Assembly: GCA_029210625.1 (NCBI GenBank)
Contig: JARGFU010000019.1
Span: forward strand, 1 to 64,000
Direction of reading: 5' to 3'
DNA length: 64,000 nt
From: Deltaproteobacteria bacterium
GTDB lineage: Bacteria > Myxococcota > Myxococcia > SLRQ01
The position numbers were made by a program, and so were the translations under genes. How positions within the stretch are numbered: position 1 is the first letter of the stretch; each line of letters starts with the position of its first letter. Shown here in pieces: positions 1 through 64,000 of this stretch. The notes under the pieces are model-generated. The model was not told the DNA's origin. It was given only the letters and a program-made list of their open reading frames with translations, and ran no database searches.

Positions 1-468
1 GGGGACCACCGCGGGCGCGGGCGCCGGGGCGGGCGCGGCGGGGGGCGGCACCACGGGCGCCGGAGCGGCCGGCTGCGCCGGCGAGGTGGCGCCGGTGGAG
101 ATGGCGTTGGCCTGATCCACCACCTGGAAGAAGGTGGCGAGCTCGGCGATGTTCCCCAGGCGCTTCCAGGTCTCACCCGAGCGCGAGATCTCATCGTCCC
201 GGCTGACCTTCCGCTCGACGATCCACTTCTGGAGGGTCGTCAGGTCCTTGAAGGTGTAGACGTCCCCGCTCTTGGTGCGGATCTGCCAGGGCTTGTCGCT
301 CGCGGAGGCGGCGAGCGGCGGCGCGACCGGCTCGGTGTAGGCCACCGAGCGGCGCCGCACCCGGAAGACGTTGTCGCACTCGGTGCAGCGGACGGTGACC
401 CCAGCGTCGGTGAGCTGGGCCTCGTCCAGGTCATAAACCGTCCCGCACTTCTCGCAACGAACGTCCAT
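1..468 (-). CDS. Zinc-ribbon (MJ0042-type) / GYF-like domain protein, partial
   Basis: The gene runs off the left edge, so only the N-terminal 156 residues are visible. Residues 1-40 form a zinc ribbon with two Cys pairs (CEKC at 5-8 and CTEC further on), the MJ0042-type finger found on many myxobacterial regulatory and envelope proteins. Residues 64-120 (beginning KPWQIRTKSGDVYTFKDL) resemble a GYF-like/DUF4339 module. A Pro/Ala-rich linker follows and continues past the edge. The ATG at 468 was chosen because the finger begins immediately. The next gene upstream on the same strand (524-1699) has the same finger and a similar central module, so the two look like diverged paralogues. Target and function are unknown. 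Confidence 0.75.
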   Translation of the reverse strand, partial: MDVRCEKCGTVYDLDEAQLTDAGVTVRCTECDNVFRVRRRSVAYTEPVAPPLAASASDKPWQIRTKSGDVYTFKDLTTLQKWIVERKVSRDDEISRSGETWKRLGNIAELATFFQVVDQANAISTGATSPAQPAAPAPVVPPPAAPAPAPAPAVVP

Positions 469-523
469 GGTCTCCTCTCACACTCCCGCACGAGCCGCGC
501 TGCGGCCACGTCGCACGCGCTCT

Positions 524-1699
524 TCAGGGTGTACGCTTCCCCCGTTTCTCACGCAACGCCTTCAAGCGGCCCCGGATCTTCCCGGCGCGCTTCTCCTCGC
601 CCAGCGTCTCGTAGACCTCGGCCAGGGCCTCCAGGGCCTCCGGGCTCTCCAGGGTGTCGACCGCGCGCCGGTAGGCGATGACCGCGTCGACCAGCTGCCC
701 CTCCTTCCGGGCGCGGGTCGCCTGGCCCATGAGGGCCTCGTAGGCCGCCCGCTGGTCGACGGCCGGATCGCCGGCGTCCTCCACCGGGGCCACCCGCCCT
801 CCACCGATGGCGTCGAGGCCCAGCGCGTCGAAGGGGACCCAGCCCGAGAGGTCCACGACCTGCAGGGTCTGGACGGCGACCAGCACCGAGACCAGCATCA
901 GCAAGGTGGCGAGGACCGCCGCCGCCGACCAGCCCACCCCGGCGCCCTCGCTCGGGTCGGCGATCGGCGCGGCGGCCGCCCGGAGGGCCACCGAGAGGCC
1001 GGTGGGCTCCCGGGAGACGGCCCGCGGGGCCTGCATCGAGCGCAGGGAGTCGGGGTCCTGCCAGGTGCGGCCGTCGGAGGAGACCTCGGCGCCCGGATCC
1101 GGGTGCGCGCCCAGGTAGTTGTGGACCTCCTCCATCGAGTCGAAGTTGCGCACCGTCCCGTCGGAGAGGCGCAGCTTCCAGGCCCCGGTGAGCTCCTCGC
1201 TCGCGGCCCCCTCGACCGTCGCCGGCGCGCCGCTCTGGGCCCGGATCGCGCTGGTGCCCCGGGAGGGGCCGCCGGGCATCGGGGTCGGCATCGGCGTCGG
1301 GGTGGGTTCGCTGAGGGCCGGCGTCGCCTCGAGGTCGGCGAAGGGATCCACCTCGAGGCGGCCCTCGCTCCCGCCCCAGGGATCGGCCGGCTCGCCGAGC
1401 TGCGGGAGGGTGTCGAGGTCCTCCTGGGTGCCGATCCCGGGCGGGAGCGGATCGGGCGGGGCGGCCTGCAGTTCCTCGTAGGCCGTGCGCTGGCTCCCGG
1501 TGACCGCCAGCCCGGGCAGGGGCGCGGCCTGCGGCGCGGGGGCGGGGGCGGCCGCCGGCATGGGCGGTGGGCTGGCTCCCGGGGCCCCGGGGATCTTGAA
1601 GACGATCTTGCAGCGCGCGCACCGCACCTTCTTGCCGGCCGTGGCCGTACCTTCCGGGATCTCGAAGGTCGTCTTGCAGGAGGGGCAGGAGAGCCGCAT
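524..1699 (-). CDS. Zinc-ribbon protein with GYF-like module, one TM helix and TPR-like C-terminus
   Basis: A 391-residue protein. It opens with an MJ0042-type zinc ribbon (CPSC and CARC pairs within the first 35 residues). A Pro/Ala-rich linker follows, then a segment starting WKLRLSDGTVRNFDS that parallels the module in the neighbouring 1-468 protein. One hydrophobic helix (AAVLATLLMLVSVLVAVQ) anchors it in the membrane. The C-terminal 80 residues look like TPR helices (AYEALMGQATRARKEGQ, then LEALAEVYETLGEEKRAGK). The open frame extends upstream to 1771, but the ATG at 1699 sits directly before the finger and has a GAAAGG-like ribosome site. The layout suggests a cytoplasmic sensor or adaptor tethered to the inner membrane; that is inference. 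Confidence 0.8.
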   Translation of the reverse strand: MRLSCPSCKTTFEIPEGTATAGKKVRCARCKIVFKIPGAPGASPPPMPAAAPAPAPQAAPLPGLAVTGSQRTAYEELQAAPPDPLPPGIGTQEDLDTLPQLGEPADPWGGSEGRLEVDPFADLEATPALSEPTPTPMPTPMPGGPSRGTSAIRAQSGAPATVEGAASEELTGAWKLRLSDGTVRNFDSMEEVHNYLGAHPDPGAEVSSDGRTWQDPDSLRSMQAPRAVSREPTGLSVALRAAAAPIADPSEGAGVGWSAAAVLATLLMLVSVLVAVQTLQVVDLSGWVPFDALGLDAIGGGRVAPVEDAGDPAVDQRAAYEALMGQATRARKEGQLVDAVIAYRRAVDTLESPEALEALAEVYETLGEEKRAGKIRGRLKALREKRGKRTP

Positions 1700-1766
1700 G
1701 AAATGCCTTTCGCGCGTCGAAGCTACCACAAGAAGGGGGGTGGGTCGCCAAACTGACGCCCCGGAG

Positions 1767-1792
1767 GACACCCTCGAGAGGGAGGGGGTGTC
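1767..1792. terminator. Possible stem-loop 3' of the helicase gene
   Basis: GACACCC (1767-1773) pairs with GGGTGTC (1786-1792) across a 12-base loop, and a competing CCCTC/GAGGG hairpin lies inside. It sits just after the stop of the minus-strand helicase at 1798. There is no clear U-tract on the minus-strand transcript, so intrinsic termination is doubtful. Confidence 0.25.
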
Positions 1793-1797
1793 GTCTT

Positions 1798-4122
1798 TCA
1801 GATCACCTCGACGAAGCGCGCGATGACCTTCTTGCGGCCCACGCCCTCGAAGTCGACGGTGAGGCGGGCCTTGTCGCCCCGCCCGTCCACCTCGGCGATC
1901 CGCCCCTCACCGAAGGTGCGGTGCCAGACCCGCCCTCCCCGGCGGGGGATCCCTCCGCCGCGCTCGTGTTCGGGGCGCTGATCGAAGGCGTAGTCCACCA
2001 CCACCTCGCCGGGCTCGGGGTGGACCACCTCCTCGGCCAGGGCCTCCGCGGCGTCGGTCAGGGCGTCGAAGTCGTCCCCGGCGGGCGGATCCACCGCGTC
2101 CTCGTCGAAGAGCCCGCGCTGGCGGCCCCGGTAGCCGGAGAGCCCCTGGCGGTGGGCCTCTCCGCTCCACCCCGGCTCCAGCAGGCTGCGCTGGGGCCGG
2201 CAGGCCGGGTCGATCAGGTCGGGCTCGATGTCCTCGAGGAAGCGGCTCGGCCGCTTCACCTGGCGGCTCCCCATCAGGAAGCGCGAGCGGGCCCAGGTCA
2301 GCACCAGCTCCTTGCGGGCGCGGGTGAAGCCGACGTAGCAGAGGCGCCGCTCCTCGGCCATCTCCTCCGGGTCCCACTCGGTCTCCCCGACCACGAAGGC
2401 CCGGCTGTGGGGGAAGGTGCGCTCCTCCATCCCGACGATCACCACCGCGTCGAACTCGAGGCCCTTGGCGGCGTGGAGGGTCATCAGGCTGATGCGGTGC
2501 TCGTCCTGGGACTGACCGTCGGCGTCGCTCGTCAGCGCCATCTCGTCGAGGAAGTCGGCCAGGCTCGCGCCCCGGCCGCTGCGCTCGGTGGCCGCCCCGA
2601 GGAGGGCGTCGAGGTTCTCGAGGCGCTCGCGGGACTCGTCGCTGTCCTCGGCCCGCAGCGCGTCGCCGTAGCCGGAGGCCGCGATGGCGGCCGCCACGAT
2701 CACGTCCGGCGCCTGCTCTTCCATCGCCCGGTGGTGCAGGTCGTCGATGAGCCGATGGAAGGCGGCGAGCTTGGCCCGGGCGCGGTCGGCGAGGCGGCCC
2801 TCGAGGCGGGGGGAGACGAGCGCCCGGTAGGCGCTGGTGCGCTCCTGGCGCGCCGCGATCAGCAGGGTCTCGACGGTCTTCTTGCCGATGCCCCGCCGCG
2901 GCGTGTTGATCACCCGCAGCAGGTCGGCGTCCGAGTCCGGCGAGAGGGCCAGGCGCAGGTAGGCGATCAGGTCCTTGATCTCGGCGCGCTCGTAGAAGGA
3001 GCGGCCCCGGACGATGTGGTAGGGCAGCCGCGCCGCCCGCAGGGCGTCCTCCAGGACGCGGGACTGGGCGTTCACCCGGTAGAAGATGGCGATCTCCGGG
3101 AGCGGGTACTCCTCGGAGAGGCGCTCGACGGTGGCGGCCACCCAGCGGGCCTCCTCCACCTCGTCGCCGCAGGCGATGACCTTGATGGGCTCACCGTGCC
3201 CCGCGTCGGTCCAGAGCTTCTTGGGCTTGCGGCCCCGGGCGTGGCGGATCACGCCGTGCGCGGCGTCGAGGATGGTCTGGCTCGAGCGGTAGTTCTGCTC
3301 CAGGCGCACGACCTTGGCGCCGGGGAAGTCGCGCTCGAAGGAGAGGATGTTGGAGATGTCGGCGCCCCGCCAGCGGTAGATCGACTGGTCGTCGTCGCCC
3401 ACCACCACCACGCTGGTGTCGGGCCCGACCAGCTCCTTGAGGAGCGCGTACTGCACCACGTTGGTGTCCTGGTACTCGTCGACCATCACCTGCCGCAGGC
3501 GGGCATGGAAGTCGGCCTTCACGTCCGCGTGCTCGCGCAGGAGCAGGACCGGCAGGCGCAGGAGATCGCCGAAGTCCACCGCGCCGGCGCGCTGCAGCTC
3601 CTCCTGGTAGCTGACGTAGACCTCCCGCATCCGCTCGCCGACCAGGTCGAAGTGGCCGATCTCCATCTGCGAGGGCCCCTGCCCCTTGCCCTTGGCCTGG
3701 TCGATCCGGGCCAGCGCATCCCGGGGCGAGAAGGCGTCCTCGTCGAAGCCCAGGTCCCGGAGGATGCGCCGCATGAGGGCGCGCTGGTCCGAGTCGTCGT
3801 AGATGACGAAGCGCTCGGGCAGCCCCAGGCGGTCGCCGTACTCGCGCAGGATGCGCACCCCGGCGGCGTGGAAGGTCGAGAGCCAGAGCCGGCGCGCCGG
3901 GGCGCCCATGAGGGCCTCGCAGCGCTCGCGCATCTCGGCGGCGGCCTTGTTGGTGAAGGTCACCGCCAGGATCGACTCGGGCGGGATCCCGGCCTCCTCC
4001 ACCAGCCAGGCGATGCGGTGGGTGATGACGCGGGTCTTCCCCGAGCCGGCGCCGGCGAGGATGAGCAGCGGCCCGTCCACGTGACGGGCCGCCTCGAGCT
4101 GGGGGGGGTTGAGACCGCTCAA
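1798..4122 (-). CDS. pcrA: UvrD/PcrA-type ATP-dependent DNA helicase (SF1A)
   Basis: A 3'-5' helicase expected to act in nucleotide excision repair and in clearing replication or RecA blocks. All SF1A motifs are present: Q-motif LNPPQLEAA, Walker A AGAGSGKT (residues 23-30), Walker B VDEYQDTN, motif III VGDDDQSIYRWRGAD, motif IV QNYRSSQTIL, motif V TLHAAKGLEFDAV and motif VI VGFTRARKEL. The last about 45 residues (VWHRTFGEGRIAEVDG onward) match the Tudor-like C-terminal domain typical of PcrA/UvrD. Length (774 aa) is normal for the family. A TTG at 4122 is preferred because it lies right before the Q-motif and 10 bases after the upstream stop. An ATG at 4182 would overlap the transporter gene and lacks a ribosome site. 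UvrD versus PcrA naming is a matter of lineage. Confidence 0.93.
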   Translation of the reverse strand: MSGLNPPQLEAARHVDGPLLILAGAGSGKTRVITHRIAWLVEEAGIPPESILAVTFTNKAAAEMRERCEALMGAPARRLWLSTFHAAGVRILREYGDRLGLPERFVIYDDSDQRALMRRILRDLGFDEDAFSPRDALARIDQAKGKGQGPSQMEIGHFDLVGERMREVYVSYQEELQRAGAVDFGDLLRLPVLLLREHADVKADFHARLRQVMVDEYQDTNVVQYALLKELVGPDTSVVVVGDDDQSIYRWRGADISNILSFERDFPGAKVVRLEQNYRSSQTILDAAHGVIRHARGRKPKKLWTDAGHGEPIKVIACGDEVEEARWVAATVERLSEEYPLPEIAIFYRVNAQSRVLEDALRAARLPYHIVRGRSFYERAEIKDLIAYLRLALSPDSDADLLRVINTPRRGIGKKTVETLLIAARQERTSAYRALVSPRLEGRLADRARAKLAAFHRLIDDLHHRAMEEQAPDVIVAAAIAASGYGDALRAEDSDESRERLENLDALLGAATERSGRGASLADFLDEMALTSDADGQSQDEHRISLMTLHAAKGLEFDAVVIVGMEERTFPHSRAFVVGETEWDPEEMAEERRLCYVGFTRARKELVLTWARSRFLMGSRQVKRPSRFLEDIEPDLIDPACRPQRSLLEPGWSGEAHRQGLSGYRGRQRGLFDEDAVDPPAGDDFDALTDAAEALAEEVVHPEPGEVVVDYAFDQRPEHERGGGIPRRGGRVWHRTFGEGRIAEVDGRGDKARLTVDFEGVGRKKVIARFVEVI

Positions 4123-4132
4123 GGGGGGAAGG

Positions 4133-6910
4133 TTACTTCTTCTCGCCCCCGTCGTGCTCGCCCTTCGGGTCGCCCACGGCATCGAAGGTGTCGTCGGTGG
4201 ACTCGTCCACCGCCACCGCCTCCGCCTCCGCGGCGGCCTCGGCCTCGGCGGCCTCCCTGGCGGCCTTCTCGGCCCGCTCCTCGGCGGCGTGGTAGACGCC
4301 GCGCAGGAGGAAGAGGCCGATCGGGGTGAGGGCGGCCATGCCGCCGATCCACCACCAGATCATCTGGTGATCGGGGTAGTTCCCGTAGACCCCATCGACG
4401 CCGAACTCGGGCGCGTAGCCGGAGAGGAGGAAGCCCGCCATCGGGCCCGCGATGAACTTCGCGCCGAAGTAGGGCAGGTAGGAGAGCGAGATGTAGGAGC
4501 CCTCCCGCCCCGGGGGCGCGATCTCCGCGGTGAACTGCATCAGCCGCGGCGACCAGATGGCCTCGCCCACGGTGAAGGTCATCACGAAGATGACCATCGA
4601 GAGGTAGTAGGGATCGCGCATCCCCACCGGGACCTCGAGCCAGCGATCGTAGATCACCGCGCCGAACCAGGTGTCGGTGAGGCCCGCGAAGGTCTCCACC
4701 GGCAGGACCACGAAGAAGATCGAGCCGACCGAGACGATCGTGCCGATCAGCAGCATCCAGTAGGAGCGCACCTTCCGGGTGAAGTAGGCGATCACCGGCA
4801 CCAGGAAGACGATCATCATCGGGTTGAGCACGCCGAAGATGTTCCCGACCAGGGAGCCCGCGCCGAAGTAGCGGATGCCGTAGGAGGGCCAGGTGATGTG
4901 GAAGTGGAAGAAGGTCAGCCGCGCGAAGACCGTGATGGCGATGAGCAGGATGAAGACCCAGAAGACCCGCTGCATGAAGTTCTCACCGAAGATCTTCACG
5001 GTCTCCATGACCTTGGACTTGCCCTCGGCCATGAAGCGGGAGAGCAGGCTGCCCCGTGGACCCTCGCTGGCGACCTTCTCCTGCTTCTTGGGGAAGCGGA
5101 TGCCGGCCTCGGTCATCTCCACGCCGTCGCGCATCCAGAGGATGGCGGCCAGGTCGGGGAGGTTGATGAAGAAGCCGAGGCCGAAGATCACCTGCCAGGG
5201 GGTCAGGGTGTCCCCCAGGAAGTTCATCGTGCCCATCTCACCCATGTTGATGCGCACGACGTCGAAGAGCGCGGCGCCGATGGCCCAGCCGACGTTCATC
5301 AGGGTGTAGAAGAGGCCGAAGCCCAGGGCCGCGCCCTCGATGGTGGTGAAGCGCTTGATGCCCACCGAGAGCACCGGGCCGGTGATGGCGATGCCGATGC
5401 CCAGGGGGATGAAGCCGAAGATGGTCGCCATCCAGATGTCGTTGGCGAAGGGCATCACGGCGCGGGAGAGGAGCAGGGCGAAGCTGCCCAGCAGCAGGGT
5501 CTTCTTGATGCCGATGGCGTCGCAGATGGCGCCCACCGCCATGGTGGTGGCGGTCACCACGGTGGACCAGACCGAGTAGTAGGTGCCGGCCCCGATGTCG
5601 CCCAGCCCGATGTCCTCCCGGAGGTAGAACATGAAGGCCAGCTGGGCCGCGCCGTAGGCGCTGTACTCGGTGACCTTGGTGAAGAAGAGGATGTAGAGCT
5701 CGCGGGGCGAGCCACCCAGGCCCTTGGCGTAGGAGAAGAGGATGTAGACGAAGCCCAGGAGCAGGGCGACGGCCACGATCATCAAGGAGATGTCGAGGGT
5801 GTCGCCCCGGCCGCCGCGGATCCGGTCGAAGAAGCTCGTGGTCGACTGGAGGTCGAGGACCCTCAGGCCGTCCTCGGTCTCGATGAGGGCGGCGTAGAAG
5901 GGCATCTCGAAGCCGTCCTTCATCTTCGCCGTGCCCTTGAGCTTGAAGCCGCCCTCGAGGCTGGTGGACTCGCCCCACTCGATGGACTCGGCGGCGAGGA
6001 ACTCGTCCCCCTCGAGCTCGGCCTTCAGCTGCTCGGCGTCGCGCTCCTGCTTGAGCATCGCGCTGGTCCCGGCCCAGGCGGCCTCGACCTCACCGGCCCG
6101 CATCTTCTCGAGGAGCGCTTCGACGATGGCCGAGGCCTTCAGCTCGTCGGTGGTCGGGCGGACCACGTCCACGATCTTCTGGTCGGCGGTGAAGGTCACC
6201 TTCACGACCTTGGAGCGCGGCACCCAGCCCTCGGCCTCCCGGGGCTTGTCGGCCACGGTGATGATGCCGAAGAGCTCCCAGGCGGCCACCGGGGCCCCGT
6301 GGTCCTCGGCGGCCTCCTCACCCTCGGCGGCCTTCTTCGGGGGCGCGGCCTTGCGGACCTCGTCCCAGCGGATCTTCTCGACCGGCACGAAGCCATGGCG
6401 GCGCAGTTCATGGATCTTGGCGCCGGCCTTCTCGGGCTTCTCCAGGATGGCTCGCAGGCTCTTCTTGGCGTCGGCCTCACCGGCGGCCAGCGCCTTGAGC
6501 TCGGCGTCGAGCTCGGCGTCCTTGGCCTCGGGGGTGGGGGAGATGTGCCCGGAGAGCCCGCGCAGGAGCTTCTCGGCGCTGGCGCCCAGCGCCTCGGTGG
6601 ACGGTCCCTCCGCCGGAGCTTCCGCCTCCGCCTCGGCCTCAGCGCCAGCCTCCGCCTCCGCCTCCGCCTCCGCCTCAGCCTCGGCCTCCTCGCCCTCGGC
6701 GGGCGCGACGGCCTCGCCCTCCGGGGCGGCGGGAGCCTCGGCGACGGCCTCGGCGGCGACGGCAGGCGCCTCGGCGGCGGCCTCGTCCTGGGCCTGGGCT
6801 TCCTGCCCCGGGCTGTAGCTGGTGGCCATCAGGATCCCGAGGGCCATCACGATCGTGAAGGTCAGGCGGAAACGACGGGTCCGACGGGCGAAGCGGAGGA
6901 GGGCTTTCAT
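4133..6910 (-). CDS. MFS (POT-like) transporter with a long extracytoplasmic N-terminal region
   Basis: A 925-residue protein. It begins with a signal-like helix (FTIVMALGILMATSYS), followed by a low-complexity Ala/Glu stretch to about residue 110. A roughly 260-residue soluble region comes next; its second half (starting AIVEALLEKMRAGEVEAAW) looks like an NTF2-like fold. From about residue 370 there is a multi-helix MFS core. The segments VTEYSAYGAAQLAFMFYLRE and AICDAIGIKKTLLLG recall the proton-coupled oligopeptide (POT) branch, but the POT ExxERFxYY signature is not intact. The tail is charged and Ala/Glu-rich. The ATG at 6910 has a GGGAG ribosome site; the frame extends to 7105 without good starts. 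The helicase gene lies 10 bases downstream, so the two may be co-transcribed. Substrate unknown. Confidence 0.8.
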   Translation of the reverse strand: MKALLRFARRTRRFRLTFTIVMALGILMATSYSPGQEAQAQDEAAAEAPAVAAEAVAEAPAAPEGEAVAPAEGEEAEAEAEAEAEAEAGAEAEAEAEAPAEGPSTEALGASAEKLLRGLSGHISPTPEAKDAELDAELKALAAGEADAKKSLRAILEKPEKAGAKIHELRRHGFVPVEKIRWDEVRKAAPPKKAAEGEEAAEDHGAPVAAWELFGIITVADKPREAEGWVPRSKVVKVTFTADQKIVDVVRPTTDELKASAIVEALLEKMRAGEVEAAWAGTSAMLKQERDAEQLKAELEGDEFLAAESIEWGESTSLEGGFKLKGTAKMKDGFEMPFYAALIETEDGLRVLDLQSTTSFFDRIRGGRGDTLDISLMIVAVALLLGFVYILFSYAKGLGGSPRELYILFFTKVTEYSAYGAAQLAFMFYLREDIGLGDIGAGTYYSVWSTVVTATTMAVGAICDAIGIKKTLLLGSFALLLSRAVMPFANDIWMATIFGFIPLGIGIAITGPVLSVGIKRFTTIEGAALGFGLFYTLMNVGWAIGAALFDVVRINMGEMGTMNFLGDTLTPWQVIFGLGFFINLPDLAAILWMRDGVEMTEAGIRFPKKQEKVASEGPRGSLLSRFMAEGKSKVMETVKIFGENFMQRVFWVFILLIAITVFARLTFFHFHITWPSYGIRYFGAGSLVGNIFGVLNPMMIVFLVPVIAYFTRKVRSYWMLLIGTIVSVGSIFFVVLPVETFAGLTDTWFGAVIYDRWLEVPVGMRDPYYLSMVIFVMTFTVGEAIWSPRLMQFTAEIAPPGREGSYISLSYLPYFGAKFIAGPMAGFLLSGYAPEFGVDGVYGNYPDHQMIWWWIGGMAALTPIGLFLLRGVYHAAEERAEKAAREAAEAEAAAEAEAVAVDESTDDTFDAVGDPKGEHDGGEKK

Positions 6911-7141
6911 GAGGGCTCCCGGCCAGGCAAGAACGGTTGTCGATCGGCCTTCTCGTGGGAGAGGGCCTCTCGAGGGCTGCCCTGTATCGCAAAGGCGGGG
7001 CCCATTGGGCAAGCCGCCGGGGCCCGGATCGCGGCGATCTCGACGGGGTGGTCGAGAAGGTGACAGATTACGCCAGCAGCCTACAGTGGCTCCGTCCACC
7101 CACACCGGGCGGACGGATCGATGCGCTCCCTAGACGATCCA

Positions 7142-7180
7142 GATCATCTCCCGATCACCACGATCATCTCATCGATGAGG
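7142..7180 (+). promoter_or_regulatory. Direct repeats and SD-overlapping palindrome before the cytochrome gene
   Basis: GATCATCTC occurs at 7142-7150 and again at 7162-7170, exactly 20 bp apart (two helical turns). A perfect 12-bp palindrome, CTCATCGATGAG, lies at 7168-7179, and its right end forms part of the GAGG ribosome site (7177-7180) of the cytochrome gene. This could be a regulator site or a small RNA hairpin hiding the ribosome site. No regulator is identified. Confidence 0.3.
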
Positions 7181-7189
7181 TCGAAACTC

Positions 7190-8284
7190 ATGAAGATCCA
7201 CACCTGGCTCGCCGTCGCCGCCTCCTGCACCGCCCTGCTGGTGGCCGCCGCTCCCGGCAGCGCCGAAGCGGCCAAGAAGGCCAAGCCGACGCCGGCCAAG
7301 AAGGCCAAGCCGACGCCGGCCAAGAAGTTCAAGACGGCGCCCCTCCCCGCCGGGGTCGAGGTCGGCTGGTCCCACGCCCCCTTCGAGATGGGCGAGTGCA
7401 GCATCTGCCACGCCAACAGTGATCCGAAGAACCCGGGCCCGATCAACGCCAAGCCCAACGAGCTCTGCCTCAACTGCCACGAGCAGATCGGCGAGATCAT
7501 GGAGCAGCGGGCGGTGAAGCACGGGGCGGCCCTGGAGTCCTGCGTGGGCTGCCACAACCCCCACAACGCCAAGGAGCGGATGCTCCTCTACACCTCCCCG
7601 GCCAAGACCTGCCTGAACTGCCACGAGGACATCGGCAAGATCATCAAGGAGTCGAAGGTGCAGCACGACTCCGTGACCGCCGAGAAGGCCTGCCTGAATT
7701 GCCACAACCCGCACGCGTCGAACGTGGAGAACCTGCTGGTGCAGCTCCCCTTCGACCTCTGCGTGAACTGCCACGGCAAGGACGACATGAAGGCCTCGGA
7801 CGGCAAGGCGATGACCAACTTCCTCAAGCTCCTCAAGGACAACCCGGTCCACCACGACCCGGTCGCCGAGAAGGACTGCTCCGCCTGCCACAAGCCGCAC
7901 GGCTCGGAGCAGTTCCGCCTGCTGCGAGAGGACTACCCGGGCAAGTTCTACGCCGACTACGACCCGACCAACTACAAGCTCTGCTACGGCTGTCACAACG
8001 ATCAGATCATGGACAAGCCGAACACCACCACCCTGACCAAGTTCCGCGACGGTGACCGCAACCTGCACTTCGTGCACGTGAACAAGGCGGACCGCGGCCG
8101 CACCTGCCGCGCCTGCCACGAGGTGCACGCCTCGAAGGAGAAGCACCAGATCCGGGAAGGCGTCCCCTACGGCAAGAGCGGCTGGGTGCTGAAGGTCAAC
8201 TACGAGCAGACCCCCACCGGCGGGCGCTGCGCCAAGACCTGCCACACGGCCAAGGAGTACGTGAACGGTGTGGGGAGCAAGTAG
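7190..8284 (+). CDS. Periplasmic multiheme (about 10-heme) c-type cytochrome
   Basis: A 364-residue exported cytochrome, signal peptide about residues 1-26 (ending near GSAEA). A short Lys/Pro-rich tandem repeat follows. There are nine CxxCH heme sites (CSICH, CLNCH, CVGCH, CLNCH, CLNCH, CVNCH, CSACH, CYGCH, CRACH) and one final CxxxCH site (CAKTCH), giving up to ten hemes. Several sites carry the doubled-CxxCH spacing with a following NPH or KPH, as in the paired-CxxCH family used in anaerobic or extracellular electron transfer. The ATG at 7190 has a GAGG ribosome site. The next gene starts 4 bases after the stop, so a periplasmic redox partnership is likely. No membrane quinol oxidase is visible nearby, so donor and acceptor are unknown. 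Confidence 0.9.
   Translation: MKIHTWLAVAASCTALLVAAAPGSAEAAKKAKPTPAKKAKPTPAKKFKTAPLPAGVEVGWSHAPFEMGECSICHANSDPKNPGPINAKPNELCLNCHEQIGEIMEQRAVKHGAALESCVGCHNPHNAKERMLLYTSPAKTCLNCHEDIGKIIKESKVQHDSVTAEKACLNCHNPHASNVENLLVQLPFDLCVNCHGKDDMKASDGKAMTNFLKLLKDNPVHHDPVAEKDCSACHKPHGSEQFRLLREDYPGKFYADYDPTNYKLCYGCHNDQIMDKPNTTTLTKFRDGDRNLHFVHVNKADRGRTCRACHEVHASKEKHQIREGVPYGKSGWVLKVNYEQTPTGGRCAKTCHTAKEYVNGVGSK
7271..7318 (+). repeat. Two 24-bp tandem units encoding AKKAKPTP
   Basis: Two identical 24-bp units (7271-7294 and 7295-7318) encode AKKAKPTP, and the repeat begins a third time as AKKFK. They make a basic linker between the signal peptide and the heme domain of the cytochrome. Confidence 0.85.
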
Positions 8285-8288
8285 GTAG

Positions 8289-9269
8289 ATGGGAGTGCGC
8301 TTCGTGTTCGTGCCCAAGTTCGTCGTCTTCGCGGCCCTCTTCGCCACTGCTGGCGTCGCGGCCGAGAGCCACTCCTTCAGCAACTTCGAGATCGGAGACA
8401 CGATCCCGCAGGCCAAGCTGCCGACCCTCGCCGGCAAGGTCGCGCCCCTCGTCGATCCGAAGCAGAAGATCTCCGTCTTCTTCTTCGTGCGCCCGGGGCA
8501 GGAGAACTCCGAGACGGTGCTGGAGGAGATCGCGAAGTGCGAGACCGAGTTCGCCGACCGCCCGGTTCATTGGGTGGGCATCGTCTCGGACTACTACCCG
8601 AAGGCCGACTCCCAGGCGATGGTGAAGAAGTCGGGGGTGAAGGCCCCGATCCTCATCGACAAGGGTGACGCCCTCTACGGCAAGCTCGGGGTCCGCCTGC
8701 ACCCGGTCATCGGCATCGCCAGCGGCGACAACAAGCTGCTGGCCTATCAGCCCTTCCGCCGGATCAACTACTGTGCGCTGGTGCGCGCCCGGGTCCAGCA
8801 CGCCCTGGGGGACATCGACGACGCCCAGCTGCAGGCCGTGCTCGAGCCGCCCAAGGCCACCCAGGGCGGCGACGTGGCCGTCGCCAAGCGCAACCTCAAG
8901 TTCGCCGCGATGATGCGCAAGGCCAAGAAGCTCGACAAGGCGCTCGAGCTGGCCCAGAAGGCCATCGAGACGGCGCCCGAGTTCGCCCCGGCCCACGCGA
9001 TGGTCGGTGACATCCTGGCCGAGCAGAAGAAGTGCGAGGCCGCCAAGCCCCACCTGGAGAAGGCCCTCTCCCTCGACGCCGAGGACGAGATGGCGAAGGC
9101 GGGGATGGGCACCTGCGGCTTCGGCCCGGCCCCCGAGAAGGCAGCCGCTCCGGAGGCGACCCCGGAGCCCGAGAAGGACGCCGCCCCGGAGGCGACCCCG
9201 GAGCCCGAGAAGGACGCCGCCCCGGAGGCGACCCCCGAGCCCGAGAAGAAGGCCACGAAGGCCGAGTAG
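8289..9269 (+). CDS. Exported thioredoxin-fold protein with TPR repeats and a PEPEK tail
   Basis: A 326-residue protein with an N-terminal signal helix (VVFAALFATAGVAAES). A peroxiredoxin/AhpC-TSA-like fold covers about residues 30-180 (opening FEIGDTIPQAKLPTLAG), then two to three TPR-like units (about 195-275). The usual catalytic CxxC or peroxidatic Cys position reads FFFVRPGQENSE, so the fold looks redox-inactive and may be a scaffold. The C-terminus carries three 12-residue repeats of AAPEATPEPEKD. It starts 4 bases after the decaheme cytochrome and is almost certainly in the same transcript, so it may help assemble or recruit that cytochrome in the periplasm; this is inference from position. 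Confidence 0.75.
   Translation: MGVRFVFVPKFVVFAALFATAGVAAESHSFSNFEIGDTIPQAKLPTLAGKVAPLVDPKQKISVFFFVRPGQENSETVLEEIAKCETEFADRPVHWVGIVSDYYPKADSQAMVKKSGVKAPILIDKGDALYGKLGVRLHPVIGIASGDNKLLAYQPFRRINYCALVRARVQHALGDIDDAQLQAVLEPPKATQGGDVAVAKRNLKFAAMMRKAKKLDKALELAQKAIETAPEFAPAHAMVGDILAEQKKCEAAKPHLEKALSLDAEDEMAKAGMGTCGFGPAPEKAAAPEATPEPEKDAAPEATPEPEKDAAPEATPEPEKKATKAE
9144..9251 (+). repeat. Three 36-bp tandem units (AAPEATPEPEKD)
   Basis: Three near-identical 36-bp units at 9144-9179, 9180-9215 and 9216-9251, differing by a few bases (the last ends KK instead of KD). They encode an acidic, Pro-rich tail on the thioredoxin/TPR protein. Confidence 0.85.
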
Positions 9270-9305
9270 ACCGCTTCCGCGCTCGTCCCGATCCGCTCCC
9301 CGGCC

Positions 9306-9545
9306 TCAGCGGCTGCAGCAGGCGCCCTTCCCCTCCTCCTGGACCGGCGGACAGGGGGTGTCGCCGTAGGAGCAGAAGACGCAGCAGTCGCCCGGGAGGG
9401 CCTTGAGGAGGGCCCCGCAGCCCGCGCAGTCGTGGAAGAAGCGGCAGGCGTCGGTGGGCATCTCCTCGCGGCTCTGGTGCCCGCACTCGGGGCAGGTGAG
9501 CACGCTGTGGAGCTGGACACTGGCGCAGGCCGACATCGTGATCAT
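9306..9545 (-). CDS. GDCCVxC-type cysteine-rich small protein
   Basis: A 79-residue protein dense in cysteine: CPECGH near the N-terminus, then DAC, HDC, GCG, the family signature GDCCVFCSYGD, PC and a terminal CC. This pattern fits the GDCCVxC (seleno)protein family, whose members sometimes place selenocysteine at a signature position; here all positions read as Cys. The family is often linked to metal or organomercurial stress genes, though no mer genes are visible here. The start is uncertain: an ATG at 9560 has the best ribosome site (GAGG, 6-base spacer), the one at 9545 is used here, and 9536 is closest to the expected N-terminus. It is transcribed away from the thioredoxin gene with essentially no gap. 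Confidence 0.75.
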   Translation of the reverse strand: MITMSACASVQLHSVLTCPECGHQSREEMPTDACRFFHDCAGCGALLKALPGDCCVFCSYGDTPCPPVQEEGKGACCSR

Positions 9546-9558
9546 GTTTACCCCGATC

Positions 9559-10095
9559 ATGAGCCGCCTCGCATCCTTGAAACAGCGCCACGCCGAGCTG
9601 CGGGATCGCCGCTGGTACCGGTGGGGGACCGACCTCCTCCTCGTCGCGGTGGCCATCGTGCTGATCTCCGCCTGGCAGACCCGCGGCCACGTCCGGGACG
9701 TGCCCCTGCCCGAGCTCACCCTCCAGACCCTGGACGGCGAGCCCCTCGCCCTGGGCTCCCTGGAGGGCAAGCCCACCCTCCTCGCGTTCTGGGCCCCCTG
9801 GTGCGGGGTCTGCCGGGCCGAGTCCCCGAACATCTCCTGGGTGCAGGAGCTGGCCGGCGAGAAGGCCAACGTCCTCTCGGTGGTGGTCTCCTACGGCGAG
9901 CTCGCCGAGGTCCGCGGCTACGTGGCCGCGCAGGAGGTCGACTATCCGGTCCTCCTGGCCGGCGACGCCCTCGCCGCCGAGCTGAAGGTCGCCTCCTACC
10001 CGACGGTCTACTTCCTGGACCGGGAGGGCAAGGTGAAGGGCTCGGCGGTGGGCTACACCACCACCCTGGGCCTGCTCGCGCGCCTCTTCCTCTGA
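9559..10095 (+). CDS. Membrane-anchored thioredoxin-like protein (ScsD/TlpA-like)
   Basis: A 178-residue protein with one N-terminal membrane helix (about residues 24-39, DLLLVAVAIVLISAW). A periplasmic thioredoxin domain follows, with the active site FWAPWCGVC (Cys82 and Cys85) and the cis-proline region ASYPTVYF. This is the layout of ScsD/TlpA/ResA-type thiol-disulfide oxidoreductases, which work on exported cysteines or in cytochrome c maturation. Both fit the neighbouring multiheme cytochrome and the Cys-rich protein. An in-frame ATG at 9544 is the alternative start and would overlap the divergent gene's start. The 3' end overlaps the convergent phosphoesterase gene by 43 bases. Confidence 0.82.
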   Translation: MSRLASLKQRHAELRDRRWYRWGTDLLLVAVAIVLISAWQTRGHVRDVPLPELTLQTLDGEPLALGSLEGKPTLLAFWAPWCGVCRAESPNISWVQELAGEKANVLSVVVSYGELAEVRGYVAAQEVDYPVLLAGDALAAELKVASYPTVYFLDREGKVKGSAVGYTTTLGLLARLFL

Positions 10096-11099
10096 GGGCT
10101 CGCCCCGGGCGGACGCAGCTCGACGCTGGCCCCCGGGGGGGCCAGCGCCCGCAGGGAGGCCGCCGAGAGCAGCCCGGCCAGGGTCGGTGTGAGGGCGCCC
10201 TCCGGGACGAGGCGGCAGAGCGCCCGCGGCGGCAGCGCCCCGAGCAGCTCCCGGAGGCGGGCCTCGACGGTCTCGCGCTCTCCCTCGAGCGAGAGCCGCC
10301 CCTCCACCATCGGACGCGCCGGCAGGGGGACGAAGCGCTGGCGCCGGAGGCCGCCCTCATCGAGCTCGAGGAGGAGGTAGCCCTTGGTCTCGGCGGCCTC
10401 GGCGAAGGCGGTGCGCTCGATGCTGCCCGGGTAGAGCACCGGCGCGGCGAGGGGTCGGCCCGCGAGATCACGGCGCAGGATCTGGTGGCGGTGGATGTGC
10501 CCGCAGAGCACCGCGGCGAAGCCCCGGGGGATCGCCCGGCCCGGCAGGACCTCCTCCCCGCCGCGGAAGGTGTAGTCCACCGGCCCCACCCGCGCGCCCT
10601 CGACGGCCTGGTGGAGGCAGAGGAGGCGGAGGTCGGCCTCCACGTCCCGCCAGCCGGTGGCGGCGAGGAGCCCGGGGAAGCGAGCGCGGATCGCCCGGGC
10701 GAAGGGGAAGCCCACCAGCGCCACCCGCCGGCCCCGAACCTCCAGGGTGTGGGTGGCCGGCCGGTCGAAGATCGTGACGCCGGGGTGCAGGGCCAGCAGG
10801 GGGTGGGGAATGGCCCCACGCTCGTGGTTCCCCGGCACCACGAAGACCGGCACCCCGGCGTCGGCGACCTCGAAGAGGGGCTCGAAGGCCAACCGGGTCA
10901 GCGAGGGGGGGATCTTCGAGCGGAAGAAGAGATCGCCCCCGTGGACCACCAGATCGACCTCTCCTCGCCGGGCGGGCGCCAGCGCCGACCGGTAGTTGGC
11001 GAAGAAGTCGGGGCCCCGGCGGGGCCTCTCCACCCGCGGGCGCCGGGGCGCGTCGAGGCCCAGGTGGGTGTCGGCGAGGAGGAGGAGGCGCAGGTCCAT
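10053..11099 (-). CDS. Metallophosphoesterase of the SbcD/Mre11 (DNA repair exonuclease) type
   Basis: A 348-residue calcineurin-like phosphoesterase. The two-metal site is intact: DTHLG (Asp10, His12), HGGDLFF, PGNHERG and CGHIHRHQ. Order and spacing match SbcD/YhaO-like nucleases rather than protein phosphatases. SbcD normally works with the SbcC ATPase, but no SbcC gene is next to it here, so it may be a stand-alone YhaO-like enzyme. A variable C-terminal capping region ends in a basic tail. The ATG at 11099 has a GGAGG ribosome site 3 bases upstream. It converges on, and overlaps by 43 bases, the thioredoxin-like gene. Confidence 0.85.
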   Translation of the reverse strand: MDLRLLLLADTHLGLDAPRRPRVERPRRGPDFFANYRSALAPARRGEVDLVVHGGDLFFRSKIPPSLTRLAFEPLFEVADAGVPVFVVPGNHERGAIPHPLLALHPGVTIFDRPATHTLEVRGRRVALVGFPFARAIRARFPGLLAATGWRDVEADLRLLCLHQAVEGARVGPVDYTFRGGEEVLPGRAIPRGFAAVLCGHIHRHQILRRDLAGRPLAAPVLYPGSIERTAFAEAAETKGYLLLELDEGGLRRQRFVPLPARPMVEGRLSLEGERETVEARLRELLGALPPRALCRLVPEGALTPTLAGLLSAASLRALAPPGASVELRPPGASPQRKRRASRPRVVV

Positions 11100-11194
11100 G
11101 GGCCTCCAAGCTAGCCGGGGCCCCTGACACCGGTTGCCGGGTGTGGCGCGCGGTCCCTACACTTGTGGGCAGGGACGAATACAAGGAGGTCGAG

Positions 11195-11596
11195 ATGACC
11201 GCGCTCGAGACCGTGGGTCAGCACATGGACACCCATGTGCCGACGCTCTCTCCGACCCAGCCCATCCTGGAGGCGATCCGCTTCCTGGTGCGCCACCGGG
11301 TGACCGGCGCGCCGGTGGTGGACTCCGAGGGCAAGCTCCTCGGGATCCTCAGCGAGAGGGACTGCCTGGGTATCTTCACGGCGGAGGGGGGGGGCCTGGG
11401 CACCAACGCCACGGTCTCCGACTTCATGACCACCGAGGTCGTGACCGTCACCCCGGAGATGAAGATCGGCTACGTCGCGGGCCTCTTCCTGCGGCACAGC
11501 TTCCGGCGCCTGATCGTCCTGGAGAACGAGAAGGTGGTCGGCGCCATCACCCGCTTCGACATCCTGCGCTACACGGCCTACTGTCTCCCGGGTTGA
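11195..11596 (+). CDS. Tandem CBS-domain protein
   Basis: A 133-residue protein consisting almost only of two CBS domains. The first has VTGAPVVDSEGKLLGILSER, the second FRRLIVLENEKVVGAITRFD, each with the usual beta-strand/Asp-Arg ending. CBS pairs bind adenine nucleotides (AMP, ATP, SAM) and act as energy or ionic sensors. A stand-alone pair probably regulates a partner protein in trans. The start at 11195 is fixed by an excellent AAGGAGG ribosome site 6 bases upstream. Nothing nearby indicates the partner; the next gene encodes the giant surface protein. Confidence 0.9.
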   Translation: MTALETVGQHMDTHVPTLSPTQPILEAIRFLVRHRVTGAPVVDSEGKLLGILSERDCLGIFTAEGGGLGTNATVSDFMTTEVVTVTPEMKIGYVAGLFLRHSFRRLIVLENEKVVGAITRFDILRYTAYCLPG

Positions 11597-11660
11597 AGAC
11601 CCGCGAGAGCAGCCCGGACCGCCGCCCGACGTCGGCCCGGGGGGCGTGACCGGGATCATT

Positions 11661-11681
11661 TGCATGACCCCGGGTCGTGCA
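11661..11681 (+). promoter_or_regulatory. 21-bp dyad before the giant adhesin gene, with a possible promoter
   Basis: TGCATGACCC-C-GGGTCGTGCA is a near-perfect dyad (one T-G pair). It lies in the only AT-leaning stretch upstream of the adhesin gene. A possible -35 (TTGCAT, 11660-11665) overlaps its left arm and a weak -10 (TAGGTT, 11682-11687) follows after 16 bp. That places the dyad where a repressor or activator would control the adhesin. The promoter call is weak. Confidence 0.35.
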
Positions 11682-11757
11682 TAGGTTAGTTATCGCTACG
11701 GTTTTCCGGGGGCCCCGAGGGGGGGTCCGTCCGAGTCCCCATGGGAGGGGAGACGAG

Positions 11758-14700
11758 ATGAAGCTCCGCTGGACTGCTCTCTTCACGGCCATCTGCGGCC
11801 TGCTGCTCCTGGCCGTGCCGGCCCGCGCCGGCTCGCCCACCCTGACCACCATCACGGTGGATGGCTCCTTCGGGGACTGGGCGGTCGTGCTCGCCAACCC
11901 CCTGCAGGTGACCCTCGACGGGGACGGCTCCAGCATCGACTGCGCGGTCTCCGCCGACCTCGACTGCCCGGTGGGGAGCAAGGGCCGCGATCTCTACCGC
12001 TTCGCCTGGACCTACGACGCGACGAACCTCTACCTCTACACGGAGCGCGTCAACCAGGGGTCGGGGGCCAAGCAGACCTTCTACTTCTTCATGGACCTCG
12101 ACGGCGACGACCTCATGAGCCCCACCGACGAGGTGGTGCGGGTCGGCTGGCAGGACAACAACGACCTGAGCGTCGACCTCTACGCCTACGCCCCGGCCGT
12201 CCCGCCGACCCCCGACCCGATGGAGGACGGCGCCGGCAACGCCGACGGCTACGACATTGCCGGCGGCATCGGCGCCAACCTCTGGACCTCTCCGGATCAG
12301 CCCGGCACCAGCACCCTGGCGATGGAGTTCATGGTGCCCTGGAGCCAGATGGGCGTCCCCGCGGGCACCCCGATCCACTTCCACGTGGCCGCCGGCACCG
12401 TGGGCGGCTACGAGGACAACCTCGGCGGACCCAACGGCGGGATCGGCCTCTTCGGCAGCACCGAGATCCTGGTGAGCCCGGACAACATGGGCAACATCGC
12501 CGGCCCCGGGACGATCGAGTACGTCCACTCCGTCTCGAACCTGGGCAACCAGGACGACACGGCGAACCTCTGGGCGGTCTCCAACCGCGGCGCCGCCGTG
12601 GAGCTCTGGGCGGACCTGGACTCCGACGGCAACCCGGATCAGCTGATGGCGAGCGATCCGGAGGGCGACGGCGTCTTCCTGCCCGCCGACGTGGTCCCCG
12701 CCTGGGACACCGACGCCGACGGCCGGCCCGACACCGGCAACCTCCTGCCCGGCGCCAGCTTCGACCTGGTGCTGCGCCTGACCTTCGCCTCGGGCCTCGA
12801 CGGCGTGGACGACACCACCGAGCTCTTCGGTGAGTCGCGCCTGGACCCGAGCGTCCGGGGCAGCGCCCTCGACGTCACCGCCCTGGGCCTCTTCACGATC
12901 CAGCCGGGCGGCGTGCGCACCGGGGTGCAGGGATTCCCGGTCCCCCACCCCACCAACGTCCACAACAACGGCGTCTCGGATGACCGCGGCGAGTTCGAGC
13001 TGGTGGCGGCCGGGGGCTGGTCCTCTCGCCTCTACTTCGACACCGACGCCGACGGGGTCGGCGACGTCCTCCTCGGCGAGGACACCGACGGCGACGGCGT
13101 GTGGGACAGCGTGCCCGGTGACACCGACGCCGACGGCTTCCCCGACACGGGCCTCATCCCGGCGGGGAGCAGCCTGGGGCTGGTCCTCGAGGTGGACGTC
13201 CCGCTGACGGCCCTGGTGGGCGACTTCACCACGACCGTCGTGCGGGTGATCCCGGACTCCAACCCGGTCCGAGCCCACTCCGCCGCCTTCGTGACCCGGG
13301 CCTCGAGCGCCCTGCTCATCCTCCCCGACTACAGCGCGGTCGCCCTCACCGACCTGGCGGCCCAGGCCGGCGCCTCGGCCTTCTTCCCTCACGAGCTCAT
13401 CAACGCCCAGCCCCTGGCCGACTGCATGGGCTTCCTCACGACCTCCGGGAACGGCTGGACGACCCGGGTCTGGTCCGACCCCGACGGCGACGGCTCCATC
13501 GCGGACGGAACGCTCATCACCAGCACCTGCCCCACCGTGGCGGCGGTCCCGGCCTACGGGGGCTCCTTCCACTTCATCGTCGAGGTCATGGTCCCGGCCG
13601 GCACCCCGGTGGGCAGCACCGACACGATCACCGTGACCGCCACCTCGGAGACCAGCCCCACCGTCTTCGACACCGCCACCGACGAGCTGGCCGTGGGCAC
13701 CCTCGCGACCTACCGGGACCCCTCCCTCCTCTTCTTCAGCAAGCAGTTCACCAACTGCACCCCGGTCTACGCCTACGCCGCGCCGCTGGTCGCCTCCGAG
13801 GCCGCTCGCTACCAGTTCACCTACACCGATCCCCTCGCCGTCGATCAGCGCAGCGCGCTGGTGCCCACCGACGGCCGCGGCCAGGCCTTCGACAGCTACA
13901 CCTTCGGCACCGCCGACCCCCTCGGCACCTGGACGGTCACCGTGACCGACACCAGCAGCGGCACGCCGGTGGACTCCATCGAGGTCGTCCTCGAGCGCAG
14001 CGGCGCGATCGCCTTCCACGCCCCGGTGGCCTCCGTCTTCGGGGACGGGCAGACCGTCGCCGGCACCGCCACGCTGCTCTCCACCAACACCAAGGCCGTC
14101 TACGAGGGCGCCTACGTCGACTTCACGGTGATCGACCCCTCGGGGACCCTCTACCTCACCAGCGCCGGCACCTTCGCCGCCTACACCGGCGCCGAGGTCA
14201 CCCGGGTCGAGAACAGCATCACCCTGGCCCCCCTCGACACCCACAACGCCGGCTGGGCCGTCCCCACGGTGAGCTTCCCCGCCCTGGGGATCTACTCGGT
14301 CGTGGCCACCTGGCGGACCTCCTGCGGGACGGAGATCGCCAGCGACACCACCACCTTCGAGGTCGTGCCGCCCCCGCCGGTGATCACCACTCCCGCCGAC
14401 GGCAGCAGCGTCCCCACCACCACCCTGACCCTCTCGGGCAGCGCCGAGCCCGGCGCCACCGTCGAGGTCTTCGACGGCGGCAGCTCGATCGGCACGGTGG
14501 TGGCCGACGGCGCGGGCGCCTGGTCGCTGGTGGTCTCCTCCCTCTCCGAGACGACCCATCCCTTCACGGCCCAGCAGACCGTCGCCGGCTCGACCAGCGG
14601 CCTCTCCGCCCCCGTGCTCGTCACCGTGGACCTCACCGCGCCGGCGACGCCGACCCTCACCGCGCCCACCGACGGCTCGCTCGTCACGACGACCACCCCC

Positions 14701-17700
14701 ACCTTCACCGGCACGGCCGAGGCCGGCAGCACCGTCACCGTCACCGTCGATGGCGCCACCGCCTGCACCACCACCGCCGACGGCGCGGGCAGCTGGTCCT
14801 GCACCGCGGGCGCGGCCCTGGCCGAGGGCGCCCACACCCTGAGCGCCACCTCCACCGACGCCGCGGGCAACGCGACCTCCACCGCCGACCAGAGCTTCAC
14901 CGTCGACTCCATCGCGCCCGTCGCCCCGACGATCGCCGCGCCCACCGACGGCGCGACCCTGGCCACCGACACCCCGCCCTTCAGCGGCACCGCCGAGGCC
15001 GGCACCACCGTCACCGTCACCGTCGATGGCGCCACCGCCTGCACCACCACCGCCGATGGCGCGGGCAGCTGGTCCTGCACCGCCGCCAGCGCGCTGGCCC
15101 AGGGTGCCCACACCCTGAGCGCCACCTCCACGGACGCCGCGGGCAACGCGACCTCCACCGCCGACCAGAGCTTCACCGTCGACACCGTGGCCCCCGCCGC
15201 CCCGACGATCGCCGCGCCGGCCGACGGCGCGACCCTGGCCACCGACACCCCGACCTTCAGCGGCACCGCCGAGGCCGGCACCACCGTGAGCGTCACCGTG
15301 GACGGCAGCACCGCCTGCACCACCACCGCCGACGGCTCGGGCAGCTGGTCCTGCACCGCCGCCAGCGCCCTCGCCCAGGGCGCCCACACCCTGAGCGCCA
15401 CCTCCACCGACGCCGCGGGCAACGCGATCTCCACCACCGACCAGAGCTTCTCCGTCGACACCGTGGCCCCCGTCGCGCCGACCCTCGACGCGCCGGTCGA
15501 CGGCGCCGTCCTCGCCACCGACACCCCGACCTTCAGCGGCACCGCCGAGGCCGGCACCACCGTGACCGTCACCGTGGACGGCAGCAGCGTCTGCACCACC
15601 ACCGCCGACGTCGCCGGCACCTGGTCCTGCACCGCCGCCGCGGCCCTCGCCCAGGGGCTCCACACCGCGAGCGCCACCTCCACCGACGGCGCGGGCAACG
15701 CCACCTCCACCGCTGACCAGAGCTTCACCGTCGACACCGTGGCCCCGGCCGCCCCGGTCATCGCCGTGCCCTCCGACGGCGACATCCTCGCCACGGCCCG
15801 CCCGAGCTTCTCCGGCACCGCCGAGCCCGGAGTCACCGTCAGCGTCACCGTCGACGGCGCCGTGGTCTGCACGGCCACCGCCGACGCCGGCGGCAGCTGG
15901 ACCTGCCAGCCCGGCGCGGACCTGGGCCAGGGCGCCCACACGGTCAACGCCACCGCCACCGACGCCGCGGGCAACAGCGCCACCACGGCGGACCAGAGCT
16001 TCACCGTCGACACCCTCGCCCCCGCCGTCCCGACCATCGACTCGCCGGCGGACGGCGCGATCGTCGCGACGAACACCCCCACCTTCACCGGCACCGCCGA
16101 GGCCGGCAGCGCCGTGACCATCAGGGTCGACGGCGTCATCGCCTGCACCACCACCGCGGACGCCGCCGGCACCTACAGCTGCACCGCGGGCGCGGCCCTC
16201 GCGGAGGGCGCCCACGGGGTCGTGGCCTTCTCGAGCGACGCCGCGGGCAACAGCGTCTCCTCCCCGAGCCAGGGCTTCACCGTCGACACGATCGCCCCGG
16301 CGGCGCCGACGGTCACCACGCCCGCCGACGGCGCGATCCTGGCCACCAACCTCCCGACCTTCACCGGCACCGCCGAGGCCGGCAGCGCCGTGACGGTCAC
16401 CGTCGACGGCAGCCTGGTCTGCTCCGCCACCGCCGACGCCGCGGGCGCCTACGCCTGCACCGCCGGCGCGGCCCTGGCCGAGGGCGCCCACAGCGCCGAG
16501 GCCACCTCGACCGACGCCGCGGGCAACAGCGCGACCTCGACCCCGAACGGCTTCACGGTCGACACCCTCGCCCCGGCCACCCCGACCCTCGACAGCCCGG
16601 CCGACGGCGACACGATCGCCACCGACAGCCCGACCTACGCGGGCACCGCCGAGCCCGGCACCACCGTGGACGTGACCGTGGACGGCAGCGTCGTCTGCAC
16701 CGCCACCGCCGACGCCGCGGGCGCCTGGACCTGCACGGGCAGCAGCCCCCTGGGCGAGGGCAGCCACACGGTGAGCGCCACCGCCACCGACGCCGCGGGC
16801 AACGCGACCTCCACCGTCGACCAGGGCTTCACCGTCGACACGGTCGCCCCGGCGACGCCGACGATCACCACCCCGGCCGACGGCGCGATCCTGGCCACCA
16901 ACCTCCCGACCTTCACCGGCACCGCCGAGGCCGGCAGCGCCGTGACGGTCACCGTCGACGGCAGCCTGGTCTGCTCCGCCACCGCCGACGCCGCGGGCGC
17001 CTACGCCTGCACCGCCGGCGCGGCCCTGGCCGAGGGCGCCCACAGCGCCGAGGCCACCTCGACCGACGCCGCGGGCAACAGCGCGACCTCGACCCCGAAC
17101 GGCTTCACGGTCGACACCCTCGCCCCGGCCACCCCGACCCTCGACAGCCCGGCCGACGGCGACACGATCGCCACCGACAGCCCGACCTACGCGGGCACCG
17201 CCGAGCCCGGCACCACCGTGGACGTGACCGTGGACGGCAGCGTCGTCTGCACCGCCACCGCCGACGCCGCGGGCGCCTGGACCTGCACGGGCAGCAGCCC
17301 CCTGGGCGAGGGCAGCCACACGGTGAGCGCCACCGCCACCGACGCCGCGGGCAACGCGACCTCCACCGTCGACCAGGGCTTCACCGTCGACACGGTCGCC
17401 CCGGCGACGCCGACGATCACCACCCCGGCCGACGGCGCGATCCTGGCCACCAACCTCCCGACCTTCACCGGCACCGCCGAGGCCGGCAGCGCCGTGACGG
17501 TCACCGTCGACGGCAGCCTGGTCTGCTCCGCCACCGCCGACGCCGCGGGCGCCTACGCCTGCACCGCCGGCGCGGCCCTGGCCGAGGGCGCCCACAGCGC
17601 CGAGGCCACCTCGACCGACGCCGCGGGCAACAGCGCGACCTCGACCCCGAACGGCTTCACGGTCGACACCCTCGCCCCGGCCACCCCGACCCTCGACAGC

Positions 17701-19716
17701 CCGGCCGACGGCGACACGATCGCCACCGACAGCCCGACCTACGCGGGCACCGCCGAGCCCGGCACCACCGTGGACGTGACCGTGGACGGCAGCGTCGTCT
17801 GCACCGCCACCGCCGACGCCGCGGGCGCCTGGACCTGCTCGGGCAGCAGCCCCCTGGGCGAGGGCAGCCACTCGGTGAGCGCCACCGCCACCGACGCCGC
17901 CGGCAACGCGACCCCGACCACCGAGCAGACCTTCACCGTCGACACGATCGACCCGGCGGCTCCGATCATCACCGATCCGGCGGACGGCAAGACCACCAGC
18001 GACACCACCCCGACCTTCAGCGGCACCGCCGAGCCGGGCGCGAGCGTGGACGTCACGGTGGACGGGAGCACCGCCTGCACCACCACCGCCGACGCCGCCG
18101 GCACCTGGTCCTGCACCGCCGGCGCCGCCCTGGCGGAGGGCACCCACACGGTGAGCGCCACCGCCACCGACGCCGCCGGCAACACCGGCACCTCCCCCGA
18201 TCAGGCCCTCATCATCGACACCGTCTCACCCGCCGCGCCGGTGATCACCGCCCCGGTGGACGGCGCCGCCACCAACGACACCACCCCCACCTTCACCGGC
18301 ACCGCCGAGCCGGGCACGAGCGTGGACGTCACGGTGGACGGCAGCACCGCCTGCACCACCACCGCCGACGCCGCCGGCGCCTGGTCCTGCACCGCCGGCG
18401 CCGCCCTGGCGGAGGGCACCCACACGGTGAGCGCCACCGCCACCGACGCGGCCGGCAACACCGGCACCTCCCCCGATCAGAACCTCACCGTGGACACCAC
18501 CGTCCCGGCGGCCCCGGTGATCACCTCTCCGACCGAGGGCGAGTCGGTGGGCGACGACACGCCCGTCATCACCGGCACCGGTGAGCCCGGCGGCACCGTC
18601 ACGATCACCGTCGACGGCACCCCGGTCTGCACCGCCACCGTGGACGCCTCCGGCAACTGGTCCTGCACCCCCGGCGCCCCGCTGGACGAGGGCAGCCACA
18701 CCGTCGGCGTCACCCTCACCGACCCGGCCGGGAACACCACGCCCGGCACCGACGTCTCCATCGACGTCGACACCACCGCTCCCGCGGCCCCGGTGATCAC
18801 CGATCCGGCGGACGGCGCGATCCTCGACGCCTTCTCCTTCGACATCACCGGGACCGCCGAGCCGGGCGCCACGGTCGACGTCTACGTCGACGGCGCCTAC
18901 GCCGGGACGACCGCCGCCGACGCCAACGGCGACTGGACCTTCACCGTCACCGCGGCCGCCGACGGCACCTACGTCCTCACCGCCACCGCCACCGACGCGG
19001 CGAGCAACACCTCCCTCGCCTCGAACGCGGTCACGGTCACCCTCGACACCACCGCGCCGGCTCCGCCGGTCATCGACACCCCGACCGATGGCAGCACCGT
19101 GGGCACCTTCACGCCCACCCTCGAGGGGAGCGCCGAGGCCCTCTCCCGGGTCGACGTCTACCTCGACGGCGCCCTCCTCGGGACCGTCGACGCGGACGCC
19201 GCGGGCCGCTTCACCCTGCCGGTGCCGAGCCCCCTGGCCGAGGGCACCTACGAGGCCCACGCGGAGTCCACGGACGCCGCGGGCAACGCCTCGGGGGTGG
19301 GCCCCTCGATCACCTTCACGGTCTTCGTCGAGGAGTGCGGCAACGGCCGGATCGACACCGGAGAGAGCTGCGACGACGGCGACCTCGAGGGCGGCGACGG
19401 CTGCTCGGCGACCTGCCAGGGCGAGAGCGGCTGGGTCTGCGGGGGCGAGCCCAGCGTCTGCCAGGTGGACGTGGACCTCGACGGCTTCGCCGACGTCTCG
19501 GACAACTGCCCCGATGTCTCGAACCCCGACCAGACCGACACCGATGGAGACGGAATCGGCGACGCCTGCGACAGCGACGTGGACGGCGACGGCTTCGACG
19601 ACGACCTCGTCGCGGCGGGGGGCGGCTGCAACTGCAGCAGCACCGAGCCCTCGCGGCCCTCGCTCGCCCTGCTCCTGCTGGCCGGCCTGCTCCTCTTCCG
19701 GCGTCGCCGCGCCTAG
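11758..19716 (+). CDS. Giant surface protein: 18 Ig-like domains, Cys-rich and TSP3 repeats, MYXO-CTERM-like tail
   Basis: A 2652-residue exported protein, probably an adhesin. The signal peptide ends near PARAG. Residues about 30-240 (starting [12 protein letters not shown], with [11 protein letters not shown]) resemble a CBM9/DOMON-like module. More beta-rich sequence with Asp-rich turns runs to about 870. Then come 18 Ig-like domains of about 92 residues (875-2520), most with a Cys pair ([14 protein letters not shown]). A cysteine-rich repeat follows ([16 protein letters not shown]), then TSP3-type calcium repeats ([12 protein letters not shown]). The end ([11 protein letters not shown], hydrophobic helix, RRRRA) matches the MYXO-CTERM plan, a sorting signal that is processed and anchored at the surface in Myxococcota. 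The ATG at 11758 has a strong GGGAGGGGAG ribosome site. The OmpA/TSP3 gene follows directly. Confidence 0.85.
16324..17839 (+). repeat. 552-bp tandem repeat (about 2.75 copies) inside the adhesin gene
   Basis: Units start at 16324, 16876 and 17428, exactly 552 bp apart (184 codons, two Ig-like domains). By eye, units 1 and 2 and the first three-quarters of unit 3 are identical at the nucleotide level, with drift starting near 17838. The other Ig domains in the gene are similar only at protein level, so this block was duplicated recently or is being homogenised. Confidence 0.9.
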
Positions 19717-19755
19717 CCGTCCCACTCCCTCGTGAACACCCTAGAGAGGCTGAAC

Positions 19756-21783
<2,028 letters not shown>

Positions 21784-21795
21784 CCCCAAGAGAGG

Positions 21796-21809
21796 AGCCG
21801 CGGGCGGCT
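21796..21809. terminator. Small GC hairpin between convergent genes
   Basis: AGCCGC-GG-GCGGCT sits between the OmpA gene's stop and the PilZ gene's stop, which converge. It could slow transcription from both sides, but the stem is short, the loop only 2 bases, and there is no U-tract. Confidence 0.25.
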
Positions 21810-22253
21810 TCAGGCCCCGCCGCGCCAGTCGCCGAGGGCCTCGCCCCGCAGCAGGTGGATCGCCGCCAGGAAGCCCGGTGAGGGCTTGTTGAAGCGCAGG
21901 CCCCAGCGGCTGCCCGCGAGGGCCCGGATCACCCGGGCGTCACAGACCCGCTCGCCGTCCCGGGAAACGAGGGTGAGCCGGACGACCGAGCCGATCTCCA
22001 GCCCCCGCTCGCAGGCGATCTGCGCGCCGCTGGCCGAGAGGTCGAGCACCTGCACCTCCTCCTCCTCGCCCTCGACGAGGAGGCGCCCGGGGAGATCCAC
22101 CGGGAAGCGCAGGGTCTCCCCGCCGACGTGCCGGTCCTCGGGGGCGGCGCGCCGCAGCGCGAGGCTGAGCGCCTCCATCCGCCGCTGGATGAGGATCTGG
22201 CGGTAGAGGACCGCCACCAGCACGACCGAGAGCACGGCCACCGCGATGGTCAT
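21810..22253 (-). CDS. Membrane-anchored PilZ-domain protein (possible c-di-GMP receptor)
   Basis: A 147-residue protein with one N-terminal membrane helix (IAVAVLSVVLVAVLYRQIL). A cytoplasmic PilZ domain follows from about residue 48. The DLSASGAQI segment matches the PilZ D/NxSxxG motif. The RxxxR part reads RFPVDLPGRLL, which is imperfect, so cyclic di-GMP binding is plausible but not certain. It is the last gene of an apparent three-gene operon, starting 9 bases after the lipoprotein hydrolase gene. That context hints at second-messenger control of an envelope function; this is inference. Confidence 0.8.
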   Translation of the reverse strand: MTIAVAVLSVVLVAVLYRQILIQRRMEALSLALRRAAPEDRHVGGETLRFPVDLPGRLLVEGEEEEVQVLDLSASGAQIACERGLEIGSVVRLTLVSRDGERVCDARVIRALAGSRWGLRFNKPSPGFLAAIHLLRGEALGDWRGGA

Positions 22254-22262
22254 CGTCGTCCC

Positions 22263-25200
22263 CTACTCGTCGAGCTCGGCCCGGTCCCGGGGCGCCGGGG
22301 CCGGGAGGGCATCGGCGCAGCTGCCGTCCACCAGGCAGTGGTCGATCTTGAGCTGCTTGCCCCCGTGGCGCAGGTAGTCGCCGGCCATGTTCACCAGGAA
22401 GTTGCCGACGTCCCAGGCCCACAGGGTGTCGCAGCCGCAGGCGGTGGGATCGGGCTGGCAGGCGGCCGCGCAGGCCGCCCGGGCGTCGTCGGTCATCTCG
22501 CCGGGCTGGTCGAAGCCGTGGGCGCCGGTGGGGTTGGTCAGGGGGAAGAAGCTCGCGCTCTTCCCGCCCAGGGGATCGGTCTTCCCCAGGCCGATGTGCA
22601 GGGGCGTGGTGGTCGTGGGGTAGGTCGCGGCCCCCCAGGGGTGGGTCCCCTGGCTGAAGTTCTCCACGTCGAAGTGCACGCTGCGGCCCGCGCCATCGAA
22701 GTGGCGGGGGATCGTGTGGACGCCCTCGGCGACGTGGGTGTCGATCAGGTACTGGTTCTCGGTGGTGCCCAGGTCGGGCCGGTCCTCCAGCCACTCGATG
22801 AGGCCGGCCGCCCGACCGAAGCTCATCCCGCCGGCGACGGCGACGCTGGTGTCGCCCTGGGTGGTGATCTGGAGGATGTGGCTGCCCGTGGTCTGGCCGG
22901 TGCCCGGGTAGGTCATCGGATCGACCTGCGCGTGGCGGCCGAGGACCGCCATGTCGGAGGCGTCGAGGACCAGCTGACCGATGCCCACGAAGCGCCGCAG
23001 GTCGGGGTGGGCCCGGGGCAGGCCCATCCCCTCGGCCAGGGCCACGAGGGGATCGCCGGCCGGGATGCTCCGGTACTGGAAGCCGCCGCCGATCTCGAAC
23101 TCGCTGAGCTCGAGGATCAGCTCGGCGGACTCGGGGACCTCGCACTCGGTGCCAGGCAGGTTCACCGCCCCCGCGAAGAAGCGGATGGCGATCGGATCGT
23201 CCTTGTCGGCGGCGAGGGGGGCGCGCACCCCACCGTCGGCGGCCACCAGGCCGCAGGCCCGCTCGCCGCTGTCGAGGTTCTCGACGACCATGGTGTCGCC
23301 CACGCTCACGCCCACGACGTCGGCGATGGGCACGGTGGTGGCGTCGTTCAGGTCGGGCACGATCTGCGCGACCCGCGTCGGCCCGCCGCCGAGGTCCACG
23401 TTGGCGATGAAGAAGGGCCCCATCGAGCGGAGCATGAAGCCCTCGACCGCGCCGCCCTGGGTGGTGCGCATGCCGAGGTCGGTCACCCCGCCGCCGCCGG
23501 CGAGGGGAGCGACGGCCGTCAGCTCGGGCTCCACGCTGCCCATCACCATGCTCATCATCCCGCCGAGGGAGCCGCCGATCATGGTGAGCTGGCTGCCGCG
23601 GCCGATGTCGACCTCGCCGTCGCCGTCGAAGTCACCGGCGAGGCCCTTCAGCTCACCGCCCGGCCGGCCGTCGGTGTCCACGTCCCAGGTCGTCTCCCCG
23701 TCGAAGCTGCGGACGATGCGGATGAGCTGCATGTAGTCGAGGGCGAACTGCCGCACCACGTCCCGGGTGTGGAAGAGGTAGCCGGTCCAGAAGTCGGCGG
23801 CCGAGTCGACGCTGCCGTCGCCGTCCTGATCCCAGGCGCGATCCGAGAAGATCGCGTCGATCAGGGCCGAGGCCCCCTGGGGTCCGAGGATGCCCCGGAC
23901 CAGGGAGAGCTCGGCGTCGCTGACGCCGATGCCGTGGGAGGGCCCGTCGATGGAGAGGGTCGCCTGCCCGTGGCGGGCCCAGTAGGCCGCCCACTGCATC
24001 CCCTCGAAGCGGTTGGAGCCGTAGCCGTGGCCGGCGATGATCACGTCGGCCGGCTGGCCCTCACCGCGGGCGCTGACCTCCTTCCGGGGCACGGCGAGGG
24101 TGAAGTAGACGCGCTCGGGCCGGGTCTCGACGGGCACGCTGTCCAGATCCTCGGGCCAGGCCTGGTCGTTGAGGTTCGCCCAGTCCCGATCCGGGATGTA
24201 GTCCTCGTCGGCGCGCAGGCCGTCGGGATCGTAGGCGGCATCGTCGCAGCCTCCCCCGAGGAAGGGCTCGCCGCCGCCCCGGGCGTAGAGCTGGGGCGAG
24301 CAGAAGGAGCCGATCACGAAGTAGTCGATGTAGCCGATGCCCTCGATCATCTGCTGGTAGCGCACGCTGTCCTCGCGCATGCCGATGACGCCGGGGCCGA
24401 GCACCCGCATGATCTCGGCCCACTGCTCACCGTGGACGATGTGGGGCTTCTCCATGTCGGGGAAGTGGTCCCAGTCGCGCAGCTCGAGGAGGGAGTCGAT
24501 CTTCGCGGGGAAGCGCTCACCGATGTGGGCCTGCAGCCCGTGACCGTAGAGGCCGTCCCGCACCGCCTTCCAGCCCGCCTCGACGGTCTGGGTGGTGAAG
24601 GTGAAGGCGTAGGCCACGTCCTCCAGCGCGATGCCGAGATCGACCGGCGCGCCCCGGAAGGTGTGGGCCTCCGCGAGGGCCTCGGCCAGGGGCTCGAGGG
24701 CCGCGGTCTGGGCCAGGTGGTGGATCCACTCGTAGGGGGAGCCCACGGGCTGACCGTCGGCGTCCAGGAGCCGCCGGGTGACCACCACCGCGTAGGTGGT
24801 GCGCTCCTGCAGGGGCAGCATCGGGCGCACGATCAGGGTGTCGGTCTGCTTCTCGTAGAAGCTCATCAGGGCGTCGGCCCGGGCCGCCAGATCCGTGGGA
24901 TCGGGGTCGGCGCCGGGGAGGTAGTTGGGCTCGTCGAGGAGTCCGTCCCCGTCGGTGTCCTCCCCCGGATCGAGGACGCCGTTGCCGTTCAGGTCCTCGT
25001 CCACCTCCTCGAAGCCCAGGGAGAGGGTGTAGGCGCGCGGATCGTTGGCCCAGTACTGGGTCTGGCGCTCGACGACCACCGGGTAGTTGCCGTTGCCCAG
25101 ATCGAGGTGGTGCACCTGGCCGAAGGCGGCCGAGTCGGGATCGACGTCGATCAGGTAGATCACGTCGTCCTCGAGGTCGTAGTGCACGTCGCGGTGCCGC

Positions 25201-25541
25201 TCGACGATGGTGCGCACGTCCAGGGGCCCGGTGAAGGGGATCGAGATCGGCTGGAAGACCCCCCAGCCGTCGAGGGCGTCGACCTTCTGCCGCACCCGGA
25301 TCTCCATCGCGGTGGGCGCCACCTGCGAGGCGTTCACCCGCAGACCGGTGGCCGAGGACAGATCGGCCCGGGTGGCGATGTCGTTGGGCAGGGGGATCTC
25401 CGGCAGGGGCCGGTGCTGGAAGTCCATCTTCACCGTCGTCGCCGCGGGCCGGGCCAGGGCGATGCCCTCGGGGGCCGGAGAGCAGGCGGTGAGGGTGGAG
25501 GCGAGGAGGGCGACCGGAAGCAGATAGGCGAGCTTGCGCAT
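22263..25541 (-). CDS. Large lipoprotein with alpha/beta-hydrolase fold
   Basis: A 1092-residue lipoprotein: the signal ends LTAC with Cys20 lipidated, and Ser at +2 suggests outer-membrane sorting by the E. coli rule. The N-terminal half is mixed beta, with an EF-hand-like Asp loop ([18 protein letters not shown]). The C-terminal half carries an alpha/beta-hydrolase core: IIAGHGYGSNRFEG (oxyanion-type strand) and the nucleophile elbow MIGGSLGGMMS with Ser658. Late His candidates (DTHVAEGVHTIPRHFDG) could complete a triad. Related secreted hydrolases act on lipids or esters; the substrate here is unknown. The AGGAGG ribosome site overlaps the stop region of the upstream barrel gene, so the two are translated from one message. 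Confidence 0.78.
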   Translation of the reverse strand: MRKLAYLLPVALLASTLTACSPAPEGIALARPAATTVKMDFQHRPLPEIPLPNDIATRADLSSATGLRVNASQVAPTAMEIRVRQKVDALDGWGVFQPISIPFTGPLDVRTIVERHRDVHYDLEDDVIYLIDVDPDSAAFGQVHHLDLGNGNYPVVVERQTQYWANDPRAYTLSLGFEEVDEDLNGNGVLDPGEDTDGDGLLDEPNYLPGADPDPTDLAARADALMSFYEKQTDTLIVRPMLPLQERTTYAVVVTRRLLDADGQPVGSPYEWIHHLAQTAALEPLAEALAEAHTFRGAPVDLGIALEDVAYAFTFTTQTVEAGWKAVRDGLYGHGLQAHIGERFPAKIDSLLELRDWDHFPDMEKPHIVHGEQWAEIMRVLGPGVIGMREDSVRYQQMIEGIGYIDYFVIGSFCSPQLYARGGGEPFLGGGCDDAAYDPDGLRADEDYIPDRDWANLNDQAWPEDLDSVPVETRPERVYFTLAVPRKEVSARGEGQPADVIIAGHGYGSNRFEGMQWAAYWARHGQATLSIDGPSHGIGVSDAELSLVRGILGPQGASALIDAIFSDRAWDQDGDGSVDSAADFWTGYLFHTRDVVRQFALDYMQLIRIVRSFDGETTWDVDTDGRPGGELKGLAGDFDGDGEVDIGRGSQLTMIGGSLGGMMSMVMGSVEPELTAVAPLAGGGGVTDLGMRTTQGGAVEGFMLRSMGPFFIANVDLGGGPTRVAQIVPDLNDATTVPIADVVGVSVGDTMVVENLDSGERACGLVAADGGVRAPLAADKDDPIAIRFFAGAVNLPGTECEVPESAELILELSEFEIGGGFQYRSIPAGDPLVALAEGMGLPRAHPDLRRFVGIGQLVLDASDMAVLGRHAQVDPMTYPGTGQTTGSHILQITTQGDTSVAVAGGMSFGRAAGLIEWLEDRPDLGTTENQYLIDTHVAEGVHTIPRHFDGAGRSVHFDVENFSQGTHPWGAATYPTTTTPLHIGLGKTDPLGGKSASFFPLTNPTGAHGFDQPGEMTDDARAACAAACQPDPTACGCDTLWAWDVGNFLVNMAGDYLRHGGKQLKIDHCLVDGSCADALPAPAPRDRAELDE

Positions 25542-25553
25542 GGTGTGCTCCTC

Positions 25554-27134
25554 CTAGAGACCGAGGGTGAGAGTGAGGCGGCCGCCGAAGAGAGGATCGC
25601 CGCCGATCCCCCCCGGACCCTGCAGCGCGGCGCCCGGCAGGAGCATCGCCCCCTCCAGGCCCATCGCCAGCAGGATCCCCTTCCACTCCCGCTGATAGCG
25701 GGCGCCGAGATCGAGCTCGAGCCCGAGGAAGGTCCCCCCCTCACCGTCGAGGGCGTTGCGGTTCACGCCGCCGGCCATCCGCGTGTTGTAGGGATCGACG
25801 AGGGGCACCGCCGCGAAGGCCAGGAGCGGCCCGCCGTAGAACTCGAGGGGCAGCGAGGAGAGGCGGTAGTAGGCGCGAGGGAAGAAGGAGACGGTGTCGG
25901 TCACCGCGCCCCGGGTGGGGAGCCGCTCGATGTCCGGCGCGGGCTGGCCCACCAGCTCGAGGTTCGAGGCGGTGGCCACCGAGCGGCCGGTCTGCGCCGC
26001 GAGGACCCAGGGGAAGAGGAGCAGCCCCTGGTCGAAGTTGCGGTCGGCCTTGAAGGCGTTCTGGCTGGCGTCGTCGAGGTTCTGATCGCCGCTGGCGTAG
26101 ACCAGGTCGGCGACCACACCCCAGCCGTGGCCCTCGAAGGTCCCCCGGAGGACGCCGCCCCCCTGCAGCACCCGGTGCCGCTGGAAGTCCACGCTCGGCG
26201 CCAGGGTCGTGTTGCCGGCGACCAGGGCCAGCTCGGTGGCCAGGGTGAGGCGATAGTCCCCCTCCATCTCGACCGTGGCGCGCGCGGTGAGATCGACCAC
26301 GATCACCTCGAGCCCGCCGCCGCTCTCGGCCTCCAGGTTCCGGTAGACGAGGTAGAGCCCGAAGGTGGGGGCGACCGGCGAGCCCCAGGTGGCGGCCATC
26401 ACGCCCTGCCAGGCCACGTCACCCGGGAGGGTGGTGTCGTCCTGGTGGACCAGGTCGCCGGCGAGGGTGAAGGCCAGCTCCTCGGAGAGCGCCCGGGTGA
26501 TCATCGCCCGCCAGACCGCGTCCCCGCCCCTCGGATCGGTGAAGGCCGCCGAGCTGGGGGTCCAGCCGTGATCGCCGTCGTTGGCCAGGAGGCCGAGGCC
26601 CCAGTGGCTGGTCATCAGGCCCGCGGCGGCCCGCCAGCCCCGCCCCTGGGCGGCGACGTGCGCCTTGCGGGGGAGGAGATCGAAGCCCTCGCTCCGGGGC
26701 AGGCCCTCGCCGGAGAGCTCGGGAGAGCCGAGGACCTCACCCGAGACGTCGGCCTCGGCGATGAGCGAGAAGGTCGCCACCGGACCCTCGTGGACCAGCG
26801 AGAGGGAGAGGCGGAGGCGGGGATCGAGGCCCGCGCCGCCCTCCAGGTTCGAGCCCGCGGCGTCGGTGGGCACCGCGCCGATCAGCTCGCCGCGGCCGTC
26901 GATCCGGCCCCGCAGCGCGAAGCGCCCCCGGTTGCGGAAGCGGGACCAGCGCCGGCCGGGCTCGGCCGATCCGGGCACCCCCTCGTCGTCGTCCGCCCCC
27001 TCGAGGGCCTCGGGCGCGGCGGCCTCGGCGGCGGCCTCCGGGGCGGTGGGGTCGTCCGCGATCGCGGCCGCGGGGGCCGAGAGCAGGACGAGGGTCAGGA
27101 CGAAGAGAGCGGAGTTCGACGGACGGACGTTCAC
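25554..27134 (-). CDS. Predicted outer-membrane beta-barrel protein
   Basis: A 526-residue exported protein. The signal peptide ends near AAAIADD, followed by an acidic Ala/Glu linker. The rest is amphipathic beta strands rich in aromatic belts, ending in GGRLTLTLGL, typical of an outer-membrane barrel. It starts with GTG at 27134, supported by a GGGAGG ribosome site 8 bases upstream. It heads an operon with the hydrolase lipoprotein (12-base gap) and the PilZ protein. I cannot assign it to a named porin family. Confidence 0.7.
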   Translation of the reverse strand: MNVRPSNSALFVLTLVLLSAPAAAIADDPTAPEAAAEAAAPEALEGADDDEGVPGSAEPGRRWSRFRNRGRFALRGRIDGRGELIGAVPTDAAGSNLEGGAGLDPRLRLSLSLVHEGPVATFSLIAEADVSGEVLGSPELSGEGLPRSEGFDLLPRKAHVAAQGRGWRAAAGLMTSHWGLGLLANDGDHGWTPSSAAFTDPRGGDAVWRAMITRALSEELAFTLAGDLVHQDDTTLPGDVAWQGVMAATWGSPVAPTFGLYLVYRNLEAESGGGLEVIVVDLTARATVEMEGDYRLTLATELALVAGNTTLAPSVDFQRHRVLQGGGVLRGTFEGHGWGVVADLVYASGDQNLDDASQNAFKADRNFDQGLLLFPWVLAAQTGRSVATASNLELVGQPAPDIERLPTRGAVTDTVSFFPRAYYRLSSLPLEFYGGPLLAFAAVPLVDPYNTRMAGGVNRNALDGEGGTFLGLELDLGARYQREWKGILLAMGLEGAMLLPGAALQGPGGIGGDPLFGGRLTLTLGL

Positions 27135-27242
27135 GAGACGGGCCTCCCCCGGATCGGTCGTTTCAGGGCGGGGAAACCCTATACCGCCTGGAACCCCTTT
27201 CGATACCCCGAACCGATTCAGGCGGGGGACTCCGGTGCACCC

Positions 27243-27869
27243 CTAGAAGCGGATGCCCAGGCGCAGGAGGTTCACATCGAGGAGGAGGGTCGGCCGGGAG
27301 CGCCGCAGGTCCCGCTCACCGAGGGCGAGGTTGCCTCCGAAGAGCGGCCCGCCGCCCGGGCAGCGCTCGCACCAGCCCACTCCGAGGCCGGCGGCGAGGC
27401 CCAGGTAGAGCCAGCGCGTCTGGAAGAGGTAGCCCACGGTGGCCACCGCGCCCAGCTCCCAGTCGGTGCCCGGGAGGTCCTCCACGATCTGCGAGCCGCA
27501 ACCGAAGAGGCCGGTGGCCCCCTCCCCGGTCTGGAACCAGCGGTACTGCAGGCGGGGCTCGAGGAAGAAGCCGGAGTCCCGGTGGTGCCCCAGGGGGATC
27601 GAGAAACCCCCGGAGATCCAGGCCCCCTCGGAGCGGGTGCTGCAGCCGTACCAGTTGCCGCGGGTGTAGGTGCCGCGGACGACCAGCTGCCAGTCGGCGA
27701 GCTCGAAGAGGGAGCCGCCGGAGACGGTCAGCACCTCATCGGCGGCCATGACCGCGGTGGGCAGCGGGTGCAGCCAGAAGCCGCAGGGGCGCGACACCGG
27801 TGGCGGGGACGCGCTGGCGTGGCCCGCGAGGGTGACGATCAGGGGAAGCAGGAGCGCCGCGGAGGTCAT
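27243..27869 (-). CDS. Small predicted outer-membrane protein, unknown function
   Basis: A 208-residue protein with a signal peptide (ALLLPLIVTLAGHASA). The body is beta-strand rich with aromatic residues (FFLEPRLQYRWFQTG, WLYLGLAAGLGVGWC) and ends in Phe (LLRLGIRF), as outer-membrane barrels do. Several Cys residues, including CERC, may form disulfides. The start at 27869 has an excellent GGGAGGAG ribosome site. It lies 108 bases upstream of the barrel/hydrolase/PilZ operon on the same strand and could be part of it. Function not recognised. Confidence 0.65.
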   Translation of the reverse strand: MTSAALLLPLIVTLAGHASASPPPVSRPCGFWLHPLPTAVMAADEVLTVSGGSLFELADWQLVVRGTYTRGNWYGCSTRSEGAWISGGFSIPLGHHRDSGFFLEPRLQYRWFQTGEGATGLFGCGSQIVEDLPGTDWELGAVATVGYLFQTRWLYLGLAAGLGVGWCERCPGGGPLFGGNLALGERDLRRSRPTLLLDVNLLRLGIRF

Positions 27870-27976
27870 GTTCTCCTCCCTTCCTTTTCGGTGCCTCCAA
27901 CCTAGCTCCAGCCCTCCGGCCCGACAGGCGGCGCGCCTCGGGGGACCTGCGCCAGCGTGCTAGGGTCCTTCGGGTC

Positions 27977-29347
27977 ATGCTCACCTCGATCCCGCACCGC
28001 GCCGCCCGCCACCTCTTGCCCCTCCTCCTCGCTCCCCTCCTCGCGGGCTGCCCCGGGAAGGCCGATGAGCCCGATCCCCGGATCGCCGCCCAGTGGGCGG
28101 CGCCGGCGCGCTGCGGGCAGCCGGCCTACGCCTGGCGGGAGGACCTCCCCCTCGGCGAGGTCCTGGAGCACCACCCCGGTGACCCCATGGGTCTCTTCGA
28201 GGAGCTCACCGCCGAGGCCCTCCAGAAGCTGATGGCCGACAGCGGACGGGATCTGGGGGTCGCGCCGGTGCACGACGTGGCCTCCTTCCGCCTGCGCTAC
28301 CGGACGCAGGACCGGGGGGAGAGCACCGACGCCACCGCGATCCTGGCCCTGCCCCTCCTCTCCCGGGGCGAGCGCGCCACCTACCCCCTGATGGTCTACT
28401 TCCACGGCACCTCCGGCCTGAACGACGCCTGCGCGCCCTCGGCCGGGCTGGGGGACTACCTCGCCTCGATGGCCCTCGCCTCGACCGGCTTCGTGGTCGT
28501 CGCCCCGGACTACCTGGGCCTGCGCAGCCTGGGCGAGCCCTCGCCCGAGCTGCACGCCTACGTCACCGGAGAGCCCACGGCGATCACCAGCCTCGACTCG
28601 GTCCGGGCGGCCCGGGCCCTCCTGCCCCGGCTGGGGCTCGGGGTCGAGGCCAGCGAGCAGGTCGCCTTCTTCGGCGGGTCGCAGGGCGGGCACGCGGCCC
28701 TCTTCGCCGCCCGCTTCGCGCCCTACTACGCCCCCGACGCGGCGCCGGCGGTGGTGGTCGCCTCGGTGGCCCCCGCCGACGTCGTGGGCGAGGTGGTGCG
28801 CTCCACCGAGGAGCGCCTCTCGGCGACCTCGAACACCGCCGCCGTGCTGGCCGCGTGGGCGGACTGGTACGGGCTGGATCTCGCCGGGGTCCTCCTGCCA
28901 CCCCACGACCGGGACGTGCCCGACTGGCTCCTCGCCAACTGCGGGATCGGGGGGCTCCCCGGGGGCGCCCCCCCGGCCGAGATCTTCACGCCCGCCTTCC
29001 TGGAGGCGGCCTCGGCGGGGTTCGCGGGAGAGGACGCCTGGAGCTGCGCGGTCAGGGAGAACAGCCTGCCGCACCTCTCCCTGGAGGCCCTGGAGGCCTT
29101 CCCCACCCTCTTCGTGCAGTCGGAGTCCGACGAGCTGGTCCACGTGCCGGCCGAGCGGGCAGCCTTCGACGCCCTCTGCGAGCAGGGGATGACCCTGGAG
29201 TACCTCGAGTGCGCCGGCGCGACCCACACCCAGGGCGCCCTGGACTCGGTGCCCCTCCAGCTCGAGTTCGTCCGGGCGCGCCTCGCCGGTGAGCCCTGGC
29301 CCGCCGAGCGGATCTGCCAGCGGAGCCCGGCGGTCGACTGCGGCTGA
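27977..29347 (+). CDS. Lipase/esterase-like lipoprotein (secretory lipase type)
   Basis: A 456-residue lipoprotein (LLAGC, Cys25). It has an alpha/beta-hydrolase core: nucleophile elbow GGSQGG with Ser235, an acid candidate in LFVQSESDELVHV, and a His candidate in CAGATHTQG. The overall plan, with VYFHGTSGLN ahead of the elbow, resembles the LIP (secretory lipase) family. Expected to act on esters or lipids at the cell surface or in the periplasm. The lipobox follows a long N-region. It is followed by the SPFH gene cluster, 74 bases downstream. Confidence 0.8.
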   Translation: MLTSIPHRAARHLLPLLLAPLLAGCPGKADEPDPRIAAQWAAPARCGQPAYAWREDLPLGEVLEHHPGDPMGLFEELTAEALQKLMADSGRDLGVAPVHDVASFRLRYRTQDRGESTDATAILALPLLSRGERATYPLMVYFHGTSGLNDACAPSAGLGDYLASMALASTGFVVVAPDYLGLRSLGEPSPELHAYVTGEPTAITSLDSVRAARALLPRLGLGVEASEQVAFFGGSQGGHAALFAARFAPYYAPDAAPAVVVASVAPADVVGEVVRSTEERLSATSNTAAVLAAWADWYGLDLAGVLLPPHDRDVPDWLLANCGIGGLPGGAPPAEIFTPAFLEAASAGFAGEDAWSCAVRENSLPHLSLEALEAFPTLFVQSESDELVHVPAERAAFDALCEQGMTLEYLECAGATHTQGALDSVPLQLEFVRARLAGEPWPAERICQRSPAVDCG

Positions 29348-29421
29348 CCCGGCGCCCTCCCCCCCACAGCCCCGGCCGGGTACACTCCCGGGCAGATTCG
29401 CCAACGACAAGGGGGACGTCC

Positions 29422-30489
29422 ATGTCCGAGTTCGCCGAGAAGCTCAAGAGCTACCTGCCGGGGGGCGGCACCGGCCGACGGGGCCGGAGCGCCGGTCTGC
29501 TGGTGCTCATCGCGATCACCACCGTGCTCTTCTACCGGGCCTGCACCCAGTACGTGCCGCCCCACCAGTTCGCGGTGAAGGAGTCGAAGTACTTCGGCGG
29601 CATCCAGGAGGGCGTCTACGAGGGCGGCCAGCTCTACTTCCAGGGCTTCGGCGTGACCTACCACCGCTTCCCCAAGACCTGGCAGGTCCTCGACTTCAAC
29701 AACAACGAGTACGAGAAGATGCTGGAGGACGAGCTCGAGGGCTACAACAACGAGGGCGCTCTGGTGATCCCCTCCTCCGAGGGCTTCCGGAACTCCTTCG
29801 AGATGACGGTCATCTACCGGATCAAGGATCCGAGCATCGTCATCGACAAGGAGCGCGGCGTGGGCATGGGGCGCCTCTACGAGAAGCACGTGCGCACCAA
29901 GACGGCGCCGGCCCTCAAGGAGGCCTTCGGCCGCCTGCAGGCGCAGGAGCTCTACGACGTGGACAAGCGCCACCCGCCCACGATCGAGGCGAAGAAGCTG
30001 CTGAACCACGAGCTCAACCCGGTGGGCATCGAGGTCGGCGAGGTGCTGGTACGCCGCTTCCGCTACATCCCCTCCTACGAGGAGAAGATCTCGGCCAAGG
30101 TGCTGCAGCGCAAGCTGCAGATCGCCAACGAGGAGCAGGCCAAGGCCGCCACCGAGGCCGCCCTGGTCCGCAAGATCAACGCCGAGGGACAGGCCAAGGT
30201 GACCATCGAGGTGCAGCGCGCCGACAAGGAGCGCCGGATCATCCTCTCGGAGGCCGAGCTCTATCAGCGGCAGAAGGACGCCGAGGGCCGCCTCCTGGTC
30301 GAGCAGGCCGAGGCCGCGGGCCAGGAGATGGTGAACAAGGCCTACGAGGGCGCGGGCTCGAACCGCATCGTCGGCATCGAGATGGCCAAGAAGGCGTCGG
30401 CCATCAAGAAGGTCTACATGACCGCCTGCGAAGACGGCGGCATCAACCCCATGGACCTCGGCAGCATGGTCCAGAAGATCGCGCAGTGA
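29422..30489 (+). CDS. SPFH (band 7) protein with N-terminal membrane anchor
   Basis: A 355-residue SPFH protein: a basic N-terminus (GRRGRS), one membrane helix (LLVLIAITTVLFYRA), then the SPFH domain (beginning YVPPHQFAVKESKYFGG) and a long charged coiled coil (IANEEQAKAATEAALVRKINAEGQ region) ending hydrophobic. This is the HflK/HflC plan, with the SPFH domain outside the inner membrane. SPFH proteins form large cages around membrane proteins and proteases such as FtsH. Here it is followed 11 bases later by a second SPFH gene encoding a lipoprotein, so a two-component cage is likely. No FtsH gene is nearby. Confidence 0.85.
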   Translation: MSEFAEKLKSYLPGGGTGRRGRSAGLLVLIAITTVLFYRACTQYVPPHQFAVKESKYFGGIQEGVYEGGQLYFQGFGVTYHRFPKTWQVLDFNNNEYEKMLEDELEGYNNEGALVIPSSEGFRNSFEMTVIYRIKDPSIVIDKERGVGMGRLYEKHVRTKTAPALKEAFGRLQAQELYDVDKRHPPTIEAKKLLNHELNPVGIEVGEVLVRRFRYIPSYEEKISAKVLQRKLQIANEEQAKAATEAALVRKINAEGQAKVTIEVQRADKERRIILSEAELYQRQKDAEGRLLVEQAEAAGQEMVNKAYEGAGSNRIVGIEMAKKASAIKKVYMTACEDGGINPMDLGSMVQKIAQ

Positions 30490-30500
30490 GGAGGACGCAC

Positions 30501-31526
30501 ATGAACACTCGCAAGCTCGTTCTCTTCTCCACCTTCCTCACCCTGCTCGGAAGCGCCGGCTGCGTGCCGCGCTCCACCGACGCCAACGAGGTCGGCGTTC
30601 GCTTCTGCAAGATCTTCTGCGGCGAGGAGCGCGCGGAGATCATCGAGCCGGGCCGGACCATCTTCATGGTCCCGGTGATCAACGACTGGTACACGCTCGA
30701 CATCTCGATGCAGGACTTCTACATGACCCGCGACCCGGAGAGCGGGGATCGCCGGCGGCGAGACGACCTGCTCTTCAAGACCCGCGAGGGCAACAACATC
30801 TCCCAGGACGTGGTGATGACCTGGAAGCTCGACTTCCGGCAGGCCGAGCGGATCATCGAGGAGGTCGGCCCTGACATCGAGCACATCAAGGAGAAGTACG
30901 TCCGGCCCATCGCCCGAAGCGTCATCCGGGACCACTTCTCGAAGCTCAACTCGGACGAGTACTACGAGGGCCAGCGGCGCTTCGAGGAGGCCAAGAACGC
31001 CACCATCGCCCTGCGCGAGAACTTCGCCCCGTACGGCATCATCATCGACCAGGTGAACCCCCGCGCCTACCAGTTCGAGGACCCGAACTACCAGGAGGCG
31101 ATCAACGCCGCGAAGGAGGCGGGGCAGGACCTCGAGAAGTACCTCCTCGAGAAGGACTCGCAGGTCGAGTTCTGGAAGAAGGAGCTCGAGAAGCAGATCG
31201 GCGCCTCGAACCAGACCATCGCCGAGGCCGGCGGCGCCTCCGGCTCGATCCGCCACGCGGCGGACGCCGCCCTCGAGGAGCGGAAGAACGAGGCCAACGC
31301 CATCCTCGCGGAGAAGGAGGCCGAGGCGAAGGCCATCCGGAAGCTCAACGAGGCGATGATGAGCCGGGGCGGTGAGACCGCGGTGAAGATGGAGTACGCC
31401 CGGCACTTCAACCCGGACCAGATCACCGTGCTGCCCTGCGCCCAGGGCTCGGGCGGGGTCACGGTGCAGCGCCTGGACATCAACGATCTCATCGCCGCCG
31501 AGACGGCGAAGGCGGCCACCCGATGA
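30501..31526 (+). CDS. SPFH-domain lipoprotein
   Basis: A 341-residue protein whose signal ends LLGSAGC, giving a lipid-anchored Cys21 with Val at +2, which points to the outer membrane under the E. coli Lol rule. The SPFH domain starts ANEVGVRFCKIFCGE; then comes VSPFH-like VMTWKLDFRQAERI and a charged coiled coil (EERKNEANAILAEKEAEAKA). SPFH proteins usually carry a membrane helix, so a lipoprotein version is unusual. It is coupled to the upstream SPFH gene and overlaps the next lipoprotein gene by 4 bases (ATGA). The ATG at 30501 has a GAGGAGG ribosome site. Together with 29422-30489 it could form a cage across the periplasm; this is inference. Confidence 0.82.
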   Translation: MNTRKLVLFSTFLTLLGSAGCVPRSTDANEVGVRFCKIFCGEERAEIIEPGRTIFMVPVINDWYTLDISMQDFYMTRDPESGDRRRRDDLLFKTREGNNISQDVVMTWKLDFRQAERIIEEVGPDIEHIKEKYVRPIARSVIRDHFSKLNSDEYYEGQRRFEEAKNATIALRENFAPYGIIIDQVNPRAYQFEDPNYQEAINAAKEAGQDLEKYLLEKDSQVEFWKKELEKQIGASNQTIAEAGGASGSIRHAADAALEERKNEANAILAEKEAEAKAIRKLNEAMMSRGGETAVKMEYARHFNPDQITVLPCAQGSGGVTVQRLDINDLIAAETAKAATR

Positions 31527-32158
31527 CGCCCAGGCTCACCCTCGCAAGCGGCGCGCTGATCCTGGCCCTCCTGGCCGGCGGCTGCGCCCACTACGTCGTG
31601 GTGGAGGACCCGCCGGCGGTGAACCTGCGGGAGTTCACGACGATCGGGGTGGTGCAGTTCGCCTGCGAGAAGGAGCCCCTGGCCCAGAACGTCACCCAGC
31701 GCTTCATCGCGACCATGCAGAACGCCCAGCCCGGGGTGCGCGTCCAGCGGCTGGGCCCCGCCGCCGACGTGCTCGCCACCGTCGGCGGGACGAGCTTCGA
31801 CGCCGCCACCCTGCAGAAGATCGGCGCCCACTGGAAGGTGGACGCCATCATCGTCGGGGAGCTGAAGGTCTCGAAGCCCCGGCCGCAGGTCCGGGTGGGC
31901 GTGAACCTCGACTCGCTCTCCGCCGACATGAACGTGGACGGTGATCTGACCGCCTCCCTCCACCCCGCGGCCGACGGCTCCCTGCTCTGGACGAACGGAG
32001 CCCACGGGACCTGGACCCTCGGCGGCGCGGGCGTGGGCAACGGGCTGCGGGTCGGCGTCAGTGACCCCGTGCAGCGCTACCACCAGATGCTCGGCGAGCT
32101 GGTGGAGGTCACCACCCGGGAGTTCCGGACGACCTGGAGACGCCAGCGGGTCGACTGA
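31523..32158 (+). CDS. Small lipoprotein in the SPFH operon, unknown function
   Basis: A 211-residue lipoprotein (LLAGGC, Cys21; Ala at +2). The body has alternating short strands and helices, including DAIIVGELKVSKPRPQ and a segment near the end (GELVEVTTREFRTTW). The fold is compatible with a TolB-N/CsgG-like periplasmic module, but no motif is decisive. Its start overlaps the stop of the SPFH lipoprotein (ATGA), so the two are translationally coupled, arguing for a shared complex. Function unknown. Confidence 0.72.
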   Translation: MTPRLTLASGALILALLAGGCAHYVVVEDPPAVNLREFTTIGVVQFACEKEPLAQNVTQRFIATMQNAQPGVRVQRLGPAADVLATVGGTSFDAATLQKIGAHWKVDAIIVGELKVSKPRPQVRVGVNLDSLSADMNVDGDLTASLHPAADGSLLWTNGAHGTWTLGGAGVGNGLRVGVSDPVQRYHQMLGELVEVTTREFRTTWRRQRVD

Positions 32159-32178
32159 GTCCCCGAGTCGGAGACGCC

Positions 32179-33639
<1,461 letters not shown>

Positions 33640-33650
33640 GCTCGCCCACG

Positions 33651-34202
33651 ATGGCCCTCACCTCGACCCTGCTCCGCCTCACCCTCGAGCTCTCCGACGT
33701 CGACCGGGGGGCCTACGAGACCCTCGAGCTGCGGATCGCCCAGCACCCCAGCGAGGAGCCCGAGCGCGTCGTGCTGCGCCTCCTGGCCCGGGCGCTGCTC
33801 CACGAGGAGGGGCTCGCCTTCGGGCGCGGCCTCTCCACCACCGACGAGCCCGCCCTCTGGCTCCACGACCCCACCGGCGAGGTGACGCTCTGGGTCGAGG
33901 TCGGCAAGCCCTCGGCCGAGCGCCTGCACCGGGCCAGCAAGCACGCCCCGCGGGTGGCGGTGCTGACCGATCGCGACCGCGCGCTCCTGCGTGACACCTG
34001 GGGCGGAGTGGCGATCCACCGCGCCGAGGCCCTCGAGCTCCTCCTCGTCGCCCCGGACTTCGTCCAGCAGGTGGCCGGGCGGCTCGTCCGCTCCAACACC
34101 TGGACCTTGACCGTGGTGGAGGGCGTCCTCACCCTGATCGACGGCGACGAGGTGCTCACCGGCGCCCTCGAGCGCACGACCCTCGCCCGCCTGCTCGCCT
34201 AG
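33651..34202 (+). CDS. yaeQ: YaeQ family protein
   Basis: A 183-residue protein that aligns by eye along its whole length with E. coli YaeQ: the opening MALTSTLLRLTLELSDVDRG, then the RIAQHPSEEPERVVLRLLA and GRGLSTTDEPALWL blocks, and the Glu in LWVEVGKPS. YaeQ has a PD-(D/E)xK-like fold of unclear role in RNA polymerase or transcription; length is normal for the family. It follows the hybrid kinase by 11 bases. Its stop codon abuts the stop of the convergent response regulator with no intergenic base. Confidence 0.9.
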   Translation: MALTSTLLRLTLELSDVDRGAYETLELRIAQHPSEEPERVVLRLLARALLHEEGLAFGRGLSTTDEPALWLHDPTGEVTLWVEVGKPSAERLHRASKHAPRVAVLTDRDRALLRDTWGGVAIHRAEALELLLVAPDFVQQVAGRLVRSNTWTLTVVEGVLTLIDGDEVLTGALERTTLARLLA

Positions 34203-35027
34203 CTAGGGCAGGAGCTCGTCCAGGGTGAAGGTCAGGGGCTGGGCGTAGTCCGAGCCCCGGGAGAGGAAGATCGACTGGACCCCGCTGCTCCCGGGGAGCA
34301 CCGCCAGGGCGTCGGCGATCTGGGCCCGGAGGGACTCCCGGACCTGCTCCTCCGTGGCGATGCCCCACTCGACGAGGGTCTCCCCGACGTTCTTGCGGGT
34401 CTTCCGGCACTCGTCGACCACCTCGACGATGGCCTCCTTCTCGATCCCGAAGTGCTCGCTCAGGTGGCGGGTGAAGGCGTACTTGGAGGCGGAGCTGGTC
34501 GCCCAGGCGACCCGCCCCTCCTGGAGGTGGACGTGGACCTCCCACTCGGCCGCGGTCGCGATGAACTCCCCGTCGGCGCCCAGCTCGGCCCACTCCCGCA
34601 GGCGGGCCACGGGATCCTCGGAGGGCTCGGGCTCGACCCGGTTCTTCTGGCGCTCGGCCAGCGCCCGCTCGATGGCCTCCTGGAGGGGCTCGATGCCCTC
34701 GTCCTTGATGACGTAGTCGAAGGCCCCCTCCCGGAGCGCCTGGCGGACCATCTGCATCTCGGTGTTGGAGGAGAGCATGATCACCGGGCACTCGGGGGCC
34801 CGCTTGAGCACGTTGGCCAGCACGTCGGTGCCCGAGAGCTCGGGCATGTTGATGTCCGTGATCAGCACGTCGAAGCCCGGCGGCCGGTCGTGGAGCATAT
34901 CGAAGAAGATCTCCAGGCCCCGGGCCCCGCTCTCGGCGCCCACGACCTCGTGGCCGAGATCCTCGAGGTCGCCGAGGACCATCTCCCGGGCGATCTCGGA
35001 GTCGTCGATGAGCAGGATGCGAGCCAA
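34203..35027 (-). CDS. Response regulator with C-terminal DUF4388/PATAN-like region
   Basis: A 274-residue protein. The N-terminal receiver has DDS, the acceptor Asp58 (DVLITDINMPEL), Ser84 (IMLSSNTEM) and a Lys in VIKDEG. After a short linker (about 130-150), a C-terminal region (starting ARLREWAELGADGEFI, with VHVHLQEGRVAWATS) resembles the DUF4388/PATAN fold common in deltaproteobacterial regulators; such domains mediate protein contacts rather than DNA binding. No HTH is seen. It probably takes phosphate from an orphan or hybrid kinase. Convergent with YaeQ; next upstream is the divergent DUF5690-like gene. Confidence 0.83.
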   Translation of the reverse strand: MARILLIDDSEIAREMVLGDLEDLGHEVVGAESGARGLEIFFDMLHDRPPGFDVLITDINMPELSGTDVLANVLKRAPECPVIMLSSNTEMQMVRQALREGAFDYVIKDEGIEPLQEAIERALAERQKNRVEPEPSEDPVARLREWAELGADGEFIATAAEWEVHVHLQEGRVAWATSSASKYAFTRHLSEHFGIEKEAIVEVVDECRKTRKNVGETLVEWGIATEEQVRESLRAQIADALAVLPGSSGVQSIFLSRGSDYAQPLTFTLDELLP

Positions 35028-35137
35028 GCGGCCCTCCGGCAGGAAGTCGGATCAGGTGCTTCGAGGGGGAACATAGCACTGGCGGGCCGGTATTCCAGCG
35101 AGGCGGGCCTGGCCATCCGCCCCCGCCCCGGGTAACC

Positions 35138-36466
35138 GTGTCGCTCCGGATGGAAGCAAGGGGAGCGAGTGGGGGCGGGGAGCCCGCCGGGGGCCTCCCG
35201 GCCTGGCTGGCGCGGCGCTCGACGCCCGCGTTCTCGGCCTACGCGATCTTCGCGGCCTTCACCGCGTACTTCTGCATGTACGCCTTCCGGAAGCCCTTCT
35301 CGGTGGCCACCTTCGAGGGGGAGACCTTCGGCCCCCTCTCCCTGAAGATCGCCCTGGTCATCTCCCAGGTCGTCGGCTACGCCCTCTCCAAGTTCATCTC
35401 GATCAAGCTGGTCTCCGAGATCCCGGCCCGCCGCCGGGCCCTGGCCCTGATCGTCCTGATCGGCCTGGCCGAGGGCGCCCTCCTCCTCTTCGCCCTCCTG
35501 CCCCCGGGGGGAAAGATCGTCGCGATCTTCCTCAACGGCCTCCCGCTGGGCGCCGTCTGGGGTCTGGTCTTCGGCTTCCTCGAGGGGCGCCGCACCTCGG
35601 AGATCCTCGGCGCCGGGCTCTCGACCTCCTACATCGTCTCGAGCGGAGCGGTGAAGACGGTGGGGAAGTGGCTCCTCCAGGCCGGGGTCTCCGAGTCGGT
35701 GATGCCCGCGCTCACCGGCCTGCTCTTCGCGCCCCTCTTCCTGGGCGCGGTCTGGCTCCTGAAGCAGCTCCCCCCACCCGACGCGGCGGACATCGCCGCC
35801 CGGACGCGCCGGCAGCCGATGCGGGGGCCGGAGCGCTGGGCCTTCTTCCGGGCCCACTGGTTCGGCCTCACGGCGCTGACCGCCCTCTACCTCCTGCTGA
35901 CCGCCTACCGGGACTTCCGGGACAACTTCGCCGCCGAGCTCTGGACGGCCCTGGGCTGGGGGGAGGCGCCCCTGATCTTCACGGCCAGCGAGCTCCCGGT
36001 GGCCCTGGCGGTGATGACCGGCCTGGCGCTGATCTACCGGATCCGGGACAACGCCCGGGCCTTCTTCACCGTCCACGGGATGATGGCCGCCGGGACGATC
36101 CTCCTGGGGCTCTCCACCCTGGCCTTCGATCTGGGCCTGATCGGGGGGGCGGCCTGGATGATCGTCCTGGGGGTGGGGCTCTACCTCGCCTACGTCCCCT
36201 ACGGCTGCGTCCTCTTCGACCGCCTGATCGCGGCCACCGGCGCCGCCGGCACCGCCGTCTTCATGATCTACGTGACCGACGCCTTCGGCTACGTCGGCTC
36301 GATCGGGATCCTCCTGCTGAAGAACCTCACCGCCGCCGAGCTCTCCTGGATCTCCTTCTTCCGCTTCTTCTCCCACGCCACCGCCCTCGTCTGCACCCTG
36401 GCCTTCGCCGCCAGCGCCCTCTATTTCCGTCGCCAGGGCCTGGCGGGAGCCCCCCCCGGACGCTAG
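35138..36466 (+). CDS. Polytopic membrane protein of the DUF5690 (MFS-like) type
   Basis: A 442-residue protein with about 11-12 predicted helices. The first helix region (AYAIFAAFTAYFCMYAFRKPF) fits the DUF5690 family, an MFS-like group seen mostly in Bacteroidetes and some deltaproteobacteria. A hydrophilic loop near residue 225 contains RQPMRGPERWAFFRAHW. Substrate unknown. The GTG at 35138 is used; an ATG at 35150 is the alternative. The next gene (ArsA-type ATPase) starts 53 bases later on the same strand, but co-transcription is unproven. Confidence 0.72.
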   Translation: MSLRMEARGASGGGEPAGGLPAWLARRSTPAFSAYAIFAAFTAYFCMYAFRKPFSVATFEGETFGPLSLKIALVISQVVGYALSKFISIKLVSEIPARRRALALIVLIGLAEGALLLFALLPPGGKIVAIFLNGLPLGAVWGLVFGFLEGRRTSEILGAGLSTSYIVSSGAVKTVGKWLLQAGVSESVMPALTGLLFAPLFLGAVWLLKQLPPPDAADIAARTRRQPMRGPERWAFFRAHWFGLTALTALYLLLTAYRDFRDNFAAELWTALGWGEAPLIFTASELPVALAVMTGLALIYRIRDNARAFFTVHGMMAAGTILLGLSTLAFDLGLIGGAAWMIVLGVGLYLAYVPYGCVLFDRLIAATGAAGTAVFMIYVTDAFGYVGSIGILLLKNLTAAELSWISFFRFFSHATALVCTLAFAASALYFRRQGLAGAPPGR

Positions 36467-36519
36467 AGCCTTCGAGGGCCAGATGTGGTCTACACTGGCC
36501 GACCGATGGGGATTCACGC

Positions 36520-37449
36520 GTGATCGAGCACATCGACCGGGACAAGCGCATCGTCCTGATCACGGGCAAGGGCGGCGTCGGCAAGACGACGGTGGCGGCC
36601 TCCATCGTGCGCGCGCTGGCGGCCGGTCGCCGGGTGCTGGGCTGCGAGATCGGCGATCCCGAGGGCGGCCCCACCGCCCTCGGCCGCCTCTTCGGCAAGA
36701 GCGTGCTGACCCCGACGCCCGAGCCGGTCGCCGAGAACCTCTCCCTCTGCCACCTCTGGGCGCCCCTGGGGCACGAGCTCTTCCTGCGCTCGATCCTCCC
36801 CTCGAAGCGCCTGATCCGGGCGACCCTGCGCTCCAAGGCGCTGCGGCGCTTCCTCATCGCGGCCCCCTCCTTCCACGAGATGGGCATCTACTACCACCTG
36901 CTGACCCTCCTCGAAGCCCGCCGGCCCGACGGCAAGCCGGTCCACGACACCATCGTGATCGACATGCCGGCCACCGGCCACGCCCTCGCGCTGACCGGGC
37001 TGGTGGACATGCTGCTGCGGATCATCCCCAAGGGGCCGGTGAACAAGGCCCTGCGGCGGGGCGAGGAGATCATCCGCGATCCCTGGCTCTCCACCACCCT
37101 GGTGGTGGCGCTGCCCGAGCGGCTGCCCGTCAGCGAGTCCATCGAGCTGGTCCACGGCCTGCGCGCCACCCGCACCCCGGTGGGCGGCGTGGTGCTCAAC
37201 CGGATGCCGGAGGACCCCCTCACGCCCGAGGAGCGGGCGGCGATCACCCCGATCCTCCAGAACGGCCTGGCCCGCCCGATGCTGGGCACCCGCCGCCTCC
37301 TCCAGATCGAGGAGAGCCAGGCGGCGACGAGCCGGCTGGCAGAGGAGACCAACCTGCCCAGCACCGAGCTCCCGGAGCTCAAGGGCACCGCCTCCGAGAT
37401 CCTCGAGGGGCTCACCACGCTCTGGCTGGCCCGCGGGGTGATCGCGTGA
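36520..37449 (+). CDS. ArsA-family ATPase (first of a tandem pair)
   Basis: A 309-residue P-loop NTPase with the deviant Walker A GKGGVGKT (residues 16-23), the DTIVIDMPATGHALAL switch/Walker B region and conserved ArsA-type helices. ArsA/Get3-like ATPases form dimers around a metal or client protein. Here the arsenite-binding Cys triad of true ArsA is not evident, and no arsenic transporter is nearby, so an arsenic role is unlikely. Comparable paired ArsA-type genes occur in Myxococcota and Actinobacteria. The GTG at 36520 is the only in-frame start near the P-loop. Its stop overlaps the next gene's start. Confidence 0.85.
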   Translation: MIEHIDRDKRIVLITGKGGVGKTTVAASIVRALAAGRRVLGCEIGDPEGGPTALGRLFGKSVLTPTPEPVAENLSLCHLWAPLGHELFLRSILPSKRLIRATLRSKALRRFLIAAPSFHEMGIYYHLLTLLEARRPDGKPVHDTIVIDMPATGHALALTGLVDMLLRIIPKGPVNKALRRGEEIIRDPWLSTTLVVALPERLPVSESIELVHGLRATRTPVGGVVLNRMPEDPLTPEERAAITPILQNGLARPMLGTRRLLQIEESQAATSRLAEETNLPSTELPELKGTASEILEGLTTLWLARGVIA

Positions 37450-38552
37450 CCACGATCGCCGAGCTGATCCAGGAGAAGAAGGTGGTCGTCTGCTGCGGTG
37501 CCGGCGGGGTGGGCAAGACCACCGTCTCGGCCTCGCTCGCCCTGGCGGCCGCCCGTCAGGGGCGCCGGGTCCTGGTCGTGACCATCGACCCCTCCAAGCG
37601 GCTGGCCGAGACCCTCGGGGTGAGCCGCAACCCCCCCGAGCCGGTGCCGGTCTCCCCCGAGGCCCTGCGCGAGGCCGGGGTGGAGCCCCCGGGCCAGATG
37701 CACGCCTGGATGCTCGACCCCAGCCTGGTCACCGAGCGGGTGGTCCGGCGCTTCGCCCCGGACGACGCGACCGCCGAGGAGCTGCTGCGCAACCGGATGT
37801 ACCGGAACATCAGCGGCATCGTCGCCGGGATGCAGGAGTACACCGCCGTCGAGGCCCTCTACGGCTTCGTGAAGGACGACCGCTTCGACCTGATCATCCT
37901 CGACACCCCGCCCTCCCGGAACGCCCTCCACTTCCTCGAGGCGCCGGTGCGCGCCCTGGGCTTCCTCGACGGCCGGATCTTCACCGTCTTCCTCCCGGGA
38001 GAGAAGAACCTCCTCCGCCGGGCCGCCGCCCGCCTGGCCGAGACGGTCCTCGACGCCGCCTTCGGCAAGGAGACCCGCGACGAGCTGCAGATCTTCCTCC
38101 AGGGCATCTCGGTGGTGCTCTCCCAGGTGAAGGGCGACGTGAAGGAGATGCAGTCCTTCTTCCGCACGGACGCCGTCTCCTTCCTCCTGGTGACCTCCCC
38201 CGCCCCCGAGGCGATCGCGGAGGCGCACTACTTCGAGGACAAGGTCTCGCGGGACCTCGACATGCGGGTGGGTGGCTACGTGCTCAACGGCTCCCTCGCC
38301 CACCTCTCCGGGCACGACTTCCCGGCCGCCGAGCTCCTCCCCGAGGGCGCCCCCGAGGCGGCCCACCGGGCCATCGAGAAGCTCAAGACCCTGGCCCGGG
38401 AGGACGCCGAGGCCGCCAAGGCCCACGAGGCCCTCCTGGCCGATCTGGCCTCCCGGGCCCGGGGGGGCATCGCCCGCGCCCTGCCCAGGCTCCCCGAGGC
38501 GGTCTCCGATCTGGGGGCCGTCACCCTCCTCGCCGATGCGCTGGTGATCTGA
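37446..38552 (+). CDS. ArsA-family ATPase (second of a tandem pair)
   Basis: A 368-residue P-loop NTPase with Walker A GAGGVGKT (residues 18-25), switch region DLIILDTPPSRNALHFL and VLVVTIDPSKRL. Similar in plan to the upstream ATPase but longer and more diverged, so a heterodimer is plausible. The GTG at 37446 overlaps the stop of the first gene (GTGA), giving translational coupling. No Cys metal triad is seen. The hybrid kinase gene follows 41 bases later and may share the transcript; a regulatory link is speculative. Confidence 0.85.
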   Translation: MTTIAELIQEKKVVVCCGAGGVGKTTVSASLALAAARQGRRVLVVTIDPSKRLAETLGVSRNPPEPVPVSPEALREAGVEPPGQMHAWMLDPSLVTERVVRRFAPDDATAEELLRNRMYRNISGIVAGMQEYTAVEALYGFVKDDRFDLIILDTPPSRNALHFLEAPVRALGFLDGRIFTVFLPGEKNLLRRAAARLAETVLDAAFGKETRDELQIFLQGISVVLSQVKGDVKEMQSFFRTDAVSFLLVTSPAPEAIAEAHYFEDKVSRDLDMRVGGYVLNGSLAHLSGHDFPAAELLPEGAPEAAHRAIEKLKTLAREDAEAAKAHEALLADLASRARGGIARALPRLPEAVSDLGAVTLLADALVI

Positions 38553-38593
38553 GGGGCGATCCGGCCTACCCTGGGGGAGAAGGGGTTCGCCGG

Positions 38594-40756
38594 GTGGACG
38601 AAGAGAGAACCAAGGAGCTGTCGCACCTTCGCGCGGAGGTCGGACGGCTGGAGCGCGCGCTGGCCGCGGTCCAGAGCCGGCCCGACTCCCTCGCGCTCGC
38701 CCAGCAGCTCGACGCCCTGGTCCGCCTCAACACCGAGGCGCCCTACCGGGGCCCGAGCCTGGCCGAGGCGGCCCGGGCCACCCTCGAGCTGGCCGCCACG
38801 ACCCTGAGCGTCGACCGGGCGAGCTTCTGGCTCCTCGAGAACGGGCGCGATGTGCTCCGCTGCGTGGACCTCTTCGAGCAGGCCAGAGGCCTCCACTCCG
38901 CCGGCTCGGAGCTGCGGGCCCGGGACTTCCCCGCCTACTTCTCGGCGGTGCTCTCCGAGCGGGCGGTGGCCGCCCACGACGCCGAGACCGATCCTCGCAC
39001 CTCCGAGTTCACCGAGGGCTACCTCCGACCGCTCGGGATCCGGTCCATGCTGGACGCCGCGATCCGGCAGCAGGGGGAGACCCTGGGCGTGATCTGCCTG
39101 GAGCAGACCGGCACGGCCCGCACGTGGAACCTGGACGAGGTGAGCTTCGCCGGCCAGATCGCCGACCACCTCTCGCGGGTCGTGGTCGAAGCAGAGCGAC
39201 AGCGGGCGGTGGAGGAGCGGCTCGAGAGCGAGAAGAACTACCGCGAGATCTTCGACGCGACCAGCGACGCCCTCTTCCTCCACGACGACACGGGGCGCAT
39301 CGTCGACGTGAACGAGCGCGTGTGCGCGATGTTCGGCTGCGATCGCGAGACCGCGCTCTCCCTGGACATCGAGGGCCTGAGCGAGGGCAACCCGCCCTAC
39401 TCCGTGGCGGACGCGGTCGAGCGGGTGAAGGCGGCCCTGGTGGAGGGACCCCAGACCTTCGAGTGGCGGAGCCGGAGGGCTGACGGAACGCTCTTCTGGT
39501 CCGAGGTCTCCCTGAAGGCCAGCCTCATCGGCGGGGAGCGGCGGGTGATCGCCTCGGTGCGCGACATCAGCGCCCGCAAGGAGGCGCAGGCGGCCCGGCG
39601 CTCGCTCGAGGCCCAGCTGCAGCAGGCCACCAAGATGGAGGCGGTGGGCCGCCTCGCCGGCGGGATCGCCCACGACTTCAACAACCTCCTCACGGCCATC
39701 GGCTTCAGCATCGAGCTGGCCCGGATGGAGGCCGCCCGCGGCAACCCCATCGAACCACCCCTGGAGGAGGCGCTGAAGTCCACTCAGCGCGCGGCCGAGC
39801 TCACCCGGCAGCTCCTCGCCTTCTCCCGGCAGCAGGTCGTCGAACCCCGGGTGATCGAGCTGAACGCGCTGGTCCGTGACGTGGACAAGATGCTCGCCCG
39901 GTTGATCGGCGAGAACATCACCCTCTCCCTCACCCTGGCGGAGGGGGCCGGCAACGTGAAGGCCGATCCGGCCCAGCTCGAGCAGGTGCTGGTGAACCTC
40001 GCGGTGAACGCCCGGGACGCCATGCCCTCGGGCGGGAGGCTCGAGCTCCACACCGACCGGGTCACTCTCTCTCCCGCTCAGCGCGACCTCCACCCCGACC
40101 TGGCGCCCGGCCCCTTCCTGCGCCTGCGAGTGTCGGATACCGGCCACGGCATGAGCGAGGAGGTCCAGGCGCACATCTTCGAGCCCTTCTTCACCACCAA
40201 GCCCACCGGCGAGGGGACGGGCCTGGGCCTCTCGATGATCTTCGGCACGGTGCAGCAGGCCGGCGGCTTCATCGAGGTGAGCTCGGAGGTCGGCGTGGGG
40301 ACGACCTTCGCGCTCTACTTCCCTCGCCTGGAGACGGCCGCGGGGGCGACCCGCGCCGCCACGAAGACCGGCACGATGCCCGGCGGCGACGAGACCATCC
40401 TCCTGCTGGAGGACGAGGAGCGCCTCGGAAAGATGGCGTGCACCCTCCTCGAGCGTCTGGGGTACACGATCCTGCACGCCGAGACGGGGGCCGGCGCCCT
40501 CGCGCTCATGGATCAGCGCGGGTCGGGCGTCGACCTCCTGCTCACCGACGTGGTGCTGCCCGACACCAACGGTCGGCAGGTGGCCGAGACGCTGACGGCG
40601 AGAGATCCGGCGATGAAGGTGATCTTCGTCTCGGGCTACACCGAGGACGTCGTCCTGCGGCACGGGGTCAGCGAGGAGCGCTTCCGCTTCCTCGCCAAGC
40701 CCTACTCGATGCGCACCCTGGCGGCCAAGGTGCGCGAGGTCCTCGACGAGGACTGA
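38594..40756 (+). CDS. Cytosolic GAF-PAS hybrid histidine kinase with receiver
   Basis: A 720-residue kinase without membrane helices. Order: short coiled coil, GAF (about 55-205, with ASFWLLENG and ICLEQTG), PAS (about 215-335, FDATSDALFLHDDTGRIVDV), HisKA with His360 (VGRLAGGIAHDFNNL), HATPase with NLAVNARDAMP, DTGHGMS and GTGLGLSMIFG, and a receiver with Asp652 (LLLTDVVLPD). Input is probably a small cytosolic ligand or redox/light cofactor in GAF or PAS. The GTG at 38594 has only a distant AGAAGGGG ribosome site. No paired output gene is adjacent. Confidence 0.88.
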   Translation: MDEERTKELSHLRAEVGRLERALAAVQSRPDSLALAQQLDALVRLNTEAPYRGPSLAEAARATLELAATTLSVDRASFWLLENGRDVLRCVDLFEQARGLHSAGSELRARDFPAYFSAVLSERAVAAHDAETDPRTSEFTEGYLRPLGIRSMLDAAIRQQGETLGVICLEQTGTARTWNLDEVSFAGQIADHLSRVVVEAERQRAVEERLESEKNYREIFDATSDALFLHDDTGRIVDVNERVCAMFGCDRETALSLDIEGLSEGNPPYSVADAVERVKAALVEGPQTFEWRSRRADGTLFWSEVSLKASLIGGERRVIASVRDISARKEAQAARRSLEAQLQQATKMEAVGRLAGGIAHDFNNLLTAIGFSIELARMEAARGNPIEPPLEEALKSTQRAAELTRQLLAFSRQQVVEPRVIELNALVRDVDKMLARLIGENITLSLTLAEGAGNVKADPAQLEQVLVNLAVNARDAMPSGGRLELHTDRVTLSPAQRDLHPDLAPGPFLRLRVSDTGHGMSEEVQAHIFEPFFTTKPTGEGTGLGLSMIFGTVQQAGGFIEVSSEVGVGTTFALYFPRLETAAGATRAATKTGTMPGGDETILLLEDEERLGKMACTLLERLGYTILHAETGAGALALMDQRGSGVDLLLTDVVLPDTNGRQVAETLTARDPAMKVIFVSGYTEDVVLRHGVSEERFRFLAKPYSMRTLAAKVREVLDED

Positions 40757-40760
40757 TCCC

Positions 40761-41237
40761 CTAGCGGATCTGGAAGAGCTCGACGTCGAAGACGAGCATC
40801 CCGCCCGGCCGGCCGCCGCCCGGGTTCTCACCGTAGGCGAGGCCGGCGGGGATCCAGAAGCGGAACTTGTCGCCGACCTTCATCAGCTGCACGCCCTCGG
40901 TCCAGCCGGCGATCACGCCGTTGAGGGGGAAGCTGATGGTCTGGCCGCGGGCGACGGAGCTGTCGAACATCTGACCGTCGGTGGTCCAGCCGGTGTAGTG
41001 CACCTCGACGTTGCTGGTCGCGGTGGGGTGCCGGTCGCCGCTGCCCTGCTGGAGGACCTTGTAGGCGAGCCCGCTGGCGGTGGTGGTGGCGTCGGCCGGC
41101 GGGGCGGCGACGTCGGCGGGGGCCGGGATGGCGCTGGACATGGTGGTGCTTCCTTTCTCGGGAGCCTGGTTGGGGGTGGCGCACGAGGCAAAGAGGACGG
41201 CCCCGAGCAGGAGGACGAAGTGCTGCACGTGTCGCAT
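40761..41237 (-). CDS. FKBP-type peptidyl-prolyl isomerase lipoprotein
   Basis: A 158-residue lipoprotein (VLFASC, Cys19). The FKBP domain has VEVHYTGWTTDGQMFDSS, GVIAGWTEGVQLMKVGDK, IPAGLAYG and ends LVFDVELFQIR, so the proline-isomerase pocket (Tyr, Phe-Asp, Val-Ile, Trp, Tyr, Phe) is largely intact. Expected to fold exported proteins in the periplasm or at the outer membrane. Its 3' end lies 4 bases from the hybrid kinase stop, convergent. The broken TonB receptor lies just upstream on the same strand. Confidence 0.88.
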   Translation of the reverse strand: MRHVQHFVLLLGAVLFASCATPNQAPEKGSTTMSSAIPAPADVAAPPADATTTASGLAYKVLQQGSGDRHPTATSNVEVHYTGWTTDGQMFDSSVARGQTISFPLNGVIAGWTEGVQLMKVGDKFRFWIPAGLAYGENPGGGRPGGMLVFDVELFQIR

Positions 41238-41253
41238 GCCCTGGGTGTCTAGA

Positions 41254-41981
41254 TCAGAAACTGCCGCGCAGGTAGCCCTTCAACCGCGGGCCGAAGGGGT
41301 GGCCCCCGAAGTTGGCGCCATCGGCGAGGTACTCGCCGGAGGTCTCCCGCATCTCGAGGCCCAGCACCGGGGTCAGCCCCACGAGGCCGGCCTCCCACTC
41401 GGTGCCGCCCAGCGGGAAGGCCCAGCCGGCCCGCCCGGAGAGCAGGGTGTTGGCCCCCAGCTCAGGGTGTAGGCCGGGCCCCGGATGACCTCGATCCGCT
41501 CGATGGTGTCGACGTCGAGGGGCAGGCCGAGCAGGAGCGGCAGCTGGAAGAGGGGATCGAGGACGTCCCGCCCGTCGACGAGCACCAGCACGTTCGAGCC
41601 GGCGATGTTCGAGCCGGAGCGGGTGCCGGTCGCCGCGATGGCGATGGTGTTGAGGAGCACGTCCATCCCCGGCACGACCCGCAGGACGTCGGCGATGTTG
41701 TCGAAGGGCGAGGCGAGGAGATCCTCTCGCGTCAGGACCGTGATCGCCGAGGGCGAGTCGTCGATCCGCTGGGCGCGGCGGGAGGCCGTGACGACCACGT
41801 CCTCCTGCACCAGCAGGGCGAACTCGTCGGCGATGTCGATGTCGTCGAAGTCGAACTCGGCCTCCAGCGCCGCCTCGTCGAGCCCGGGGAGCTCGGCCTC
41901 CTGGGCGCGCGCCGGCGCCGTCAGGCAGACCAGCGCCGCCAGCAGCACACCCCCCCTTCGAGTGTCCACGCTCACCTTCAT
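41254..41981 (-). pseudogene. TonB-dependent receptor remnant (plug domain joined to last barrel strands, frameshifted)
   Basis: Signal peptide (ALVCLTAPARAQ), then a good plug domain: VVVTASRRAQRIDDSPSAIT, NIADVLRVVPGMDV, NVLVLVDGRDV and IERIEVIRGPAYTL. Right after this the frame runs into nonsense. The downstream minus-strand reading in another frame, ending in a TGA at 41254-41256, gives the last strands of a barrel (GRAGWAFPLGGTEWEAG, HPFGPRLKGYLRGSF with terminal Phe). Almost the whole barrel (typically 400-600 residues) is missing and the remaining parts are out of frame. An internal deletion with frameshift is the simplest reading; an assembly error is the alternative. It cannot be a working receptor. 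Confidence 0.75.
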
Positions 41982-42091
41982 CCTCCGACCCGGGCGCATC
42001 CTAGACCAGAGATCATGATTCCCGAACAGCCCCGGCGATGAAGAAGGCGCACGCCTTATCTCGGGGGGGGACCCGGGTGTAGAGTGCCCCC

Positions 42092-44374
42092 ATGCGAAAC
42101 CAGACGTGGTTGGGGACGGGCGCGCTTCTCGGCTTCCTCTCGCTCCTGCTGGCTCCGACGCTGGCCTCGGCCCAGGCCGCCGATCCGGCGGCGCCGGTCG
42201 AGGCCACGGCGCCCACGCCGCCTCCGCCCCCGCCTCCCGTCGAGGCGGCCGCGGCCGACGAGGAGGAGAAGGAGTCCGAGGCGAGCGAGGCGGATCCCAC
42301 CGCGCCGGTCACCGCCGAGCCCGCGCCGCTGGCGGCGGAGACCCTGGAGGCGGCGGCGCCCGTCGCGCAGCCCGAGCTGCTCGCGCCGCCGGTGCAGCTC
42401 CCCCCCGCGGACGCCCAGCCCCTGGCCCCCGAGGCCCGCCGCTACCTGGACGAGATCCGCCCCTTCTTCGACGGCGCCAGCCTGGCGCAGAAGCAGGAGG
42501 TCCTCGAGCGCTTCGCCGGCGCCACCGATCCCGCCGTGGCCTCGGCCCTCGGCTATATCGCCGAGAACGACAACACCGCCTCGATCTCGGCGACCGCCAC
42601 CCGCCTGCTGGGCACCCTCGATCACCCCGAGGCCTTCACCACCCTGGGGCGCCTGGCGCGGCTCTCGGAGCGGCACGAGGTCTGGCGGGCGGCCGTCGAC
42701 GCGCTCGGAGAGCGGGGCAACCAGTCCGCCGGTGAGATCCTCTTCGAGCTGGCCGCCGACGAGGACCTGAAGCGCGCGAAGCGCCGGATGGCGATCGCGG
42801 TCCTGGAGGAGCACTACCCCGAGCTCGCCGCCCAGCGGGGCACCCCGCGGGTCGCCGGCTCGCGGCTGGTGCCCGCCCTCGGCGGCGCCTTCTTCGGCGG
42901 CTACACCCTCTACACGGTCGGGCAGTTCGCCCTCTCCGACGCCGGCCCGGTCATCGGCGCCCTCGGCGGCGGCGCCATCGGCCTGACCACCGGCTTCCTC
43001 CTGGGCGGCGCCCTCACCACCGACCGCTCCCTCCTCTACTCCTCGACCATGGGCTGGGGCGTGGGGCTGGGGCAGGTCTTCGTCGCCGCCTCCTCGCGCT
43101 TCCCGGACAAGCGCTACCAGCTCGCCATGGGGGTGGTCGGCGAGCTCATCGGCGGCGGCGCCGCCTACCTGATGGGAGACGCCCTCGACTACTCGGCGGG
43201 CCAGCTGATCTTCATCAACGTCAACGGCCTGGCGGGCGCCATGCTCGGGACGGGCCTCGGCTGGATCAACGACAGCCGCGAGTGGCGGGTGACGCCGGCC
43301 CTGACCCTCCTGGGCTCCCTGGCGGGGCTGGGGATCTCGGGCTTCGCCGCCAAGCACACCTCCCTGGACGCGGCGGACATCATGCTCTCGAGCTGGGCCG
43401 CCGCCGAGGGCGGCTGGGTCGGCGCCTGGATCCCCGAGTTCGCCCCCGACGCCGATCGCTGGGGCACCTTCTGGGTCGGCTCGACCCTCGGCCTCTTCGC
43501 CGGCGAGGCGATCGCCCACTTCGTCACCCTCGAGCCCAGCGACGTGGGCCAGATGGCCATGCTCTCGGTCTACGGCAAGAGCCTGGGCGCCGGCCTCGCC
43601 CTGATGGGCCAGGGCAGCGTCGAGGCCGTCACCGCCACCCAGCTGGCCGTGGGCGCCCTGGGCCTGGGCGCCGGCGCGCTGCTCAAGGGGCAGCTGCACT
43701 ACACGGCCGGTGACGCCACCGCCATCCCGGTGGCCACGGGCCTGGGCCTCTGGCACGGCCTGGCCCTCGGCGGCTACCTCTTCGACCGGGACACCATCGA
43801 GGGCGATCAGTTCGCCGGCCTCGCCCTCACCGTGCCCTCGCTCTTCGGCCTCGGCGCGGTGGCCGCCACCCAGTACTCGGACCCCACCCCCTGGGAGGTG
43901 GCGATGGGCAGCATGGGCGCGGTCTGGGGCGCCTGGTTCGTCGCCTGGACCGCGGCCCTGGGCTCCTGGGACTTCGACGCCGCCCTCCTGGGCACCCTCG
44001 CCGGCTCCGATGTGGGCCTGCTGGTGACCGCCCTGCTGGTCTCGCCCCTGGTGGGCCTCGACCCGATGATCCTCGCCGGCAGCAGCGTCGGCGGAGTCGT
44101 GCTCACGGGCCTGGTCACCCTGGTGGCGGCGATGCTCACCGAGGATCCCAACGCCCTCATCGCCACCAACCTCGTGGCCAGCGGCGTCGGCCTGCTGGGC
44201 GGCGCGGTGATCACCTGGACCCTCGTCGACGGCGGCAAGGGCGGCGGCGACGGCGTGAGCGTGGCCTCGACCAAGGGCCAGGGCCTCGAGCTGCCGGCCT
44301 TCGTCCTCTCCTTCCAGCCGGCGATCAACAGCCGGGGCGAGGTGGACGGCGCCATGGTGGCGGTCACCTTCTGA
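42092..44374 (+). CDS. Exported protein with HEAT-like region and large Gly/Ala-rich membrane part
   Basis: A 760-residue protein. Signal peptide (FLSLLLAPTLASAQA), a Pro/Glu low-complexity linker to about residue 110, then HEAT-like helical pairs (about 115-245: PAVASALGYIAENDN, HPEAFTTLGRLARL). From about residue 250 on, many hydrophobic segments rich in Gly and Ala (VPALGGAFFGGYTLYTVG, AIGLTTGFLLGGAL) suggest a polytopic or barrel-like membrane part; it ends MVAVTF with terminal Phe, which favours the outer membrane. Not assignable to a named family. It follows the divergent TonB remnant. Confidence 0.65.
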   Translation: MRNQTWLGTGALLGFLSLLLAPTLASAQAADPAAPVEATAPTPPPPPPPVEAAAADEEEKESEASEADPTAPVTAEPAPLAAETLEAAAPVAQPELLAPPVQLPPADAQPLAPEARRYLDEIRPFFDGASLAQKQEVLERFAGATDPAVASALGYIAENDNTASISATATRLLGTLDHPEAFTTLGRLARLSERHEVWRAAVDALGERGNQSAGEILFELAADEDLKRAKRRMAIAVLEEHYPELAAQRGTPRVAGSRLVPALGGAFFGGYTLYTVGQFALSDAGPVIGALGGGAIGLTTGFLLGGALTTDRSLLYSSTMGWGVGLGQVFVAASSRFPDKRYQLAMGVVGELIGGGAAYLMGDALDYSAGQLIFINVNGLAGAMLGTGLGWINDSREWRVTPALTLLGSLAGLGISGFAAKHTSLDAADIMLSSWAAAEGGWVGAWIPEFAPDADRWGTFWVGSTLGLFAGEAIAHFVTLEPSDVGQMAMLSVYGKSLGAGLALMGQGSVEAVTATQLAVGALGLGAGALLKGQLHYTAGDATAIPVATGLGLWHGLALGGYLFDRDTIEGDQFAGLALTVPSLFGLGAVAATQYSDPTPWEVAMGSMGAVWGAWFVAWTAALGSWDFDAALLGTLAGSDVGLLVTALLVSPLVGLDPMILAGSSVGGVVLTGLVTLVAAMLTEDPNALIATNLVASGVGLLGGAVITWTLVDGGKGGGDGVSVASTKGQGLELPAFVLSFQPAINSRGEVDGAMVAVTF

Positions 44375-44495
44375 TCGCGTAGCCCGCGACGCAGCCCCCC
44401 TGACAGCGCTGCCCCGATCGAGGGGCGGCACCCCGAGGATCGGCCCACAGGAGCCGGTTCTCGACCTGGCCCGCGCCTTGCTCCATGCTCGGAGC

Positions 44496-45374
44496 ATGAA
44501 GCGCCTCACCCTCCCCGCGGCCCTCGCCCTCCCCCTCCTCGCCCTCTCCCTGGCCTGCGGGATGGCCCCCGGCATCGACGATCCCGACGGCGGCGGCGGC
44601 AGCGACGGGGGCTCGAGCGGCGGGAACCCCGCCCCGCAGGCGCTGATCGCCGAGGCCCGGGCCACCGCCGACGCCGCGATGGAGGGCGCCGAGGCCGCCC
44701 GCACGGTGCTCGAGGTGCTCGGCCTCCTGCCGGTCTACGAGTGCGGCGAGCCCCGCCAGACCTTCGTCGGCCGCGTCGCCCCCGAGTTCGACGCCGAGGT
44801 CGCCTGCGCCACCGTGAGCCACGGCCCGGTGAGCGCCGACGCCGACGAGATCGTCATCGACTTCGGCACCGGCTGCACGCTGGAGGGGCACGAGCTCGCC
44901 GGGACGCTGGTCTTCACCTACAGCGGCGGTGAGAGCCGCATGGACCTCGCCCTCGACGTCTCGACCCTCACGGTGGACGGCGTGGGCCTCTCGGCCACGG
45001 GGGGCTACGGCACCTGCAGCGACGAGACCCGCTACTGGGCCCAGGTCAGCGGCCCGGTGCCCGGCCAGAGCGGCCGCAGCTTCACCCTCGACGCCACCGT
45101 CGCCTCCCGCAGCGGTCCGCCGGTCATCGGAGGCACCACCCTCCTCATCGACGGCACCGGCACCCTCGAGGGACCCGCGGGCACCGACAGCCTCACCGCC
45201 ACCACCCTCGAGTACGAGCTGGGCGATCGCTTCCCCAAGTCGGGGACCCTCCTCGTGCAGACCGCCACCGGGCACACGGTGCGGGTCACCTTCACCCCGC
45301 TGCTCTGGAGCATCGGCGAGGCCGAGATCGTCATCGACGACCACGACCCCGTGACCATCCCGGTGCCGCGCTGA
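44496..45374 (+). CDS. Lipoprotein of unknown function
   Basis: A 292-residue lipoprotein (LALSLAC, Cys21) with an Asp/Gly/Ser linker, an Ala-rich helix (about 55-85), then a beta-rich region with a Cys pair. Two Cys in the second half may form disulfides. No recognised domain. The ATG at 44496 follows GGAG. It converges directly with the next minus-strand lipoprotein (45375); their stops abut. Confidence 0.65.
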   Translation: MKRLTLPAALALPLLALSLACGMAPGIDDPDGGGGSDGGSSGGNPAPQALIAEARATADAAMEGAEAARTVLEVLGLLPVYECGEPRQTFVGRVAPEFDAEVACATVSHGPVSADADEIVIDFGTGCTLEGHELAGTLVFTYSGGESRMDLALDVSTLTVDGVGLSATGGYGTCSDETRYWAQVSGPVPGQSGRSFTLDATVASRSGPPVIGGTTLLIDGTGTLEGPAGTDSLTATTLEYELGDRFPKSGTLLVQTATGHTVRVTFTPLLWSIGEAEIVIDDHDPVTIPVPR

Positions 45375-45905
45375 TCAGTAGGCGCGGATGGGGATGTCGG
45401 TGAGGTTCAGCCCGAAGGTGTAGCAGCCGTTGGTGTCGCAGCACTCTCCGTCGCCGTCGGCGCGCACCAGGTAGTCGCCCGGGGTGAAGACGTGGATCGG
45501 GTAGTCTCCGGTCGATGTGTCGCCGTCACCGAAGTCCCAGGTGACGCCCCAGTAGTTGCAGCCGTTGGCGGTGTAGGCCTGCTGCAGCTCGGTGGAGTCG
45601 AAGTATACGCTCAGAGGTGCCGCCCCGCAGCCCGGCGTCGCGTAGGCGGTCGAGGGCCAGTCGGCGCAGGGGCCGGTCACGCCTCCGTCGTCGATGCCAC
45701 CTCCGTCGCTCCCCCCACCGTCGAGGCCGCCGCCGTCCTCGCCGCCGGCGTCGCTGCCGCCCCCGTCGAAGCCCCCGGCGTCCCAGCCGGCGTCCCGGAT
45801 CGTGCCGCCGTCCCCGCCGGAGCCGTCGTCGTCCTCCACCGGCCAGCAGGCTCCGGCGAGGGTGGTGAAGAGGACGAGGGCGAGGAGGGAGAGGAGGCGG
45901 CGCAT
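45375..45905 (-). CDS. Lipoprotein with Asp/Gly-rich stalk and PKD-like domain
   Basis: A 176-residue lipoprotein (TLAGAC, Cys20; Trp at +2). Residues 24-77 are a flexible stalk of Gly, Asp and Ser (GGGSDAGGEDGGG and similar). Then a PKD-like beta domain: GVTWDFGDGDTSTGDYPIHV matches the WDFGDG signature of PKD folds. Cys residues around it probably form disulfides. A surface-exposed binding or spacer protein is likely. It is 26 bases upstream of rsmE's stop on the same strand, but sits outside the biotin operon. Confidence 0.75.
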   Translation of the reverse strand: MRRLLSLLALVLFTTLAGACWPVEDDDGSGGDGGTIRDAGWDAGGFDGGGSDAGGEDGGGLDGGGSDGGGIDDGGVTGPCADWPSTAYATPGCGAAPLSVYFDSTELQQAYTANGCNYWGVTWDFGDGDTSTGDYPIHVFTPGDYLVRADGDGECCDTNGCYTFGLNLTDIPIRAY

Positions 45906-45931
45906 GGTCCGCCCAGGATAGCAGATGCGGA

Positions 45932-46699
45932 TCAGCGCCCCAGCTCGCCCTGCTCGAAGCGCAGGGCCGCGAGCACCGCGAGGCCCGCGGTCTCGGCCCG
46001 GAGGATCCGGCCGCCGAGGCTCACCGCCTCGAAGCCGGCCTCCTGCGCCGCCTCGACCTCGGCGGCCGTGAGGCCCCCCTCGGGGCCGACGAGCAGGGCG
46101 TGCCCGGGCGCGCCTCCGGCGGCGCGCACCGCCTCCCGCAGGCCCCGGCCCTCCTCCTCCTCCCAGGCGACCAGGCGCTGCAGATCCGCGGCGGGCGGCA
46201 GGGCGGCGAGCGCCTCGCGCAGGGAAGAGGGCGGGCGCAGCTCGGGGAGGTCCGCCCGGCCGCACTGCCGGCAGGCCTCCTCGGCGATCTTCCGCCAGCG
46301 CTCCAGCCGCTTCTCGGCCTTCTTCGGATCGAGCTGGACCACGCAGCGCTCGGTGCTCACCGGCCAGAGCGCGCTCAGGCCCAGCTCACAGGCCTTCTGG
46401 ATCAGCCAGTCCATCTTCTCGCCCTTGAGCACCGGCTGGAGCAGGAGGAAGGGCGGCGGCAGGGGCAGGCCCGCGCGGCGCTCGCCGGGCTGGAGGTAGA
46501 CCCGCTTTCCCTCCACCGCCACGAGGGCTGCCTCGCGGACGAAGCCGAGCCCGTCGAAGATCTCCACGGTGTCCCCCACCCCGAGGCGCAGCACGCGCAC
46601 CAGGTAGCTCGCGGCCTCGGGCGGGAGCTCCAGGCGCTCGCCCTCCCCCGCGCTCTCGAGGAGGCCGGGGTCCAGGTGGAGGCGGTGGTGCTGGCTCAA
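45932..46699 (-). CDS. rsmE: 16S rRNA (uracil1498-N3)-methyltransferase
   Basis: A 255-residue SPOUT methyltransferase. The C-terminal knot is clear: HALLVGPEGGLTAAEVEAA and VSLGGRILRAETAGLAVLAAL, plus the RsmE middle block EKMDWLIQKACELG and ERCVVQLDPKKAEKRLERW. An N-terminal PUA-like domain starts HHRLHLDPG. It uses a TTG start at 46699 that overlaps the bioA stop (TTGA), so it is translationally coupled as the last gene of the bioF operon. Methylates U1498 of 16S rRNA; length is normal. Confidence 0.9.
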   Translation of the reverse strand: MSQHHRLHLDPGLLESAGEGERLELPPEAASYLVRVLRLGVGDTVEIFDGLGFVREAALVAVEGKRVYLQPGERRAGLPLPPPFLLLQPVLKGEKMDWLIQKACELGLSALWPVSTERCVVQLDPKKAEKRLERWRKIAEEACRQCGRADLPELRPPSSLREALAALPPAADLQRLVAWEEEEGRGLREAVRAAGGAPGHALLVGPEGGLTAAEVEAAQEAGFEAVSLGGRILRAETAGLAVLAALRFEQGELGR

Positions 46700-47967
46700 G
46701 CGGGGACCTCCTCGAGGGCCCACGCCGTCACGTCCAGGAGCTGCTCGAGCTCCTCCCCGGAGATCGCCAGGGGCGGCATGAGGACGACCACGTCCCCGAG
46801 GGGCCGCACGATCACGCCGCGCTCGCGCATCTTCGCGCAGACCCGCACGCCCCGCCGGCGCAGGGGGTCGCTGCTCTCGAGCTCGATGCCCACCATGAAG
46901 CCCCGCTGCCGCACCTCGACCACGTCGGCGCGCGCGGCGAGGGCCTCGAGGCGCCGGGAGAGCTGCGCGATCTTCGGCTGCAGGCGCTCGAGGGTCCGCT
47001 CCTCCTCGAAGAGGCGCAGGCTGGCGATCGCCGCGGCGCAGGCCAGCGGGTTCCCGGTGTAGGTGTGGCCGTGGAAGAAGGTCCTCGCCTCCTCGGGCGC
47101 GCCGAGGAAGGCGTCGTGGATCGCCTCCGTGAAGAGGGTCGCGGCCAGGGGCAGGGTCCCGCCGGTGATGCCCTTGGCCAGGCAGAGCACGTCGGGGCGC
47201 ACCCCCTCCTGCTCGCAGGCGAAGAGGGTGCCGGTGCGGCCGAAGCCGGTGGCCACCTCGTCGAGGACCAGCAGCACGTCGTGGGCATCGCAGAGCTCGC
47301 GCACCCGGCGAAGGAAGCCCGGGGGCTGCAAGATCATCCCGGCCGCCCCCTGCACCAGCGGCTCCATGACGAAGGCGGCCAGCTCGCCGCCGTGAGCCTC
47401 GAAGAAGGCGTCGAGGGCGCCGAGGTCCTGGGGATCGACCTTGAGCGACTCGAAGAGCAGCGCCCGGTAGGTGGCGTGGAAGAGGTCCATGCCGCCCAGG
47501 GAGACCGAGCCGATGGTGTCGCCGTGGTACGCGCCGGCCAGGGTGCCGAAGCGCGAGCGCTCCGGGGCGCCCCGCTGGCGCTGGTACTGGTAGGCCACCT
47601 TCAGGGCGACCTCGACGGCGGTGGAGCCGCTGTCGCTGTAGAAGACCCGCGTCAGCCCCTCGGGGGCCACCGCGATGAGCCTCGCGGCCAGCTCGATGGA
47701 GGGCACGCTGGCCAGGCCGAGGAGGGTCGTGTGGGCGACCCGCTCGAGCTGCTCCCGGATGGCCTCGTCGATGGCCGCCTTGCGGTGGCCGTGGACGTTC
47801 ACCCAGAGGCTGCTCACGCCGTCGAGGTAGCGGCGGCCCTCGGTGTCGACGAGGTAGCTCCCCTCCGCCCGCTCGATGATCAGGGGCTCGCTGGCCATCC
47901 ACTCCGCCATGGGAGTGAAGGGGTGCCAGACGTGCTTGCGGTCGAGGTCGGCGAGGCGCTGGCTCAT
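46696..47967 (-). CDS. bioA: Adenosylmethionine-8-amino-7-oxononanoate aminotransferase
   Basis: A 423-residue PLP enzyme that makes 7,8-diaminononanoate for biotin, normally using SAM as amino donor. Key parts: WHPFTPM, GVSSLWVNVHGH, YSDSGSTAVEVALK, AYHGDTIGSVSLGG, LDEVATGFGRTG and Lys265 in LCLAKGITGG (Schiff-base lysine). The full fold-type I sequence is present. Start overlaps the stop of the upstream lipoprotein gene (ATGA), stop overlaps rsmE (TTGA). bioB, bioC and bioD are not in the window, so the pathway continues elsewhere. Confidence 0.94.
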   Translation of the reverse strand: MSQRLADLDRKHVWHPFTPMAEWMASEPLIIERAEGSYLVDTEGRRYLDGVSSLWVNVHGHRKAAIDEAIREQLERVAHTTLLGLASVPSIELAARLIAVAPEGLTRVFYSDSGSTAVEVALKVAYQYQRQRGAPERSRFGTLAGAYHGDTIGSVSLGGMDLFHATYRALLFESLKVDPQDLGALDAFFEAHGGELAAFVMEPLVQGAAGMILQPPGFLRRVRELCDAHDVLLVLDEVATGFGRTGTLFACEQEGVRPDVLCLAKGITGGTLPLAATLFTEAIHDAFLGAPEEARTFFHGHTYTGNPLACAAAIASLRLFEEERTLERLQPKIAQLSRRLEALAARADVVEVRQRGFMVGIELESSDPLRRRGVRVCAKMRERGVIVRPLGDVVVLMPPLAISGEELEQLLDVTAWALEEVPA

Positions 47968-48542
47968 TCCAGGTCCCGGGTGCCGGGCGGGAGGATCTCC
48001 TCCGGCGCCTTCGCGGGCGCGCTGACCGCCGGCCGGGCCGGCAGCTCGACGGGCTTGCCCCGGCGCTCGAGGCTGAGGGCCTGGCCGAGGACGCAGGCCC
48101 GGATCACCCGGGGGATGTCCTCCTCACCGCGCACCGGCGCACCCTCCACCGCCTTCAAGAGGTCGTTGGGCTCGAGGCGGCAGGCGATCCAGGGGCTGTA
48201 GGCCTGCACCCGCATCAGCATCAGCCCGACGGGCGCCTCGTCGCGGGTGTAGGGCACCAGCTGGGCGGCCGAGGAGAGGCGGGTGGCGATGGCCCGCTGC
48301 CGCTCGTCGCAGCCGGCCTCGCAGGCCTTCAGGGCCCAGGCCGCGCGGATCTCGTCGGTGGTCACCGTCTGCTGCTCGCGCAGCGCCGCTGCCCGGGCCC
48401 GGGCGGCGTCGGTGGGCGGCTCGGCGGGCACCACGGCGGCCGCGGGGGGCGGCGCCTCCTGCCCGGCCGCCGGGGGCGGCGCCTCCTCCTTCGAGGGGCA
48501 GCCAGCCAACACCAGCACGCAAACCAGCATCACTCTCTTCAT
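47964..48542 (-). CDS. Lipoprotein with a PDZ-like region, embedded in the biotin operon
   Basis: A 192-residue lipoprotein (VLVLAGC, Cys15). After a Pro/Ala linker comes a Cys-containing helix (ACEAGCDERQR) and then a PDZ-like stretch starting PVGLMLMRVQAYSPWIACRL and continuing LEPNDLLKAVEGAPVRGEEDI, similar to the PDZ of GspC or HtrA-type proteins. It overlaps bioF upstream and bioA downstream by 4 bases each, so it is translated with both. No known biotin role exists for such a protein; its presence may simply reflect operon insertion. Function unknown. Confidence 0.75.
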   Translation of the reverse strand: MKRVMLVCVLVLAGCPSKEEAPPPAAGQEAPPPAAAVVPAEPPTDAARARAAALREQQTVTTDEIRAAWALKACEAGCDERQRAIATRLSSAAQLVPYTRDEAPVGLMLMRVQAYSPWIACRLEPNDLLKAVEGAPVRGEEDIPRVIRACVLGQALSLERRGKPVELPARPAVSAPAKAPEEILPPGTRDLE

Positions 48543-49747
48543 GCCACCGACCTCCCGTCTCGAGACGTGTCCTCCAGGCAGCGGGGCAGGGCCCGCAGGA
48601 GCCGATCGACCTCCTCGATACCATGATCGGCCGAGAGGGCGATGCGCAGGCGGCTGCTCCCCTCGGGCACGGTGGGCGGCCGGATCGGGTGCACCCAGAG
48701 GCCCTCCTCGAGGAGGCGCCCGGCGACCCGCAGGGTGCGCTCGGGGCTACCGAGGATCAGGGGCAGGATGGGGGTGCGCTCCGGGCCGACCGCGAGCCCG
48801 AGGGCCGAGAGGCCGGCGCGCAGGTGATCGACCGCCGCGAAGAGCCGCGCCCGCCGCGCCTCCCCCTCGTCCTGCAGCACCGCCAGCGCCTCGAGGGCGG
48901 CGGCGGCCACCACCGGCGGCAGCGCGGTGGTGAAGACGAAGCTGCGGGCCGAGCCCAGCAGGTGCTCGCAGGCGGCCGCGCTGCCCGCCACGAAGGCGCC
49001 GAAGGTGCCCAGGGCCTTGCCCAGGGTGCCCATCCGCAGGGCGACCCTCGCCTCGAGGCCGGCCTCGGCGGCGAGCCCCGCCGGGCGGCCCGCCGGGCCG
49101 AGCACGCCGAGGGCGTGGGCCTCGTCGAGGAAGAGGGTCGCGCCGTGCTGCTCCGCCAGCGCCACGAGCCCGGAGAGGGGCGCCCGATCACCGTCCATGG
49201 AGAAGACGGCGTCGGTGACGATCAGCCGCCGGCCGCCCCCCGGCGCCCGGACCAGCAGCCGCTCGAGGGCCGCGAGGTCGCGGTGCGGGTAGACCTGCAC
49301 CTCGGCCCGGGAGAGGCGGCAGCCGTCGATGAGGGAGGCGTGGTTCAGGGCGTCGGAGAAGATCCGATCCCCGCTGCCGGCGAGGGCCGGCAGGGCGCCG
49401 GTGTTGGCGTGGTAGCCCGAGGTGAAGAGGCGGGCGGCCTCGGTGCCCATCAGGCGGGCGAGGGCCGCCTCCAGGGCCTCGTGCACCGCCCGGTCGCCGG
49501 TGATCAGGCGGGAGGCGCCGGCGCCGAAGCCCCAGCGATCGAGGGCGGCGTGCGCCGCGGCGATGATCCGGGGGTGGTGGGAGAGGCCGAGGTAGTCGTT
49601 CGAGGAGAAGGAGAGCAGGCGCCGCCCCTCCACCTCCAGCCAGGGACCCTCCTGCCCCTCGACCGGCCGCAGACCCCGGCGCAGACCGGCGGCCTCGGCG
49701 GCGGCCAGGGCGGCCTTCAGGGCGGGCTCGAGGAGGGTGTCGTCCAT
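48539..49747 (-). CDS. bioF: 8-amino-7-oxononanoate synthase
   Basis: A 402-residue alpha-oxoamine synthase that condenses pimeloyl-ACP (or CoA) with alanine, the first ring-forming step to biotin. Landmarks: [44 protein letters not shown] (208-217) and the PLP lysine Lys244 in [12 protein letters not shown]. The related KBL (glycine acetyltransferase) cannot be ruled out by motif alone, but bioA in the same operon settles it. The ATG at 49747 has no clear ribosome site. It heads the operon bioF-lipoprotein-bioA-rsmE. Confidence 0.92.
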
Positions 49748-49797
49748 CGCCGGCGAAAGTGGCCCCCCGCGGGCCGGAGGTCAACGCCACAGCTCGC

Positions 49798-49850
49798 GTG
49801 ACCCGGCTCACAGGCACGACTTCGCTGTCAGCGTGTGAACTCCGGGTGAC
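49798..49850. promoter_or_regulatory. Long imperfect inverted repeat between bioF and a divergent lipoprotein gene
   Basis: GTGACCCGG (49798-49806) pairs with CCGGGTGAC (49842-49850) at 8 of 9 positions, and inside it TCACA (49808-49812) pairs with TGTGA (49834-49838), around a 21-base loop. It lies about 50 bases ahead of bioF. It does not match the BirA box or a CRP site (half-sites are in reverse order). It could be an operator or an RNA hairpin. Confidence 0.3.
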
Positions 49851-49956
49851 AGGGCCTCCTCGTGCAACACCGCGGCTTTACTGGAGATCGATCGGGTACG
49901 AGACTTGCTCTCCATCAGGGACGAACCCTTCGATGGATCCTTTCTGGGAGGAAGAC

Positions 49957-50712
49957 ATGATCCGCTCCACTCGTCGCTTCTCGACCCTGCCCGCCGCCTT
50001 CGGCGTGCTGGCCCTCGTCGCCATCTCCAACCTCGCCTGCGAGCAGGTCGACTCCGAGGACGTCCTGACCTCGGGCGTCTACGCCAACATCACCGCCGAG
50101 GCCGACGGTGACGGCAGCACCACGGTCTCCACCTCCCTGCGGGTGGGTGGCGCCCTCTCCAACACCTTCCTCGAGCTCGGCGCCGAGGAGTCGGTCACCG
50201 CCACCTCCGGGGGCGAGACCAAGACCCTGGCCCGGCGCAACGTGCTCGGCGCCATCTCCTACGTCGGCACCTTCACCGGTGACGAGACCGACAAGGCCTT
50301 CACCGTCGCCTGGAACCGGGGCGAGGGCTACGAGAGCGCCCCGAACACCACGCTCTCCCTGCCCGCCGGCTTCGAGATCACCGCGCCGGCCGCCGGCGCC
50401 ACCTTCTCCCGCGCCAACGACGACATCGTCCTGACCTGGGACAGCTCGGGCACCACCGACGACATGCTCTGGGAGATCGTCACCTCGACCTGCGCCCGGG
50501 AGATGAAGTCCAACACCATCACCGGCGATCCGGGCACCCTGACCATCGCGGCCGGCACCCTCACGAACATCGACGGTCACGAGGGCGAGACCTGCGACAC
50601 CACCCTGGTGCTCCTGCGCCGCCGCCTCGGCAACCTCGACCCGGCCTACGGCGAGGGCGGCTGGGTGGTCGGCCGCCACGTGCGGACGGTCACCTTCTCC
50701 TCGGCGCCCTGA
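49957..50712 (+). CDS. Lipoprotein of unknown function
   Basis: A 251-residue lipoprotein (AISNLAC, Cys28; Glu at +2). The rest is beta-rich: ADGDGSTTVSTSLRVGGAL early on, and a Fn3/Ig-like stretch later (GATFSRANDDIVLTWDSSG). A Cys pair lies near the end. The ATG at 49957 has a strong GGGAGGAAG ribosome site. It is transcribed away from bioF. No family recognised. Confidence 0.65.
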   Translation: MIRSTRRFSTLPAAFGVLALVAISNLACEQVDSEDVLTSGVYANITAEADGDGSTTVSTSLRVGGALSNTFLELGAEESVTATSGGETKTLARRNVLGAISYVGTFTGDETDKAFTVAWNRGEGYESAPNTTLSLPAGFEITAPAAGATFSRANDDIVLTWDSSGTTDDMLWEIVTSTCAREMKSNTITGDPGTLTIAAGTLTNIDGHEGETCDTTLVLLRRRLGNLDPAYGEGGWVVGRHVRTVTFSSAP

Positions 50713-50729
50713 GCAGCGTCGACCGGCGG

Positions 50730-51635
50730 CTACTTCGGCAGCTGCCAGTCGTAGACCCGCCAGCCGTGCTCCGCCTGCTTGAGGCGGATGGAGCCGGCGG
50801 CGGGTTCCTTGCCTCCGTCGATCGCCAGGCAGAGGACGAGCAGCCCCTCCCCGTCGAGGCGATCGACGACGCCGGAGCCGTCCTTCGCCTCGAACTTGCC
50901 CCCCGGGCAGAGGCCGATCCGCTTGCGGCCGCGCTGCAGCTTGCGCAGCTCGGTGAAGTAGTAGAGGGGCAGCGGGGTCACCTTCAGGGCGGCCGGGTGG
51001 ACCATCTTCTCGAAGCCCTTCCGGTCGTTCTTCTCCACCGTCCGCAGGACCCGATCGACGACCCGGGTGGCGTCCCGGCGGGCCTGGTCCAGCTCGGTGG
51101 GGGGCGGGGCCGCCGCGGCCACGGGGACCGGCGCCGGGGCGCTCGCGGACGCCGCGCTGGCGGTGCTCGCGGCCGGCCGGTGCGCCGCCCGCATCTTGGC
51201 CACCAGCCCCCCCAGGACCTCGGGCAGGGTGGTGGCGATCTCCTCGATGCTCTTCAGGGTCCGGCTGACCCGGCCGATGACCTGGGCCTGCGCCGGGTCG
51301 ATCGCCTTCAGGGTGAGGACGTAGAGGGTCCCCAGGCGTCCGACCTGCCCGGCGAGGACGAAGTCGGCGTCGAGGGCGCCGACCAGCTCGGCGAAGCAGC
51401 CGTCGGTCTCGCAGCCCATGAGCTGCTGCTGCGCCTCGAGGTCCATGATCCGGGCGACGTCGTCGGGGCCGAGCGCCTGGATGCCCTGGCCGTTCTGAAG
51501 CTCGGTCAGGACCAGCTCCGAGATGATGGCGGCGGTGCCGTCGTCGAGCTCCCCCTGGGTTGCGAAGTGGGGGACGACGACCTTGGGTCCGGCGCCGGCG
51601 GCGGCGACGAGGAGGAGGGTGGCGATCGTGTGCAT
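50730..51635 (-). CDS. TolB-N/CsgG-like periplasmic protein
   Basis: A 301-residue exported protein (short signal TIATLLLVAAAGAG). Residues about 17-150 resemble the TolB-N/CsgG-type module seen in Myxococcota: KVVVPHFATQGELDDGT, a paired Cys block LMGCETDGCFAELVGALDAD, then VLAGQVGRLGTLYVLTL. An Ala/Pro linker follows, then a C-terminal domain (AHPAALK-like region, about 200-300) of unknown fold ending YDWQLPK. Probably part of an outer-membrane-linked complex; which one is unknown. No ribosome site is obvious at the ATG. Confidence 0.68.
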   Translation of the reverse strand: MHTIATLLLVAAAGAGPKVVVPHFATQGELDDGTAAIISELVLTELQNGQGIQALGPDDVARIMDLEAQQQLMGCETDGCFAELVGALDADFVLAGQVGRLGTLYVLTLKAIDPAQAQVIGRVSRTLKSIEEIATTLPEVLGGLVAKMRAAHRPAASTASAASASAPAPVPVAAAAPPPTELDQARRDATRVVDRVLRTVEKNDRKGFEKMVHPAALKVTPLPLYYFTELRKLQRGRKRIGLCPGGKFEAKDGSGVVDRLDGEGLLVLCLAIDGGKEPAAGSIRLKQAEHGWRVYDWQLPK

Positions 51636-51724
51636 GGCGGGTCGCGCCCCCGAGTCCGGCGAGAGCGCTGCGCGATCGTACCAGAGCCGGGCGCCGCGAG
51701 CAGGTTTCGAACCCGCCGCCGCCC

Positions 51725-54628
51725 TCAGAGCTCGATCGGCGTGACGAAGCCGGGCGGCTTGATCGCGAGCACCGAGCGGCTCGCCCTCGCCAGCACGTCC
51801 TCGGCGGTGTTGCCGCTGAAGTAGCCGGCGATCCCGGTGCGCGTGACCGTGCCCATCACGATGAGGTCCATCTCCTGCTCCCGGGCGAACGCGGGGATCG
51901 CCGTCCCCGGCCGCCCCTCGAGGAGGTGCCGGTGGAGGGGCACCCCCTCCGCCTCGAAGCCCTGCAGCGCCTTCTTGAAGACCTCGTCGTGATACTCGCG
52001 TTGCCTCCGGCGGGCGGAGTGGATCGTGGTGTCCGAGACCCCCCGCTCCGAGAGGAGGCCGCCGCCCGGGAAGTACCAGGCGTAGGCGACGTGCAGCTCG
52101 GCGCCGCTTCGCCGGGCCACCCGCCGGGCCGCACCGAGGATCTGCGCGTTCAGCGCCTGGTGGGCGGGGTCCTCGGCCGCGGCGTCGATCGCGGCCACCA
52201 CCCGACGGATCCTCACCTCCTCCCCCGGGGCGAGGGTCAACACCGGACAGGGGCACTTGCGAAGGAGGTGGCGGGTGAAGGCGTCGGGTCCGCCAGGCTG
52301 GGAGGCGTCGACCGCGACCAGGACCAGGTCGTGGCGATCCCGGATGACCTGGCGGATGGTCTCCACCCAGGGCTCTCCGACCAGCACCCGGGTCTGCACC
52401 TCGATCCCGCTCGAGCGCAGGGGGCGGCTGATCCGATCGAGGAGCGCCTCGGCAGCGACCTGTGCCTCGGCGTCCAGGAGAGCGGCCTCCGGATCCCGGA
52501 GATCCTCCCCCTCCCGGGTGTGGAGGATCGTCAGGCGGGTCTTCGCGTCGTCCCTCGCGAGGCGCTCACTCAGATCGAGGACCGCCCGACCGGCCCCGTA
52601 GGAGGGGTTCACGACGAGCACGTCCGAGAACCAGTACTCGGGATCCCTCGGCTTCCACGTCCGCCCGTCCCGCTGGGCGATGGCCCCCTTGGCCAGCTGA
52701 TCGTCGACCTCCTGGATCGCGCTGCTGCGCAGCAGGCTCCGCAGGCTCTCGGTCCCCGGCGCCGCGGCCCAGGTGTCGACGAAGGCGGGCTGCTCGAGGA
52801 GGCTGGCCAGCTTGGCGAGGATGCGGAGGTGCTCGCCGGGCAGCTCCTCCGGGCTCACCAGGAAGAAGATGGCGTGCACGACCTGGGTGACCTCCGCCGG
52901 CCCGGCGCCCTCCTCCACCTCGATCGTGATCCCGCCGCGCGCCCGCGCGACGATCAGCTCGTGCTGGCCGAGCCCGGGCGCCCGGAAGTGGGGCAAGGCG
53001 ATGCCATCGGCCACGGGCACGAGCCCCGAGCGGACCCCGCGGACGAACTCGGCGGCGATGGCCTCCTCCCCCATCGGGATCCGGGGCCCCAGCAGGCGGG
53101 CGGCGCGAGAGGCCAGCACGGGGAAGCTCACCGACTCCTCCACCTCGAGGATCCGGGCCCGATCGATCGCCTCGAGGTAGTGGTTGCCGGCCTTCAGGCC
53201 GGTGTCCTTGAGGATCGACCAGATCTCCCGCTCCAGCCCCTCGGAGCGATCCCGCCCGAGGCGCTCGAACCAGTGGAGGATGGCGCCTCCCCGCTGGGAG
53301 CGACGCTTGCCGTAGGCGAAGTACCAGACGACGCCGAGGGTGAAGAGGGCCAGGGTGAAGAGCACGGCCAGGCGGCCCAGCTCCAGGATCAGCCCGATCG
53401 AGGAGAGGATGCCGAAGATCTGCAGCCAGGGGTAGAGCGGCGCCCGCACCTGCGGGTGGTAGGTGCGCAGCTGTGACTCGCGCATGACGATGACCGCCAG
53501 GTTCACGAGGGCGAACATCAGCAGCTGGAAGGCGCTGGCCAGCTTGGCCAGGCTGATCACGTCGAGGGTCAGGAGGGTGACGACGATGAAGCCGCCGGTG
53601 AAGAGGATCGCCAGGGTGGGCGTGCCGAAGCGGCCGACCTTCTGGAAGGGCTTCGGGATGAGGTTGTCCCGCCCCATCGCCAGCAGATAGCGAGAGGCCG
53701 AGAGGATGCCGGCGTTGGCCGTCGAGGCGAAGGCGGCGGCGGCCGCGACGAAGATGACGATCACCCCCACCCGGCCGGGCATCCAGCCGAAGACCGACTC
53801 CGCGGCGGTGGCGATGGGCGCCAGATCGGTCTTGAAGACCTCGGGATCGGCCACGAGCAGGAGGAGCAGCGCCCCCAGGGTGTAGACGGTCACCGCCGCC
53901 CCCAGGGAGAGGATCATGCCGCGGCGGATGTTCCGGTCGGGGTTCCGGATCTCCTCCGCGACGCCGGTGACCTTGGTCAGGCCGGCGTAGGAGACGAAGA
54001 CCAGGCCGATGGTGGCCAGCACCCCCTCGAGGTCCGCCCCCGGGGCCGCCGCGAGCTCGCTCCCCAGCGTCTGCAGGCGCCCGACCCCCTCCAGGTGCAC
54101 GACGCCCGCGACGAGGAAGGCGCCGAGGATGCCCAGCAGGGCGAAGACGAACCAGCGCTGGAGCCGCGCCGTCTCCTTCACTCCGAAGATGTTGATCAGC
54201 GTGAAGCCGACGGCCCCCGCGACGGCCACCATCGTCATGTCGATGTCGTAGAAGAGCAGGACGTAGGCGCCGAGCCCCACCAGGGCGAAGGCGTTCTTCA
54301 GCCCCATCGCCAGCCAGGTCCCGAGCCCGCCGACGGTCCCCACCAGCGGCCCCATGCTCCGCTCGAGGAAGTAGTAGGTGCCGCCCGAGCGCGGCATGGC
54401 GCTCGCCAGCTCCGCCTTGCTGAAGAGGGCCGGGATCACCAGCACCGCCGAGAGGGCGTAGGCCGCCACGAACCACTTCCCGGCCATGGCGAAGGCGATG
54501 CCCGGCAAGAGGAAGAAGCCCGAGCTGAACATCGCGCCGGTGGAGAGCGCGAAGACGTCGAGCAGCCCCAGCTGTCGGGTCAGCGCCCGGCTGCTGCCGG
54601 TGGCCGCCCCACCCCGGGCAGCCGCCAC
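51725..54628 (-). CDS. APC-family amino-acid permease fused to PTS EIIA and two universal-stress domains
   Basis: A 967-residue fusion. Residues about 20-450 are a 12-helix APC transporter (GAMFSSGFFLLPGIAFAM, SKAELASAMPRSGGTYYF). Then comes a PTS EIIA type-2 domain with the phospho-His in GIALPHF (His547). Two USP domains follow; the last has the GNTAEDVLARASRSVL end of an ATP-binding USP, though the first part of the G2xG9xG motif is incomplete. The transporter would thus sense PTS phosphorylation and nucleotides. The GTG at 54628 is chosen because a GGAGGA site sits 6 bases upstream; a GTG at 54664 lacks one. Divergent from the NhaR-like regulator gene, which probably controls it. Confidence 0.85.
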   Translation of the reverse strand: MAAARGGAATGSSRALTRQLGLLDVFALSTGAMFSSGFFLLPGIAFAMAGKWFVAAYALSAVLVIPALFSKAELASAMPRSGGTYYFLERSMGPLVGTVGGLGTWLAMGLKNAFALVGLGAYVLLFYDIDMTMVAVAGAVGFTLINIFGVKETARLQRWFVFALLGILGAFLVAGVVHLEGVGRLQTLGSELAAAPGADLEGVLATIGLVFVSYAGLTKVTGVAEEIRNPDRNIRRGMILSLGAAVTVYTLGALLLLLVADPEVFKTDLAPIATAAESVFGWMPGRVGVIVIFVAAAAAFASTANAGILSASRYLLAMGRDNLIPKPFQKVGRFGTPTLAILFTGGFIVVTLLTLDVISLAKLASAFQLLMFALVNLAVIVMRESQLRTYHPQVRAPLYPWLQIFGILSSIGLILELGRLAVLFTLALFTLGVVWYFAYGKRRSQRGGAILHWFERLGRDRSEGLEREIWSILKDTGLKAGNHYLEAIDRARILEVEESVSFPVLASRAARLLGPRIPMGEEAIAAEFVRGVRSGLVPVADGIALPHFRAPGLGQHELIVARARGGITIEVEEGAGPAEVTQVVHAIFFLVSPEELPGEHLRILAKLASLLEQPAFVDTWAAAPGTESLRSLLRSSAIQEVDDQLAKGAIAQRDGRTWKPRDPEYWFSDVLVVNPSYGAGRAVLDLSERLARDDAKTRLTILHTREGEDLRDPEAALLDAEAQVAAEALLDRISRPLRSSGIEVQTRVLVGEPWVETIRQVIRDRHDLVLVAVDASQPGGPDAFTRHLLRKCPCPVLTLAPGEEVRIRRVVAAIDAAAEDPAHQALNAQILGAARRVARRSGAELHVAYAWYFPGGGLLSERGVSDTTIHSARRRQREYHDEVFKKALQGFEAEGVPLHRHLLEGRPGTAIPAFAREQEMDLIVMGTVTRTGIAGYFSGNTAEDVLARASRSVLAIKPPGFVTPIEL

Positions 54629-54684
54629 GGATCGTCCTCCACTGGTCCCCGGCGTCACATTCACACGGTAGAGAGCGACAATCG

Positions 54685-54730
54685 TTCGAGCAATTCGAAT
54701 ATAACTGTCAAATAGTTCGACTTTCTCGAA
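54685..54730. promoter_or_regulatory. Two TTCGA-N5-TCGAA dyads between the transporter and NhaR-like genes
   Basis: Two identical-type dyads, TTCGA-GCAAT-TCGAA at 54685-54699 and TTCGA-CTTTC-TCGAA at 54716-54730, with centres 31 bp apart (three helical turns). They lie in an unusually AT-rich gap between divergent genes, one of them a LysR-type regulator. Each contains the LysR T-N11-A frame. This is the typical layout of recognition and activation sites for a LysR protein acting on itself and its neighbour. Confidence 0.65.
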
Positions 54731-54744
54731 TTCCGGAGATCGCC

Positions 54745-55644
54745 ATGGAACACCTCAACTTCCACCATCTTCGCCTCTTCCGGGCGGTCGCCCACGAGGG
54801 GAACCTCACCCGGGCCAGCCGGAGCCTCCACCTCGCCCCCCAGACCGTCAGCGGCCAGATCCGGGAGCTGGAGGCCTCCCTGGGGGAGGCGCTCTTCCTC
54901 CGGGAGGGGCGCCGGCTGGTCCTCACCGAGGTGGGGAAGGTGGTTCGCAGCTACGCCGACGAGATCTTCGGGCTGGGCCGGGAGCTCCAGGAGACCCTGC
55001 GGGGTCAGCCCGCCGGCCGAGCCCTTCGCCTCAAGGTCGGGGTGGTGGATGTGTTGCCCAAGCTGGTCGCCTACCGGCTGCTGGAGCCGGCCTTCACCCT
55101 CGAGCATCCCGTGCACATCCTCTGCCGCGAGGGCCCCCCCGAGGCGCTGCTGGCCCAGCTCGCCACCCACGAGCTCGACATCGTCCTCCTCGACCGACCG
55201 ATCCCGGACGCCGTGAACGTCCGGGCCCACAACCACCTCCTCGGCCGCTGCGGCGTCACCTTCCTGGCCCGCCCGGAGCGGGCCGAGCAGCTGCGCGCCG
55301 GCTTCCCCGGCTCCCTCGACGGCGAGCCGGTCCTCCTGCCCGCCGAGGGCTCCGCCCTGCGCAGCGAGCTCGACCGCTGGTTCGCGGATCACGGGCTGCA
55401 GCCCAGGGTTGCCGGTGAGTTCGAGGACAGCGCCCTGCTCAAGGTCTTCGGCCAGGCGGGCATGGGCTTCTACGCCGTGCCCTCGGTGGTCGAGGAGGAG
55501 GCCGTCCGCCAGTACGAGGTCGAGGCCCTCGGCAGCACCGACGAGATCACCGCCAGCTTCTACATGGTCTCCGTCGAGCGCCGGCTCCGGCACCCGGCCG
55601 TCGTCGCCATCGGCGCCACGGCCCGGGAGGAGCTCTTCTCGTGA
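54745..55644 (+). CDS. LysR-type regulator of the NhaR type
   Basis: A 299-residue LysR regulator. The N-terminal winged HTH (NFHHLRLFRAVAHEGNLTRA) and the block LAPQTVSGQIRELEASLGEAL resemble E. coli NhaR closely (its HTH opens INYNHLYYF). The effector domain follows (VGVVDVLPKLVAYRLLEPAF). NhaR normally responds to sodium and activates nhaA; here the neighbour is an APC-EIIA-USP transporter, so the ligand may differ. Two dyads lie in the short gap to that gene. It overlaps or abuts prmA downstream. Confidence 0.85.
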   Translation: MEHLNFHHLRLFRAVAHEGNLTRASRSLHLAPQTVSGQIRELEASLGEALFLREGRRLVLTEVGKVVRSYADEIFGLGRELQETLRGQPAGRALRLKVGVVDVLPKLVAYRLLEPAFTLEHPVHILCREGPPEALLAQLATHELDIVLLDRPIPDAVNVRAHNHLLGRCGVTFLARPERAEQLRAGFPGSLDGEPVLLPAEGSALRSELDRWFADHGLQPRVAGEFEDSALLKVFGQAGMGFYAVPSVVEEEAVRQYEVEALGSTDEITASFYMVSVERRLRHPAVVAIGATAREELFS

Positions 55645-55670
55645 GCCGGTCAGTATGCGATGGGTCGGCC

Positions 55671-56582
55671 ATGAGCGAGACACCCGAGGCCTTCCTTCGC
55701 GTGCGCATCGACGTCCCGGCCGGCGAGGCCGACGCCGCTGGCGCCCTCCTCCTCGTCCTCGGCGCCACCGGCATCGAGGAGCGCGACGAGCAGACCCTGG
55801 TGCCCGAGGGCGAGAGCGCCCCGGCCGCCGGGCGGGCGCAGGTCCTGGCCTGGCTCGAGGCCGGCACCGATCACGAGGCCCTCCGGGCCCACCTCGGCGC
55901 CACCCTGCCCGCCGACGCGACCCTCACCCTGGACGAGGTCGAGGCCGAGGACTGGGTGGAGGTAGTCCGCTCGCAGGTCGTCCCGGTGGAGCTCGGCCAG
56001 CGCCTGCGCATCCGGGCCACCTGGCACGAGCCCGGCCCCGAGGACGGACGGGAGGAGCTGGTCCTCGATCCGGGCCTGGCCTTCGGCACCGGCAGCCACC
56101 CGACCACCGCCCTCTGCCTGGTCGCCCTGGAGGAGGCGGTCGCCCGCCACCGGAAGGAGGGTCACGCCCCGAGCGTGCTCGACCTGGGCTGCGGCAGCGG
56201 CATCCTCTCCATCGCCGCCCTGCGCCTGGGCGCCGACCGGGCCCTGGCCATCGACAACGATCCGGTGGCCGTCGAGGTCACCCTCGAGAACGCCGAGCGC
56301 AACGGCGTGCTCGACCGGGTGGAGGCCACCACCGAGGGCCCCGAGCAGCACAGCGGCGTCTGGGATCTCGTGGCCGCCAACATCCAGCTCGGGGTGCTGC
56401 AGCTCCTCGCCCCGGCCGCGGCCGCCCGCCTGGCGCCCGGCGGGGAGATCTTCCTCTCGGGGCTGCTCGAGGAGCAGGCCGCAGAGGCCCGCGCGGCCTA
56501 CGAGGCCGAGGGCCTCGAGCACCGCGAGACGGTCAGCGAGGGCGGCTGGGCGCGGGTCACGCTCCGGCGGCCCTTGCCCTAG
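55671..56582 (+). CDS. prmA: Ribosomal protein L11 methyltransferase
   Basis: A 303-residue SAM-dependent methyltransferase. The PrmA landmarks are LAFGTGSHPTTALCL, the SAM motif VLDLGCGSGILSIAALRLGA, then AIDNDPVAVE and LVAANIQLGVLQLLAP (family NI motif). An N-terminal substrate-binding region starts EAFLRVRIDVPAG. It trimethylates ribosomal protein L11. A GTG at 55641 would overlap the nhaR-like stop; the ATG at 55671 aligns better with PrmA N-termini. Its last 4 bases overlap the convergent RDD gene. Confidence 0.87.
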   Translation: MSETPEAFLRVRIDVPAGEADAAGALLLVLGATGIEERDEQTLVPEGESAPAAGRAQVLAWLEAGTDHEALRAHLGATLPADATLTLDEVEAEDWVEVVRSQVVPVELGQRLRIRATWHEPGPEDGREELVLDPGLAFGTGSHPTTALCLVALEEAVARHRKEGHAPSVLDLGCGSGILSIAALRLGADRALAIDNDPVAVEVTLENAERNGVLDRVEATTEGPEQHSGVWDLVAANIQLGVLQLLAPAAAARLAPGGEIFLSGLLEEQAAEARAAYEAEGLEHRETVSEGGWARVTLRRPLP

Positions 56583-58087
56583 GCGCGGACGACGTAGGTC
56601 TTCGCGATCTTGTCGTGCAGGGCCTGGCCGCGGTCGTCGACCACGACCCAGACCAGGCCGACCAGGAAGAAGAGGGTGCCCACCGAGGCGGTGAAGCCGC
56701 GCAGGAGCGCGAGCTTGAGGCCCGGGGCTCGGCCGCGCCGATCGAGGACCCGCACCTTCGCGAGGCGGGCGCCGAAGGTCTGGCCGCCGACGAGGGCGCC
56801 CGCGGCGGCGTAGACCGTGCCCACCACGGCCGCGAGGCCGAGGAAGCCGGCGGCGACGAGGGGGTCGCGCAGCACCGAGGCCGGCCCCAGATCGCTGCCC
56901 GCCACCCGGGCGGCGGCCCAGGCCAGGCCGGCGACCGTCGAGGAGAGGATCGCGCCGTCGATCAGCCAGGCCAGGGCGCGGGCGCCGATGCTGGCGACCC
57001 GGGCGCGCACGATCTTGCGCTCGGCGGGGCGGATCTCCTCGTCCTCCAGCTCGCTGGCCGGGGTGAGGGCCGAGTCCCGGGGATCGTGCTCGGGGCGAGG
57101 CGTGTCGAGGACGGCGCTGCGGCGGAAGACGTCGAAGGCCGGGCTGGAGATGCGCAGCTCACCGATGCCGGGCGGGGTGGTGATCGACTCGGCGCTCACC
57201 TCGTGCTCCGGCGCCTCGCGGTCCTCGGCGGGCTCGGGCGTGGGCACCGGCAGCGCGGGGAGCTCGTCGGCCGGCCGCACGACCGTGTCGGCCAGGCTCT
57301 CTTCCATCACGGTGCCGGCCCAGGCCGGCTCCTCGGAGCTGCGCTCGCCGAGGCCGGCGAACCAGGCGGCCTCGAGGGACTCGCTGCTGGTCGGCGGCTC
57401 GGAGTGCTCGAGGTCGAGGAAGCGGGAGGGGCGGGGCTCGGCCGGCGCCGGCGTGATGGGGGGCGAGTAGCGCGGCGCCTCGTCCAGGGTGAGGGGAGGC
57501 TCGGGGGCGGGCTCGACCCGGAAGGCCTCGGGGATCACGTCGCTGGGCGGCGCCTCGACCTCGACCTCGGCGGCGGCCACGGGCTCCGGCTCCCGCTCCG
57601 GGACGGGGATCGGCAGGTGGGCGATCCTCTCGGCGAAGCCGGGCAGCCCCGGATCGGTGACCGCGAGGTCCTCGGACTCCGCGGGCTGCAGGGCCTCCGC
57701 GGGCGCCTCGGCCTCGGGGACGTCGTCCCGCAGGGCCTCCGCGGGCGCCTCGGCCTCGGGGACGTCGTCCCGCAGGGCCTCGGGGAGGGGCGCGAGGGCG
57801 AGCGCGCTGGCCGGATGGGGCGGCAGGGTCACGGCCTCCCGGGAGAAGTGGCCGGGATCGAGCGGGGCCGAGGCCGGCGCCTGGCGGGCGGGGCGCTCGG
57901 GCAGCGAGGCGCCGAGGGCCTCTCCGGCGCTCATCTCCTCGAGGGCGGCGGCGATCAGCTCGTCGTCGAGCTGCGGAGCCCTCGGCGGCCGGCGGCTGAG
58001 AACCCGGCGGTGCCCCTTGGGCACGTGCTTGCGGGCCTCGTCCTGGGACTTGTCATCGGGGGAGACGAACCAGCTGGCGCTCTGCAT
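56579..58087 (-). CDS. RDD-family membrane protein with a long acidic N-terminal region
   Basis: A 502-residue protein. Residues 1-345 are a disordered, Pro/Glu/Ala-rich cytoplasmic region, including two copies of EALRDDVPEAEAPA. The C-terminal RDD domain (about 350-500) has ASIGARALAWLIDGAIL (the Arg/Asp pair), two further helix pairs, and GGQTFGARLAKVRVLDRRG; it spans the membrane about four times. RDD proteins are small transport or membrane-organising proteins of mostly unknown role. The long acidic arm may bind partners. Convergent with prmA, divergent from ftsK. Confidence 0.78.
   Translation of the reverse strand: MQSASWFVSPDDKSQDEARKHVPKGHRRVLSRRPPRAPQLDDELIAAALEEMSAGEALGASLPERPARQAPASAPLDPGHFSREAVTLPPHPASALALAPLPEALRDDVPEAEAPAEALRDDVPEAEAPAEALQPAESEDLAVTDPGLPGFAERIAHLPIPVPEREPEPVAAAEVEVEAPPSDVIPEAFRVEPAPEPPLTLDEAPRYSPPITPAPAEPRPSRFLDLEHSEPPTSSESLEAAWFAGLGERSSEEPAWAGTVMEESLADTVVRPADELPALPVPTPEPAEDREAPEHEVSAESITTPPGIGELRISSPAFDVFRRSAVLDTPRPEHDPRDSALTPASELEDEEIRPAERKIVRARVASIGARALAWLIDGAILSSTVAGLAWAAARVAGSDLGPASVLRDPLVAAGFLGLAAVVGTVYAAAGALVGGQTFGARLAKVRVLDRRGRAPGLKLALLRGFTASVGTLFFLVGLVWVVVDDRGQALHDKIAKTYVVRA
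57699..57782 (-). repeat. Two exact 42-bp tandem units in the RDD gene
   Basis: Identical 42-bp units at 57699-57740 and 57741-57782 each encode the same 14 residues of the acidic linker (EALRDDVPEAEAPA in circular order). A recent slip-strand or unequal-crossover duplication. Confidence 0.9.
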
Positions 58088-58112
58088 GAGCGCAGGATGC
58101 CGCCACGATCGA

Positions 58113-58202
58113 GGTGGTCAAGAAAACCACCCTGGCGGCCACCTGCCCACCGGCCCTCCCCCGGCGTCAAAAAGTTGACCGGAAGGTACCTCGCAGTAGC
58201 TT
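58113..58202. promoter_or_regulatory. ftsK upstream region: two dyads and a possible sigma-70 promoter
   Basis: GGTGGT-N7-ACCACC (58113-58131) and GTCAA-AAAG-TTGAC (58166-58179) are perfect dyads. The second holds a -35 candidate TTGACC (58175-58180), followed after 16 bp by a weak -10 TAGCTT (58197-58202), pointing toward ftsK. The first dyad contains TTGACC on the opposite strand, possibly a -35 for the RDD gene. The arrangement suggests divergent promoters with operator-like dyads. Confidence 0.4.
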
Positions 58203-58263
58203 GGGAAGGCGGCGAGAGCTGCGCCCATTCGACCCGCAGTCAGAAGAGGAGCGACCCCCGCGG

Positions 58264-61227
58264 ATGGCACGCACGAGCACGAAGAAGGACGAAGGCAAGA
58301 GCACCCGGAAGACCCCCGCCCGCAAGGCGAGCGCGGGGAAGGCCGGAGGCAAGTCCCGCAGCGCGGCGAAGGCCCGCACCCCGGCGCCCTCCGCCGCGGC
58401 CAGCCCGAAGAAGCCCGCCTCTCCCGGCCACCGCCGGGAGCTCGTCGGCGTCGTCCTCGTGGCCATCGGCCTCACCCTCGGCCTGGCGGTGTGGAGCTTC
58501 GACCCCTCGGACGACAGCCTCGTCGGGCGGGGCCTGCCGCCGGCCGCCAACCTCATCGGGAGCTTCGGCCACCAGCTCGCCGACCTCCTCCTCTCCACCC
58601 TCGGCGTCGGCGCCTTCGTCCTCGCCCTGGTCTGCGTGGGCATCGCCGCCCTCCTCTTCTCCCGCCTGCGCCTGCGGATCACGGTCCTCGAGGCCATGGG
58701 CTGGACCACCGTCGTCCTCGCCGGGGCGGTGCTCGCCCACCTGCTCATCCCGGAGACCCGCCCCTTCCACCACGTCCCGGGCGGCCTGGTCGGCCTCTTC
58801 GGCGGTGAGCTGCTCCGCGGCCAGCTCAACACCGTGGGCGCGGTGATCGTCGCCATCGCCCTGATGATCCTGGCGCTGGTCCTGGCCGCCGACCTGCGGG
58901 TGCACGCCATGGCCGGCCCGGCGGTGCGCACCCTGCGCCGCCTGGGCGACGGTGTCCTCGTGGCCACCCGCACCTTCGGCGAGCGCCTCTGGGAGCACCA
59001 CCTCGAGACCCGCGCCGAGCGCCGCGAGGCCCGGGCCCGGGCCCGGGCTCGCCTCGAGCGGATGGAGCGGACCGCGGAGGCCGTGGCCGCCGCGGAGGCC
59101 CGCGCGGCCGCCGCGCCGGAGGATCCCCTCGCCGCCGTGGTGGAGGTCCCGCGCAGCGACAGCGAGCTCGCCAACGGCAAGAAGACCCGCGGCAAGGTGA
59201 AGGTCGAGGCGGCGCCCCCGCCCCCGCCCCCGGCCAGCCCGCAGCTCGCCGGCATCGCCCCGATCGAGGAGCTCCCCGCCGAGGAGCGCGATCCGCTCTG
59301 CGATCCCAACCACTCCGATCCCGCCTGGATCGACTCCCTGGGTGAGCCCGCCCCGGTCGCCCTCCCCCGGCCCCAGCTCCACGTGCGCTCGCCGGGGCCG
59401 GTGATCGAGGGCCTCACCCCCTCGGACCCCCAGCCGATCCTGGCCCCGGAGGCGGTGGCCGAGCTCGAGCCCGAGCTGGAGCTCGAGCCCGAAGTCGAGG
59501 CAGAGCCCGAGACCCCTCCCGTCGAGCTCGTGGTGGCTCCCCCTCCGCCCGCGAGGCCCACGCCGAAGCAGGCCTCCGAGGGCCCCACCATCGTCGAGGC
59601 CGTCCAGCCCGAGACCCCGAAGAAGCGCAAGAAGCAGCAGGGGGCCTTCGCCTTCACCACCCACGGGGAGCGCTTCGAGCTGCCCGATCTCGATCTGCTC
59701 GACGAGGTGGTCGAGGACCGGAAGTCCACCCTCGACCGGGACGGCCTGCACGAGACGGCCCGCAAGCTCTGCCAGAAGCTGGCCGACTTCGGCATCAGCG
59801 GCGAGGTCACCAAGATCCGCCTCGGACCCGTCGTCACCATGTACGAGTTCGTGCCCGGCCCCGGAGTGAAGATCTCGAAGATCGCCAGCCTCTCCGACGA
59901 CCTGGCCATGGCCATGGAGGCGCTGCGGGTCCGCATCGTCGCGCCCCTGCCCGGCAAGGGCGCGGTGGGCATCGAGGTGCCCAACAAGGTGCGGCAGACC
60001 GTGCAGCTGCGGGAGATCCTGGAGCAGCCCGCCTTCCAGGAGGCCAAGGGCAAGCTCACCATGGGCGTGGGCAAGGACGTCGAGGGCATGCCCTTCGTCG
60101 CCGACCTCGCGAAGATGCCCCACCTCCTGGTCGCCGGCACCACCGGCTCGGGCAAGTCCGTCGCCGTGAACGCGATGATCTCGTCCATCTTGATGCGGGC
60201 CACCCCCGACGACGTCCGCTTCATCATGGTCGATCCGAAGTGGACCGAGCTCTCCCTCTACGAGGGCATCCCCCACCTGCTCCTGCCGGTCGTGAAGGAT
60301 CCGGCCAAGGCCGCCCTGGCCCTGCGCTGGGCGGTCGAGGAGATGGACCGCCGCTACCAGCTCCTCGCCGACTGGGGCGTGCGAGGCCTGGCCGGCTTCA
60401 ACCGTGAGGTGAAGAAGGCCAAGAGCGAGTGGGAGGAGCGCCAGCAGGCCCTGCCGAAGCTCCCCGATCTCGAGACGATGTCCATGCTCGACCCGCGCCG
60501 CCCCGAGGTCGAGGAGGAGTTCAAGCAGCGTCTGGTCGACGATCCGAAGCCACCGGATCACCTGCCGCTGATCGTCATCATCATCGACGAGCTGGCCGAC
60601 CTGATGATGGTGGCCTCCCGCGACGTCGAGACCTACATCGCCCGGATCGCCCAGAAGGCCCGCGCCGCCGGCCTCCACCTCCTGGTCGCCACCCAGCGCC
60701 CCTCCACCGACGTCCTCACCGGCCTCATCAAGGTGAACTTCCCGGCGCGGATCGGCTTCCGGGTCGCCTCCCGCCACGACTCCCAGACCATCATCAACCA
60801 GCCGGGCTCGGAGAAGCTGCTGGGCATGGGCGACATGCTGATCATCCCCCCCGGCCAGGCCGACCCCACCCGCGTCCACGGCGCCTTCGTCTCCGACGAC
60901 GAGGTGAAGCGCCTCGTCGATCACCTGACGAGGCAGGGCGAGCCCATCTACGACGAGTCGATCCTCAAGGCCCGGGACGAGGAGAAGGGCGAAGAGGGCG
61001 AGGAGGAGGACTACGATCCCAAGTGGGACGAGGCGGTGATGGTCGTCTCGGAGATGGAGAAGATCTCGGTCTCGATGCTCCAGCGCAAGATGAAGATCGG
61101 CTACAACCGCGCCGCGCGGATGGTCGAGCAGATGGAGCGCGAGGGCATCGTCGGCCCGGCCGACGGCGCCAAGCCCCGCGACGTGCTCATCTCCGCGCCG
61201 CCGCCGGTCACCCCTCCGCCGGCCTAG
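58264..61227 (+). CDS. ftsK: FtsK/SpoIIIE DNA translocase
   Basis: A 987-residue DNA pump that acts at the septum and clears chromosome termini during division. A basic, Lys/Ala-rich N-tail is followed by four membrane helices (about 60-215), a long Pro/Glu linker, and the motor: alpha/beta domains starting ARKLCQKLADFGISGE, Walker A AGTTGSGKS (about 624-632), Walker B IVIIIDELADLM (about 770) and LVATQRPSTDVLTGLIK. The C-terminal gamma winged helix (921-987, ISVSMLQRKMKIGYNRAARM) binds KOPS-type sequences. The ATG at 58264 precedes the basic tail, with AGGAG rather far upstream. Confidence 0.94.
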   Translation: MARTSTKKDEGKSTRKTPARKASAGKAGGKSRSAAKARTPAPSAAASPKKPASPGHRRELVGVVLVAIGLTLGLAVWSFDPSDDSLVGRGLPPAANLIGSFGHQLADLLLSTLGVGAFVLALVCVGIAALLFSRLRLRITVLEAMGWTTVVLAGAVLAHLLIPETRPFHHVPGGLVGLFGGELLRGQLNTVGAVIVAIALMILALVLAADLRVHAMAGPAVRTLRRLGDGVLVATRTFGERLWEHHLETRAERREARARARARLERMERTAEAVAAAEARAAAAPEDPLAAVVEVPRSDSELANGKKTRGKVKVEAAPPPPPPASPQLAGIAPIEELPAEERDPLCDPNHSDPAWIDSLGEPAPVALPRPQLHVRSPGPVIEGLTPSDPQPILAPEAVAELEPELELEPEVEAEPETPPVELVVAPPPPARPTPKQASEGPTIVEAVQPETPKKRKKQQGAFAFTTHGERFELPDLDLLDEVVEDRKSTLDRDGLHETARKLCQKLADFGISGEVTKIRLGPVVTMYEFVPGPGVKISKIASLSDDLAMAMEALRVRIVAPLPGKGAVGIEVPNKVRQTVQLREILEQPAFQEAKGKLTMGVGKDVEGMPFVADLAKMPHLLVAGTTGSGKSVAVNAMISSILMRATPDDVRFIMVDPKWTELSLYEGIPHLLLPVVKDPAKAALALRWAVEEMDRRYQLLADWGVRGLAGFNREVKKAKSEWEERQQALPKLPDLETMSMLDPRRPEVEEEFKQRLVDDPKPPDHLPLIVIIIDELADLMMVASRDVETYIARIAQKARAAGLHLLVATQRPSTDVLTGLIKVNFPARIGFRVASRHDSQTIINQPGSEKLLGMGDMLIIPPGQADPTRVHGAFVSDDEVKRLVDHLTRQGEPIYDESILKARDEEKGEEGEEEDYDPKWDEAVMVVSEMEKISVSMLQRKMKIGYNRAARMVEQMEREGIVGPADGAKPRDVLISAPPPVTPPPA

Positions 61228-61331
61228 CGGGCCCTCGCCCGTGCTATGCTCTTCCTCGTCCGGCCGGCGTCGAGGGGGGTTGCTGGAGCCCCTCCCGAAA
61301 GATCCGGCCGCTCGACTCATGGGGAGCACAG

Positions 61332-62027
61332 ATGCGTGATCAGCCTTCCGAGCGCGAGCTGGGTCTCGACCAGCTCGTCTTCGTCCTCCTGGCCGCCTTC
61401 GGCCTCTTCCTGATCTCCTCGTCCGGCGCCTGCGGCGAGCCCACCGACCAGGACCCCGGCGACGCCGGCTCCTGCAGCGACATCTCGCTCTGCGACGACG
61501 GAGGCGGGAGCGACGCCGGCGACGCCGGGGGCTCGGACGGCGGCAGCCCCGACACCGGGGTGCCCGACGGGGGCGGAGACACCTGCGGGGACGGCGTCTG
61601 CGGGACGACCGAGACCGTGGCCACCTGCGCCCTGGACTGCGTCGGCACGGACCAGCCGCCCACCTGCACCCACGGCTGCACCGTCGTGGGCGACTGCATG
61701 TACGCCCAGTCCGAGTGCGTGAACGGGATCTGCTACCGCGCCGAGTGCACCAGCGCCGCGGACTGCACCCAGTACCCCAACCAGGACTGCCTCCTGGTGA
61801 ACGGGCGCATGGCCTGCCAGACCCCCTGCACCCCCGGCGGCAGCGAGTGCGACTTCGGCCAGGCCTGCACGGCCCGGGCGGACGACGGCGCGCTCTTCTG
61901 CACCTACTACGACTGCGTCGACGACTCCGACTGCTCGGGCGAGGTCTGCGTCGGCGGGGTCTGCGGCTGCAACACGAGCGGCGACTGCGGCTACCCGAGC
62001 GACCCGGTTTGCAACAACGGCAACTAG
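61332..62027 (+). CDS. Cys-rich lipoprotein with Asp/Gly stalk
   Basis: A 231-residue protein. After an acidic 14-residue start there is a hydrophobic segment ending SSSGAC, a lipobox-like site at Cys34. A stalk of Asp/Gly/Ser follows (DDGGGSDAGDAGGSDGG), then a Cys-rich domain with about 20 cysteines (TCTHGCTVVGDCMYAQSEC). Cysteine knots of this kind are common on myxobacterial surfaces. The ATG at 61332 has GGGGAG upstream. The long charged N-region before the lipobox is odd, so it might instead be membrane-anchored. Function unknown. Confidence 0.7.
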   Translation: MRDQPSERELGLDQLVFVLLAAFGLFLISSSGACGEPTDQDPGDAGSCSDISLCDDGGGSDAGDAGGSDGGSPDTGVPDGGGDTCGDGVCGTTETVATCALDCVGTDQPPTCTHGCTVVGDCMYAQSECVNGICYRAECTSAADCTQYPNQDCLLVNGRMACQTPCTPGGSECDFGQACTARADDGALFCTYYDCVDDSDCSGEVCVGGVCGCNTSGDCGYPSDPVCNNGN

Positions 62028-62031
62028 GGCG

Positions 62032-63069
62032 TCAGTCGGCGCTGGCCGCGGCGACCATCCCGGCCAGCGCCGGGCCGTAGGGGGCCCGCGCGACCCCCTG
62101 CTCGGTGATGATGGCGGTGACCAGCTCGGCGGGGGTCACGTCGAAGGCCGGGTTGCGGGCCTTCACCCCGGTCGGGGCGAGCTGCACCCCGACGAGGTGG
62201 GTCACCTCTTCCTCGGAGCGCTCCTCGATGGGGATGCCCTCCCCGGTCGCCGTCTCGAGGTCCACGGTGGAGGTCGGCGCCGCCACGTAGAAGGGGATGC
62301 CGTGCCGGTGGGCCAGCACCGCCACCTGATAGGTGCCGATCTTGTTCGCCACGTCGCCGTTGGCGGCGATGCGATCCGAGCCGACGACCACCGCCTGCAC
62401 GAGCCCCTTGCTCATGAGGTGGCCGGCGGCGACGTCGGGGATCACCGTCACGTCGATTCCGTCCTGGTGGAGCTCGTAGGCGGTCAGCCGCGCGCCCTGG
62501 AGGTAGGGCCGGGTCTCGTCGGCGAAGACCTTCAGCCGCTTGCCCTGCTCGAGGCCGCCCCGGATCACCCCCAGCGCCGTCCCGTAGCCGGCGGTGGCCA
62601 GGCCACCGGCGTTGCAGTGGGTCAGCACCGTGCCCTCCTCGGGCAGCAGGGCACCGCCGTGGCGGCCGATGTCCTTGCACATCTGCAGATCCTCGGCGTC
62701 GATGGCCTCGGCCTCGGCGCGCAGAGCGGCGACCACGTCCCCGCCCCCGCGCTCCAGCACGCGGAGCATACGGTCCACGGCCCACATCAGGTTCACCGCC
62801 GTGGGGCGGGCCTCGCGCATCCGGGCCGCGGCGGCGCGGAAGGCCTCCTCGCCGGAGCCCCCCTCGCCCAGGGTGCGGGCCGCCTCCAGGGCGAGGCCGT
62901 AGGCCGCGGTCACCCCGATGGCCGGCGCCCCGCGCACCACCATGTCGGTGATGGCCCTCGCCGCGCTGTCGGCGTCGGCGCAGGCGACGTAGGTCTCCTC
63001 CCGGGGGAGGAGGCGCTGATCGAGCAAGCGCAGCTCGCTCTCGTCCCACTCGATGTGTCGGCGGCTCAT
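62032..63069 (-). CDS. mtnA: S-methyl-5-thioribose-1-phosphate isomerase
   Basis: A 345-residue enzyme of methionine salvage, converting methylthioribose-1-phosphate to methylthioribulose-1-phosphate. Conserved parts: MVVRGAPAIGVTAAYG, catalytic Cys152 in LTHCNAGGLATAGYGTALG, ADETRPYLQGARLTAYEL, catalytic Asp232 in VVVGSDRIAANGDVANKIG, and the C-terminal AFDVTPAELVTAIITE. The eIF2B-alpha-like fold is complete. It is 11 bases after the VOC gene on the same strand, so both are probably one operon. Other mtn genes are not in view. Confidence 0.95.
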   Translation of the reverse strand: MSRRHIEWDESELRLLDQRLLPREETYVACADADSAARAITDMVVRGAPAIGVTAAYGLALEAARTLGEGGSGEEAFRAAAARMREARPTAVNLMWAVDRMLRVLERGGGDVVAALRAEAEAIDAEDLQMCKDIGRHGGALLPEEGTVLTHCNAGGLATAGYGTALGVIRGGLEQGKRLKVFADETRPYLQGARLTAYELHQDGIDVTVIPDVAAGHLMSKGLVQAVVVGSDRIAANGDVANKIGTYQVAVLAHRHGIPFYVAAPTSTVDLETATGEGIPIEERSEEEVTHLVGVQLAPTGVKARNPAFDVTPAELVTAIITEQGVARAPYGPALAGMVAAASAD

Positions 63070-63080
63070 GGCCGGCGAAG

Positions 63081-63440
63081 CTATCTCGATAGGGGATAGG
63101 AGGACAGCCCCACCCGCCGGCCGTCCGGATCGCGCAGGTAGAGGGTGTGCTCGGTCTCACCGTCGGTGCGCAGGCCCAGATCCGGCAGCCGGGCCTTGAG
63201 GGCCGCGCGCTCCTCGGCGGTGCAGGCGAAGGCGAAGAGCTCGAAGCTCTCGCGGGGGATCTCCGGCTCGTCCCCGTCCGCCTGCTCCACCATCAGCACC
63301 CCCCCGTTCAGCCCCAGCCAGATCGAGTGGCCCGGGGTCTCCCGCAGCCGGGGCAGGCCGAAGACGTGCTCGTAGAACCCCGCCAGGCGCTCCATGTTCC
63401 GGGTCCGCAGGGCCAGGTGGTGGATCGAAGGTGCTCCCAT
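63081..63440 (-). CDS. VOC-family (glyoxalase-like) protein
   Basis: A 119-residue protein with the VOC beta-alpha-beta-beta-beta fold: SIHHLALRTRNMERLAGFY (first metal His), VFGLPRLRE, and TEHTLYLRDPDGRRVGL (late His and the DPDG turn). Such folds include glyoxalases, dioxygenases and resistance proteins; nothing fixes the substrate. The ATG at 63440 is used; a GTG at 63443 is equally possible. It is the first gene of a pair with mtnA, so a role next to methionine salvage is conceivable. Confidence 0.85.
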   Translation of the reverse strand: MGAPSIHHLALRTRNMERLAGFYEHVFGLPRLRETPGHSIWLGLNGGVLMVEQADGDEPEIPRESFELFAFACTAEERAALKARLPDLGLRTDGETEHTLYLRDPDGRRVGLSSYPLSR

Positions 63441-63466
63441 CACCCCACCCTCTTACGAATCCCCCC

Positions 63467-63495
63467 CTCCAGGGAAGAGCCTTGTTACCCTGGAG
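63467..63495 (+). promoter_or_regulatory. Stem-loop that would hide the ribosome site of the next gene
   Basis: CTCCAGGG (63467-63474) pairs perfectly with CCCTGGAG (63488-63495) across a 13-base loop. The right arm contains the GGAG ribosome site of the gene starting at 63499. In the RNA this hairpin would block ribosome binding. It could act as a thermosensor or be opened by a ligand, protein or small RNA. Confidence 0.5.
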
Positions 63496-63498
63496 CTC

Positions 63499-63930
63499 AT
63501 GTCGAAGACCGTGAAGATCGTCCTGATCGTCCTCGGCGTGCTCCTGCTCCTCTCGACCACCTGCGTCGGCGGCGGGCTCTGGTGGCTCTCCACCAAGGCC
63601 GAGTCCATGAAGGCGCAAGGGGACGAGATGCGGCGGGAGGCAGAAGCCTTCGCGGAGACCACCGACGCCGCGGGCTGTCTGGACGAGGCCACGCGCCGGA
63701 ACCTCGGTGACGGAAACATCCTGGACGAGGTGCGGACCCACGTCTTCCTGGCGGCCTGCCTCCGCGGCGCCCGGCCCACCGAGGGCCTCTGCGAGGGCGT
63801 CCCGTCGATGAACCAGATCCTGACCACCGTGAAGTGGCGCCTCGCGCGCTGTCAGCAGGGCTCCGATCCCGACCCCGAGCGCTGCAGCCGCCTGCTGGCG
63901 AAGCTGCAGGAGCACTGCCACCCCCGCTGA
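63499..63930 (+). CDS. Small membrane-anchored protein with four conserved-looking Cys
   Basis: A 143-residue protein with an N-terminal helix (KIVLIVLGVLLLLSTTCVGG) and an extracytoplasmic part that is helical and Cys-containing (GCLDEAT, AACLRGA, GLCEGV, RCQQGSD, RCSRLL, HCHPR). No family recognised. The ATG at 63499 has GGAG 3 bases upstream, held in the right arm of a hairpin. It is divergent from the VOC/mtnA pair. Confidence 0.7.
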   Translation: MSKTVKIVLIVLGVLLLLSTTCVGGGLWWLSTKAESMKAQGDEMRREAEAFAETTDAAGCLDEATRRNLGDGNILDEVRTHVFLAACLRGARPTEGLCEGVPSMNQILTTVKWRLARCQQGSDPDPERCSRLLAKLQEHCHPR

Positions 63931-63942
63931 TCCCGGCCAGCC

Positions 63943-64000
63943 TCAGGGCGCGCGCAGCAGGGGCGCGAGCAGGCCGAGGGCCTCCTCGAGCTTCTCGGGC
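63943..64000 (-). CDS. C-terminal end of a protein, partial
   Basis: Only the last 18 codons plus stop lie in the window, reading PEKLEEALGLLAPLLRAP. The frame and composition look coding and match the compact gene spacing here, but the product cannot be named. Confidence 0.35.
   Translation of the reverse strand, partial: PEKLEEALGLLAPLLRAP

Follow-up and report, generated by a model that had tools for sequence, protein, structure and literature searches.

In the known SPFH cages, the N-terminal anchors all lie at one end and on one membrane (PMC11260169, PMC12048511). HflK and HflC, the pair of SPFH proteins surrounding FtsH in E. coli, alternate in one ring with all of the transmembrane helices at the wide end, and flotillins 1 and 2 likewise form an alternating parallel ring (PMC11260169, PMC12048511). 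Other relevant systems are the mitochondrial prohibitins 1 and 2, the SPFH lipoproteins of phages (phrog_200) and the combinations of an SPFH protein with NfeD, such as QmcA-YbbJ and stomatin with NfeD. Here we describe a tandem pair of SPFH genes, termed SPFH1 and SPFH2, located in a 64,000-nucleotide stretch of DNA (the window) from a member of the Myxococcota. A search of the open-access literature found no description of this pair.

Gene arrangement and membrane anchors

Both genes are on the forward strand, SPFH1 (29422..30489) encoding 355 amino acids and SPFH2 (30501..31526) encoding 341. The spacing of 11 bases from the SPFH1 stop to the SPFH2 ATG was confirmed from the sequence, the coordinates and reading frames of the original prediction being correct, and a ribosome-binding site for SPFH2, GAGGAGG (30488..30494, forward strand), overlaps the SPFH1 stop. 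Pfam Band_7 matches were detected in SPFH1 (29554..30156; E=8e-18, 65.5 bits) and SPFH2 (30576..31139; E=2e-19, 70.5 bits), both above the curated cut-off of 23.6 and, hence, indicative of an SPFH superfamily domain in each protein. The flanking genes encode a secretory-lipase-like protein upstream and a hybrid histidine kinase and a YaeQ protein downstream (Pfam). While the SPFH fold is shared with QmcA-YbbJ and with stomatin, the Pfam scan detected no NfeD gene among the neighbours of the window pair, so that the locus is not an SPFH-NfeD operon, and QmcA falls into a different clade.

The N terminus of SPFH1 consists of a positive stretch followed by a single hydrophobic helix (about residues 24-42, 29491..29547; residues 19-41 in the predicted model), which GRRGR precedes. 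This arrangement is that of an N-in single-pass anchor and should, therefore, place the SPFH domain in the periplasm. A hydrophobic segment of 19 residues was present in 96 of 102 distinct SPFH1 homologues. SPFH2 starts with a predicted lipoprotein signal peptide (residues 1-20, 30501..30560) containing an n-region, a hydrophobic stretch and a lipobox Cys: MNTRKLVLFSTFLTLLGSAGC. The lipobox reads LLGSAG-C21-V22, so that the predicted lipidation site is Cys21 (codon at 30561..30563) with Val at +2, exactly as had been proposed. The lipobox Cys was found in 101 of 105 distinct SPFH2 homologues, counted after removal of repeats as 99 by a script filter and 2 (L017 and L085) by eye, which is far beyond chance. 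Among the 99 scored homologues, the +2 residue was V, T, A, I or another residue and in no instance D or K.

The reading of SPFH1 as a second lipoprotein, due to a Cys at the end of its helix, was rejected, as a Cys was present in just 46 of the 102 distinct homologues and a canonical lipobox in one. The difference between 101 of 105 SPFH2 proteins with a lipobox Cys and a single canonical lipobox among SPFH1 proteins argues that asymmetric anchoring is a stable trait. The Cys was lost in four SPFH2 relatives (L107, L114, L126 and L128), all of which have a hydrophobic N-terminal segment instead. Three of these (L126, L114 and L128) show no evident cleavage motif and look uncleavable, while L107 might be cleaved; two of the four are sisters in the tree described below, and four exceptions are few.

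A comparable switch of anchor was observed among SPFH proteins of phages and a halovirus (L145, L146, L159, L160, L161 and L162), with a lipobox in the three phages of Gram-negative hosts that were examined; the proteins of two Staphylococcaceae phages and of the halovirus lack the Cys and carry a hydrophobic segment. As a guide to the location of SPFH2, these proteins are ambiguous. Separately, the genome of the window encodes another SPFH protein with a lipobox-like N terminus, LLAAWVGSC (L057; G000:C8:194224-194799), possibly a further SPFH lipoprotein, whose placement in the tree is unsure.

Conservation and family placement

SPFH2 was detected in 40 of 195 Myxococcota genomes, with SPFH1 adjacent in the loci fetched. 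A scan of genome contigs with a single-protein query gave no match, while a profile scan of the genomes of 84,980 species detected 225 relatives. Among the best 80 of these 225, which were kept, record titles indicated Desulfobacterota, Acidobacteriota, Omnitrophota, Hydrogenedentota, Spirochaetes, a member of the PVC group and others besides Myxococcota. SPFH1 was immediately upstream of SPFH2 in 110 of the 112 loci examined, and the remaining 2 loci stop at a contig edge. These comparisons indicated that the pair, with one transmembrane and one lipoprotein member as originally predicted, is real and old and has been conserved as a unit over several phyla. One locus (L129; CAMAWH010000002.1) from a metagenome-assembled genome titled Klebsiella pneumoniae carries the SPFH pair together with the WRGGD gene described below in an arrangement of the Myxococcota type, and the title is probably wrong.

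In a maximum-likelihood tree, which was rooted at its midpoint and in which two long rows are unsure, all SPFH1 proteins formed one clade (support 100/98) and all SPFH2 proteins another (99/99); the two were joined as sisters (97/94) and split from HflK, HflC and QmcA with a support of 99/98. The branching of SPFH1 and SPFH2 was largely mirrored in most groups, as expected if both travel together. With the NCBIfam hflK and hflC models, SPFH1 scored 12.7 bits to hflC against a cut-off of 134.4, and SPFH2 had no match. The "HflK/C-like" anchor originally assigned to the first gene thus holds for its topology but not for its identity. The pair resembles HflK/HflC in consisting of adjacent genes for two paralogous subunits, each with a periplasmic SPFH domain, a long helix and a similar predicted fold, but differs in forming separate clades and in the predicted anchoring of the second subunit by a lipid rather than by a transmembrane helix. 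The clades of the tree argue that the pair is not HflK/HflC but the result of a parallel duplication, and it would come from its own ancient duplication alongside those of HflK/HflC and of prohibitins 1 and 2. The same genome has a second set of tandem SPFH genes (G000:C2:263475-264993), for which an assignment as HflK/HflC proved wrong; these genes are QmcA-like and group with QmcA in the tree.

The phage lipoproteins of phrog_200 resemble SPFH2 in combining an SPFH domain with a lipobox at the N terminus, as observed in the members examined from phages of Gram-negative hosts, and SPFH2 matched this family with an E value of 4e-29. However, they are shorter (about 280-300 amino acids), are encoded by a lone SPFH gene in the two stretches examined from phages of Gram-negative hosts and branch next to the pair but outside it.

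A third gene of the window (31523..32158, forward strand) encodes a small lipoprotein with its own lipobox, LLAGG-C21, and its ATG overlaps the end of SPFH2 as ATGA. The coupling that had been predicted therefore exists but is confined to this genome. A single homologue (29% identity, G156) was found in 195 Myxococcota genomes, on a different contig from the SPFH pair of G156, and in the locus most closely related to that of the window (∼60% identity in SPFH2), a different lipoprotein is encoded a few hundred bases further downstream. The small lipoprotein was, hence, rejected as a third member of the conserved unit, and of the three genes, only the SPFH pair is kept together in relatives. At L053:261-1421 (minus strand), the sole homologue adjoins a gene whose product has an OmpA-like-looking C terminus.

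A more recurrent neighbour encodes an unnamed protein, ∼200 residues long, that has a WRGGD motif in addition to two hydrophobic segments. This gene is upstream of SPFH1 in most of the fetched Myxococcota loci and downstream of SPFH2 in several acidobacterial loci; upstream copies were recorded in L033, L036, L037, L039-L046 and L048-L051 (for example, L039:7515-8156) and a downstream copy in L034. No copy was detected in the genome to which the window belongs, in a search run without a positive control. The WRGGD protein is likely to be a true partner of the SPFH pair, but had no match in Pfam or the PDB and, hence, provides no indication of function.

Predicted architecture and membrane location

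In a profile comparison, SPFH1 and SPFH2 aligned over their entire length (E=1e-49), and the Cys predicted to carry the lipid in SPFH2 fell opposite the point at which the transmembrane helix of SPFH1 ends. Fold models, generated as single chains (pTM 0.56-0.60), predicted that each protein has a single SPFH domain and a single helix of 94 residues, the helix lying at residues 217-310 of SPFH1 (30070..30351) and residues 195-288 of SPFH2 (31083..31364). A long helix after the SPFH domain, as in other members of the superfamily, is thus predicted for both. The best fold matches of the models were prohibitin, HflC and stomatin. A search of the PDB with single sequences yielded nothing useful, while by profile the best PDB match of SPFH2 was prohibitin (E=2e-7). 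Prohibitins 1 and 2 are, like the pair, two SPFH subunits, in their case of one ring, but are mitochondrial and showed only ∼17% identity in the structural match.

For an alternating parallel ring on a single membrane, the subunits must be equal and carry their anchors in the same place, and SPFH1 and SPFH2 fit this description. Our preferred reading, to which we assign a probability of roughly 0.6, is that the pair forms one SPFH hetero-oligomer located at the inner membrane, on its periplasmic side. SPFH1 would be held by its transmembrane helix and SPFH2 by a lipid on Cys21, the lipid taking the place of the second subunit's transmembrane helix. The two subunits would alternate around the ring with their SPFH domains as the base, and the equal long helices would make up the wall of a dome, either closed or open in part. 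This dome would probably enclose an area of the inner membrane together with its proteins, the general job of such domes, possibly including the FtsH protease. The alternating inner-membrane assembly is favoured by the end-to-end alignment, the equal wall helices, the anchors in the same place and the variants with a hydrophobic segment. The Lol route cannot carry a transmembrane helix to the outer membrane, and the variants with a hydrophobic segment in place of the Cys consequently point to the inner membrane as the site of SPFH2 action.

The evidence against this reading comes from the +2 position. Asp at +2 is the inner-membrane retention rule of E. coli. In Myxococcus xanthus, Lys was found at +2 in 8 of 12 inner-membrane lipoproteins, and the sorting rule differs between bacteria (PMC3222651). 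As neither of these retention residues occurred in any of the 99 scored SPFH2 proteins, SPFH2 may be located in the outer membrane, although tight assembly with SPFH1 could retain it at the inner membrane. Export is also possible, since this genome encodes LolA and LolCE-like proteins; a match to LolB was not found. The original prediction was a cage spanning the periplasm, a single structure in which SPFH1 is anchored in the inner and SPFH2 in the outer membrane. The +2 rule, with Val here, is its sole positive evidence, the Lol proteins being compatible with it; the narrow end of flotillin cages can contact a second membrane, though via C termini and not N-terminal anchors (PMC11260169). In both proteins, however, the anchor is equally far from the SPFH domain, and the two walls are co-linear and equal, so that a spanning cage would need an antiparallel mix of subunits, unlike the alternating, one-membrane cages of HflK/HflC and flotillin. 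The replacement of the lipid anchor by a hydrophobic segment resembling an uncleaved transmembrane anchor is a further point against it, and we consider the spanning cage quite improbable. If true, the periplasm would be crossed by a compartment with protein walls, a design that several phyla have conserved. An outer-membrane SPFH2 could alternatively form its own homo-oligomer, co-expressed but not co-assembled with a separate SPFH1 homo-oligomer in the inner membrane. The same lack of Asp and Lys at +2 is consistent with this arrangement, as is the existence of lone SPFH lipoproteins in phages of Gram-negative hosts, one of which is annotated as an outer membrane lipoprotein. Strict one-to-one co-inheritance, the largely mirrored trees and the SPFH2 homologues in which a hydrophobic segment replaces the lipobox make two separate oligomers unlikely, if somewhat less so than the spanning cage.

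FtsH and the meaning of the pair

A special case of the inner-membrane hetero-oligomer, rather than an alternative to it, is that the pair stands in functionally for HflK/HflC as a regulator of FtsH. The window's own genome encodes one FtsH over the cut-off, elsewhere than the pair, while the hflC model had no match there and the hflK model none over the cut-off; an hflC match over the cut-off was also absent from 37 of the 40 pair-bearing Myxococcota genomes. However, HflC exceeded the cut-off in only 44 of the 195 genomes, so that most lack it anyway, and three genomes carry both systems. This overlap of 3 genomes compares with 9 expected (p=0.006, uncorrected for kinship). The link to FtsH comes from genome content, and a stand-in role is a tentative proposal, a reasonable guess and not a result.

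The pair adds a further paralogous SPFH pair to HflK/HflC and prohibitins 1 and 2, one in which the division of anchors between the subunits is fixed. If the pair forms a cage, it would serve as a natural experiment on whether SPFH domes need their transmembrane helices for function or only for attachment to the membrane.
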